A stretch of 35,125 nt of DNA from a virus: positions 1-35,125 of the IMG/VR virus record IMGVR_UViG_3300036772_000077; one strand, written 5' to 3'. A program made the position numbers and the translations under genes. Shown one piece after another: positions 1 through 35,125 of the stretch. Under the pieces are notes generated by a model that saw only the letters and a program-made list of their open reading frames with translations, made no database searches and was not told where the DNA came from. Within the stretch, counting starts at the first letter, position 1, and every line of letters starts with the position of its first letter.

Positions 1-102
1 TACGGCTTTGCCAGCAGGCACATAATATTTTCCTCATGCGCGTCTGGTGCATTCTGGCGTATGTTCGGTGCGGGAGTTTGTGCAAGTTGGTTGGAGGGAG
101 AT
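1..102. other. Left host flank, no gene assigned
   Basis: This is bacterial DNA left of the attL repeat. In E. coli the 3' end of rybB faces the end of the TetR-type gene rcdA (ybjK), so this stretch could contain the last codons of such a gene (one frame ends at a TAA at 22-24). Too little is present to name it. I see no RNA gene or terminator. Confidence 0.4.
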
Positions 103-127
103 AAATTTCAGGCAATAAAAAACCCAT
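103..127. repeat. attL core (25-bp direct repeat)
   Basis: These 25 bases are identical to 34999-35023. The repeat carries an AATAAAAAACCCAT segment, which is the 3' end of the RybB terminator read on the other strand. Together the two copies delimit the prophage. Only this terminator fragment, not the rest of rybB, is present at the left junction. Confidence 0.9.
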
Positions 128-221
128 TTATGTAAACGGATTAGTGAAAACAACGACTTGCAAGATAATCAATAAGTTAGGTTAGTGGTAAGGAGTGGCG
201 ATTATGGGGTAATGCCAACCG

Positions 222-242
222 CTGCCGCCACTTTGTCGCCAC
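222..242. promoter_or_regulatory. Left arm-type integrase site candidate
   Basis: A 21-bp sequence beginning CTGCCGCCA and ending TTGTCGCCAC matches 34935-34955 at 19 of 21 positions. The two copies sit about 95 bp (left) and 45 bp (right) inside the att cores, in the same orientation. This is where P2-type Int binds arm sites in attP. A related half, AGTGGCGA, lies at 194-201. The assignment rests on position and repetition. Bases 128-257 otherwise show nothing I can assign. Confidence 0.5.
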
Positions 243-257
243 TTAGATCATCTTGAC

Positions 258-527
258 TTACTTTAAACGCCAAGGGCCTTTCTCCTCGACTTGCTCCACC
301 ATTCCTTCTGACTCAAGTTCACGGAGAAGGGCTACTGCCCAGTATTGTTGCTGTGTACTTGGGGCTTTTGGGTAATCTCCCCAGTCCAGGCCGCAGAGAC
401 GAAATACTTCTGCTTGCTTAACGCCTTTCCCATTTATGTGTCCATCAGGATGCTTTGCCAAAGCAGCAAGAGCTAATTCTTTAGCTTTAGTACGAAGTTC
501 TAAGCCCTGTTTCTGTAACTCATTCAT
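258..527 (-). CDS. Small hypothetical protein between attL and int
   Basis: An 89-aa protein with no name I can give. The N-terminal half is a charged, alanine-rich helix (ELRTKAKELALAALAKHPDG). The centre (QAEVFRLCGLDWGDYP) and the C-terminal half (QQQYWAVALLRELESEGMVEQV) read like a small winged-helix unit. I start it at the ATG at 527, preceded by GGGAG seven bases upstream, rather than an in-frame TTG at 533. It lies downstream of int on the same strand, the outermost gene of the left end. Such a position suits a recombination accessory or a lysogenically expressed cargo gene, but there is no direct evidence for either. Confidence 0.7.
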   Translation of the reverse strand: MNELQKQGLELRTKAKELALAALAKHPDGHINGKGVKQAEVFRLCGLDWGDYPKAPSTQQQYWAVALLRELESEGMVEQVEEKGPWRLK

Positions 528-576
528 AATCAATCTCCCTGATAATCAAGACCGTCCTAATGATACTCCGCGAATG

Positions 577-1623
577 TCAGGCGCGCACGTGAACTGCACC
601 TAAGGATGATTGACCCATGGTTGCCAAGGGATTAAAGCGTAGGGCCGTTTCCAGATGGTCGGGTGCGAGGTGGGCATAGCGCATGGTCATTTTTATGTCG
701 TGGTGGCCGAGGATTTTTTGTAGGGCCAGGATGTTTCCACCTGACATCATAAAGTGTGCTGCAAACGTATGGCGCAGAACGTGGGTAAGTTGACCACGCG
801 GGAGCACGATAGAGGTCTTATCCATTACGGATAAAAACTGGAAATAGCAGTCAGTAAAGAATCTGAAGCCGTCCAGGGCAATGATTTCTTCGAATAGATC
901 TTTGCTGATGGGAATACTACGGTTCTTTTTCCCTTTGGTCCTGACGAAAGTGATTCGGTACTTAGTGACCTGGGAACGAGTGAGATTCACAGCTTCGCGC
1001 CAGCGTGCTCCGGTACTCAAGCAGATTTTAACGACCAGAGCGAGAAGGGCACTTTGACGTTGGCAATCGTAAAGAAGCTCAGTGATCTGCTCATGCGTCA
1101 GCCAGGCCATTTCCTTTTCTGCAATGGTGAACTTACGCATGTTCTCCAGTGGGTTCGGCGCATTCCATTCTCCCAGACGGGCCAGCTCGCTAAAGACTCC
1201 GCTCAGATAGCTTTGCTCTAGGTTAATAGTTACCGGGCTGGCACCTTTCTTCCACTTCTCACTGAAATAGATTTCACCCGTCAGGCGTTTGTCACGGTAA
1301 TGCGCGAACAATTTCGAACTGAGGTCTGTAGCAAGAGGGTTTCCGAGTGCATCGACCATCAGGACAAGTTTGTCGTAAACATGCTCGCCAGCGGTCAGGG
1401 ATTTGCCGTGCAGTTTGAACCAGAGTTCAACGACGTCTTTCAGAGTCCGTCGATCTACCGATTCACCCAGCCAGGGCTTTGCCTCTGTCTCATCCATCGT
1501 GTGGCGTTCAAAAGCCAGTGCTTCACCTTTGGTGGCGAACTGCTTACGCACACGCCGCCCGCTGCGCCCCGCTGGGTAGCATTCACAAATCCATTTCCCT
1601 GTGTCGAGTTTTCGTACTGCCAT
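577..1623 (-). CDS. int: P2-type tyrosine integrase
   Basis: A site-specific recombinase that integrates and, with Cox, excises the prophage at rybB. The 348 residues match the P2 Int family in length and layout. The N-terminus has a basic arm-binding segment (MAVRKLDTGKW...RRVRKQF), then a SAM-like core-binding domain (about 60-165) and a C-terminal catalytic domain. The catalytic set is visible: R207 (STGARWREA), K230 (RTKGKK), H281-x-x-R284 (HVLRHTF), H307 (LGHHDI) and nucleophile Y316 (MTMRYAH). The gene lies beside attL as usual. Its ribosome-binding region is inside a terminator-like hairpin (see 1623-1648), suggesting tight control of read-through from the repressor operon. Confidence 0.97.
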   Translation of the reverse strand: MAVRKLDTGKWICECYPAGRSGRRVRKQFATKGEALAFERHTMDETEAKPWLGESVDRRTLKDVVELWFKLHGKSLTAGEHVYDKLVLMVDALGNPLATDLSSKLFAHYRDKRLTGEIYFSEKWKKGASPVTINLEQSYLSGVFSELARLGEWNAPNPLENMRKFTIAEKEMAWLTHEQITELLYDCQRQSALLALVVKICLSTGARWREAVNLTRSQVTKYRITFVRTKGKKNRSIPISKDLFEEIIALDGFRFFTDCYFQFLSVMDKTSIVLPRGQLTHVLRHTFAAHFMMSGGNILALQKILGHHDIKMTMRYAHLAPDHLETALRFNPLATMGQSSLGAVHVRA

Positions 1624-1648
1624 AAAAAAGCCCTCATGTCTGAGGGCT
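1623..1648 (-). terminator. Hairpin with U-run abutting the int start codon
   Basis: On the minus strand a perfect 8-bp stem (AGCCCTCA/TGAGGGCT) with a 4-base loop is followed by six T residues and then directly by the int ATG. It has the form of a rho-independent terminator. The GAGGG that would be the int Shine-Dalgarno lies in its 3' arm. It may stop transcripts coming from the repressor and cargo genes, or hide the int ribosome-binding site, or both. Confidence 0.7.
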
Positions 1649-1708
1649 AAATTTAACTGTGTATTTGAACAGTGGTCAATGTTTGTCTCACGTAAATCCT
1701 ACATTGAT

Positions 1709-2119
1709 TTAATCTTCGTCTTCTAGAAGCTTATCAATAACATCATCTGATGACATTGATTTCTGAGTAACAGACAAGAAAAGCGTATTTATAATTGTAT
1801 CTTCTGTATCGATTGGGGCCAATGATATGACTTGGTCATTATAGTTTAGTGAGTTAAGTTGATATTTAACTAAAGCTAGGCAATATTCATTTCCCCAAAG
1901 AAAACTATCAGTCATACTATTATAGTATTGAAATTTTCTTTCATAAATAGCTATGGTACTATCTTTGAATTTACCTTCATAATATTGGTGATAAATATCT
2001 TCTGTACCATCTTTTAAAATCGATGGGGCTTTTTTAGGTTTCCAATTAATAGCGCCATTAAGCGTATTTTTGAGTAAAACCTCAACTAGTTTTTTATTTT
2101 TCTTGAGTGTGTCATTCAT
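1709..2119 (-). CDS. Unknown 136-aa cargo protein, second gene of the repressor-linked cassette
   Basis: I do not recognise this protein. It is soluble, with a basic N-terminus (NDTLKKNKKLVEVLLKNTLNG), a tyrosine-rich centre (IYHQYYEGKFKD, YERKFQYYNS) and an acidic tail (SSDDVIDKLLEDED). It has no signal peptide or membrane segment. Its ATG directly follows the TAA of the upstream membrane protein (TAAATG), so translation is probably coupled. Base composition is much more AT-rich than the structural genes, typical of recently acquired cargo. Its place downstream of the repressor on the lysogenic strand implies expression in the lysogen. An exclusion or abortive-infection role with its neighbour is possible, but this is inference only. 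Confidence 0.75.
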   Translation of the reverse strand: MNDTLKKNKKLVEVLLKNTLNGAINWKPKKAPSILKDGTEDIYHQYYEGKFKDSTIAIYERKFQYYNSMTDSFLWGNEYCLALVKYQLNSLNYNDQVISLAPIDTEDTIINTLFLSVTQKSMSSDDVIDKLLEDED

Positions 2120-2647
2120 TTAGGCTTTCTCCATACCCTTAATTTCCACTTCGTTTTTGAGTGTGATAATGAGTGTGCATGAGTCAATCAATACATCAGA
2201 ATAATGCTCTTTTTCTGCTTTTATTTTTTTCATGTTATCAATCAATGAAATGAATTTCTTTATGTCTTTTGCGCATTTATTAGACATTAAATGCATGATG
2301 CTTTTGAAAATTTCTTTGTTTTCATTAATTATTTTTTTAATTTCTAATTCATTTATATCATCATTTGCAGAAAGAAGAACAGTAAGTACATCATTGTTTT
2401 TGGTTATGACATTCAGTTTTTTAGGTACTATCTGTTTCCCTATGAAATGATTTTGTATATCTTTGATTTTATACATTACATAAATAGTCATAAATAAAGA
2501 AACTATACTTGCAATACCTGATGAGAAAGACAGGTTTTGAATGATTTGCGTTGGTACAGTTTGTAGGATATCAGGTATTTTAAAGAAGCCTTGGAATACC
2601 AATAGTATTGGGGCTATTATTGAGAGGGTTATAATTATTTTTTTCAT
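2120..2647 (-). CDS. Unknown two-helix membrane protein, first gene of the repressor-linked cassette
   Basis: A 175-aa inner-membrane protein of unknown function. Two hydrophobic segments are visible at about residues 3-22 (IIITLSIIAPILLVFQGFF) and 41-61 (FSSGIASIVSLFMTIYVMYKI). A charged, mostly helical domain of about 110 residues follows, probably cytoplasmic, rich in Lys, Asn and Ile. It starts seven bases after the repressor stop, with a GGAG that overlaps the end of the repressor gene, so the repressor, this gene and the next form one transcript. A membrane sensor or anchor plus a small soluble partner is a common layout for superinfection exclusion. No family assignment is claimed. Confidence 0.75.
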   Translation of the reverse strand: MKKIIITLSIIAPILLVFQGFFKIPDILQTVPTQIIQNLSFSSGIASIVSLFMTIYVMYKIKDIQNHFIGKQIVPKKLNVITKNNDVLTVLLSANDDINELEIKKIINENKEIFKSIMHLMSNKCAKDIKKFISLIDNMKKIKAEKEHYSDVLIDSCTLIITLKNEVEIKGMEKA

Positions 2648-2654
2648 CTATAAT

Positions 2655-3239
2655 TCACTCCATTATAAGATTATAGAGATCGGTTTTGGTGTGAATAAAA
2701 AATACACCCCCTTCAATAGTTATTTCATCCTTGTCTGAAACAAAAGAATGTTCTCCCTCTTCAACTTTTATTTTTCCATTGGGAAGTTTTGTTATTTTTT
2801 TAACAAAATATTCATTGTCAATTTTGACAAGCCAAAGTCCATTGTGTGGTTGCGTTAGCGAGGTTGATATTAAATAAATGTCTTCATTTGTATATTTTAA
2901 AGCAAAAATATTTGCAATCGATCCAGGGGTAATACTAGAATCGATTTTGTAAAACCCAATATCCACTAATTCATTATTAACTAGCTTTTTATATAATACA
3001 TTATGCTCATGTTCGAACCCATCATGATGTTTCTCGCCTGTAACTAGCCATTGTAAGGATACACCTGTTTCAAGTGCACACTGAATAATGTAGTCAGCAG
3101 GAAATGTATCCCGAAGATAACGATTAGCGAGAGTGCTGCTTGAAATCCCCAGTTGCGCGCATAACGCTTGTTTCGTCGTGAACCCATAAGCTTCGACCAT
3201 ACGGTCTATAGCCGCTTTTCCACCTCGACGTAAATCCAT
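2655..3239 (-). CDS. 186 CI-type phage repressor
   Basis: The immunity repressor that keeps the early promoter off. The N-terminal segment (AAIDRMVEAYGFTTKQALCAQLGISSSTLANRYLRDTFPADYIIQCALETGVSLQWLVTGE) has the pattern of the 186 CI DNA-binding domain (Bac_CI_repr family), with a helix-turn-helix around QALCAQLGISSSTLANR. The C-terminal 110 residues resemble the 186-type oligomerisation domain. A longer reading frame begins at 3320, but its first 27 codons cover the operators. I therefore place the start at the ATG at 3239, which has GGGA upstream and gives 194 aa, close to 186 CI. It heads the operon with the two cargo genes downstream. Confidence 0.88.
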   Translation of the reverse strand: MDLRRGGKAAIDRMVEAYGFTTKQALCAQLGISSSTLANRYLRDTFPADYIIQCALETGVSLQWLVTGEKHHDGFEHEHNVLYKKLVNNELVDIGFYKIDSSITPGSIANIFALKYTNEDIYLISTSLTQPHNGLWLVKIDNEYFVKKITKLPNGKIKVEEGEHSFVSDKDEITIEGGVFFIHTKTDLYNLIME

Positions 3240-3242
3240 AGA

Positions 3243-3313
3243 AATCCCGAAACGTGAGCGATTAATCTTGACACTCACGTTTCGTGAGTTTAAATTCATC
3301 TCGAAACGTGAGT
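3243..3313. promoter_or_regulatory. Triple repressor operator
   Basis: Three copies of one 17-bp palindromic element lie between the divergent repressor and cox genes. The central copy (3273-3289) is a perfect inverted repeat, ACTCACG-TTT-CGTGAGT. The copies at 3243-3259 and 3297-3313 each match the CTCACGAAACGTGAG core at about 14 of 17 positions. Centres are about 30 and 24 bp apart. The central copy fills the spacer of the early promoter, so occupancy would exclude RNA polymerase. Confidence 0.8.
3268..3296 (+). promoter_or_regulatory. Early lytic promoter
   Basis: TTGACA (3268-3273) and TAAATT (3291-3296) are separated by exactly 17 bp, giving a strong sigma-70 promoter reading toward cox. 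The spacer is the central repressor palindrome. Expected transcription start is near 3303. Confidence 0.85.
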
Positions 3314-3363
3314 AATTCACTTGTTATCCTGGCTCACCACAAGCCAAAAGGAGATGTTGCACC

Positions 3364-3585
3364 ATGACCCCAAACATTTCAATCACTCTTAATACGCCGC
3401 ATGTCACCATTGAACGCTATAGTGAGCTTACTGGTCTGAATGTCGAGACTATCAATGACATGTTGGCCGATGGTCGTATTCCTCGTCATCGCTTACGCAA
3501 AGATAAAAAACGCGAGAAAGTGATGATTAATATCGCAGCTCTGACTGTTGATGCCCTTTCTGATTGCAACGTGACTATCAACTAG
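3364..3585 (+). CDS. cox: Cox-type excisionase/regulator
   Basis: A small DNA-binding protein of the P2 Cox / 186 Apl type: it directs Int toward excision and represses the repressor promoter. It has 73 aa. The segment VTIERYSELTGLNVETINDMLADGRIPRHRL is a MerR/Xis-like winged helix-turn-helix, followed by a basic stretch (RKDKKREK) and a short C-terminal helix. It is the first gene of the early operon, with AAAAGGAG about 11 bases before the ATG. Family membership is judged from sequence pattern and position. Confidence 0.88.
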   Translation: MTPNISITLNTPHVTIERYSELTGLNVETINDMLADGRIPRHRLRKDKKREKVMINIAALTVDALSDCNVTIN

Positions 3586-3617
3586 TTCCATTTTGAGATA
3601 TAGCGGAGCCTCTTTCC

Positions 3618-4127
3618 ATGTTTGACTATTGTGTTTCAATACATCCCCATTTCAATGACGCCTGCCGGACTTTCGCGCTGCGCCACAACATGTCGAAGCT
3701 GGCACAACGTGCAGGCATGAACATTCAAACCCTGCGCAATAAGCTCAACCCAGAGCAACCACACCAGCTGACTGCACCAGATATCTGGCTGCTGACCGAT
3801 CTCACTGAAGACTCAACACTGGTTGATGGATTTCTGGCGCAGATTAACTGCCTGGCATGTGTGCCGATTAACGAACTGGTAACGGATAAGCTGCCTGATT
3901 ACGTCATGGGTGCAACTGCTGAAGTTGGTCGCATTGCCGGAAGCGCTATGTCAAAAGAGCGCTTGAGTCAAAGTCATAAACACGCCCTGGTTGAAAGTGC
4001 CAACGCCGGAATGCGTTTCCTGGCTCTGGCTGCTTTATCTGTTGATGCACGTTTGAAAACCAACCCAGCCATGACCAGTGCGGTAGATACCATGACAGGT
4101 ATCGGCGCAACGTTTGGCCTGCTCTGA
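3618..4127 (+). CDS. cII: CII-type regulator (phage regulatory protein CP76 family)
   Basis: A 169-aa protein with the layout of 186 CII, which activates the promoter for repressor establishment when lysogeny is chosen. The N-terminal helix-turn-helix is visible (MSKLAQRAGMNIQTLRNKLNPEQPHQLTAPDIWLLTDLT). The C-terminal part is helical and alanine-rich. P2 itself lacks cII, so this module combines a 186-like CI/CII switch with a Cox-like protein. The gene follows cox by 32 bp. Confidence 0.88.
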   Translation: MFDYCVSIHPHFNDACRTFALRHNMSKLAQRAGMNIQTLRNKLNPEQPHQLTAPDIWLLTDLTEDSTLVDGFLAQINCLACVPINELVTDKLPDYVMGATAEVGRIAGSAMSKERLSQSHKHALVESANAGMRFLALAALSVDARLKTNPAMTSAVDTMTGIGATFGLL

Positions 4128-4134
4128 GGTGGCC

Positions 4135-4464
4135 ATGCTGAAAAGTGAATCTTCATTTGCATCACTACTGGTTAAGCAAAGCCCGTCAATGCATTACGGC
4201 CATGGCTGGCTTGTTGGGGAGAGTGGTAAACGTTGGCACCCATGCAATTCGCAAAAGGATTTGCTGGCTCATTTAACTGATAGACCGGAGTCAAATTTAT
4301 GGGAACGACGAAAAGGTGTTGCGGCCTTCATTACCAATTTACATATCGAAACGAGGAATATTCGATTCATGAAGATGACGTGGCTTTTTGTTACCCGTCA
4401 TTATCAGGAGATGGTAGCTACTTTTTTACGCTTAAAGATGGTGCTTCATTCAGGGGCGAAATAG
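4135..4464 (+). CDS. Fil-like early protein with uncertain C-terminus
   Basis: The N-terminal 45 residues (SESSFASLLVKQSPSMHYGHGWLVGESGKRWHPCNSQKDLLAHL) have the pattern of the Fil / DUF2724 family, named for the 186 gene whose expression filaments the host. It follows cII by 7 bp. A GTG-free ATG at 4135 is chosen over an upstream in-frame start inside cII. After about residue 55 the sequence loses family character, and the frame runs on to 4464 across another plausible gene that starts at 4299. Fil proteins I know of are shorter, so the stop may have been lost, or an indel may have joined the tail. Confidence 0.65.
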   Translation: MLKSESSFASLLVKQSPSMHYGHGWLVGESGKRWHPCNSQKDLLAHLTDRPESNLWERRKGVAAFITNLHIETRNIRFMKMTWLFVTRHYQEMVATFLRLKMVLHSGAK

Positions 4465-4529
4465 TTAAAGAAGTGATGATTAATCAAACATCACCCCTTT
4501 ATAGATATTTACAGAATGGTTATCGATAA
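4299..4529 (+). CDS. Hypothetical early protein overlapping fil out of frame
   Basis: A 76-aa frame whose sequence (CGLHYQFTYRNEEYSIHEDDVAFCYPSLSGDGSYFFTLKDGASFRGEIVKE) looks like a small beta-rich globular protein. It has its own GGAG eight bases before the ATG. It overlaps the last 166 bases of the fil-like frame in another phase. By amino-acid character this frame, rather than the fil extension, is the likelier coding phase here. No function is known to me. Confidence 0.6.
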   Translation: MGTTKRCCGLHYQFTYRNEEYSIHEDDVAFCYPSLSGDGSYFFTLKDGASFRGEIVKEVMINQTSPLYRYLQNGYR

Positions 4530-4768
4530 AGCTCAATCCATTTCTGTATTTCGTAGGTGTAATCCTGTTGCGTAGTAGAACCCTTAGGCAGTTTATTCAG
4601 GCCTTCGCGGAGAGCTGTAAAGAACGTTGATTGATGTACTGAGTCACTACGCAAAAGACTGTGCAGCAGTCCGGAAACCACTATTCGCTGCATTGCAAAT
4701 TCATTGCGCAGGTTTGTGACTTCATTTTCCAGTTGCTCAATGCGTTCCTTTTCAGCCTGGCTCAACAT
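4520..4768 (-). CDS. Small coiled-coil protein on the opposite strand
   Basis: An 82-aa protein transcribed against the early operon. The first 30 residues form a heptad-rich coiled coil (EKERIEQLENEVTNLRNEFAMQRIVVSGLLHSLL). The remainder is helical. AAGGGG lies eight bases before the ATG. It overlaps the convergent gene end at 4520-4529. Orientation implies expression in the lysogen. I do not recognise the family. Confidence 0.65.
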   Translation of the reverse strand: MLSQAEKERIEQLENEVTNLRNEFAMQRIVVSGLLHSLLRSDSVHQSTFFTALREGLNKLPKGSTTQQDYTYEIQKWIELYR

Positions 4769-4848
4769 GTTTAGACCCCTTAGATAGTCAGTGTTTGGAT
4801 ACAGGATTTTATCAGAGAGAAGTACCGTTATGTCCAGAGACGGGAAAT

Positions 4849-4983
4849 ATGACTATTGAATGTACTACGGCAATTTTTACATTAAGCCTTGGTGAAAGAG
4901 GTTACAGGCTTAACCAAATAGCTGAATTACGGTCATGGCTGGATTCAGTTACCTCCCAGGGAAAAGTGGCATCCATGTATTGA
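4849..4983 (+). CDS. Truncated DUF5347-like paralogue
   Basis: A 44-aa frame. The first 25 residues (MTIECTTAIFTLSLGERGYRLNQIAELR) align with the start of the full-length DUF5347 gene at 5764 (MAIEGNTATVPLSPGQRLDGLNHIAELR). After AELR the similarity ends and the frame stops 16 residues later. A longer reading from 4795 is possible, but the alignment supports the ATG at 4849. It is probably a remnant of a tandem duplication split by the minus-strand genes at 5049-5597. It may no longer be functional. Confidence 0.55.
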   Translation: MTIECTTAIFTLSLGERGYRLNQIAELRSWLDSVTSQGKVASMY

Positions 4984-5048
4984 ATTGTCTCCCCAGCAGC
5001 AGGCTGTCCGGGGAACTGGCAAAAAGAGTTTGCTTCAACGTCTAAGTA

Positions 5049-5507
5049 TTAACGTGGCAGGCAACCTGCAAACCAGGCGAAAAGCTTTTCCTGGACGCTG
5101 AGCTTAGTGTCATCAGGCCGACCGCATGCAATAGCAGCTCTTTTGTAGGCTGGATTTAACAAAGAACCGAAAGGTGCGGAATCAGAGTGATGCAGCATTT
5201 TCAACTTTTGTGCAATCAGTTCCGGGGTCAGTTCATCCCTTGCATAAAGCAATTCCCCGTACTGGCGGCTTTGTACGCTAGCACGTTCGGAAATAATAGC
5301 TGGTTGCCACACAAGTTGAATTGTCGCGATAACGACAACGGGCAAAGCGAACAACCATTCCAGACCGGTGTTAGCGAACACAGCAGTACCGCTAATAAGC
5401 TGGATAGCTGTCATCAATTTGTCAGCTCTGCCGTGAAGCGTTGCCGTCATCACCTCAAGGTAATAACAGTAATGCAGCTGGAAATATTCGGAGCTTTGTT
5501 TAGTCAT
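5049..5507 (-). CDS. Unknown 152-aa membrane protein
   Basis: An inner-membrane protein on the minus strand within the rightward early region. A hydrophobic hairpin spans about residues 31-68 (MTAIQLISGTAVFANTGLEWLFALPVVVIATIQLVWQPAII). It is flanked by a short polar N-terminus with aromatic residues (YFQLHYCYYLEVM) and a cytoplasmic helical C-terminus containing ELTPELIAQKLKMLHHSDSAPFG. It follows a 26-aa gene with only 9 bp between. The layout and orientation suggest a superinfection-exclusion-type protein, but no family was recognised. Confidence 0.75.
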   Translation of the reverse strand: MTKQSSEYFQLHYCYYLEVMTATLHGRADKLMTAIQLISGTAVFANTGLEWLFALPVVVIATIQLVWQPAIISERASVQSRQYGELLYARDELTPELIAQKLKMLHHSDSAPFGSLLNPAYKRAAIACGRPDDTKLSVQEKLFAWFAGCLPR

Positions 5508-5516
5508 GCCGGAATC

Positions 5517-5597
5517 CTATTTTTTATCCTGTCCCGGCGCTGGTTGAGGTGCAGGGGCAGGACGAGGCAATACGTGGAAGTTGTCAGAGTCTGACAT
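5517..5597 (-). CDS. 26-residue proline-rich small protein
   Basis: A very short gene with an excellent AAGGAG seven bases before its ATG. It encodes a 26-aa peptide that starts MSDSDNFHVLPRP and continues with alternating Pro-Ala and Pro-Gln before a lysine-rich end. It directly precedes the membrane protein gene at 5507 on the same strand, with 9 bp between. The strong ribosome-binding site and close spacing argue that it is translated, either as a functional micropeptide or as a leader that couples translation of the membrane protein. Confidence 0.55.
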   Translation of the reverse strand: MSDSDNFHVLPRPAPAPQPAPGQDKK

Positions 5598-5763
5598 CAG
5601 GTTTCTCCTTCGAGGGGTAGATGATTGTTCGCGCAAATATTCTACCACTAAGGCACGCGCCGGGCGTGTATAAAAATCCCCGGCATCATTTTAAACAAGC
5701 TTTGGTTCAGTAAGTTACGTGGGGCTATACCCATTTTCTTTAGGTTGCCAGTGAGGTTGAGCG

Positions 5764-6105
5764 ATGGCTATAGAAGGTAATACGGCGACAGTTCCGCTTA
5801 GTCCCGGTCAACGCCTGGATGGACTGAACCATATAGCGGAGCTGAGAGCGAAAGTATTTGGTCTGAATATTGAGCGAGAGCTGGAACGGTTTATTCATGA
5901 TATGCGCGACCCACGCGACATTAATCACAAACAGAACGAGAGGGCACTTGCCGCCATATTCTTCATGGCAAAAATTCCGGCAGAACGTCACAGCGTCAAT
6001 ATTAATGAGCTGACCACTGACGAAACGCGGGAGCTGATTAAAGCAATGAATCATTTTCGTGCAGTGGTGAGCTTATTTCCAAAACGGCTAACCATGCCGA
6101 ATTAA
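5764..6105 (+). CDS. DUF5347 family early protein
   Basis: A 113-aa protein of the kind found in early regions of enterobacterial P2-like phages. Conserved blocks include VPLSPGQRLDGLNHIAELRAKVFGLN, FIHDMRDPRDINHKQNERALAAIFFMAKIPAERH and a C-terminus ending in VVSLFPKRLTMPN. It has no membrane segment. GAGG lies seven bases before the ATG. Function is unknown. A truncated paralogue lies at 4849. Confidence 0.75.
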   Translation: MAIEGNTATVPLSPGQRLDGLNHIAELRAKVFGLNIERELERFIHDMRDPRDINHKQNERALAAIFFMAKIPAERHSVNINELTTDETRELIKAMNHFRAVVSLFPKRLTMPN

Positions 6106-6171
6106 CCCAAAACAGTAATTAATGGCGTAAACCCGCCGGGCATCCCTTTGCCCAAATTCAGGAGAAACACT

Positions 6172-6405
6172 ATGCGAAATATTGAAAACCACACGACCAA
6201 AACCGGGCCAGATGATGCAGGACTCAACCTGCTGCTGACTGAGGCGCGCATGGAAGAACGCCGGGCCAGAGCATCGGTTATGGCAAGCCGTATGGTTAAT
6301 TTGGCGAACCACATCAAAGCGAATCAGCTCGATGTTAACGAGGTGCTGGAGCTGCTTTTTCAGGAAAGCGAAACCTATCGGCATCAGGCAATGGAGGCCC
6401 ACTGA
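6172..6405 (+). CDS. DUF2732 family early protein
   Basis: A 77-aa helical protein (LLLTEARMEERRARASVMASRMVNLANHIKANQLDVNEVLELLFQESE) typical of the P2-like early operon. AGGAGA lies eight bases before the ATG at 6172, which I prefer over an in-frame ATG at 6148. Its stop overlaps the next start by one base. Function is unknown. Confidence 0.8.
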   Translation: MRNIENHTTKTGPDDAGLNLLLTEARMEERRARASVMASRMVNLANHIKANQLDVNEVLELLFQESETYRHQAMEAH

Positions 6406-6632
6406 TGGCTGATTCAATGGACCTCGTGCAGCAGCGCGTGGAAGAAGATCTCCAGCGCCATATCCATAATGCTCGGGCACGAAATCCGGGTATCGCTCGC
6501 GTGCTTTGCATCGACTGTGAAGCGCCAATCCCAGCGGCGCGCAGACAAGCTATTCCGGGCGTACAGTGCTGCGTGACTTGCCAGGAAATTGCCGAGCTAA
6601 AAAGTAAGCATTACAACGGTCGTGCGGTATGA
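6405..6632 (+). CDS. DksA/TraR-type C4 zinc-finger protein
   Basis: A 75-aa protein with paired cysteines (VLCIDCEAPIP ... GVQCCVTCQEIAE) that would bind zinc in the DksA/TraR manner, after an N-terminal helix. DksA/TraR proteins bind in the RNA polymerase secondary channel and alter promoter choice. Short phage versions of this kind are regular members of P2-like early operons (P2 orf82-like). It overlaps both neighbours by 1-4 bases, showing tight translational coupling. Confidence 0.85.
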   Translation: MADSMDLVQQRVEEDLQRHIHNARARNPGIARVLCIDCEAPIPAARRQAIPGVQCCVTCQEIAELKSKHYNGRAV

Positions 6633-7639
6633 ACATCATCGACCCGCGTTGCTTCGGTGTCAGCACTATCAACAGCATCAGTATTTCTGGGGGCAAGGAT
6701 AGTCTTGCCCAATGGCTAAGGGCCATTGAAAACGATGTTCCTCATATTTCTGTCTTCGCTGATACTGGCCATGAACACCCGCAGACGATGGAATACCTGG
6801 ATTATCTTGAATCCCAGCTGGGAAAAGTTAGCCGTGTTAAAGCTGATTTCACACGCCAGATCGACGGTAAACGGAAATTCATTGCAGAGAAGTGGCCCAT
6901 TTCTCTCGTTCAGGAATGCGGTATGTCTGCCGATGAAGCGGCAGAACGTGTGCACCGTGCTCTGGAAATACTGAAGCCCACCGGCAATCCTTTTCTTGAT
7001 TTGTGCATGTGGAAAGGCCGGTTCCCTACAACAAAAGCCCGTTTCTGCACCTTTGACCTCAAACATGAGCCTGTCCGTACTCAGGTGATTGTTCCTGCAT
7101 TAGATGAATATGACGAGGTTATCAGTTGGCAGGGAGTCAGGGCGCAGGAATCGCCAGCGCGTGCATTGCTTCCGGACTGGGAGGAAGATGCTGACAACAC
7201 TCCTGGCCTTCATGTTTATCGTCCGATCCTCAACTGGCAGCACGAAGATGTGTTCGCCATTGCCAAACGTCATGGCATCAAACCTAATCCGCTTTATCTA
7301 CAGGGCTGCAGCCGTGTCGGATGCATGCCCTGCATTCATGCCCGTAAATCAGAACTGGCGGAGATCTTCCAGCGCTGGCCAGAAGAAATTCGCCGTGTCG
7401 CTGAATGGGAAAGGATGGTTGCAGAATGCTCACGCCGTGGTAATTCAACGTTCTTCCCGTCGACACACGATCCACGTCGCGCCGAGAGGCGTATTGAAGT
7501 CATCACAGCCGATGCTTATGGCATTGAGACTTATCGCGACTGGGCGTTAACCACACGAGGTGGTGCCCAATTTGATCTGCTGGCAGGCACAAATGACAGC
7601 GCGGTATGTAGTAGTGTCTATGCGGGAGTTTGTGAGTGA
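6629..7639 (+). CDS. PAPS-reductase-family PP-loop protein (DndC-like)
   Basis: A 336-aa member of the adenine-nucleotide alpha-hydrolase (PP-loop) superfamily. The ATP pyrophosphate loop is intact (SISGGKDS, residues 18-25), followed by [16 protein letters not shown] cysteine cluster near the C-terminus (C227, C232, C235 in [11 protein letters not shown]) could hold an Fe-S cluster, as in PAPS reductases and DndC. The substrate is not known. True PAPS reductase activity in a phage early operon is unlikely, so nucleic-acid or nucleotide modification is a better guess. It overlaps the preceding and following genes by 4 bases each, so it is co-translated with replication gene A. Confidence 0.85.
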
Positions 7640-10047
7640 CGGATATCAGTTCAGGCCGTCACACAACACTTTTTATAACTGATAATTCCGGTAGCGCTGA
7701 GAAAGCTACCGGGAATTATTCATGGAATGCCCCTGCAAAAGCCGTAAACCCATACTTTGACCCGGCAGACGTTGCGCCGGGTTCTGCGCTTTCAAACCTG
7801 ATCACTCTGTACGCTGCCGACAATGAGCAGGAGCAGTTGCGTCGCGAGGTGCTGAGTGATGAGATCTGGGAGCGTTACTTCTTCAATGAGTCCCGCGATC
7901 CTGTCCAGCGTGAAATGGAGCAGGATAACCTCATCAGCTGGGCAAAAATGGCCCGTGAGCAGCAGCGTGTTAATCCCGATCTGGTGATTATCGCTGACGT
8001 CAGCGCTGAGCCGTCCCACCTCAGCAAGCCATTGCTGGAACGCATTAAATTCTTTCATGGCCTGGGCCGGGCAAAGGCTTACTCCCGCTATCTGCGCGAA
8101 ACTATCAGGCCATGCCTAGAGCGTCTGGCGCGTGTGCGTGAAAGTCAGGTGTCTGCTTCTTTCCGGTTTATGGCAAGCCATGACGGTCTGGAGGGGTTGC
8201 TGGTCCTGCCTGAAATGAGCCAGGGCCAGGTAAAACGCCTTTCTACGCTGGTTGCCGCACACATGAGCATGTGTCTGGATTCGACCTGCGGTGAGCTGTT
8301 TGTTACGGATGACATCAAGCCGGAAGAAATCCGCCAGTCATGGGAAAGGGTTGCTGCGGAAGCCATGCGTTTAGACGTCATCCCGCCCGCTTTTGAGCAG
8401 CTTCGCCGCAAGAAACGCCGCCGTAAGCCCGTGCCTTATGACCTTATTCCGGGTTCGCTGGCACGCATGCTTTGCGCGGACTGGTGGTATCGCAAGCTGT
8501 GGCAGATGCGATGTGAGTGGCGGGAAGAGCAGCTGCGCGCCGTCTGTCTGGTTAACAAAAAAGCTTCGCCGTATGTCAGCTATGAAGCTGTGATCCATAA
8601 GCGCGAGCAGCGCCGCAAGTCACTGGAGTTCTTCCGTTCGCATGAGCTGGTCAATGAGGCCGGTGATACGCTGGATATGGAAGATGTGGTGAACGCCAGC
8701 AGCAGTAATCCCGCGCACCGTCGCAATGAAATGATGGCCTGCGTTAAGGGGCTGGAGCTTATCGCGGAAATGCGCAGTGACTGTGCCGTTTTCTATACCA
8801 TCACCTGCCCGTCACGCTTCCACGCCACCCTCAACAACGGCAGGCCCAATCCGAAGTGGACCAGCGAAACGGTCCGGCAGAGCAGTAATTATCTGGTTGA
8901 TACATTTGCCGCATTCCGCAAAGCTATGCACAAGGCCGGACTGCGTTGGTATGGCGTTCGCGTTGCCGAGCCACACCATGACGGCACCGTACACTGGCAC
9001 CTTTTATGTTTCATGCGCAAAAAAGAACGCCGCTCTATCACGGCACTGCTGCGTAAATTTGCCATCCGCGAAGACCGCGAGGAGCTGGGAAAAAATACCG
9101 GCCCACGTTTTAAGTCCGAGTTGATCAATCCGCGCAAAGGCACGCCGACTAGCTATATCGCTAAATACATCAGCAAGAACATAGACGGGCGCGGGCTGGC
9201 TAAAGAAGTCAGCAAGGAAACGGGCAGATCACTGCGCGACAGCGCGGAGCACGTCACAGCCTGGGCTTCACTGCACCGTGTTCAGCAGTTCCGATTCTTC
9301 GGTATTCCGGGGCGGCAGGCATACCGCGAGCTGCGATTGCTGGCCGGTCAGGCTGCGAGACAGCAAGGCGATAAGAAGGCTGGCGCGCCAGTTCTGGCTG
9401 AAACCCGTCTGGATGCAGTACTGGCGGCTGCCGATGCGGGCTGCTTCGCAACCTACATCACTAAGCAGGGCGGTGTGATGGTCCCCCGCAAACATCACCT
9501 AATCAGAACGGCATACGAGCTTAACGACGAGCCGAGCACCTACGGCGATCACGGCATTCGTATTTATGGTGTCTGGTCCCCGTTAACGCAGGGCCGCATC
9601 TGCACGCATGCGGTGAAGTGGAAAAAGGTTCGTAAGGCCGTTGACGTTCAGGAGGCGACAGCCGACCAGGGCGCTCGCGCCCCTTGGACTCGTGGCAATA
9701 ACTGTCCCCCTGTAGAAAATTTAAACATATCAGGGGGGGATCTATCCTGCAGTGATGAGGCCACGCCGCTGCCGGACTTCGAAAATCTGAACAAAAAGGA
9801 ACTGCGGGAGCTGACGGCACGGCTACGCCTGGTAAAACCGAAGCGCCGGAAAGGGTACAAACAGGAAATTACGGAGCACCAACGGCTGCAGCTCGAAGTG
9901 GAACTGCGGTCCAGGGGCTTTGACGCCAGTGAAGCGGAAGTGGATCTCCTTCTGCGCGGTGGCAGCATCCCATCTGGGGCCGGGCTACGCTTGTTCTATC
10001 GAAACCAGCGCCTGCAGGAAGATGACAAATGGCGTCAATGGTACTGA
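7636..10047 (+). CDS. A: Replication initiation endonuclease A
   Basis: The rolling-circle initiator of P2-like phages (phage GPA family): it nicks the origin, which in P2 lies inside this gene, and stays covalently bound to the 5' end. The 803-aa protein carries a HUH metal motif ([14 protein letters not shown] at residues 453-455) and the double tyrosine YIAKY (Y507 and Y511) equivalent to the P2 A catalytic pair. Length is slightly above P2 A. It starts with GTG overlapping the upstream stop by 4 bases. The last third is highly basic and likely binds DNA or host replication proteins. Confidence 0.95.
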
Positions 10048-10126
10048 GAAGGTCGGGAATGAGGTTATCTATTAATCAAAGGGTTAGCTGAGTAAAAAAG
10101 TATTTCAGCTTTAATTACACATGATG

Positions 10127-10146
10127 TACTGTATATATAAACAGTA
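10127..10146 (+). promoter_or_regulatory. LexA (SOS) box
   Basis: A 20-bp element with perfect CTG-N10-CAG ends, TA/TA outer flanks and an AT-alternating centre, one base away from the E. coli LexA consensus. It lies 17 bp before the GTG start at 10163 and overlaps -10-like sequence (TATATA), so LexA would block transcription and DNA damage would release it. Confidence 0.88.
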
Positions 10147-10162
10147 ATAAGGGGAGGGAGTT

Positions 10163-10348
10163 GTGAACGATTTGTTCATGGAGTCACTTGCACTACAGCG
10201 TATCGAACTTATGGCCAGACTGGTCGCCAGCTCAGACTGCAGCGATGATGATAAGGAAGTTGCCATTTCATGGTTGTCAGAACTGACGAGCGATCTGGTG
10301 ACCAGGCTAAATGTATACGGAGTAGTGCAGGATGAAAGCACGCATTAG
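10163..10348 (+). CDS. LexA-controlled 61-aa protein, candidate prophage inducer
   Basis: A small acidic helical protein (MNDLFMESLALQRIELMARLVASSDCSDDDKEVAISWLSELTSDLV...). The GTG start has GGAGG five bases upstream and sits just after the SOS box. In phage 186 the LexA-controlled gene in this part of the genome is tum, an antirepressor that inactivates CI. This protein does not look like 186 Tum or DinI, so a functional analogue is an inference from the promoter and location alone. It could instead modulate replication. Confidence 0.75.
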   Translation: MNDLFMESLALQRIELMARLVASSDCSDDDKEVAISWLSELTSDLVTRLNVYGVVQDESTH

Positions 10349-10436
10349 CGAATTTTTGCCTGGGGAAACTCCCTCCCAAATGGCGTCGCAAGTTATACGA
10401 AGGCAGTGCATGCGTATGGTGCATGAATTCGCATGA
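10332..10436 (+). CDS. 34-aa basic small protein overlapping the SOS gene
   Basis: A short frame (MKARISEFLPGETPSQMASQVIRRQC...) beginning inside the last codons of the LexA-controlled gene, in another phase, with an AGG close upstream. It is basic and rich in Arg and Met. Overlap suggests translational coupling and shared SOS control. It may be a genuine small gene; the evidence is position and amino-acid character only. Confidence 0.4.
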   Translation: MKARISEFLPGETPSQMASQVIRRQCMRMVHEFA

Positions 10437-10453
10437 TCGCAAAAGGATCGCAA

Positions 10454-10492
10454 CGGGTCAGAACCGCCAGCGCTGGCGTACCTTCTGGCCCG
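10454..10492. repeat. Nested inverted repeat near cos
   Basis: An outer inverted repeat (CGGGTCAGAA at 10454-10463 against TTCTGGCCCG at 10483-10492, one mismatch) encloses a perfect 14-bp palindrome (CGCCAGCGCTGGCG, 10465-10478). It lies about 40 bp from the cos site and is a plausible terminase small-subunit binding site. A terminator role is less likely as no T-run follows. Confidence 0.55.
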
Positions 10493-10530
10493 TCATGCAC
10501 CTGCATGAAAACCACTCCATAAAGCGCGCA

Positions 10531-10549
10531 GGCGTGGCGGGGATACGAG
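10531..10549 (+). other. cos: cos site (19-bp cohesive end)
   Basis: GGCGTGGCGGGG begins a 19-bp sequence closely matching the P2/186 cohesive ends as I remember them (GGCGAGGCGGGG and GGCGTGGCGGGG). It lies between A and Q, the expected place. It is framed by a perfect 7-bp inverted repeat, AGCGCGC (10523-10529) and GCGCGCT (10551-10557), whose centre coincides with the cos centre. The remaining bases of 10437-10653 outside this and the nested repeat show no gene. Confidence 0.85.
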
Positions 10550-10653
10550 CGCGCGCTAAGTATGCTCGGTAAGGTTGATAGATTTCGCAGACGATGGTGG
10601 GTATCATGCGTTACTTAAATGCCCAAGAGCAAGTTTGATTAATAGGCCATATT

Positions 10654-11856
10654 ATGAATAGTAAATTGATTTCTTTGGATTTATTCGCTGGGGCAGGTGG
10701 CCTTACCTGTGGTTTAGATATGGCTGGTTTTCAGCCTATTCTTGCAAATGAATTAGTTCCGGCTCATGCGGAGACTTATGCATTTAATCATCCTCAGACT
10801 GAGGTTGTGGTTGATGATGTAAGAGCTATTGCCGAAAGCAATTTGATGAAGCAATTATCATTAAAACCAGGTGAATTAGATTTATTGGCGGGTGGTCCGC
10901 CGTGCCAAGGATTTTCAATTAACGCACCTATTAGATCCTTAGATGATGAACGAAATCATTTGTTTAAGGATTTTCTTAGGATAGCTGCGGCGCTAAAACC
11001 TAAGGCAATTTTAATTGAAAATGTTCCTGGTATTGTTTCCTTGGGTAAAGGAACTGTTGTAGAGCAAATCTACAAAGAACTGGAATCATTAGGTTACAGT
11101 GTAGGTCATCGTATTTTGTTTGCTGGTCATTATGGCGTCCCGCAAATGAGATTCAGAACCGTTTTCATCGCTATATACGGCAAAAATAAAAAAGTCAACT
11201 TCCCTGAGCCAAAATATAATGCGAAGGCAGTCGCTAATTTCGCTGGAGCTAAAGAGCTTTGTCTCCCAATTTCGCCGTTATTTTCAAGTGAATTGAAACC
11301 TCATACAACTGTTTGGGATGCAATATCAGATTTACCAATGATTATTGGCGGCAAAAATAATAATGGGCTTAGTTATTCATCTGAACCTGCTAGCGACTAT
11401 CAAGAAGTTTTACGTGGCAAATCAGAACTGGCCATGAATCACGTTGCCGCTAATCTCGGAGCTATTAATCTAGAACGTTTGAAACATATCCCGCAGGGTG
11501 GAAGTTGGAGAGATATTCCTTATGACTTATTGCCTACCGGTTTGAAGAGAGCGAGAAGAAGCGACCATACCAAACGCTACGGTCGCTTACATCCCGATGG
11601 GTTGTGCTCAACTATACTCACGAAATGTGATCCTCATTGGGGTAGTTTTTTTCACCCAACTCAAGATCGCGTAATTTCCGTTAGGGAAGCAGCTCGTATT
11701 CAGTCGTTCCCTGACCATTATATTTTCAAAGGTAATCTTACCCAGCAATATGAGCAAGTTGGAAACGCAGTGCCACCTTTAATGGCCAAAGCGATTGGGG
11801 AAGAAATCATTAATATGATTGGATATGGACATGAGCAACAGAAGAGATTTGGTTGA
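10654..11856 (+). CDS. DNA (cytosine-5) methyltransferase of a type II RM system
   Basis: A 400-aa C5-cytosine methyltransferase that transfers a methyl group from AdoMet to the RM recognition site and so protects the lysogen. Motifs appear in canonical order: I (DLFAGAGGLTCGL, residues 9-21), IV with the catalytic cysteine (GGPPCQGFS, C84), VI (IENVPG, 121-126), VIII (QMRFRTVFI) and X (QVGNAVPP). The target-recognition region lies between VIII and IX (about 200-330). Composition is clearly more AT-rich than the flanking phage genes. It overlaps the endonuclease gene by about 30 bp and lies between cos and Q, converging on Q. Confidence 0.95.
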   Translation: MNSKLISLDLFAGAGGLTCGLDMAGFQPILANELVPAHAETYAFNHPQTEVVVDDVRAIAESNLMKQLSLKPGELDLLAGGPPCQGFSINAPIRSLDDERNHLFKDFLRIAAALKPKAILIENVPGIVSLGKGTVVEQIYKELESLGYSVGHRILFAGHYGVPQMRFRTVFIAIYGKNKKVNFPEPKYNAKAVANFAGAKELCLPISPLFSSELKPHTTVWDAISDLPMIIGGKNNNGLSYSSEPASDYQEVLRGKSELAMNHVAANLGAINLERLKHIPQGGSWRDIPYDLLPTGLKRARRSDHTKRYGRLHPDGLCSTILTKCDPHWGSFFHPTQDRVISVREAARIQSFPDHYIFKGNLTQQYEQVGNAVPPLMAKAIGEEIINMIGYGHEQQKRFG

Positions 11857-12736
11857 AATATTCGGATATAGTCCAGTAGATCTTACTCCTGAAGTTAGAT
11901 CTTTATGGGCTTTAGGGGCTTGCCCGTTTCTGAACAAAGAATGTGTAAAGATAAATCATGATCAAACCATAATATATGGTACGTGTAGTGTAACATCCCC
12001 GTATGGGGATGTTATTATTTGCCCAAATAGATTGTATGCGAATAATTATGAAACGCTACTAAAGGTCAGTCATGATGCATTCGGGACTGATATTCCTTTC
12101 CTAACGTATGGCCAATATGTTGAACAAAGGGCTAATCATAAAGATTGTATAATTGCTCTTGGTAAAAATTCAGGTAAAGAAGTTCAAGTAGGTAGAGCAT
12201 TATCAATGGATTGGGTTTTGGTAAGAATGACCGATGGCCAAATAAACGAGTATGTAGGAATAGAAATTCAAAGCATTGATATTACTGGTAATTATCGTGA
12301 TGCATGGCATGCCTATAAAAATATCAAACCTACCGATGTTCGGAACGAATTGCCTACTTCTCAGCACGGTTTGAACTGGGCTAATGTTCATAAGCGATTA
12401 ATTCCACAGATTATTAGGAAAGGTGTGGTTTATTCTCGCTCAAATTATGTGAAAAAAGGGTTGTATTTTATACTGCCAGACATCGTCTATAAGAAATTTG
12501 AAGATGTTATCGGGAGTGATATTCCACTTTTAGATTATCAAAATAACAAAACAATTACAGTCTACACCTATGGACTTGGTGCGGTTGTACCAAATGGCCA
12601 ACAACGGTCGTTATTACAAAATAGAAAGATAACATTTGACCTTGATGAGTTTTCTAAACGCTTTACAACGGGTCCAAATTTACCAAGTGGTGAGGACCTT
12701 GATGCTGTAATAAAAAGAGCTTTAGGGGTTCTGTAG
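11825..12736 (+). CDS. NotI-family type II restriction endonuclease
   Basis: A 303-aa protein with the features of the NotI endonuclease family. Four cysteines (C33, C40, C54, C66 in CPFLNKEC, GTC and IIC) match the metal-binding site unique to that family. A PD-(D/E)XK-type centre follows with Q in place of the last K (MDWVLV ... EYVGIEIQS; D129, E147, Q149), as in NotI. It should cut DNA at a GC-rich site that the upstream methyltransferase protects. Start may be ATG 11825 or 11831. The overlap with the methyltransferase couples translation and ensures protection is made first. Confidence 0.88.
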   Translation: MDMSNRRDLVEIFGYSPVDLTPEVRSLWALGACPFLNKECVKINHDQTIIYGTCSVTSPYGDVIICPNRLYANNYETLLKVSHDAFGTDIPFLTYGQYVEQRANHKDCIIALGKNSGKEVQVGRALSMDWVLVRMTDGQINEYVGIEIQSIDITGNYRDAWHAYKNIKPTDVRNELPTSQHGLNWANVHKRLIPQIIRKGVVYSRSNYVKKGLYFILPDIVYKKFEDVIGSDIPLLDYQNNKTITVYTYGLGAVVPNGQQRSLLQNRKITFDLDEFSKRFTTGPNLPSGEDLDAVIKRALGVL

Positions 12737-12756
12737 GAGTTAATGTTTTAATTTCT

Positions 12757-12780
12757 AGGCCGAGATAATTCGGCCTTTTT
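12757..12780 (+). terminator. Terminator after the RM operon
   Basis: AGGCCGA / TCGGCCT, 7-bp perfect stem with 6-base loop, followed by TTTT. It ends the rightward RM transcript three bases before the end of the convergent Q gene. Confidence 0.85.
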
Positions 12781-12782
12781 CA

Positions 12783-13826
12783 TTAATCAAAATTATAAGG
12801 TTGAAAATTTATCACATCCTCGCCTAACCATGCATTAAGTTCTCCTAATCTTTTCTGAAGAGGCATTAACTCGTTTCTTACAAATACCATGCTAGCCTTC
12901 TCAACATCCCCAAACCCACCAACATTGCTCGGCATAATTCCCATCATCTGCGGCGGAACGCGGTGCGCTGCCATCATGTCATCCCGGCTCACGTTCTTGA
13001 TATTCAGAAACTCATCTTTAGCCGCGACCTCTGACAGCGGGATGATCTGAATGCCATCCTTTTTGCCGTTGGGTGAGTACATAAACAGGTTGCGGAAATT
13101 GCCCGGCCCTTTGGCGCTTTTCATGGCCTGGCGGATGTTGTTCACGTCCTCCTGGTTCTGCGCAGCGTCGGTCATGTACATAATGAACCCCGCATGGCTG
13201 CCGTTGATGTAATACTTCCGGCGGAACAGCGTAGCGGACTCGTTGAGCAACGTTGACGGGATGGCGGACAGGTAGCCGGGCAGCCCGTAAATTTCCTGGT
13301 TAATGTCCGGCTCCATCAGGTGAAAAACGCTGCCGCTGGTGAACTCATAGGGCTGTGTGGTCATGCCGTATTGCACAAACCAGTAGCTGTCCAAGTCCAC
13401 ACCGCGGCGGGTATATTTCGCCAGGGCTGGCTCTAAGGAAAGCACGCCGCCGAGGCGGTTGGTTCGCTTCTCCAGATAGGCGTTGCCAAACACCAGATAA
13501 TCCTGCACGAATCGGGCAAAAGCCTGTTGGCTGAGCAATGGATGCGGAATGTAGGTGCTGCTGAGAATGTCACGCTTAACGGCAATCGGTGAGCTGTGAT
13601 GCACGGCGGCGCGGTAGGTGCGGGCGAGGCCGTCAAAGCTCACAGGCGGCTCATACCATTTATCCATTTGCACGCATTCCACGTAGTCCAGCAGTTCGCG
13701 GCGGTCCAGTACCGGGATCGGATCGCCAAAGCTGAACGCCTCCGCAGACATAGCGGAGTTATGCGGCGCGGTAGCTTCCGCTGGCGCGGCAGTAGCTGCT
13801 GGGGATTGGCAGTCAAGATTGCTCAT
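12783..13826 (-). CDS. Q: Portal protein Q
   Basis: The 347-aa dodecameric head portal (PBSX/P2 portal family), through which DNA is packaged and to which the tail attaches. Recognisable family segments include LDRRELLDYVECVQMDKWYEPPVSFDGLARTYRAAVHHSSPIAVKRDIL and SRDDMMAAHRVPPQMMGIMPSNVGGFGDVEKA. Length equals P2 Q within a few residues. GGAG lies eight bases before the ATG. The last 20 residues are coded by AT-rich DNA next to the RM terminator, suggesting that the cargo junction reached the end of Q. It overlaps the upstream gene by 4 bases. Confidence 0.97.
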   Translation of the reverse strand: MSNLDCQSPAATAAPAEATAPHNSAMSAEAFSFGDPIPVLDRRELLDYVECVQMDKWYEPPVSFDGLARTYRAAVHHSSPIAVKRDILSSTYIPHPLLSQQAFARFVQDYLVFGNAYLEKRTNRLGGVLSLEPALAKYTRRGVDLDSYWFVQYGMTTQPYEFTSGSVFHLMEPDINQEIYGLPGYLSAIPSTLLNESATLFRRKYYINGSHAGFIMYMTDAAQNQEDVNNIRQAMKSAKGPGNFRNLFMYSPNGKKDGIQIIPLSEVAAKDEFLNIKNVSRDDMMAAHRVPPQMMGIMPSNVGGFGDVEKASMVFVRNELMPLQKRLGELNAWLGEDVINFQPYNFD

Positions 13827-14527
13827 GCTCCCAGCTCCTTGTCAGCCTGTGGCCATTCGCACATAAATGCCATTTTCCAGTCCTCTGCTGACAGTTCCTT
13901 TTTCATTTGCTCCAGCCAGTCGTCATCAAACAGAGCTGCGTCTGATGCTGCAGCGTCATCTGCGGTAAAAACAAGGCTTGCTGTGTCGCTGGTGAGCAGC
14001 TTTTGGTATTCCCGCCATGCTTCCGGGTTGCGGCTGGGGGTGGTGTAGTAGGTCGCGTGGTAGCGGGCGTGCATTGAAAGACTTTTGGCAAGCGCAATAA
14101 CATTTTTAGGCGAGTCGGCCCAGGCATACTCTGACACGTAGACATTTCCATGGAGCGCTGCGCAGTGGCTGTCCGGGTCGATAAAGTAGATGAATGCGCC
14201 GTTGCTCAGTTCCAGATAGTGATCTGTCATACGCAATACATGGGTTTGCAGTTGTGGCCTGGCTTCTGACAACAGCGCATTGAGGTAGGCCCTGTTAACC
14301 TGCGAATGACCGTCACCGCACCCCAGGAAAATCTGGTTTCGCCCGGTGGTTAACGCGTCAGACAGCGCCTCAAGTGAGAAAAACCAGTCAGCGCCACACT
14401 GGCGCATTTTGGTCAGCACCCTGCGTGTGCCGCGGGCACCTGCATTCCAGCTCATCTGGTAATTAAACGGCGTTGCGCGGCTATAAAAACAGGCATCTGA
14501 AAACAGGTTGATTAGCGTTGGTTTCAT
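13823..14527 (-). CDS. Terminase ATPase paralogue, probably inactive
   Basis: A 234-aa protein between P and Q that aligns with the ATPase half of terminase P. Compare LEALSDALTTGRNQIFLGCGDGHSQV with REALIDAITTGRNQIFLSASKAQAHV in P, and ALHGNVYVSEYAWADSPKNVIALAKSLSMHARYHATYYTTPSRNP with the P segment from SYHGNLYLDEYFW. The nucleotide-binding loop region is changed (KSRQIGATFF in P, KMRQCGADWFF here). The Walker B aspartate in LYLDE has become Ser (VYVSE). The nuclease domain is absent. It overlaps P by one base and Q by four, so it is translated with them. A regulatory or structural role in packaging is inferred. Confidence 0.8.
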   Translation of the reverse strand: MKPTLINLFSDACFYSRATPFNYQMSWNAGARGTRRVLTKMRQCGADWFFSLEALSDALTTGRNQIFLGCGDGHSQVNRAYLNALLSEARPQLQTHVLRMTDHYLELSNGAFIYFIDPDSHCAALHGNVYVSEYAWADSPKNVIALAKSLSMHARYHATYYTTPSRNPEAWREYQKLLTSDTASLVFTADDAAASDAALFDDDWLEQMKKELSAEDWKMAFMCEWPQADKELGA

Positions 14528-16293
14528 TAAAAAATCTCCACAATGTTGCTGGTATTGGCGGCCTCGCCCTGCAGCGGTTCGTTAAACAGCGCGTGCATCG
14601 TCGCCCAGGCCAAATCTGCGTGGCTGGCTTCTTCGCTGCGGCTGGCTTCGTAAGTCGGGCGGTTGCCGCTGGCGGTGGTGGCCCGGCGGATAGCCATAAA
14701 TGACTGCGCAATGTCGGTGTGCCCGGCGTCGAACTCCAGGCGGCGGTGGCTGATAATGTCGTACGCCTTGAGCACCAGGGCGTTTTTGACGTTCGGGTTG
14801 TAGACGAACTCGCGTACGGCGGGGAAAAACGCTTTCACGTTCTCATAAACGCCGTGGCCCACGCCCGTTGAGTCGATGCCGATGTAGGTCACGTTGTACT
14901 GCTGAGTGAGTTGCTTGATGGCGTCGGCCTGGGCGCGGAAGTCCATCCCGCGCCACTGGTGGCGCTCCAGAATACGGAACTTGCCGCCTGGCACCATTGG
15001 CGGGGCCATGACCACGCATCCTGCACTGTCACCGTTCTGCGTGCCCTTCGCCGGGTCATACCCGATCCACACTTCGCGCCAACCAAACGGGCGCAGGGCC
15101 AGGGCCTGAAAATCGGCCCACACTTCCCAGCTGTCCACCATGCACGCCTGCAGCTCACTGAGCGGGAACACCGACGCGAGATCGTCGATAAATTCGCACA
15201 TCAGCAGGTTCTGGTATTCGTCCGGGCTGTACTCCATGCGCAGCTGGTCGAGGTCGAACAGGTTACAGCCGCCGCGCACCGCATCCTCTACGGTGACAAT
15301 CTGGCGGTATTGCCCGTCCGGACAGAGCAGGCCGGGGGCCAGGCCGCCGTGCGTCAGGTCAATATCTACCTTGTCGGCTTTGCTGCGGCCCCGGTTGAAC
15401 AGTGCGCCGGACCAGAACGGATAGGCGCTGTGCGTCAGGCTCGACGGGGTGGAAAAGTAGGTCTGCCGCCAGCGCTTATGGATCGCCATGCCGGAGGCCA
15501 CCTTGCGCAGCTCCTGGAATTTCGGTATCCAGAAATATTCATCCAGGTACAGGTTGCCGTGGTAGCTCTGCGCGGTGCGCGCGTTGGTGCCGAGGAAATA
15601 GAGCGTTGCGCCGTTGGGCAGCACCATTGGATCGCCCTTCAACTCCACATCCACCTCTTTTGCAAAGTCGATGATGTACTGCTTAAAGACGTGCGCCTGG
15701 GCCTTACTGGCGGACAGGAAAATCTGGTTGCGCCCGGTGGTGATGGCGTCAATCAGTGCCTCACGGGCAAAAAAGAAGGTCGCGCCAATCTGGCGGGACT
15801 TGAGCAGGTTACGGATGCGGTGACGGTTGCCCGCCTCCCACCAGTGGCGCTGGTAGGCGAACATCGAGCTGTGGAAAATCTCCTGCAGCTTTTCGGTCTG
15901 TTCGTCGCTGAAAACGTTCTTTTCCGGTAGCTTGCGCGGGCCTTTGTTGCGGTTCGCCACGTTGGGGTTAAGGTCGGCCTCGTTGCCGCCGTCGTTAAAT
16001 TTGCCGATGCGGGCATGGCGTTCTGACTGACGCGCCAGCAGGTCAATCTCTTTGAAGTCTTTCCCTTCTTTTTGCTCCTTCATGATGAGCTGGCAGTAAC
16101 GCGCGGCAGTGGTGAGCTGCATCTGATCCAGCGGGCCATATTCGCCCCACTTGTCGCGCTTCTTCCAGCTGTGTACGGTTGCAACTTTCTCGCCCAGCAT
16201 TTCAGCAATGCGGGCTACGCGGTATCCCTGAAAGTACAGCAGCATGGCCTGCCGACGGGGATCGAGGTCTGCGGGGGTCAGTGTCATGTCCAT
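14527..16293 (-). CDS. P: Terminase large subunit P
   Basis: The 588-aa packaging ATPase and cos-cleaving motor subunit, the length of P2 P. An N-terminal helix-turn-helix is visible (YRVARIAEMLGEKVATVHSWKKRD, about 24-47). The ATPase domain follows with SRQIGATFF (166-174) and Walker B LYLDE (248-252), then an RNase-H-like nuclease domain beginning IGYDPAKGTQNGDSAG with YIGIDSTGVGHG downstream. The start at 16293 has AGG eight bases upstream; an in-frame ATG at 16287 is also possible. It heads the leftward P-paralogue-Q operon, divergent from O. Confidence 0.97.
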   Translation of the reverse strand: MDMTLTPADLDPRRQAMLLYFQGYRVARIAEMLGEKVATVHSWKKRDKWGEYGPLDQMQLTTAARYCQLIMKEQKEGKDFKEIDLLARQSERHARIGKFNDGGNEADLNPNVANRNKGPRKLPEKNVFSDEQTEKLQEIFHSSMFAYQRHWWEAGNRHRIRNLLKSRQIGATFFFAREALIDAITTGRNQIFLSASKAQAHVFKQYIIDFAKEVDVELKGDPMVLPNGATLYFLGTNARTAQSYHGNLYLDEYFWIPKFQELRKVASGMAIHKRWRQTYFSTPSSLTHSAYPFWSGALFNRGRSKADKVDIDLTHGGLAPGLLCPDGQYRQIVTVEDAVRGGCNLFDLDQLRMEYSPDEYQNLLMCEFIDDLASVFPLSELQACMVDSWEVWADFQALALRPFGWREVWIGYDPAKGTQNGDSAGCVVMAPPMVPGGKFRILERHQWRGMDFRAQADAIKQLTQQYNVTYIGIDSTGVGHGVYENVKAFFPAVREFVYNPNVKNALVLKAYDIISHRRLEFDAGHTDIAQSFMAIRRATTASGNRPTYEASRSEEASHADLAWATMHALFNEPLQGEAANTSNIVEIF

Positions 16294-16338
16294 GACACAA
16301 GCCTACGGCCTTGAATGCCGCCTTTCCCCGGCTGCGTT

Positions 16339-16358
16339 TTGTGTGGTGAACCCCACAA
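16339..16358 (+). promoter_or_regulatory. Ogr-binding box of the O late promoter
   Basis: TTGT-N12-ACAA, exactly the P2 late-activator consensus. Its centre is about 55 bp before the predicted start near 16405, with CATAAG (16396-16401) as -10. It lies between divergent P and O. A separate box for the P promoter was not found. Confidence 0.8.
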
Positions 16359-16435
16359 AGCCCGCGCGTTGTTTCACTCCCCCCATCACAGCAAACATAA
16401 GGCTCCAGTAAGTTTTTTATAACGGAGCATGGCTC

Positions 16436-17269
16436 ATGACAGCGAAAGCAAAGCGTTTCCGCATCGGGGTGGAAGGTGCCACCACTGACGGACGCGAAAT
16501 CCAGCGTGACTGGCTGGTGCAGATGGCAGCCAGTTACAACCCGGCGGTTTACACCGCGCAAATTAACCTTGAGCACATCAAGTCTTATCTGCCGGACAGC
16601 ACCTTTAACCGTTACGGCACCGTATCTGCCCTGGTAGCTGAGGAAATCAAAGACGGTCCAATGGCGGGCAAGATGGCGCTGTATGCCGATGTGGCCCCGA
16701 CGGATGCGCTGATCGCCCTGGTGAAGAAAGGGCAGAAGCTCTTTACCTCCATGGAAGTCAGCCCGCAGTTTGCCGATTCCGGTAAAGCCTATCTGGTCGG
16801 CCTGGCGGCAACGGATGACCCGGCAAGCCTGGGCACGGAAATGCTGACCTTCAGCGCCACCGCTACCCAGAATCCGCTGGCAAACCGCAAACAAAACCCG
16901 GAAAACCTGTTTTCCGCCGCCGTCGAAACGGTTATCGAACTCGACGAAACCCAGGACGACAAACCCTCCCTCTTTTCCCGCGTGACCGCGCTGTTTGCCA
17001 AAAAAGAGCAGACCGATGACGCGCGATTCTCTGATGTACATAAAGCCGTGGAGCTGGTTGCTACTGAGCAGCAGAGCTTTGGCGAGCGCACCGACAAATC
17101 CCTGTCTGAGCAGGAAACCCGCTTGTCTTCGCTGGAAACCTCACTGCAGAAACAGCAGGCCGATTTTGCGGCGCTGCAACAGCAGCTGAGTACCGAAGAC
17201 AGCCGCAGGGATTACCGCCAGCGTGCGCCGGGCGGTGACGCTCCGGCTGGCACCGTGACTAACTGCTGA
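16436..17269 (+). CDS. O: Capsid scaffolding protease O
   Basis: A 277-aa protein combining maturation protease and scaffold for capsid assembly (P2 GPO family). The N-terminal serine protease shows D18, H47 (NLEHIKSY) and S105 (LFTSMEVS), at positions equivalent to the P2 Asp-His-Ser set. Residues from about 195 on form a glutamine-rich coiled coil (LEQETRLSSLETSLQKQQADFAALQQQL), the scaffold that binds N. It is the first gene of the rightward late operon. Confidence 0.96.
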   Translation: MTAKAKRFRIGVEGATTDGREIQRDWLVQMAASYNPAVYTAQINLEHIKSYLPDSTFNRYGTVSALVAEEIKDGPMAGKMALYADVAPTDALIALVKKGQKLFTSMEVSPQFADSGKAYLVGLAATDDPASLGTEMLTFSATATQNPLANRKQNPENLFSAAVETVIELDETQDDKPSLFSRVTALFAKKEQTDDARFSDVHKAVELVATEQQSFGERTDKSLSEQETRLSSLETSLQKQQADFAALQQQLSTEDSRRDYRQRAPGGDAPAGTVTNC

Positions 17270-17285
17270 TGGAGCACAACGCCCG

Positions 17286-18350
17286 ATGAAACAGAAAACC
17301 AAATTTGCCTTTAACGCCTACCTGCTGCAGCTGGCCCGCCTGAATAATATTCCGGTGGAAGAACTCTCCAGCAAATTCACGGTGGAGCCGTCCGTGCAGC
17401 AGACCCTGGAAGATCAGATCCAGCAGTCCGCTGCTTTCCTCACCCTGATTAACGTCATGCCCGTGTCAGAGCAGTCCGGTCAGCTGCTGGGGTTGGGCGT
17501 TGGCAGCACTATCGCCGGAACCACCGACACTACCGCCAAAGAGCGTGAAGCCACTGATCCCACGTTGATGACGGACGTGGAATACAAATGCGAGCAGACC
17601 AACTTCGACACGGTGCTGACTTACGCGAAGCTGGACCTGTGGGCCAAATTCCAGGACTTCCAGCTGCGTATCCGTAACGCCATCATTCAGCGTCAGGCGC
17701 TGGACCGCATTATGATTGGCTTTAACGGTGTGAAGCGCGCCAAAACCTCTAACCGCACCGACAACCCAATGCTGCAGGACGTGAACAAAGGCTGGCTGCA
17801 GAAGGTGCGTGAAGACGCGGCGGACTGCGTAATGGGCAGCGCCACGGCAGAAGACGGAACCACCACCGCAGCCCCGGTGAAAGTCGGTTCAGGTGGTCAG
17901 TACCTGAATCTGGATGCGCTGGTAATGGATGCCGTCAACGAGTTGATCGACCCGATTTTCCAGGACGATGACGGTCTGGTGGTGGTCTGTGGTCGTGAGT
18001 TGCTGGCGGACAAGTATTTCCCGCTGGTCAACAAAGAGCAGGACAACAGCGAAAAAATGGCGGCCGATCTCATCATTAGCCAGAAACGCATGGGTGGCCT
18101 GCAGGCGGTGCGCGCGCCGTTCTTCCCGTCAAATGCTCTGATGATCACCCGTCTGGATAACCTGTCCATCTACTGGCAGGAAGACACCCGCCGCCGAGCG
18201 GTGATCGACAATCCGAAGCGTGACCGCATCGAAAACTTTGAATCCGTCAATGAGGCGTATGTGGTGGAGGATTACCGCTGCGTGGCTCTGGTGGAAAACA
18301 TTGAGATCGGTGATTTCAGCGCGCCAGCGGCACCGGAAGGTGGGGAATAA
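17286..18350 (+). CDS. N: Major capsid protein N
   Basis: A 354-aa HK97-fold major head protein of the P2 N family, the same length as P2 N within a few residues. The start (MKQKTKFAFNAYLLQLARLNNIPVEELSSKFTVEPSVQQTLEDQIQQSAAFL) is highly characteristic. The first 30 or so residues should be removed by the O protease. It lies between scaffold and terminase small subunit as in P2. Confidence 0.97.
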   Translation: MKQKTKFAFNAYLLQLARLNNIPVEELSSKFTVEPSVQQTLEDQIQQSAAFLTLINVMPVSEQSGQLLGLGVGSTIAGTTDTTAKEREATDPTLMTDVEYKCEQTNFDTVLTYAKLDLWAKFQDFQLRIRNAIIQRQALDRIMIGFNGVKRAKTSNRTDNPMLQDVNKGWLQKVREDAADCVMGSATAEDGTTTAAPVKVGSGGQYLNLDALVMDAVNELIDPIFQDDDGLVVVCGRELLADKYFPLVNKEQDNSEKMAADLIISQKRMGGLQAVRAPFFPSNALMITRLDNLSIYWQEDTRRRAVIDNPKRDRIENFESVNEAYVVEDYRCVALVENIEIGDFSAPAAPEGGE

Positions 18351-18353
18351 ATC

Positions 18354-19004
18354 ATGAGCCTGAGTCCCGCACGGCAGCACCGCCTGCGCGTCCAGGCTGA
18401 ACAGGCCGCCCGTCTGGGCGGCAATGTTCGCCACGCGTCGGGTTATGACCAGATGCTGCTGCAGCTGGCGGAAGATAAACGCCGCCTGAAAGGCATTCAG
18501 TCCACGCTGAAAAAGGCGCAAATCAAGGTGGAGCTGCTGCCGAAATATACCGCCTGGGTGGATGGTGTGCTGGCGGCGGAGGCCACCCAGCAGGATGACG
18601 TGGTGATGTACGCGATGCTCTGGCGCATTGATGCCGGTGATTATGCCGGGGCGCTGCAAATCGCAAATCACGCGCTGCGCCAGGGCTGGGTGATGCCGCT
18701 TGGCAACCGCAACACGCAGACAGTGCTGGTTGAGGAACTGGCAGACGCGGCGCAGGCCGCCATCACTGCCGTACAACCTTTTGAGGCGGAGCTATTGCTG
18801 CAGGCGCTGGATATGACGGACGGCACCGATATGCCCGATCAGTCCCGCGCTCGTTTGCATAAAGCCATCGGCCTGTTGCTCTGTGAATCCAGCCCGGCCT
18901 CCGCCCTGAATCACATCACTCACGCGTTGCAACTGGACCCGCGCTGCGGCGTGAAAAAAGACAAAGAACGGCTTGAGCGCAGACTGCGCAATGAGAGCCA
19001 GTAA
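18354..19004 (+). CDS. M: Terminase small subunit M
   Basis: A 216-aa terminase partner of P that recognises cos (P2 GPM family). It is helical throughout (MSLSPARQHRLRVQAEQAARLGGNVRHASGYDQMLLQLAEDKRRLKGIQS), with a C-terminal TPR-like part (ALNHITHALQLDPRCGVKKDKERLERRL). It starts three bases after the N stop. It is somewhat shorter than P2 M. Confidence 0.94.
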   Translation: MSLSPARQHRLRVQAEQAARLGGNVRHASGYDQMLLQLAEDKRRLKGIQSTLKKAQIKVELLPKYTAWVDGVLAAEATQQDDVVMYAMLWRIDAGDYAGALQIANHALRQGWVMPLGNRNTQTVLVEELADAAQAAITAVQPFEAELLLQALDMTDGTDMPDQSRARLHKAIGLLLCESSPASALNHITHALQLDPRCGVKKDKERLERRLRNESQ

Positions 19005-19098
19005 CGGAACGTGCCCCGCGCACGGGCGGCACGGGATGGCGGCAGGCATTGCCTTACCAAAATCCCGTCCACCGCCCACTTTTTCAGGAGAAAGCCGT

Positions 19099-19563
19099 AT
19101 GCAGTTTGTTGCGCCTGAACAGGCCCCGGAGCAGGCGGAGGTCATCAAAAATACGCCGTTCTGGCCCGATGTGGACCTGTGCGAATTTCGCAGCGTGATG
19201 CGCACTGACGGCACGGTGACGCCCGCCCGGCTGAAACAGCTGGCGCTCACGGCAATATCAGAGGTCAACGCGGAGCTGTACACCTTCCGCCAGCATCAGC
19301 AGGCGCTGGGCTATCGGATGCTGACTGACGTGCCCGCAGAAGAACTGGACGGCAAAAGCGAGCGCCTGCACCACTACAGCAATGCGGTGTATTGCTGGGC
19401 GCGGGCGGTGCTCAATGAGCGCTATCAGGACTATGACGCCACGGCGTCTGCGGTAAAACGCGGGGAGGAACTGGCGGAGGCCAGCGCCGACCTGTGGCGC
19501 GATGCCCGCTGGGCCATCAGCCGGGTGCAGGATGCGCCGCACTGCACGGTGGAGCTTATCTGA
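19099..19563 (+). CDS. L: Head completion/stabilisation protein L
   Basis: A 154-aa head-completion protein of the P2 L family, which closes the portal vertex after packaging. The ATG at 19099 is preceded by AGGAG eight bases upstream; a longer reading from 18973 overlaps M and is not supported. Typical segments are NTPFWPDVDLCEFRSVMRTDGTVTPARLKQLALTAISEVN and the alternating helices thereafter. The stop overlaps the start of X. Confidence 0.95.
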   Translation: MQFVAPEQAPEQAEVIKNTPFWPDVDLCEFRSVMRTDGTVTPARLKQLALTAISEVNAELYTFRQHQQALGYRMLTDVPAEELDGKSERLHHYSNAVYCWARAVLNERYQDYDATASAVKRGEELAEASADLWRDARWAISRVQDAPHCTVELI

Positions 19564-19766
19564 TGAAAGTGCGTGCGTATCAGTATGACACCGTGGACGC
19601 GCTGTGCTGGCGTTATTACGGGCGCACTCGGGGTGTCACTGAGCAGGTATTGCGGGCAAATCCGGGGCTGGCTGAATACGGCCCCTTTTTACCTCACGGG
19701 CTGCAGGTAGAGCTGCCGGATATAACGGAAACACCCACCGTGCAGACCGTTCAGCTATGGGACTGA
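19563..19766 (+). CDS. X: Tail protein X (LysM-like)
   Basis: A 67-aa tail protein, the same length as P2 X, with a LysM-like layout (YDTVDALCWRYYGRTRGVTEQVLRANPGLAEYGPFLPHGLQVELPDI). It is placed at the tail-tip or baseplate hub in P2-like phages. It overlaps L by one base. Confidence 0.95.
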   Translation: MKVRAYQYDTVDALCWRYYGRTRGVTEQVLRANPGLAEYGPFLPHGLQVELPDITETPTVQTVQLWD

Positions 19767-19769
19767 ATC

Positions 19770-19985
19770 ATGACGCTTGAACGAATCAGCGCCTTTATCA
19801 CGTACTGCATCGCCGTTGTGCTGGCATGGATGGGGGACATGTCTCTCAAGGATGCCTCCACGGTAGGCGGCGTGTTGATTGGCGCGCTGATGCTGCTGAT
19901 CAACTGGTATTACAAACACAGGACTTTCCAGCTGCTGCGTGACGGGAAGCTATCTCGGGAGGCGTATGAATCCATCAATCGTTAA
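19770..19985 (+). CDS. Holin
   Basis: A 71-aa membrane protein with two hydrophobic segments (ISAFITYCIAVVLAWMG and STVGGVLIGALMLLINWYY) and a basic cytoplasmic tail, typical of class II / HP1-type pinholins. It directly precedes a signal-anchor endolysin, which requires only membrane depolarisation for release. That fits a pinholin better than the large-hole holin Y of P2. It overlaps the endolysin gene by 20 bases. Confidence 0.88.
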   Translation: MTLERISAFITYCIAVVLAWMGDMSLKDASTVGGVLIGALMLLINWYYKHRTFQLLRDGKLSREAYESINR

Positions 19986-20481
19986 GCGCTGCCTGGTGGG
20001 TGCGGTGCTGGCAATCGCCGCCACGCTGCCCGGCTTTCAGACCCTCCATACGTCACTGGATGGCCTGAAACTGATTGCGGATTACGAGGGCTGCCGCCTG
20101 CAGCCGTACCTGTGCAGCGCGGGCGTGTGGACCGATGGTATCGGTAATACCTCCGGCGTGGTGCCGGGCCGGACCATCAACGAACGGCAGGCGGCGCAGG
20201 GGCTCATCACTAACGTAGTGAAAGTGGAAAGGGCCCTGGAAAAATGTGTGCAGCAGACGATGCCGCAAAAGGTCTATGACGCGGTGGTGTCGTTCGCGTT
20301 CAACGTCGGCACGGGCAATGTCTGCAGCTCCACGCTGGTTAAGTTGCTCAATCAGCAGCGCTGGGCAGAGGCGTGCCGCCAGCTGCCGCGCTGGGTGTAT
20401 GTCAAAGGTGTGTTTAATCAGGGGCTGGACAACCGCCGCGCGCGGGAAATGACCTGGTGCTTAAAAGGCGTTTCTGCATGA
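19966..20481 (+). CDS. SAR endolysin (GH24 lysozyme), P1 Lyz-like thiol control
   Basis: A 171-aa muramidase. It has an N-terminal signal-anchor-release helix (about residues 9-27, CLVGAVLAIAATLPGFQTL). A GH24 catalytic triad follows in E41-x8-C50-x5-T56 spacing, with Cys replacing the usual Asp. A cysteine in the anchor (C9), one at C43 and the catalytic C50 match the arrangement of P1 Lyz, where C44-C51 is a blocking disulphide and anchor C13 reshuffles it on release. The ATG at 19966 follows GGAGG. The gene overlaps lysB by 4 bases. Confidence 0.94.
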   Translation: MNPSIVKRCLVGAVLAIAATLPGFQTLHTSLDGLKLIADYEGCRLQPYLCSAGVWTDGIGNTSGVVPGRTINERQAAQGLITNVVKVERALEKCVQQTMPQKVYDAVVSFAFNVGTGNVCSSTLVKLLNQQRWAEACRQLPRWVYVKGVFNQGLDNRRAREMTWCLKGVSA

Positions 20482-20906
20482 CACGCTTATATTCTACTTT
20501 TCTGGCTCTGATGTTAGCCGTACTGGGTTGGCAGGCATGGCGGCTCAATAACGCCAGCCACATCATCGAAACTCAGGGGGCTGCGCTGAACAGTAAAACC
20601 CTGGAGTTGACGAAGAAAAATAGCCAGCTGATCGGCCTGTCCATTCTGACCGAAACCAACAGCCGGGAGCAGACACGGCTCTATGCGGCGGCAGAGGATA
20701 CGCGCTCTTTGCTGCATCAGCGCCAGAACCGGATCGAGGAGCTTAAACGTGAAAACGAAGATTTGCGCCGCTGGGCTGACACTCTTTTACCTCCTGATGT
20801 TGTCAGGCTGCGCGAAAGACCCGCCATCACCGGAAGTGCAGCTTACCGTGAGTGGCTGTCCAAGGGTGACGCAGTGCCGCCTGGAAAGGTCAGCGCCGCG
20901 CAGTAA
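20478..20906 (+). CDS. lysB: Inner-membrane spanin subunit LysB
   Basis: A 142-aa Rz-like i-spanin. It has one N-terminal membrane anchor (LYSTFLALMLAVLGWQAW) and a periplasmic coiled coil (about residues 35-100). It joins the outer-membrane lipoprotein LysC to fuse the two membranes at the end of lysis. The start is the ATG overlapping the endolysin stop, not the upstream in-frame ATG at 20457. Confidence 0.92.
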   Translation: MTRLYSTFLALMLAVLGWQAWRLNNASHIIETQGAALNSKTLELTKKNSQLIGLSILTETNSREQTRLYAAAEDTRSLLHQRQNRIEELKRENEDLRRWADTLLPPDVVRLRERPAITGSAAYREWLSKGDAVPPGKVSAAQ

Positions 20907-21039
20907 CGGCGATCTGCTGAGCCTGCTTGACGAAACGGAGGCCGCCTGGGCGGTCTGTGCAGACAAAGTGGACACTATTGTGTCCTGCCAGGAGCGAAAC
21001 AGTGAACAAGCCGCAGTCCCTACGCGCCGCGCTGAATAA
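20749..21039 (+). CDS. lysC: Outer-membrane spanin lipoprotein LysC
   Basis: A 96-aa Rz1-like o-spanin in the +1 phase, overlapping the last 158 bases of lysB and then the start of R. Start is GTG 20749 with GGAG seven bases upstream. It has a lipoprotein signal with lipobox LSGC (LTLFYLLMLSGCAKDPPSPEV) followed by a proline-containing linker and cysteines. Overlapping coding of this kind is usual for P2 lysB/lysC. Confidence 0.88.
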   Translation: MKTKICAAGLTLFYLLMLSGCAKDPPSPEVQLTVSGCPRVTQCRLERSAPRSNGDLLSLLDETEAAWAVCADKVDTIVSCQERNSEQAAVPTRRAE

Positions 21040-21433
21040 GGCGGTGGCTTACGTCCGGGAGAACCCGGACAAGCTGCACCTGTTTGTGGATAAAGGATCC
21101 CTGGTGGCAACCGGGGCCAGCTCCATGTCGTGGGAATACCGTTACACCCTGAATGTGGTGATTGAAGATTTCAGTGGCGATCAAAACCTGCTGATGGCCC
21201 CGGTGCTGCTGTGGCTGATGGAGAATCAGCCTGATGCCATCAATAACCCGGAATGGCGCGAAAAGTTGTTTTCTTTTGAGGTGGATATTCTGCGCAATGA
21301 CATTTGCGACATCAGTCTGGACCTGCAGCTTACGGAGCGCATCCTGGTGAGCGCGGAGGGCGGAACCTCAATCGTTAAGGCGGAGCCTGAGCCATATGTA
21401 CCAGAAGAAATGTGGACGATGAGCCGTGGATAA
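21002..21433 (+). CDS. R: Tail completion protein R
   Basis: A 143-aa protein of the P2 R family, needed to complete the tail end that joins the head. It is recognised by NKPQSLRAALNKAVAYVRENPDKLHLFVDKGSLVATGASSMSWEYRYTLNVVIEDFSGDQNLLMAPVLLWL. Start is GTG 21002 with AGGAG eight bases upstream. It overlaps lysC and S. Confidence 0.95.
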   Translation: MNKPQSLRAALNKAVAYVRENPDKLHLFVDKGSLVATGASSMSWEYRYTLNVVIEDFSGDQNLLMAPVLLWLMENQPDAINNPEWREKLFSFEVDILRNDICDISLDLQLTERILVSAEGGTSIVKAEPEPYVPEEMWTMSRG

Positions 21434-21875
21434 TCTGCAGAAAGTGGATGCCTGGCTGTCAGCGCTGCTGGCAAATCTGGAGCCAGCGGCGCGCAAGCGC
21501 ATGATGCGGGAGCTGGCGCAGCAGCTACGCCGGACCCAGCAGAACAACATCCGACTGCAGCGCAATCCAGACGGAACCGGCTACGAGCCGCGCCGGGTAA
21601 CAGCCCGGACAAAGAAGGGCCGCATTAAGCGGCAGATGTTCGCCAAACTCCGCACCGCGAAATACCTGAAAACCGCCGCCAGTGCCGACTCTGCCAGTGT
21701 TGAGTTTGCCGGGCAGGTGCAGCGGATTGCCAGGGTGCATCACTACGGCTTACGTGATCGTGTAAGCCGTCGGGGGCCGGAGGTGCGTTATGCAGAGCGG
21801 CAGTTATTAGGGTTCAGTAAAAGTACTGAAAGTATGATCATAATTACCCTGCTAAGAACACTACAGAATATTTGA
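21426..21875 (+). CDS. S: Tail completion protein S
   Basis: A 149-aa protein of the P2 S family, acting with R in tail completion and head joining. The core is typical (LRRTQQNNIRLQRNPDGTGYEPRR ... GPEVRYAERQLLGFS). The last 17 residues are coded by AT-rich DNA and end close to the cargo gene, so the C-terminus has probably been redrawn by the insertion. Start is GTG 21426, overlapping R by 8 bases. Confidence 0.95.
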   Translation: MDNLQKVDAWLSALLANLEPAARKRMMRELAQQLRRTQQNNIRLQRNPDGTGYEPRRVTARTKKGRIKRQMFAKLRTAKYLKTAASADSASVEFAGQVQRIARVHHYGLRDRVSRRGPEVRYAERQLLGFSKSTESMIIITLLRTLQNI

Positions 21876-21890
21876 TCTGAAGTGGTTAGA

Positions 21891-23099
21891 TTAAACCGAG
21901 TATTTGAATGTCAACTTCTTTAAGTCATTGATGAAAAATTGAGGGGTCCAACCTTTTACCAGTTCACTCAATAAATATTCATCTGCCATGTCAAATATAT
22001 AATCAGTAACCGGGGCGGCATATTTAGCACCTGCAGCGCCAATGTAAGGGCCAACAGTAGGTTCAATAAATTGACCTGCATAGGAACCAATAAACATCAT
22101 GGCGATACTTTTTGTTGATTTACCCCAGAATGTATCAAAAAAACCTTTTGAGTTTTGATTGCTTTCCATATAAGTTCTTTGTACTTCTAAGGGGTCGGTG
22201 ACATTATTAAGTGTGCGCAACCACTGCCTGAATTTTTTTGCGTTTCTGCTTTTTCTGACTTTTAAAAGCTCATCCATAGGTTGACCCATCAGTTCAAAAG
22301 ATTTTCGAATATCTGGAAATGCCTCGAGTTCAATGATGGAGGAGAAAATTCTTTCTCTAGAGAATGTTTCGGATTTGGTGAGGGAGTCCTCAAGCAAAAA
22401 CCTTATATCACTTGTCATGCTTGGTGTTGCATGTTTATTTATTACATATTTATAACCGAGTAAATCTGACGTGCAAAGTGCGACTAATTGCTTTTCATTG
22501 TTATCAAGTTGATTTACATCTCTACCTTTAAGATCTAGCCCTAAATTTTTCAATTTTCCACTTTTAAGGGCCGATGTTATTATATCAATACTATCTTGTT
22601 CAATATCATCAGGAACTGAAATGTAAGAGTCCCGTAATTTGCGAATTAATGTTCTCCTCTCTCTTCGTTTAAGAGTTGACGACAGATTATTTAAACCTAA
22701 TTCTAACGACTTTTCTGGATCTCCATTAGGACCATCTTTAAAACGACCTCCAGTTACAGGGAAAACACCAGAGAATGGATGATTGACAGGTAAAATTAAA
22801 GGTGTCCATAACGTAAAGCTTAGCGCATTGTCATCTATTAATTCTTCAACTCCTCGCAATCCTATTTCATTAATCATAAAGCATAATGGTGTGTTTTCTC
22901 CTTCCACCTTAAAGTTAATCTCGTCGTGTAAAATAAAACTCTCAAATAAAGATGATTTTAATTGATTATGTGTTGGGGCAGGTTTTCTTTCATCTCTGTA
23001 TATGTCTGCGTCTTTTCCGTCAAAACGTAGGGGTTTACGAAGGGTGTCATTAATTTCATTATTAAATACTGCTCCATTTAAACTACGACTAGATAGCAT
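21891..23099 (-). CDS. Unknown 402-aa cargo protein between S and V
   Basis: I do not recognise this protein. It is AT-rich and points against the late operon, ending 15 bp from the S stop. The N-terminal 150 residues contain GENTPLCFMINEIGLRGVEELIDDNALSFTLWTPLILPVNHPFSGVFPVTGGRF. A helical, charged middle follows (KRRERRTLIRKLRDSYISVPDDIEQDSIDIITSALKSGKLKNLGLDL). Near the C-terminus (about 330-375) lies a glycine-rich hydrophobic stretch (SIAMMFIGSYAGQFIEPTVGPYIGAAGAKYAAPVTDYIF) that could be membrane-active. The S-V gap is a variable cargo site in P2-like phages (orf30 in P2). A single-gene defence role is a reasonable hypothesis without direct support. Confidence 0.8.
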   Translation of the reverse strand: MLSSRSLNGAVFNNEINDTLRKPLRFDGKDADIYRDERKPAPTHNQLKSSLFESFILHDEINFKVEGENTPLCFMINEIGLRGVEELIDDNALSFTLWTPLILPVNHPFSGVFPVTGGRFKDGPNGDPEKSLELGLNNLSSTLKRRERRTLIRKLRDSYISVPDDIEQDSIDIITSALKSGKLKNLGLDLKGRDVNQLDNNEKQLVALCTSDLLGYKYVINKHATPSMTSDIRFLLEDSLTKSETFSRERIFSSIIELEAFPDIRKSFELMGQPMDELLKVRKSRNAKKFRQWLRTLNNVTDPLEVQRTYMESNQNSKGFFDTFWGKSTKSIAMMFIGSYAGQFIEPTVGPYIGAAGAKYAAPVTDYIFDMADEYLLSELVKGWTPQFFINDLKKLTFKYSV

Positions 23100-23116
23100 A
23101 AAATCCCTCTAATGGT

Positions 23117-23136
23117 TTGTGTGTCAGATAGTACAA
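23117..23136 (+). promoter_or_regulatory. Ogr-binding box of the V late promoter
   Basis: A second exact TTGT-N12-ACAA. It lies between the cargo gene and V. With the usual centre-to-start distance of about 55 bp, transcription would start near 23177-23185, at or within a few bases of the V start codon. Confidence 0.75.
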
Positions 23137-23181
23137 CGGAATGTATTACCTAATTTTGGGAAAGTAAATCACGATGCATGA

Positions 23182-23760
23182 ATGAACGCACAACTCACAG
23201 AAATCATGCGCCTTATTACCAACCTGATCCGCACCGGCACCGTGACCGAAGTGGACCGGGATAACTGGCTGTGCCGGGTGAAAACGGGCGAGCTTGAAAC
23301 CAACTGGATTAACTGGCTGACGCTGCGCGCGGGCAAATCGCGCACCTGGTGGAAACCGTCCGTGGGGGAGCAGGTTGTGCTGTTCAGCCTGGGCGGCAAT
23401 CTGGAAACAGCGTTTGCCCTGCCTGCCGTCTACTCAAACCAGTTTCCGCCGCCGTCTGACTCTGAGGACGGCAGCGTGACGGAATACCCGGACGGCGGCT
23501 GGTTTGAGTACGAACCCGAAACCGGGCGCTGGTACGTCCGGGGGATTAAATCCATGGTGATCGAGGCGGCGGATAACGTCACCTTTAAAACCGGGGAGTT
23601 TGTCGTGGAAGCCAACACCACCCGCATTAACAGTGAGGTGGTGATCAACGGTGGCGTGGCCCAGGGCGGCGGCCCGATGAGTTCCAACGGGATCGTGGTG
23701 GATAAACACGCGCACAACAAAGTGAAGTCCGGCGGTGACACATCGGGAGGCCCGATATGA
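23182..23760 (+). CDS. V: Baseplate spike protein V
   Basis: A 192-aa central spike of the P2 V family. An N-terminal OB-fold (LIRTGTVTEVDRDNWLCRVKTGELETNWINWLTLRAGKSRTWWKPSVGEQVVLFS) is followed by a beta-helical rod and a C-terminal histidine-containing tip (DKHAHNKVKSGGD), where H-x-H binds iron in P2. The start follows the MNAQL pattern of relatives. No Shine-Dalgarno is visible within 12 bases, which fits a very short or absent leader. Confidence 0.95.
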   Translation: MNAQLTEIMRLITNLIRTGTVTEVDRDNWLCRVKTGELETNWINWLTLRAGKSRTWWKPSVGEQVVLFSLGGNLETAFALPAVYSNQFPPPSDSEDGSVTEYPDGGWFEYEPETGRWYVRGIKSMVIEAADNVTFKTGEFVVEANTTRINSEVVINGGVAQGGGPMSSNGIVVDKHAHNKVKSGGDTSGGPI

Positions 23761-24116
23761 CGATGTATTACGGCATGAACAGCGCCACGGGCAAAGCCAT
23801 AACCGACACTGAGCACCTTAATCAGTCCGTAAAGGACATTCTGATCACGCCGCAGGGCAGCCGCATTGCCCGCCGGGAATATGGTTCGCTGCTGTCCGCG
23901 TTGATTGACCAGCCACAAAACCCGGCGCTGCGCCTGCAGATGATGAGCGCCGTCTATGTGGCGCTGATGCGCTGGGAGCCACGGCTAACTCTCGGCGCAA
24001 TCACGATCGGGAGCGGCTTTGACGGCTCCATGGTCGTGGACCTGACCGGGCGGCGCACTGACGGCACGCCTGTTTCTCTTTCCGTTGCAACAGGAGCACA
24101 AAGTGGCAGCAATTGA
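23757..24116 (+). CDS. W: Baseplate protein W
   Basis: A 119-aa gp25-like baseplate wedge protein of the P2 W family, carrying SVKDILITPQGSRIARREYGSLLSALIDQP. It overlaps V by 4 bases and J by 14, as in P2. Confidence 0.96.
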   Translation: MTMYYGMNSATGKAITDTEHLNQSVKDILITPQGSRIARREYGSLLSALIDQPQNPALRLQMMSAVYVALMRWEPRLTLGAITIGSGFDGSMVVDLTGRRTDGTPVSLSVATGAQSGSN

Positions 24117-25011
24117 CCTTTCCCAACTCCCGCCGCCGAAGATTGTAAAAGTGCCGGACTTTGAAACTCTGCTGGCTGAGCGTAAGGCGTCTTTTGTGGC
24201 GCTTTATCCGGTGGACCAGCAGGACGCCGTGCGGCGAACGCTGGCGCTGGAATCTGAGCCAATCACCAAACAGCTGCAGGAAAATACCTACCGGGAAATT
24301 CTCCTGCTACAGCGTATTAATGAGGCGGCCCTGGCGGTTATGGTGGCTTACTCTGGTAATACCGATCTTGACCAGCTCGCCGCCAACTACAACGTGAAAC
24401 GCCTGATTGTGACGCCCGCAGATGATAACGCTGTGCCACCCGTCCCGGCGGTGTACGAGTCTGACGAAGAATTGCGCCCGCGTATCCCCGGAGCCTTTGA
24501 AGGGCTGTCCGTCGCCGGGCCGACGGCGGCCTACGAGTTTCACGCTAAAAGCGCGGACGGGCGCGTGGCGGATGCCAGCGCAACCAGCCCGGCCCCAGCG
24601 GAGGTGGTGCTTACCGTATTAAGCCGCGAAGGTGACGGCACGGCAGGTGCTGATCTGCTGGCGGTGGTTGATAAAGCACTCAACAGCGAGAGCGTGCGCC
24701 CGGTGGCTGACCGTCTGACGGTGCGCAGCGCGGAAATTATCCCGTACACCGTGGACGCCACGATCTTTATTTATCCGGGGCCGGAGGCAGAGCCGGTAAT
24801 GGCAGAAGCTAAAGCCAGCCTGCAGAAATACATCGCCAGCCAGACACGGTTGGGGCGTGACATTCGCCTGAGCGCCATTTATGCCGCCCTGCATGTTGAG
24901 GGAGTGCAGCGCGTTGAGCTGGCCTCCCCGCAGGGTGACGTGGTGCTGGATAAAACCCAGGCGGCCTCCTGCACGGCGTGGAGTGTGACCAATGGCGGCA
25001 CGGATGAATAG
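24103..25011 (+). CDS. J: Baseplate protein J
   Basis: A 302-aa baseplate wedge protein (P2 J / Mu gp47 family), the same length as P2 J. Start is GTG 24103 with AGGAG seven bases upstream. Family segments include IDLSQLPPPKIVKVPDFETLLAERKASFVALYP and YEFHAKSADGRVADASATSPAPAEVVLTVLSREGDG. It overlaps W and I. Confidence 0.96.
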   Translation: MAAIDLSQLPPPKIVKVPDFETLLAERKASFVALYPVDQQDAVRRTLALESEPITKQLQENTYREILLLQRINEAALAVMVAYSGNTDLDQLAANYNVKRLIVTPADDNAVPPVPAVYESDEELRPRIPGAFEGLSVAGPTAAYEFHAKSADGRVADASATSPAPAEVVLTVLSREGDGTAGADLLAVVDKALNSESVRPVADRLTVRSAEIIPYTVDATIFIYPGPEAEPVMAEAKASLQKYIASQTRLGRDIRLSAIYAALHVEGVQRVELASPQGDVVLDKTQAASCTAWSVTNGGTDE

Positions 25012-25609
25012 CTTGTTGCCACCGGGTTCGTCTGCGCTTGAGCGCCGTCTGGCGGAAAGCTGCAGCGGTATTTCCGATTTGCAGGTGCCACTGCGTGACC
25101 TCTGGAACCCGGTGGCGTGCCCGGTCAGTTTTCTGCCGTATCTGGCCTGGGCGTTTTCGGTGGACCGCTGGGACGAAAGCTGGGCGGAAAGCGTTAAGCG
25201 CCGGGTGGTGCAGGATGCTTTCTACATCCATCAGCACAAGGGCACAACCAGCGCCGTGCGGCGCGTGGTGGAGCCGTTCGGTTTCCTGATCCGCATTCTG
25301 GAGTGGTGGCAGACCAACGAGGCCCCCGGCACGTTCCGGCTGGATATTGGCGTGCAGGACCAGGGCATCACAGAGGAAACCTATCTGGAGCTGGAGCGCC
25401 TGATCGGTGATGCGAAGCCATGCAGCCGCCACTTGATCGGCATGTCCATCAATCTGCAGACCGGTGGCCCGTTGTGGGTGGGGGCGGGAACCTATATCGG
25501 GGAAGAAATCACCATTTACCCGTATATCAACGACACCATTACTTCCGGTGGCCCGGCTTATGCAGGCGGGGCGGTCCATGTTATTGACACAATGAGAGTG
25601 AATCCATGA
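25004..25609 (+). CDS. I: Tail protein I
   Basis: A 201-aa baseplate-to-fibre connecting protein of the P2 I family, marked by SLLPPGSSALERRLAESCSGISDLQVPLRDLWNPVACPVSFLPYLAWAFSVDRWDESW. Start is the ATG at 25004 overlapping the J end. The C-terminus (GPLWVGAGTYIGEEITIYPY) adds a short beta segment beyond P2 I. Confidence 0.95.
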   Translation: MNSLLPPGSSALERRLAESCSGISDLQVPLRDLWNPVACPVSFLPYLAWAFSVDRWDESWAESVKRRVVQDAFYIHQHKGTTSAVRRVVEPFGFLIRILEWWQTNEAPGTFRLDIGVQDQGITEETYLELERLIGDAKPCSRHLIGMSINLQTGGPLWVGAGTYIGEEITIYPYINDTITSGGPAYAGGAVHVIDTMRVNP

Positions 25610-26799
25610 GCGCAAAATTTTACACCCTGTTGACGGAGATCGGCGCGGCGAAACTGGCAAGCGCCGCCGCGCTGGGTGTGCCGCTGAAAATTACTAAAAT
25701 GGCGGTGGGCGATGGCGGCGGTGTGTTGCCGACACCCAGCGCACAGCAGACGGCCCTGATTGCTGAAAAGCGTCGTGCCGATCTCAATATGCTTTACATC
25801 GACCCGCAGAACAGCAGCCAGATTATCGCGGAGCAGGTTATTCCCGAAACGGAGGGCGGTTGGTGGATTCGTGAGGTTGGCCTTTTCGATGAGACAGGCG
25901 CGCTGATCGCTGTCGGCAACTGCCCGGAAAGTTATAAGCCGCAGCTGGCAGAGGGCAGCGGGCGCACGCAGACCGTGCGCATGGTGCTGATTACCAGTAG
26001 CACCGATAACATTACCCTGAAAATTGACCCTGCGGTGGTCCTGGCAACCCGCAAATATGTTGATGATAAGGTGCTGGAGTTAAAAGTGTATGTGGATGAC
26101 CAGATGGCGAAGCATATCGCTGCTGCTGATCCGCATACGCAGTACGCACCAAAGGCCAGCCCAACGTTAACCGGCACCCCAAAAGCGCCGACAGCAGCGG
26201 CAGGAAATAATACAACCCAGCTCGCTACCACGGCGTTTGTGCAGGCTGCCATTGCAGCCCTGGTTAATTCATCCCCTGGCGCGCTGGATACGCTGAACGA
26301 ACTGGCCAAAGCGTTGGGCAACGACCCGAACTTTGCCTCCACTATGACCAATGCCCTTGCCGGAAAGCAGCCACTGGACAGTACGTTGACTGATCTTTCT
26401 GGAAAGACGGTGGCCGCATTGCAGCAGTATCTGGGATTAAAGAGCGCGGCACTTCGGGATGTGGGAACCGCCAGTGGACAGGTCCCTGATATGAGCGCGT
26501 TTAGTTCAGGGGGCACCGGTAACGCTAAATTCACAAAACTACCTGACGGAACTGTTATCCAGCGCGGGAATGCATCGGTGCCATACGGCGGTGCGACTAT
26601 TTCGCTCCCAACTGCCATGCCGTCAGCAAACTATGTGGTAATAGGGATGGATATTGATGGAACAGTTGGCAGCGGCGGAATGATTGCAGGTGGGCCGTTG
26701 ACCGCAACAACACTGCATCTGCATGGCATTAACTGGAATGGGGGAACAACAAACGATAGTTCTCCAGGGGCAATGTGCTGGATGGCGATTTCACTATGA
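25606..26799 (+). CDS. H: Tail fibre protein H
   Basis: A 397-aa host-recognition fibre, shorter than the 669 aa of P2 H. The conserved N-terminal attachment part (FYTLLTEIGAAKLASAAALGVPLKITKMAVGDGGG ... EGGWWIREVGLFDE) is followed by a phage_fiber_2 repeat region (YAPKASPTLTGTPKAPTAAAGNNTTQLATTAFVQAAIAAL). The receptor-binding tip is glycine-rich (about 300-397, GTVIQRGNASVPYGGATISLPTAMPSANYVV). Composition changes toward the tip, as expected for modular exchange. It overlaps G by 4 bases. Confidence 0.94.
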   Translation: MSAKFYTLLTEIGAAKLASAAALGVPLKITKMAVGDGGGVLPTPSAQQTALIAEKRRADLNMLYIDPQNSSQIIAEQVIPETEGGWWIREVGLFDETGALIAVGNCPESYKPQLAEGSGRTQTVRMVLITSSTDNITLKIDPAVVLATRKYVDDKVLELKVYVDDQMAKHIAAADPHTQYAPKASPTLTGTPKAPTAAAGNNTTQLATTAFVQAAIAALVNSSPGALDTLNELAKALGNDPNFASTMTNALAGKQPLDSTLTDLSGKTVAALQQYLGLKSAALRDVGTASGQVPDMSAFSSGGTGNAKFTKLPDGTVIQRGNASVPYGGATISLPTAMPSANYVVIGMDIDGTVGSGGMIAGGPLTATTLHLHGINWNGGTTNDSSPGAMCWMAISL

Positions 26800-27206
26800 A
26801 CAAACTTTATTTTTCCGCAGAGAACGTGGGTTTTTATGTTGCTGGTGCGTCAGATGTACCTTCTGATGCTATTGAAGTTTCGGAGCAGATTTACAGCAAA
26901 TTTATCGGTATAGCCTGGCCTGAAGGTAAGCAGTTAGGCGCGGATGGAAATGGCGATCCTGTATGGGTGAATTCACCGCCACCGACAATGGAGGAACTCA
27001 TTAGCGAGGCTGAGCAGCATAAACAGCGCTTAATCTCCGTTGCTGACGATATCACGTCAGACTGGAAGGTAGAATTGATGCTTGGGACTATCAGTGACGA
27101 CGATAAAGCTACCCTGACCGAATGGATGGCGTACAAGAAAAAAGTTAAAGCTGTAGATACTTCCAGTACTGATGATGTTATCTGGCCTAACCCTCCTACA
27201 TATTAA
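26796..27206 (+). CDS. G: Tail fibre assembly protein G
   Basis: A 136-aa fibre chaperone (Caudo_TAP family) matched to the tip of H. Recognised by MNKLYFSAENVGFYVAGASDVPSDAIEVSEQIYSKFI and PPPTMEELISEAEQHKQRLISVADDITSDWKVELMLGTISDDDKATLTEWMAY. The ATG overlaps the H stop. It ends the V-G operon. Confidence 0.94.
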   Translation: MNKLYFSAENVGFYVAGASDVPSDAIEVSEQIYSKFIGIAWPEGKQLGADGNGDPVWVNSPPPTMEELISEAEQHKQRLISVADDITSDWKVELMLGTISDDDKATLTEWMAYKKKVKAVDTSSTDDVIWPNPPTY

Positions 27207-27207
27207 A

Positions 27208-27228
27208 CTTACGTAAGAGAGTTTTTTT
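27208..27228 (+). terminator. Weak terminator after G
   Basis: CTTACGTAAG palindrome followed by AGAG and seven T residues just after the G stop. A further 8-bp inverted repeat (AGAAACAG 27248-27255 / CTGTTTCT 27268-27275) lies between G and the convergent pseudogene. The rest of 27207-27312 shows no gene. Confidence 0.45.
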
Positions 27229-27312
27229 AGGCTCGGCTATAAACTATAGAAACAGACCCATTAGGAGCTGTTTCTAATTGGTTGAAGGTTTTATTAGTGA
27301 TAGTTAAATTGA

Positions 27313-27873
27313 TTAAGATGTTTGCGAGAAATGAAGGGCTATTTTTTCTATGATTGGTGTTATCTTCTCTACTGCACTAGCTACAGATATCCCGTGGGAT
27401 ATCCATTTGAAAGCAGGATGGTCAACAAGTTTAGTTGCTTGAGTTGGAGCTGGTAGCAGATAGTTCGATTTTATCTGTTCTAATAAATCTATAAGTTGTT
27501 TTTTATCAATGTATTCAGGAAAGCCCAGTTCTTAAAGGAGAGTCGAGTGAGTGCTATAGATGTCAATAGCTACCTCCCCCCGTTTCATCGTGAAGCTATC
27601 AACCTCAATTGAATGTGTATCTGGCGCAACTATTCCTTTTTTAACATCTTCAATGTCAAGTTTACCTAGTTTAATATTCATTCTGCCCTCATTAGTTAAA
27701 TTTGAACCGAACCCAACGGCAATGTCACAATCTCTCGCGTGAATAGTTAGCCCTGACAAGTCTCCTTTGATTTTTTCATATTCAATTTTTCTTTTAAGAT
27801 AATTATAGTGCTGGATTTGCTTCAGTAGATAGATATAACTCCGAGTAACGATCGCCAGTTGTTTTAATTTCAT
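27313..27873 (-). pseudogene. Accessory gene interrupted by an in-frame stop (Z/fun position)
   Basis: The frame starting at ATG 27873 encodes 113 aa (MKLKQLAIVTRSYIYLLKQIQHYNYLKRKIEYEKIKGDLSGLTIHARDCDIAVGFGSNL...), stopping at a TAA at 27532-27534. The same phase continues without a break for 72 more codons to TAA 27313. That part looks coding (ELGFPEYIDKKQLIDLLEQIKSNYLLPAPTQ ... SVASAVEKITPIIEKIALHF). TAA would be AAA (Lys) by one base change, giving LLKELGFPEY, so a nonsense mutation is likely. The first part could still make a truncated protein. AT-rich cargo at the place of P2 Z/fun. I do not recognise the family. The longer 5' extension to 28002 overlaps the FI promoter and is not supported. 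Confidence 0.65.
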
Positions 27874-27943
27874 CCCAAAATTCACTATACGAGTCTTGCT
27901 AAAAATCCATGTAATCACAGTATATCCTATTGGCACCCCGAAA

Positions 27944-27963
27944 TTGTGTGGTCCGCGACACAC
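27944..27963 (+). promoter_or_regulatory. Ogr-binding box of the FI late promoter
   Basis: TTGT-N12-ACAC, one base off the consensus ACAA, with a CATATC -10 candidate at 28000-28005. That is the same box-to-minus-10 distance as in the O promoter. It drives FI-FII-E-T-U-D-ogr. Confidence 0.65.
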
Positions 27964-28036
27964 TACCGCATAGATGCATACTTTCGATTGTGAGATGACC
28001 ATATCGCTACCCCCTGTAAACCGGAGAGACTGCCTT

Positions 28037-29209
28037 ATGGCTCAGGATTACCACCACGGGGTGCGCGTTGAGGAAATCAACGAGGGCACCCGCACCATTA
28101 CCACGGTGAGCACCGCCATTGTGGGAATGGTCTGTACCGGGGACGACGCCGATCCGTCAGTGTTCCCCCTCAATAAACCTGTCTTACTGACTGATGTGCT
28201 GACCGCCAGCGGCAAAGCGGGCGAGTCCGGCACGCTGGCCCGTTCGCTCGATGCGATAGCCGACCAGGCCAAACCTGTCACCGTGGTTGTCCGCGTGGAG
28301 CAGGGCGAAACCGAAGCGGAAACCACCACCAACATCATCGGCGGTGTGACCTCTGACGGCAAAAAAACAGGTATCAAAGCACTGCTGTCTGCGCAGTCAC
28401 AGCTGGGCGTTAAGCCGCGCATCCTCGGCGTGCCGGGCCATGACAGTCAGGCTGTGGCAACTGAACTGCTGGGCGTGGCGCAAAACCTGCGCGGGTTTGC
28501 GTACCTGTCCGCCTACGGCTGCAAAACCGTGGAAGAAGCGATCACCTACCGTGAAAACTTCAGCCAGCGTGAGGGGATGCTTATCTGGCCTGACTTCATC
28601 AACTTTGACACCGTGCTGCAGGCCGATGCCACCGCGTTTGCCACGGCCCGCGCCCTGGGCCTGCGCGCCAAAATCGACGAGCAGACCGGGTGGCACAAAA
28701 CCCTCTCCAACGTCGGCGTGAACGGTGTCACCGGACTGTCTGCGGATGTGTTCTGGGATCTGCAGGACCCGGCAACCGATGCGGGATTGCTGAACCAGAA
28801 CGACGTCACCACGCTGATCCGCAAAGATGGCTTCCGTTTCTGGGGTTCCCGCAGCCTCAGTGACGATCCACTGTTCCAGTTTGAAAGCTACACCCGCACG
28901 GCGCAGGTGCTGGCTGACACCATGGCAGAGGCGCACATGTGGGCGGTGGACAAGCCGCTTAACCCGTCGCTGGCCCGCGACATTATCGAAGGTATCCGCG
29001 CCAAAATGCGCAGTCTGGTGAGCCAGGGCTACCTCATCGGCGGTGACTGCTGGCTGGATGAGGCCGTGAACGACAAGGACACGCTCAAGGCCGGGAAGCT
29101 GCTGATCGATTACGACTACACGCCAGTGCCACCACTGGAAAATCTGCTGCTACGCCAGCGCATCACTGACCAGTACCTGATGAACTTTGCCAGCCAGGTC
29201 AGCGCATAA
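28037..29209 (+). CDS. FI: Tail sheath protein FI
   Basis: A 390-aa contractile sheath subunit of the P2 FI family (396 aa in P2). Recognised by [50 protein letters not shown]. Start at 28037 with GGAG upstream; an earlier in-frame start at 27974 falls in the promoter. First gene of the tail operon. Confidence 0.97.
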
Positions 29210-29218
29210 GGGGGCACC

Positions 29219-29734
29219 ATGGCTTTACCACGTAAGTTGAAACACCTGAACCTGTTCAACGACGGGAACAACTGGCAGGGGATAGTAGAGTCCCTGACCC
29301 TGCCGAAATTTACCCGCAAGTTTGAGAAGTATCGCGGCGGCGGCATGGCTGGCGCGGTGGATGTGGACATGGGGCTGGATGACGGCGCGCTGGACACGGA
29401 ATTTTCCATCGGCGGGATGGAATCGCTGCTCTACAAGCAGCTGGCAAAAACCACTGCCGACGGCATCCAGTTGCGTTTCACGGGTTCTATTCAGCGTGAT
29501 GATACCGGGGAAGTGCAGGCGGTGGAGCTGGTAGTGCGCGGGCGTCATAAAGAAATTGACGCAGGCGAGCTGAAAACCGGGGAGAGCAACAGTACCAAGG
29601 TCAGCAGCACCAACAGCTACGCCAAGCTGACCATTAACGGCGAAGTGCTCTATGAGGTCGATACGATCAACATGGTTGAAATCGTGGACGGCGTAGACCT
29701 GATGGAAGCGCACCGCCGCGCCATTGGCCTCTGA
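29219..29734 (+). CDS. FII: Major tail tube protein FII
   Basis: A 171-aa inner tube subunit, nearly identical in length to P2 FII. The N-terminus (MALPRKLKHLNLFNDGNNWQGIVESLTLPKFTRKFEKYRGGGMAGAVDVDMGLDDGALD) is characteristic. It starts nine bases after FI. Confidence 0.97.
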   Translation: MALPRKLKHLNLFNDGNNWQGIVESLTLPKFTRKFEKYRGGGMAGAVDVDMGLDDGALDTEFSIGGMESLLYKQLAKTTADGIQLRFTGSIQRDDTGEVQAVELVVRGRHKEIDAGELKTGESNSTKVSSTNSYAKLTINGEVLYEVDTINMVEIVDGVDLMEAHRRAIGL

Positions 29735-29789
29735 TAATCCATAACGGCGCGGGCTTCCGCGCCCTGTTTCCCGACCTAAGGACAAGAAC

Positions 29790-30092
29790 ATGAGCGACAA
29801 AGCAAACGAAAAAACCGTGGTACTGGATACGCCAATCCTGCGGGGTAAAAGTGAAATCAACGAGGTGGTACTGCGTAAACCACAATCCGGCGCGCTGCGT
29901 GGCACCCGCCTGCAGGCCATTATGGATATGGACGTGAGCGCGATGATGACGATTATTCCGCGCATTTCCAGCCCGACGCTTACCCCGCAGGAAATGGCAG
30001 AGCTGGACCCGGCTGATCTCACCGCAATGTCCGTAGAGGTGGTCACTTTTTTGTTGAAGAAATCGGTGCTTGCCGATTTGCCGACAGCCTGA
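29790..30092 (+). CDS. E: Tail assembly protein E
   Basis: A 100-aa chaperone for tail assembly (P2 E family; DTPILRGKSEINEVVLRKPQSGALRGTRLQAIMDMDVSAMMTIIPRISSPTLTPQEMAELDPADLTAMSVEVVTFLL). It terminates 48 bases after the slippery site; a -1 shift gives the longer E+E' product. Confidence 0.94.
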   Translation: MSDKANEKTVVLDTPILRGKSEINEVVLRKPQSGALRGTRLQAIMDMDVSAMMTIIPRISSPTLTPQEMAELDPADLTAMSVEVVTFLLKKSVLADLPTA

Positions 30093-30226
30093 CGGTTGAT
30101 GGCCTGGTGGCAGACATTGCCACCATTTTTCACTGGCCGCCGTCCGTCACTGACGTTATGCCGCTGACTGAGGTGCTGGAGTGGCGGCATAAAGCAATCC
30201 TGAGAAGCGGGGCCAGCGATGAGTGA
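29790..30226 (+). CDS. E+E' tail assembly frameshift product
   Basis: A -1 frameshift at T TTT TTG (30047-30053) continues in the overlapping frame with VEEIGACRFADSLTVDGLVADIATIFHWPPSVTDVMPLTEVLEWRHKAILRSGASDE, ending at TGA 30224-30226. The predicted fusion is about 145 aa, close to P2 E+E' (142 aa). The shift is an established feature of P2 and of tailed phages generally, and the ratio of the two products controls tape-measure assembly. The extension overlaps the T start by 8 bases. Confidence 0.88.
30047..30053 (+). other. -1 ribosomal slippery heptamer
   Basis: T TTT TTG in the zero frame of E (codons TTT 87 and TTG 88). It is of X XXY YYZ form and identical in kind to the P2 E/E' shift site. 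Confidence 0.88.
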
Positions 30227-33020
30227 TAATAACCTGCGTCTGCAGGTGGTTCTTAATGCGGTTGATAAACTCACCCGCCCATTCAAAAGCGCGCAGGCCA
30301 GCACTAAAACGCTGGCTGCCGCTGCGCAACAAAGCAAAGTCCGTCTTAAAGAATTAGATGCCCAGGCCGGGAAAATTGACGGATTTCGCAAGGCGCGCTC
30401 ACAACTTGCCGCAACTGAAAAAAGCCTTGCCGCCGCCAAGCAAGAGGCCGCTGCACTTTCGACGCAATACGCTGCTACTACACGCGAAATGGCCCAGCAG
30501 ATTAAGCGGTTTGATCAAGCCAAAGCCCGCATTAATGAGTTGCAGACCAAATACAATGGGCTGCGGCAGTCTGTGCAGCGCCAGCGACTGGCGCTTAAAG
30601 ACTCAGGGATCGACACCAAAAAGCTTAGTGGTGAGCAGATAAGGCTGCGCAAGGAGGCAGAAGAAACCCGGCAGGCACTGGACAGGCAACAGGCATCATT
30701 GAAACGTCTGGGCGAGCAGCAGCGGAAAATGCACGCCGCCCGTGCGGACTATTCCCGCCGTCTGGAAGTGCGTGATCGGATTGCCGGAGCCGGGGCGACG
30801 ACAACCGCCGCCGGGGCGGCAATGGGCGCGCCGGTAATGGCTGCCGTGAAAAGCTACGCCAGCATGGAAGATGCCATGAAAGGGGTGGCGAAGCAGGTTA
30901 ATGGCCTGCGCGATGATAACGGCAACCGCACCGCCAGGTTCTATGAAATGCAGGACGCCATCAAGGCTGCCAGCGAGCAGCTGCCGATGGAAAATGGGGC
31001 GGTGGACTTTGCCGCGCTGGTCGAGGGCGGCGCGCGCATGAACGTGGCAAACCCCAATGACGTCTGGGCAGACCAGAAGCGTGATTTGCTGGCTTTTGCT
31101 GCCACGGCGGCGAAAGCGTCAACGGCGTTTGAGCTTCCGGCGGATGAGCTTTCCGAAAGCCTGGGGAAAATCGCCTCGCTCTACAAAGTACCTACTCGCA
31201 ACATTGAGCAACTGGGCGATGCGCTGAACTACCTGGACGATAACGCCATGTCAAAGGGCGGAGATATTATCGATGTCCTGCAGCGCATGGGTGGGGTGGC
31301 GGACCGTCTGGATTACCGCAAGGCTGCGGCGCTCGGCTCCACGTTCCTGTCCCTCGGTACTGCCCCGGAAGTTGCCGCCAGCGCGGCAAATGCCATGGTG
31401 CGCGAGCTGTCCATTGCCACCATGCAGAGCAAAAGCTTTTTTGCAGGCATGGACCTGCTAAAGCTGAATCCGGCGCAGATTGAAAAAGAGATGACCCAGG
31501 ATGCGATGGGTACCATTCAGCGCGTGCTGGAGAAGGTCAACAACCTGCCGAAGGATAAGCGCCTGGGCGCGATGACGCTGATTTTTGGTAAGGAGTTTGG
31601 CGATGATGCGGCGAAGCTGGCAAACAACCTGCCGGAGCTGCAGCGCCAGCTGAAACTCACCTCCGGCAGTGACGCCAGCGGCTCCATGCAGAAAGAGTCT
31701 GATATCAACAAAGACTCTTTATCTGCGCAGTGGTCGCTGGTTAAAACCGGGGCTCAGAATACATTCAGCAGTCTGGGTGAAACGCTGCGTGAACCGCTTA
31801 TGACAATCATGAACACGGTGAAGCTGGTTACTGGTTCATTCCGCCGCTGGGTGGAGGAAAACCCGGAGCTGGCAGGTGGCCTGCTGAAAGTCATGGCAGC
31901 GCTGGCGTCGATTGCGGTGGTGCTGGGTACGGTGATGCTGGCGGTGTCCGCTGTACTGGGGCCGTTGGCGCTGATGCGTCTGCAGTTTTCAATCCTGGGC
32001 ATCAAGGGTGGTAGCGCCTTTGGCATGATTACCAAAGCACTCGGTAGCGTCGGAAAGGGGATCATGTGGCTGGGCCGTCTGATGTTCGCAAACCCAATCC
32101 TGGCAGTGATCGGCCTGATTGCCGTAGGGGCCATTTATATCTGGCAGAACTGGGACACGCTTGGGCCGAAATTTAAAGCGATGTGGGACGTGGTGTGTAA
32201 CGCAACCTCAGTGGCGTGGAAATGGATTAAAGACGCGGCCAGCGCGGCATGGGAAGGAATCAAGTACCTGTTTTTCAATTACACCCTGCCGGGCTTAATT
32301 GCTAAAAATTGGGACGCCATTAAGGCCGGAGTATCGGAGGCATGGGCCACTGTCCGACAGACCATCAGTGATAAATGGGCTGCCATTCTGGCAGACGTTG
32401 CCGCGCTCCCGGCTAAATTCCAGGAGATGGGCAGCGCCATCATTGACAGCATTCTGAACGGCATCAATGCGAAGTGGGAAACGCTCAAAAGCAAGTTGTC
32501 CTCCGTGACCGATTATCTGCCGGACTGGATGACCGGAAATAATAACGTGGCGGGTAAAACACATGTACAGGTAGTTGGTGGCGCTGCTGCTGCCGTGCCT
32601 CCGTTTGCCGGAATGTATGACAGCGGTGGCATTATTCTTCGAGGTCAGTTTGGCATTGTCGGGGAAAACGGGCCGGAGATTGTTAACGGCCCGGCTAATG
32701 TGACCAGCCGCAGGCGCACGGCGGCGCTGGCATCCGTCGTTGCCGGAATGATGGGCACCGCAGCTGTGCCTGCTGAGGCTGCGCCACTTCACCCTATGAG
32801 CCTGCCCGCCGCGACGTATCGCGCCCCGCAGGCAAAAGCTGTCAGCCAGCCGCCTGCAGTGCGCTACGAAATCAACGCGCCTATCCATATTGTCGCCCAG
32901 CCGGGGCAAAGCGCGCAGGACATTGCCCGCGAGGTAGCAAGGCAACTGGACGAACGGGAACGCCGCGCCAGGGCGAAAGCCCGCAGCAACTACAGCGACC
33001 AGGGGGGATATGAATCATGA
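30219..33020 (+). CDS. T: Tape measure protein T
   Basis: A 933-aa tail-length determinant, somewhat longer than P2 T (815). The N-terminal 190 residues form a long coiled coil (LTRPFKSAQASTKTLAAAAQQSKVRLKELDAQAGK). The centre carries the phage tail tape-measure domain (about 215-480). Hydrophobic membrane-active stretches lie at about 560-650 (VMAALASIAVVLGTVMLAVSAVLGPLALM, ANPILAVIGLIAVGAIYIWQNWD). The C-terminus has GGIILRGQFGIVGENGPEIVNGPANVTSRR. Starts inside the E' end; overlaps U by 4 bases. Confidence 0.96.
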   Translation: MSDNNLRLQVVLNAVDKLTRPFKSAQASTKTLAAAAQQSKVRLKELDAQAGKIDGFRKARSQLAATEKSLAAAKQEAAALSTQYAATTREMAQQIKRFDQAKARINELQTKYNGLRQSVQRQRLALKDSGIDTKKLSGEQIRLRKEAEETRQALDRQQASLKRLGEQQRKMHAARADYSRRLEVRDRIAGAGATTTAAGAAMGAPVMAAVKSYASMEDAMKGVAKQVNGLRDDNGNRTARFYEMQDAIKAASEQLPMENGAVDFAALVEGGARMNVANPNDVWADQKRDLLAFAATAAKASTAFELPADELSESLGKIASLYKVPTRNIEQLGDALNYLDDNAMSKGGDIIDVLQRMGGVADRLDYRKAAALGSTFLSLGTAPEVAASAANAMVRELSIATMQSKSFFAGMDLLKLNPAQIEKEMTQDAMGTIQRVLEKVNNLPKDKRLGAMTLIFGKEFGDDAAKLANNLPELQRQLKLTSGSDASGSMQKESDINKDSLSAQWSLVKTGAQNTFSSLGETLREPLMTIMNTVKLVTGSFRRWVEENPELAGGLLKVMAALASIAVVLGTVMLAVSAVLGPLALMRLQFSILGIKGGSAFGMITKALGSVGKGIMWLGRLMFANPILAVIGLIAVGAIYIWQNWDTLGPKFKAMWDVVCNATSVAWKWIKDAASAAWEGIKYLFFNYTLPGLIAKNWDAIKAGVSEAWATVRQTISDKWAAILADVAALPAKFQEMGSAIIDSILNGINAKWETLKSKLSSVTDYLPDWMTGNNNVAGKTHVQVVGGAAAAVPPFAGMYDSGGIILRGQFGIVGENGPEIVNGPANVTSRRRTAALASVVAGMMGTAAVPAEAAPLHPMSLPAATYRAPQAKAVSQPPAVRYEINAPIHIVAQPGQSAQDIAREVARQLDERERRARAKARSNYSDQGGYES

Positions 33021-33502
33021 TGATGGTGCTGGGGTTATATGTTTTTCAACTGCGCACCGTGCCTTATCAGGAGCTGCAATATCAGCGCAGCTGGCGGCAC
33101 GCAACTAACAGCCGGGTGAGCCGCCGGCCGTCCACGCAGTTTCTTGGCCCGGACAATGATTCACTCACACTTTCCGGCGTCCTGCTGCCTGAAATCACAG
33201 GCGGCAGGCTGTCCCTGCTGGCGCTGGAGCAGATGGCGGAGCTGGGTAAATCATGGCCCCTGATTGAGGGCAGCGGCACGATATATGGCATGTTCGTGAT
33301 CGAGAGCCTGAGCCAGACCAAAACCGAATTTTTCGCCGGAGGTGAGGCGCGCCGGATTGAGTTTTCGCTGACTCTCAAACGGGCGGATGAGTCTCTGTCT
33401 GATATGTTCGGCAGCCTTAGCGACCAGCTGAGCAACCTGCAGGACTCTGCCGCATCAGCCATCGGGAATATCACCAGTGCCGTCGGAGGGCTGCTGCAAT
33501 GA
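33017..33502 (+). CDS. U: Tail protein U
   Basis: A 161-aa tail-tube terminator-type protein of the P2 U family (159 aa in P2). Marked by MVLGLYVFQLRTVPYQELQYQRSWRHATNSRVSRRPSTQFLGPDNDSLTLSGVLLPEITGG. Overlaps T and D by 4 bases each. Confidence 0.96.
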   Translation: MMMVLGLYVFQLRTVPYQELQYQRSWRHATNSRVSRRPSTQFLGPDNDSLTLSGVLLPEITGGRLSLLALEQMAELGKSWPLIEGSGTIYGMFVIESLSQTKTEFFAGGEARRIEFSLTLKRADESLSDMFGSLSDQLSNLQDSAASAIGNITSAVGGLLQ

Positions 33503-34596
33503 ATATCAGCTCTGATCTGCTGGACCTTAACAGCAAAACACCTGCTTTCAGTATCGTGATTGAGGGCAAAAATGTGACGGAGGTGCTGGATAAGCGCCTG
33601 ATGAGCCTGACCCTGACGGACAACCGGGGCTTTGAAGCTGACCAGCTCGACCTGGAACTGGACGACGCCGACGGGCAAATCGTGTTGCCACGGCGCGGGG
33701 CGGTCATCACCCTGGCGCTGGGCTGGAAAGAGCAACCCCTTTTTCCAAAGGGCAGTTTCACGGTGGATGAGATTGAACACTCGGGCGCACCGGATAAGTT
33801 GACCATTCGCGCCCGCAGTGCCGATTTTCGGGAAACCCTGAACACCCGGCGGGAGAAGTCCTGGCATCAGACAACGGTGGGCGACGTGGTGAAAGAGATT
33901 GCCACCCGGCACAACCTGACAATGGCCCTGGGCAAAGACCTGATCAACAAGTCGCTGGATCACCTGGACCAGACCAACGAGAGCGACGCGAGTTTCCTGA
34001 TGAAGCTGGCGCGGCAGTTTGGGGCCATTGCCTCGGTGAAAGACGGGCATCTGCTGTTTATCCGCCAGGGGCAGGGCAGAACCGCCAGCGGAAAGCCACT
34101 GCCGGTCATCACCATCACCCGCAAGGCCGGAGACAGTCACCGTTTCAGCCTGGCAGATCGTGGAGCCTATACGGGCGTGATTGCCAGCTGGCTGCATACG
34201 CGGGAGCCAGCAAAGAAGGAAACCACAAGCGTTAAGCGCCGGAAGAAAACCAGGACACCAAAGGAGTCGGAGGCAAAACAGGGTGATTACCTGGTGGGCA
34301 CGGATGAAAACGTACTGGTACTGAACAGGACCTATGCCAACCGGGCCAACGCTGAGCGGGCTGCCAAAATGCAATGGGAGCGTCTGCAGCGCGGTGTGGC
34401 GTCTTTCTCGTTGCAGCTGGCGGAAGGCCGGGCCGATCTCTACACGGAAATGCCTGTGAAGGTCAGCGGCTTCAAACAGCCTATTGATGAGGCGGAATGG
34501 ACGATCACCACGCTCACACATACGGTCAGCGCTGACAGTGGTTTCACAACCAGTATTGATTTTGAGGTGAAAATAGATGAGTTCGCAGTTGAATGA
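33499..34596 (+). CDS. D: Baseplate hub protein D
   Basis: A 365-aa hub (T4 gp27-like, P2 D family). Segments such as PAFSIVIEGKNVTEVLDKRLMSLTLTDNRGFEADQLDLELDDADG and TLNTRREKSWHQTTVGDVVKEIATRHNLT are typical. A basic insert lies at about 236-256 (EPAKKETTSVKRRKKTRTPKES). Slightly shorter than P2 D (387). Confidence 0.96.
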   Translation: MNISSDLLDLNSKTPAFSIVIEGKNVTEVLDKRLMSLTLTDNRGFEADQLDLELDDADGQIVLPRRGAVITLALGWKEQPLFPKGSFTVDEIEHSGAPDKLTIRARSADFRETLNTRREKSWHQTTVGDVVKEIATRHNLTMALGKDLINKSLDHLDQTNESDASFLMKLARQFGAIASVKDGHLLFIRQGQGRTASGKPLPVITITRKAGDSHRFSLADRGAYTGVIASWLHTREPAKKETTSVKRRKKTRTPKESEAKQGDYLVGTDENVLVLNRTYANRANAERAAKMQWERLQRGVASFSLQLAEGRADLYTEMPVKVSGFKQPIDEAEWTITTLTHTVSADSGFTTSIDFEVKIDEFAVE

Positions 34597-34638
34597 TTAG
34601 TTCCAAATTGCGAACAATGATGTATCATTATTGCGAAC
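34581..34638. promoter_or_regulatory. Candidate ogr promoter with repeated GCGAAC operator half-sites
   Basis: Three copies of one element occur before ogr: GTTCGCA at 34581-34587 (inverted) and TTGCGAAC at 34608-34615 and 34631-34638. The short palindrome AATGAT-GT-ATCATT lies between the last two. A -10-like TATCAT (34623-34628), with a poor -35 (TTCCAA), falls among them. The arrangement suggests a locally repressed promoter for ogr. In phage 186, CI represses the promoter of the ogr homologue B through a sequence distinct from its main operators, which may be the parallel. Confidence 0.45.
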
Positions 34639-34663
34639 TGGTTAATAATGAGGGCTGATTATT

Positions 34664-34879
34664 ATGATGAATTGTCCTATGTGCGGACAGGCGGCACATA
34701 CCCGAAGCAGCTTCCAGGTTTCTAACGAAACCAAAGAACGCTACAACCAGTGTACTAACATCGAGTGTGGGCATACTTTTGTGACGCATGAGACTTTCGT
34801 CCGGTCAGTCTGCCGTCCGCAAAAAATCAGCGCTGCACCACCTCATCCCAAAGGTATGCAGGAACAATTTGCTTACTGA
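34664..34879 (+). CDS. ogr: Late gene activator Ogr/Delta
   Basis: A 71-aa zinc-binding transcription activator, the size of P2 Ogr. C4, C7, C30 and C35 give the CxxC-x22-CxxxxC pattern (NCPMCGQAAHTR ... KERYNQCTNIECGHTF). It binds TTGT-N12-ACAA boxes and contacts the RNA polymerase alpha C-terminal domain to start late operons. It can be read from the FI promoter and probably from its own. Confidence 0.96.
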   Translation: MMNCPMCGQAAHTRSSFQVSNETKERYNQCTNIECGHTFVTHETFVRSVCRPQKISAAPPHPKGMQEQFAY

Positions 34880-34885
34880 CTCTGA

Positions 34886-34907
34886 CCCGCCGCTGGCGGG
34901 TTTTTTT
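34886..34907 (+). terminator. Terminator after ogr
   Basis: CCCGCC-GCT-GGCGGG stem followed by seven T residues, seven bases after the ogr stop. It ends the tail operon before the attachment arm. Confidence 0.92.
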
Positions 34908-34934
34908 ATGGCTGTTGCCGCCATGGCGAAATCA

Positions 34935-34955
34935 CTGCCGCCATTTTGTCGCCAT
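34935..34955. promoter_or_regulatory. Right arm-type integrase site candidate
   Basis: Matches 222-242 at 19 of 21 positions, same orientation. A TTAAAGG sequence follows at 34961-34967, resembling the TTAAAG element bound by P2 Cox. The role is inferred from repetition and closeness to the core. Confidence 0.5.
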
Positions 34956-34998
34956 CAGGCTTAAAGGTGGTTGGTAAGTATCTGATTAGAAAGGCCAC

Positions 34999-35023
34999 AA
35001 ATTTCAGGCAATAAAAAACCCAT
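34999..35023. repeat. attR core overlapping the rybB terminator
   Basis: Identical to 103-127. The last 11 bases are the 3' end of RybB (end of the terminator stem and U-run), so the crossover keeps rybB intact on this side. Confidence 0.9.
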
Positions 35024-35091
35024 CAACCTTGAACCAAAGAGGCGGGGTTGATGGGCTCCACAAATTGGGGACATCAAAGAAAAGCAGTGGC
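35013..35091 (-). ncRNA. rybB: RybB small RNA
   Basis: A 79-nt sRNA recognised from its 5' seed GCCACTGCTTTTCTTTGATG and the following TCCCC. The central GTGGAG is present, and the terminator stem (AACC-side CCCATCAACC pairing with GGTTGATGGG) ends in six T residues. It differs from the E. coli sequence as I remember it only in the two loops. RybB is made under sigma-E envelope stress and, with Hfq, represses many outer-membrane protein mRNAs. It is host DNA and the prophage attachment gene. Confidence 0.93.
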
Positions 35092-35097
35092 ACTAAT

Positions 35098-35124
35098 TAA
35101 GACTTTTGCCTGGGCAAAAAGTTC
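35098..35124 (-). promoter_or_regulatory. Sigma-E promoter of rybB
   Basis: On the minus strand GAACTTTTT (-35) and GTCTTAA (-10) have a 15-base gap between AACTT and GTC, matching sigma-E promoters. The -10 lies 7 bases before the RybB 5' end at 35091. The window ends at the -35. Confidence 0.85.
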
Positions 35125-35125
35125 T

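Follow-up and report, generated by a model that had tools for sequence, protein, structure and literature searches.

What is the function of a 61-aa open reading frame that follows a LexA (SOS) box in the genome of a P2/186-type phage? The locus lies in a DNA of 35,125 nucleotides (the window), a virus record that carries the integrase, CI, CII, replication gene A, portal and other genes of such a phage. A preliminary description had placed two tiny genes, of 61 and 34 aa, under the box and had suspected that they form a new antirepressor. From the analysis reported here we conclude with high confidence that the 61-aa ORF is a tumA that stands alone, coding for a predicted Tum-family antirepressor without the DinI half that would inactivate the CI of this phage after DNA damage. 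Such a DinI-less Tum-family protein is of a known kind; new is the evidence for co-exchange with CI, which bears on the mechanism. The locus contains the following features.

Positions 7636 to 10047, plus strand: replication gene A (PF05840, E = 4.5e-127), upstream of tumA as in 186.
Positions 10127 to 10146, plus strand: LexA (SOS) box TACTGTATATATAAACAGTA, with one mismatch to the 20-base consensus.
Positions 10163 to 10348, plus strand: tumA-like gene of 61 aa with a GTG start; N-terminal Tum homologue and predicted SOS-induced CI antirepressor.
Positions 10332 to 10436, plus strand: 34-aa open frame, judged not protein-coding (no coding constraint, broken frames, cos-proximal 3′ end).
Positions 10394 to 10530, plus strand: cos-proximal element, shared with phage 186, in which five GCATG/CATGC motifs are conserved at a constant spacing.
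Positions 10531 to 10549, plus strand: cos site GGCGTGGCGGGGATACGAG; the bases just before it match those at the end of the linear 186 record.

The near-consensus LexA box at 10127-10146 was borne out. None of 100 shuffles of the window contained a site with three or fewer mismatches to the consensus, compared to the single mismatch of TACTGTATATATAAACAGTA. The end of the box is separated by 16 bases from the GTG of the 61-aa ORF. It had also been said that the box sits on the promoter of this gene. A sigma-70 promoter is plausible there, but a consensus scan found none. An identical box at an equal distance to the gene was observed in 40 of 50 distinct phages of the window class, and a box with four or fewer mismatches is located 5′ of 242 of 247 tumA/tum genes, compared to 16 of 1235 random stretches. 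One window-class relative (L007) has kept tumA with no LexA box upstream of position 3001, where the best site shows 10 mismatches. A second CTGT-N8-ACAG site, CTGTGTATTTGAACAG, is found at window positions 1657-1672, just 5′ of the integrase gene and outside the 5′ end of that gene; it falls short of a full consensus LexA box.

The coding status of the two frames was assessed with relatives, which were gathered from sequence collections by single-protein queries; no stretch was conserved enough for alignment-based scans. For the 61-aa gene the relatives were drawn from 73 viral contigs and gave 41 distinct sequences for codons 1-45. Over these codons, variable columns number 11 at the first, 2 at the second and 32 at the third codon position, and omega (nonsynonymous to synonymous changes versus expectation) is about 0.03. 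This strong purifying selection shows that the 61-aa ORF at 10163-10348 is a genuine gene. The 34-aa frame has 19, 19 and 18 variable columns over the codon positions and an omega of about 0.95, and 9 of 71 relatives carry a broken version of it. Of the two tiny genes assumed to be under the LexA box, the 61-aa gene is therefore retained, whereas the second is an open frame that does not behave as a gene and whose conserved 3′ end belongs to the cos-proximal DNA. The first three of the five GCATG/CATGC motifs fall within its 3′ part. When the 170 bases before cos were aligned for the window, 186 and relatives, 4-7 of these motifs were counted per 170 nt, compared to 0.36 in shuffles, and the motifs may act in packaging. 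The sequence that flanks the cos site at 10531 agrees with the right-hand end of the 186 genome. We also considered the 34-aa ORF as a remnant of DinI, as its start (MRVRIS...) recalls the DinI start MRIEI; this was rejected because there is no coding constraint and the remainder is cos-region DNA. In three relatives (L034, L041 and L059), one unrelated sequence common to all three replaces the DNA 3′ of the tumA stop, and the cos-proximal element is gone from its usual place after tumA.

According to the preliminary description, the encoded proteins do not resemble Tum. For the 61-aa protein this is wrong. Using hhalign, a profile of eight TumA-like proteins was aligned to 186-type Tum, with columns 1-44 on Tum residues 1-44 (96.5%, E = 8.7e-10). 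In BLASTP the pairwise identity of the 61-aa protein to 186 Tum is low, with 31% over 49 aa (E = 4e-10). The PHROG matches of the 61-aa protein are phrog_698 (E = 3.8e-21), phrog_8554, phrog_189 and phrog_1993, and the match to phrog_189, the DinI/Tum family (E = 1.2e-5), covers positions 6-57 of 151 only. The N-terminal part of 186 Tum matches phrog_1993, phrog_8554 and phrog_698 as well, and PSP3 TumA belongs to phrog_1993. The four families connect the window protein, Fels-2 TumA, PSP3 TumA and Tum. The 61-aa protein shares 50% identity with the TumA-type protein that the prophage DuoHS encodes in E. coli HS, and the record of PSP3 annotates a 60-aa tumA as ‘similar to 5′ end 186 tum; UV induction of prophage’. 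Judged by these comparisons, the 61-aa protein belongs with the TumA that PSP3 and Fels-2 encode as a separate half of their split tum.

In a split tum, antirepressor activity is reported to reside in the upstream half (Lemire et al. 2011, PMC3121763). For DuoHS, a P2-like prophage of E. coli HS, the accessible text of PMC12055606 reports that mitomycin induction depends on LexA cleavage and tum, and that deletion of tum abolishes this phage induction and leaves the response of an SOS reporter unchanged; which one of the pair in DuoHS had been deleted is not stated there. Homology to Tum and the published work on relatives make an antirepressor role the best reading for the 61-aa protein, in agreement with the original proposal, and the protein would thus be expected to have antirepressor activity. 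The parallel with 186 tum that had been drawn also holds, both in the place between gene A and cos and in the LexA box control, with a CI-type repressor as the presumed target. Together, N-terminal Tum homology, a predicted LexA-controlled gene between A and cos and a 186-type CI in the phage are features of the Tum antirepressor family (TumA module). Given this homology, the tumA annotation in PSP3 and the activity of the upstream half, no other mechanism of inactivation needs to be proposed, and an antirepressor already annotated as TumA in PSP3 is not of a new kind. A new SOS-controlled pair of 61 and 34 aa, acting by a mechanism unrelated to Tum, would agree with proteins that are tiny, carry no DinI domain and match no family in Pfam or NCBIfam. 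However, such a pair is already contradicted by the homology of the 61-aa protein to the N-terminus of Tum, and the 34-aa frame lacks coding constraint and overlaps cos-region DNA, so that we consider this explanation extremely unlikely.

The closest known systems include tumA of PSP3 and of the Fels-2/DuoHS group, the upstream half of a split tum. These proteins also have 60-62 aa and N-terminal Tum homology, and they are encoded directly after gene A with a LexA box just 5′ and a 186-type CI in the phage. TumA of the Fels-2/DuoHS type is 48-50% identical to the window protein; PSP3 TumA is very divergent, with about 10-12% identity in a 30-row alignment. In PSP3 and Fels-2, a DinI-like tumB follows directly 3′, whereas in the window tumB is absent and non-coding cos-proximal DNA is found instead. 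The 146-aa Tum of 186, which switches the dormant prophage on after DNA damage and in which antirepressor and DinI are fused, shares the location between A and cos, LexA control, the N-terminal 44 residues and CI, but the window protein, at 31% identity over 49 residues, lacks the C-terminal DinI domain. A TumA-like N-terminal module without DinI and with a LexA box 5′ is also carried by ESSI-2, ev015 and the Yersinia phage vB_YenM_324; these ORFs show 44-54% identity or less and are ‘hypothetical’ or unannotated in their records. By description, GfoA, GftA and FsoA of the Gifsy and Fels-1 prophages are likewise small LexA-controlled inactivators of a non-cleaved phage repressor (PMC3121763). 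They differ in that the phages are lambdoid, the repressors are other ones and the dinI gene comes first.

No DinI match was found in the window at E values up to 1, and the ORF, which stops after 61 aa, thus does not have the fused C-terminal DinI domain of a full-length Tum of the 186 type. A separate DinI-like gene directly 3′, as in split tum (tumA-tumB), is not present either. A DinI-like gene is also absent from 33 of 34 close relatives, and the one exception carries it elsewhere. Among 336 loci, 75 have tumA and dinI fused, 126 have them adjacent, 132 have tumA alone and 3 lie at contig edges. Stand-alone tumA was found in several TumA classes, also in four phages of the 186 class whose Tum is shortened; other accessory genes often lie 3′ of it. 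It follows that the tumA half is the part that is retained and conserved, whereas several TumA classes have lost the DinI half. The 61-aa protein could still be read as a DinI-like SOS modulator that acts on RecA or LexA, with a linkage to CI that stems from the shared backbone. The gene is under SOS control and its family neighbours in databases carry the DinI label, which is due to the inclusion of the DinI domain in the Tum family. However, the aligned part is the half of Tum without DinI, in a window without any DinI match.

Further evidence for a stand-alone tumA that acts on CI comes from the repressor itself.

Positions 2655 to 3320, minus strand: CI repressor of the 186 type (Phage_CI_repr and Phage_CI_C), the presumed target.

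Beyond its DNA-binding domain, the window CI contains no Ala-Gly or Cys-Gly dipeptide for RecA-type cleavage, which fits a repressor that needs an antirepressor, weakly since such a dipeptide is present in 109 of 247 CI proteins. Of 50 phages that carry the tumA-like gene, 49 also encode the CI DNA-binding domain, and the exception is a degraded prophage. Three phages, L093 (OXA245phi3.1), L130 (PSP3) and L123 (G027), have a CI of 286-312 aa with two tandem Phage_CI_repr DNA-binding domains.

Identity among 33 phages of the window class is 99% for TumA, 76% for the CI N-terminal domain and 34% for the CI C-terminal domain. At 50% identity, 50 phages of this class contain 18 types of CI C-terminal domain, and one nearly invariant TumA serves these approximately 18 types. 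Over 247 distinct phages, the similarity of TumA correlates with that of the CI N-terminal domain (r = 0.80), also when gene A is removed (partial r = 0.73, 0 of 500 permutations). Once the N-terminal domain is accounted for, the C-terminal domain contributes little (0.11) to the correlation, in a comparison where the less diverged N-terminal domain makes a correlation easier to detect than the near-saturated C-terminal domain. Phages with near-identical gene A divide into two classes by TumA and, in the main, into two by CI, which are matched in 55 and 63 phages; the exceptions are 5 of 123 phages (1 and 1 mismatched, 3 with a third CI class). On trees of the flanking genes, the TumA class switches 25 times for A, 30 times for Q and 32 times for P. 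On the gene A tree, the CI class changes in the same direction in 16-17 of 18 independent pairs and in the opposite direction in none (p ~1.5e-5). The CI class follows TumA in 10 of 10 pairs on the portal (Q) tree and in 12 of 12 on the terminase (P) tree, and never takes the opposite direction. Mobility of gene A as the cause of the matching was considered and rejected, because portal and terminase genes sit on the opposite side of tumA from gene A and agree with it. The matched switches on three gene trees indicate that tumA is exchanged as a partner of cI, which lies several kilobases away, and not with its own neighbours. The TumA class is co-exchanged with the class of the CI DNA-binding domain, and the CI C-terminal domain does not follow.

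A host-directed protein would not be expected to switch together with the CI class on the trees of three flanking genes, and we regard an SOS modulator as improbable. The same exchange might also arise if TumA acted on another early regulator, Apl or CII, in place of CI, as apl and cII adjoin cI and probably move with it. However, CI is the known target on which 186 Tum acts (record annotation; PMC7708051), which leaves Apl or CII a very improbable target.

With CI as the target, the following course of events can be proposed for the stand-alone tumA. In the lysogen, LexA would silence the gene. DNA damage would lift LexA, and TumA would build up as a helical hairpin; AlphaFold2 predicts two helices for the 61-aa protein, at residues 2-23 and 28-59, with a mean pLDDT of 83. 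A fold search of PDB and BFVD with the predicted hairpin gave no match at E ≤ 0.001, and a sequence search of PDB gave none either. TumA would then bind the 186-type CI, presumably directly and most likely through or around the N-terminal DNA-binding domain, so that CI would be released from its operators and the lytic promoter would fire. On the basis of the co-exchange, we favour with moderate confidence that TumA titrates CI via this domain. More tentatively, the hairpin might recognise a conserved scaffold of the CI DNA-binding domain, by which a nearly invariant TumA could inactivate repressors of many immunity types. If this is true, damage to a lysogen carrying such a TumA would derepress prophages of other immunity in the same cell as well, in a cross-induction network of P2/186-type phages, and PHROG families 698, 1993 and 8554, whose function is so far unassigned, would be antirepressors. 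A function can thus be proposed for a small family (phrog_698, phrog_1993 and phrog_8554) that was left hypothetical or unannotated in the records. The matched exchange of TumA and CI DNA-binding domain makes the contact site of Tum on 186 CI directly testable, and TumA-CI matching allows a prediction of which prophages can induce one another.

Two further genes lie at window positions 10654-12736, between cos and the portal gene. The first codes for a C5 cytosine methyltransferase (PF00145), the second for an endonuclease of the NotI family (weak match to PF12183; phrog_15147, E = 1.1e-210). By these family matches, the two genes are a restriction-modification cargo. The same methyltransferase/endonuclease pair is located 3′ of tumA-dinI in a prophage of E. 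coli RM10466. The region 3′ of tum is a cargo hot spot (L169-L218, L379-L384), often where DinI is missing, and the cargo seen there comprises methyltransferases, a TIR-domain gene, an ATPase-like ORF and a reverse-transcriptase-like ORF.
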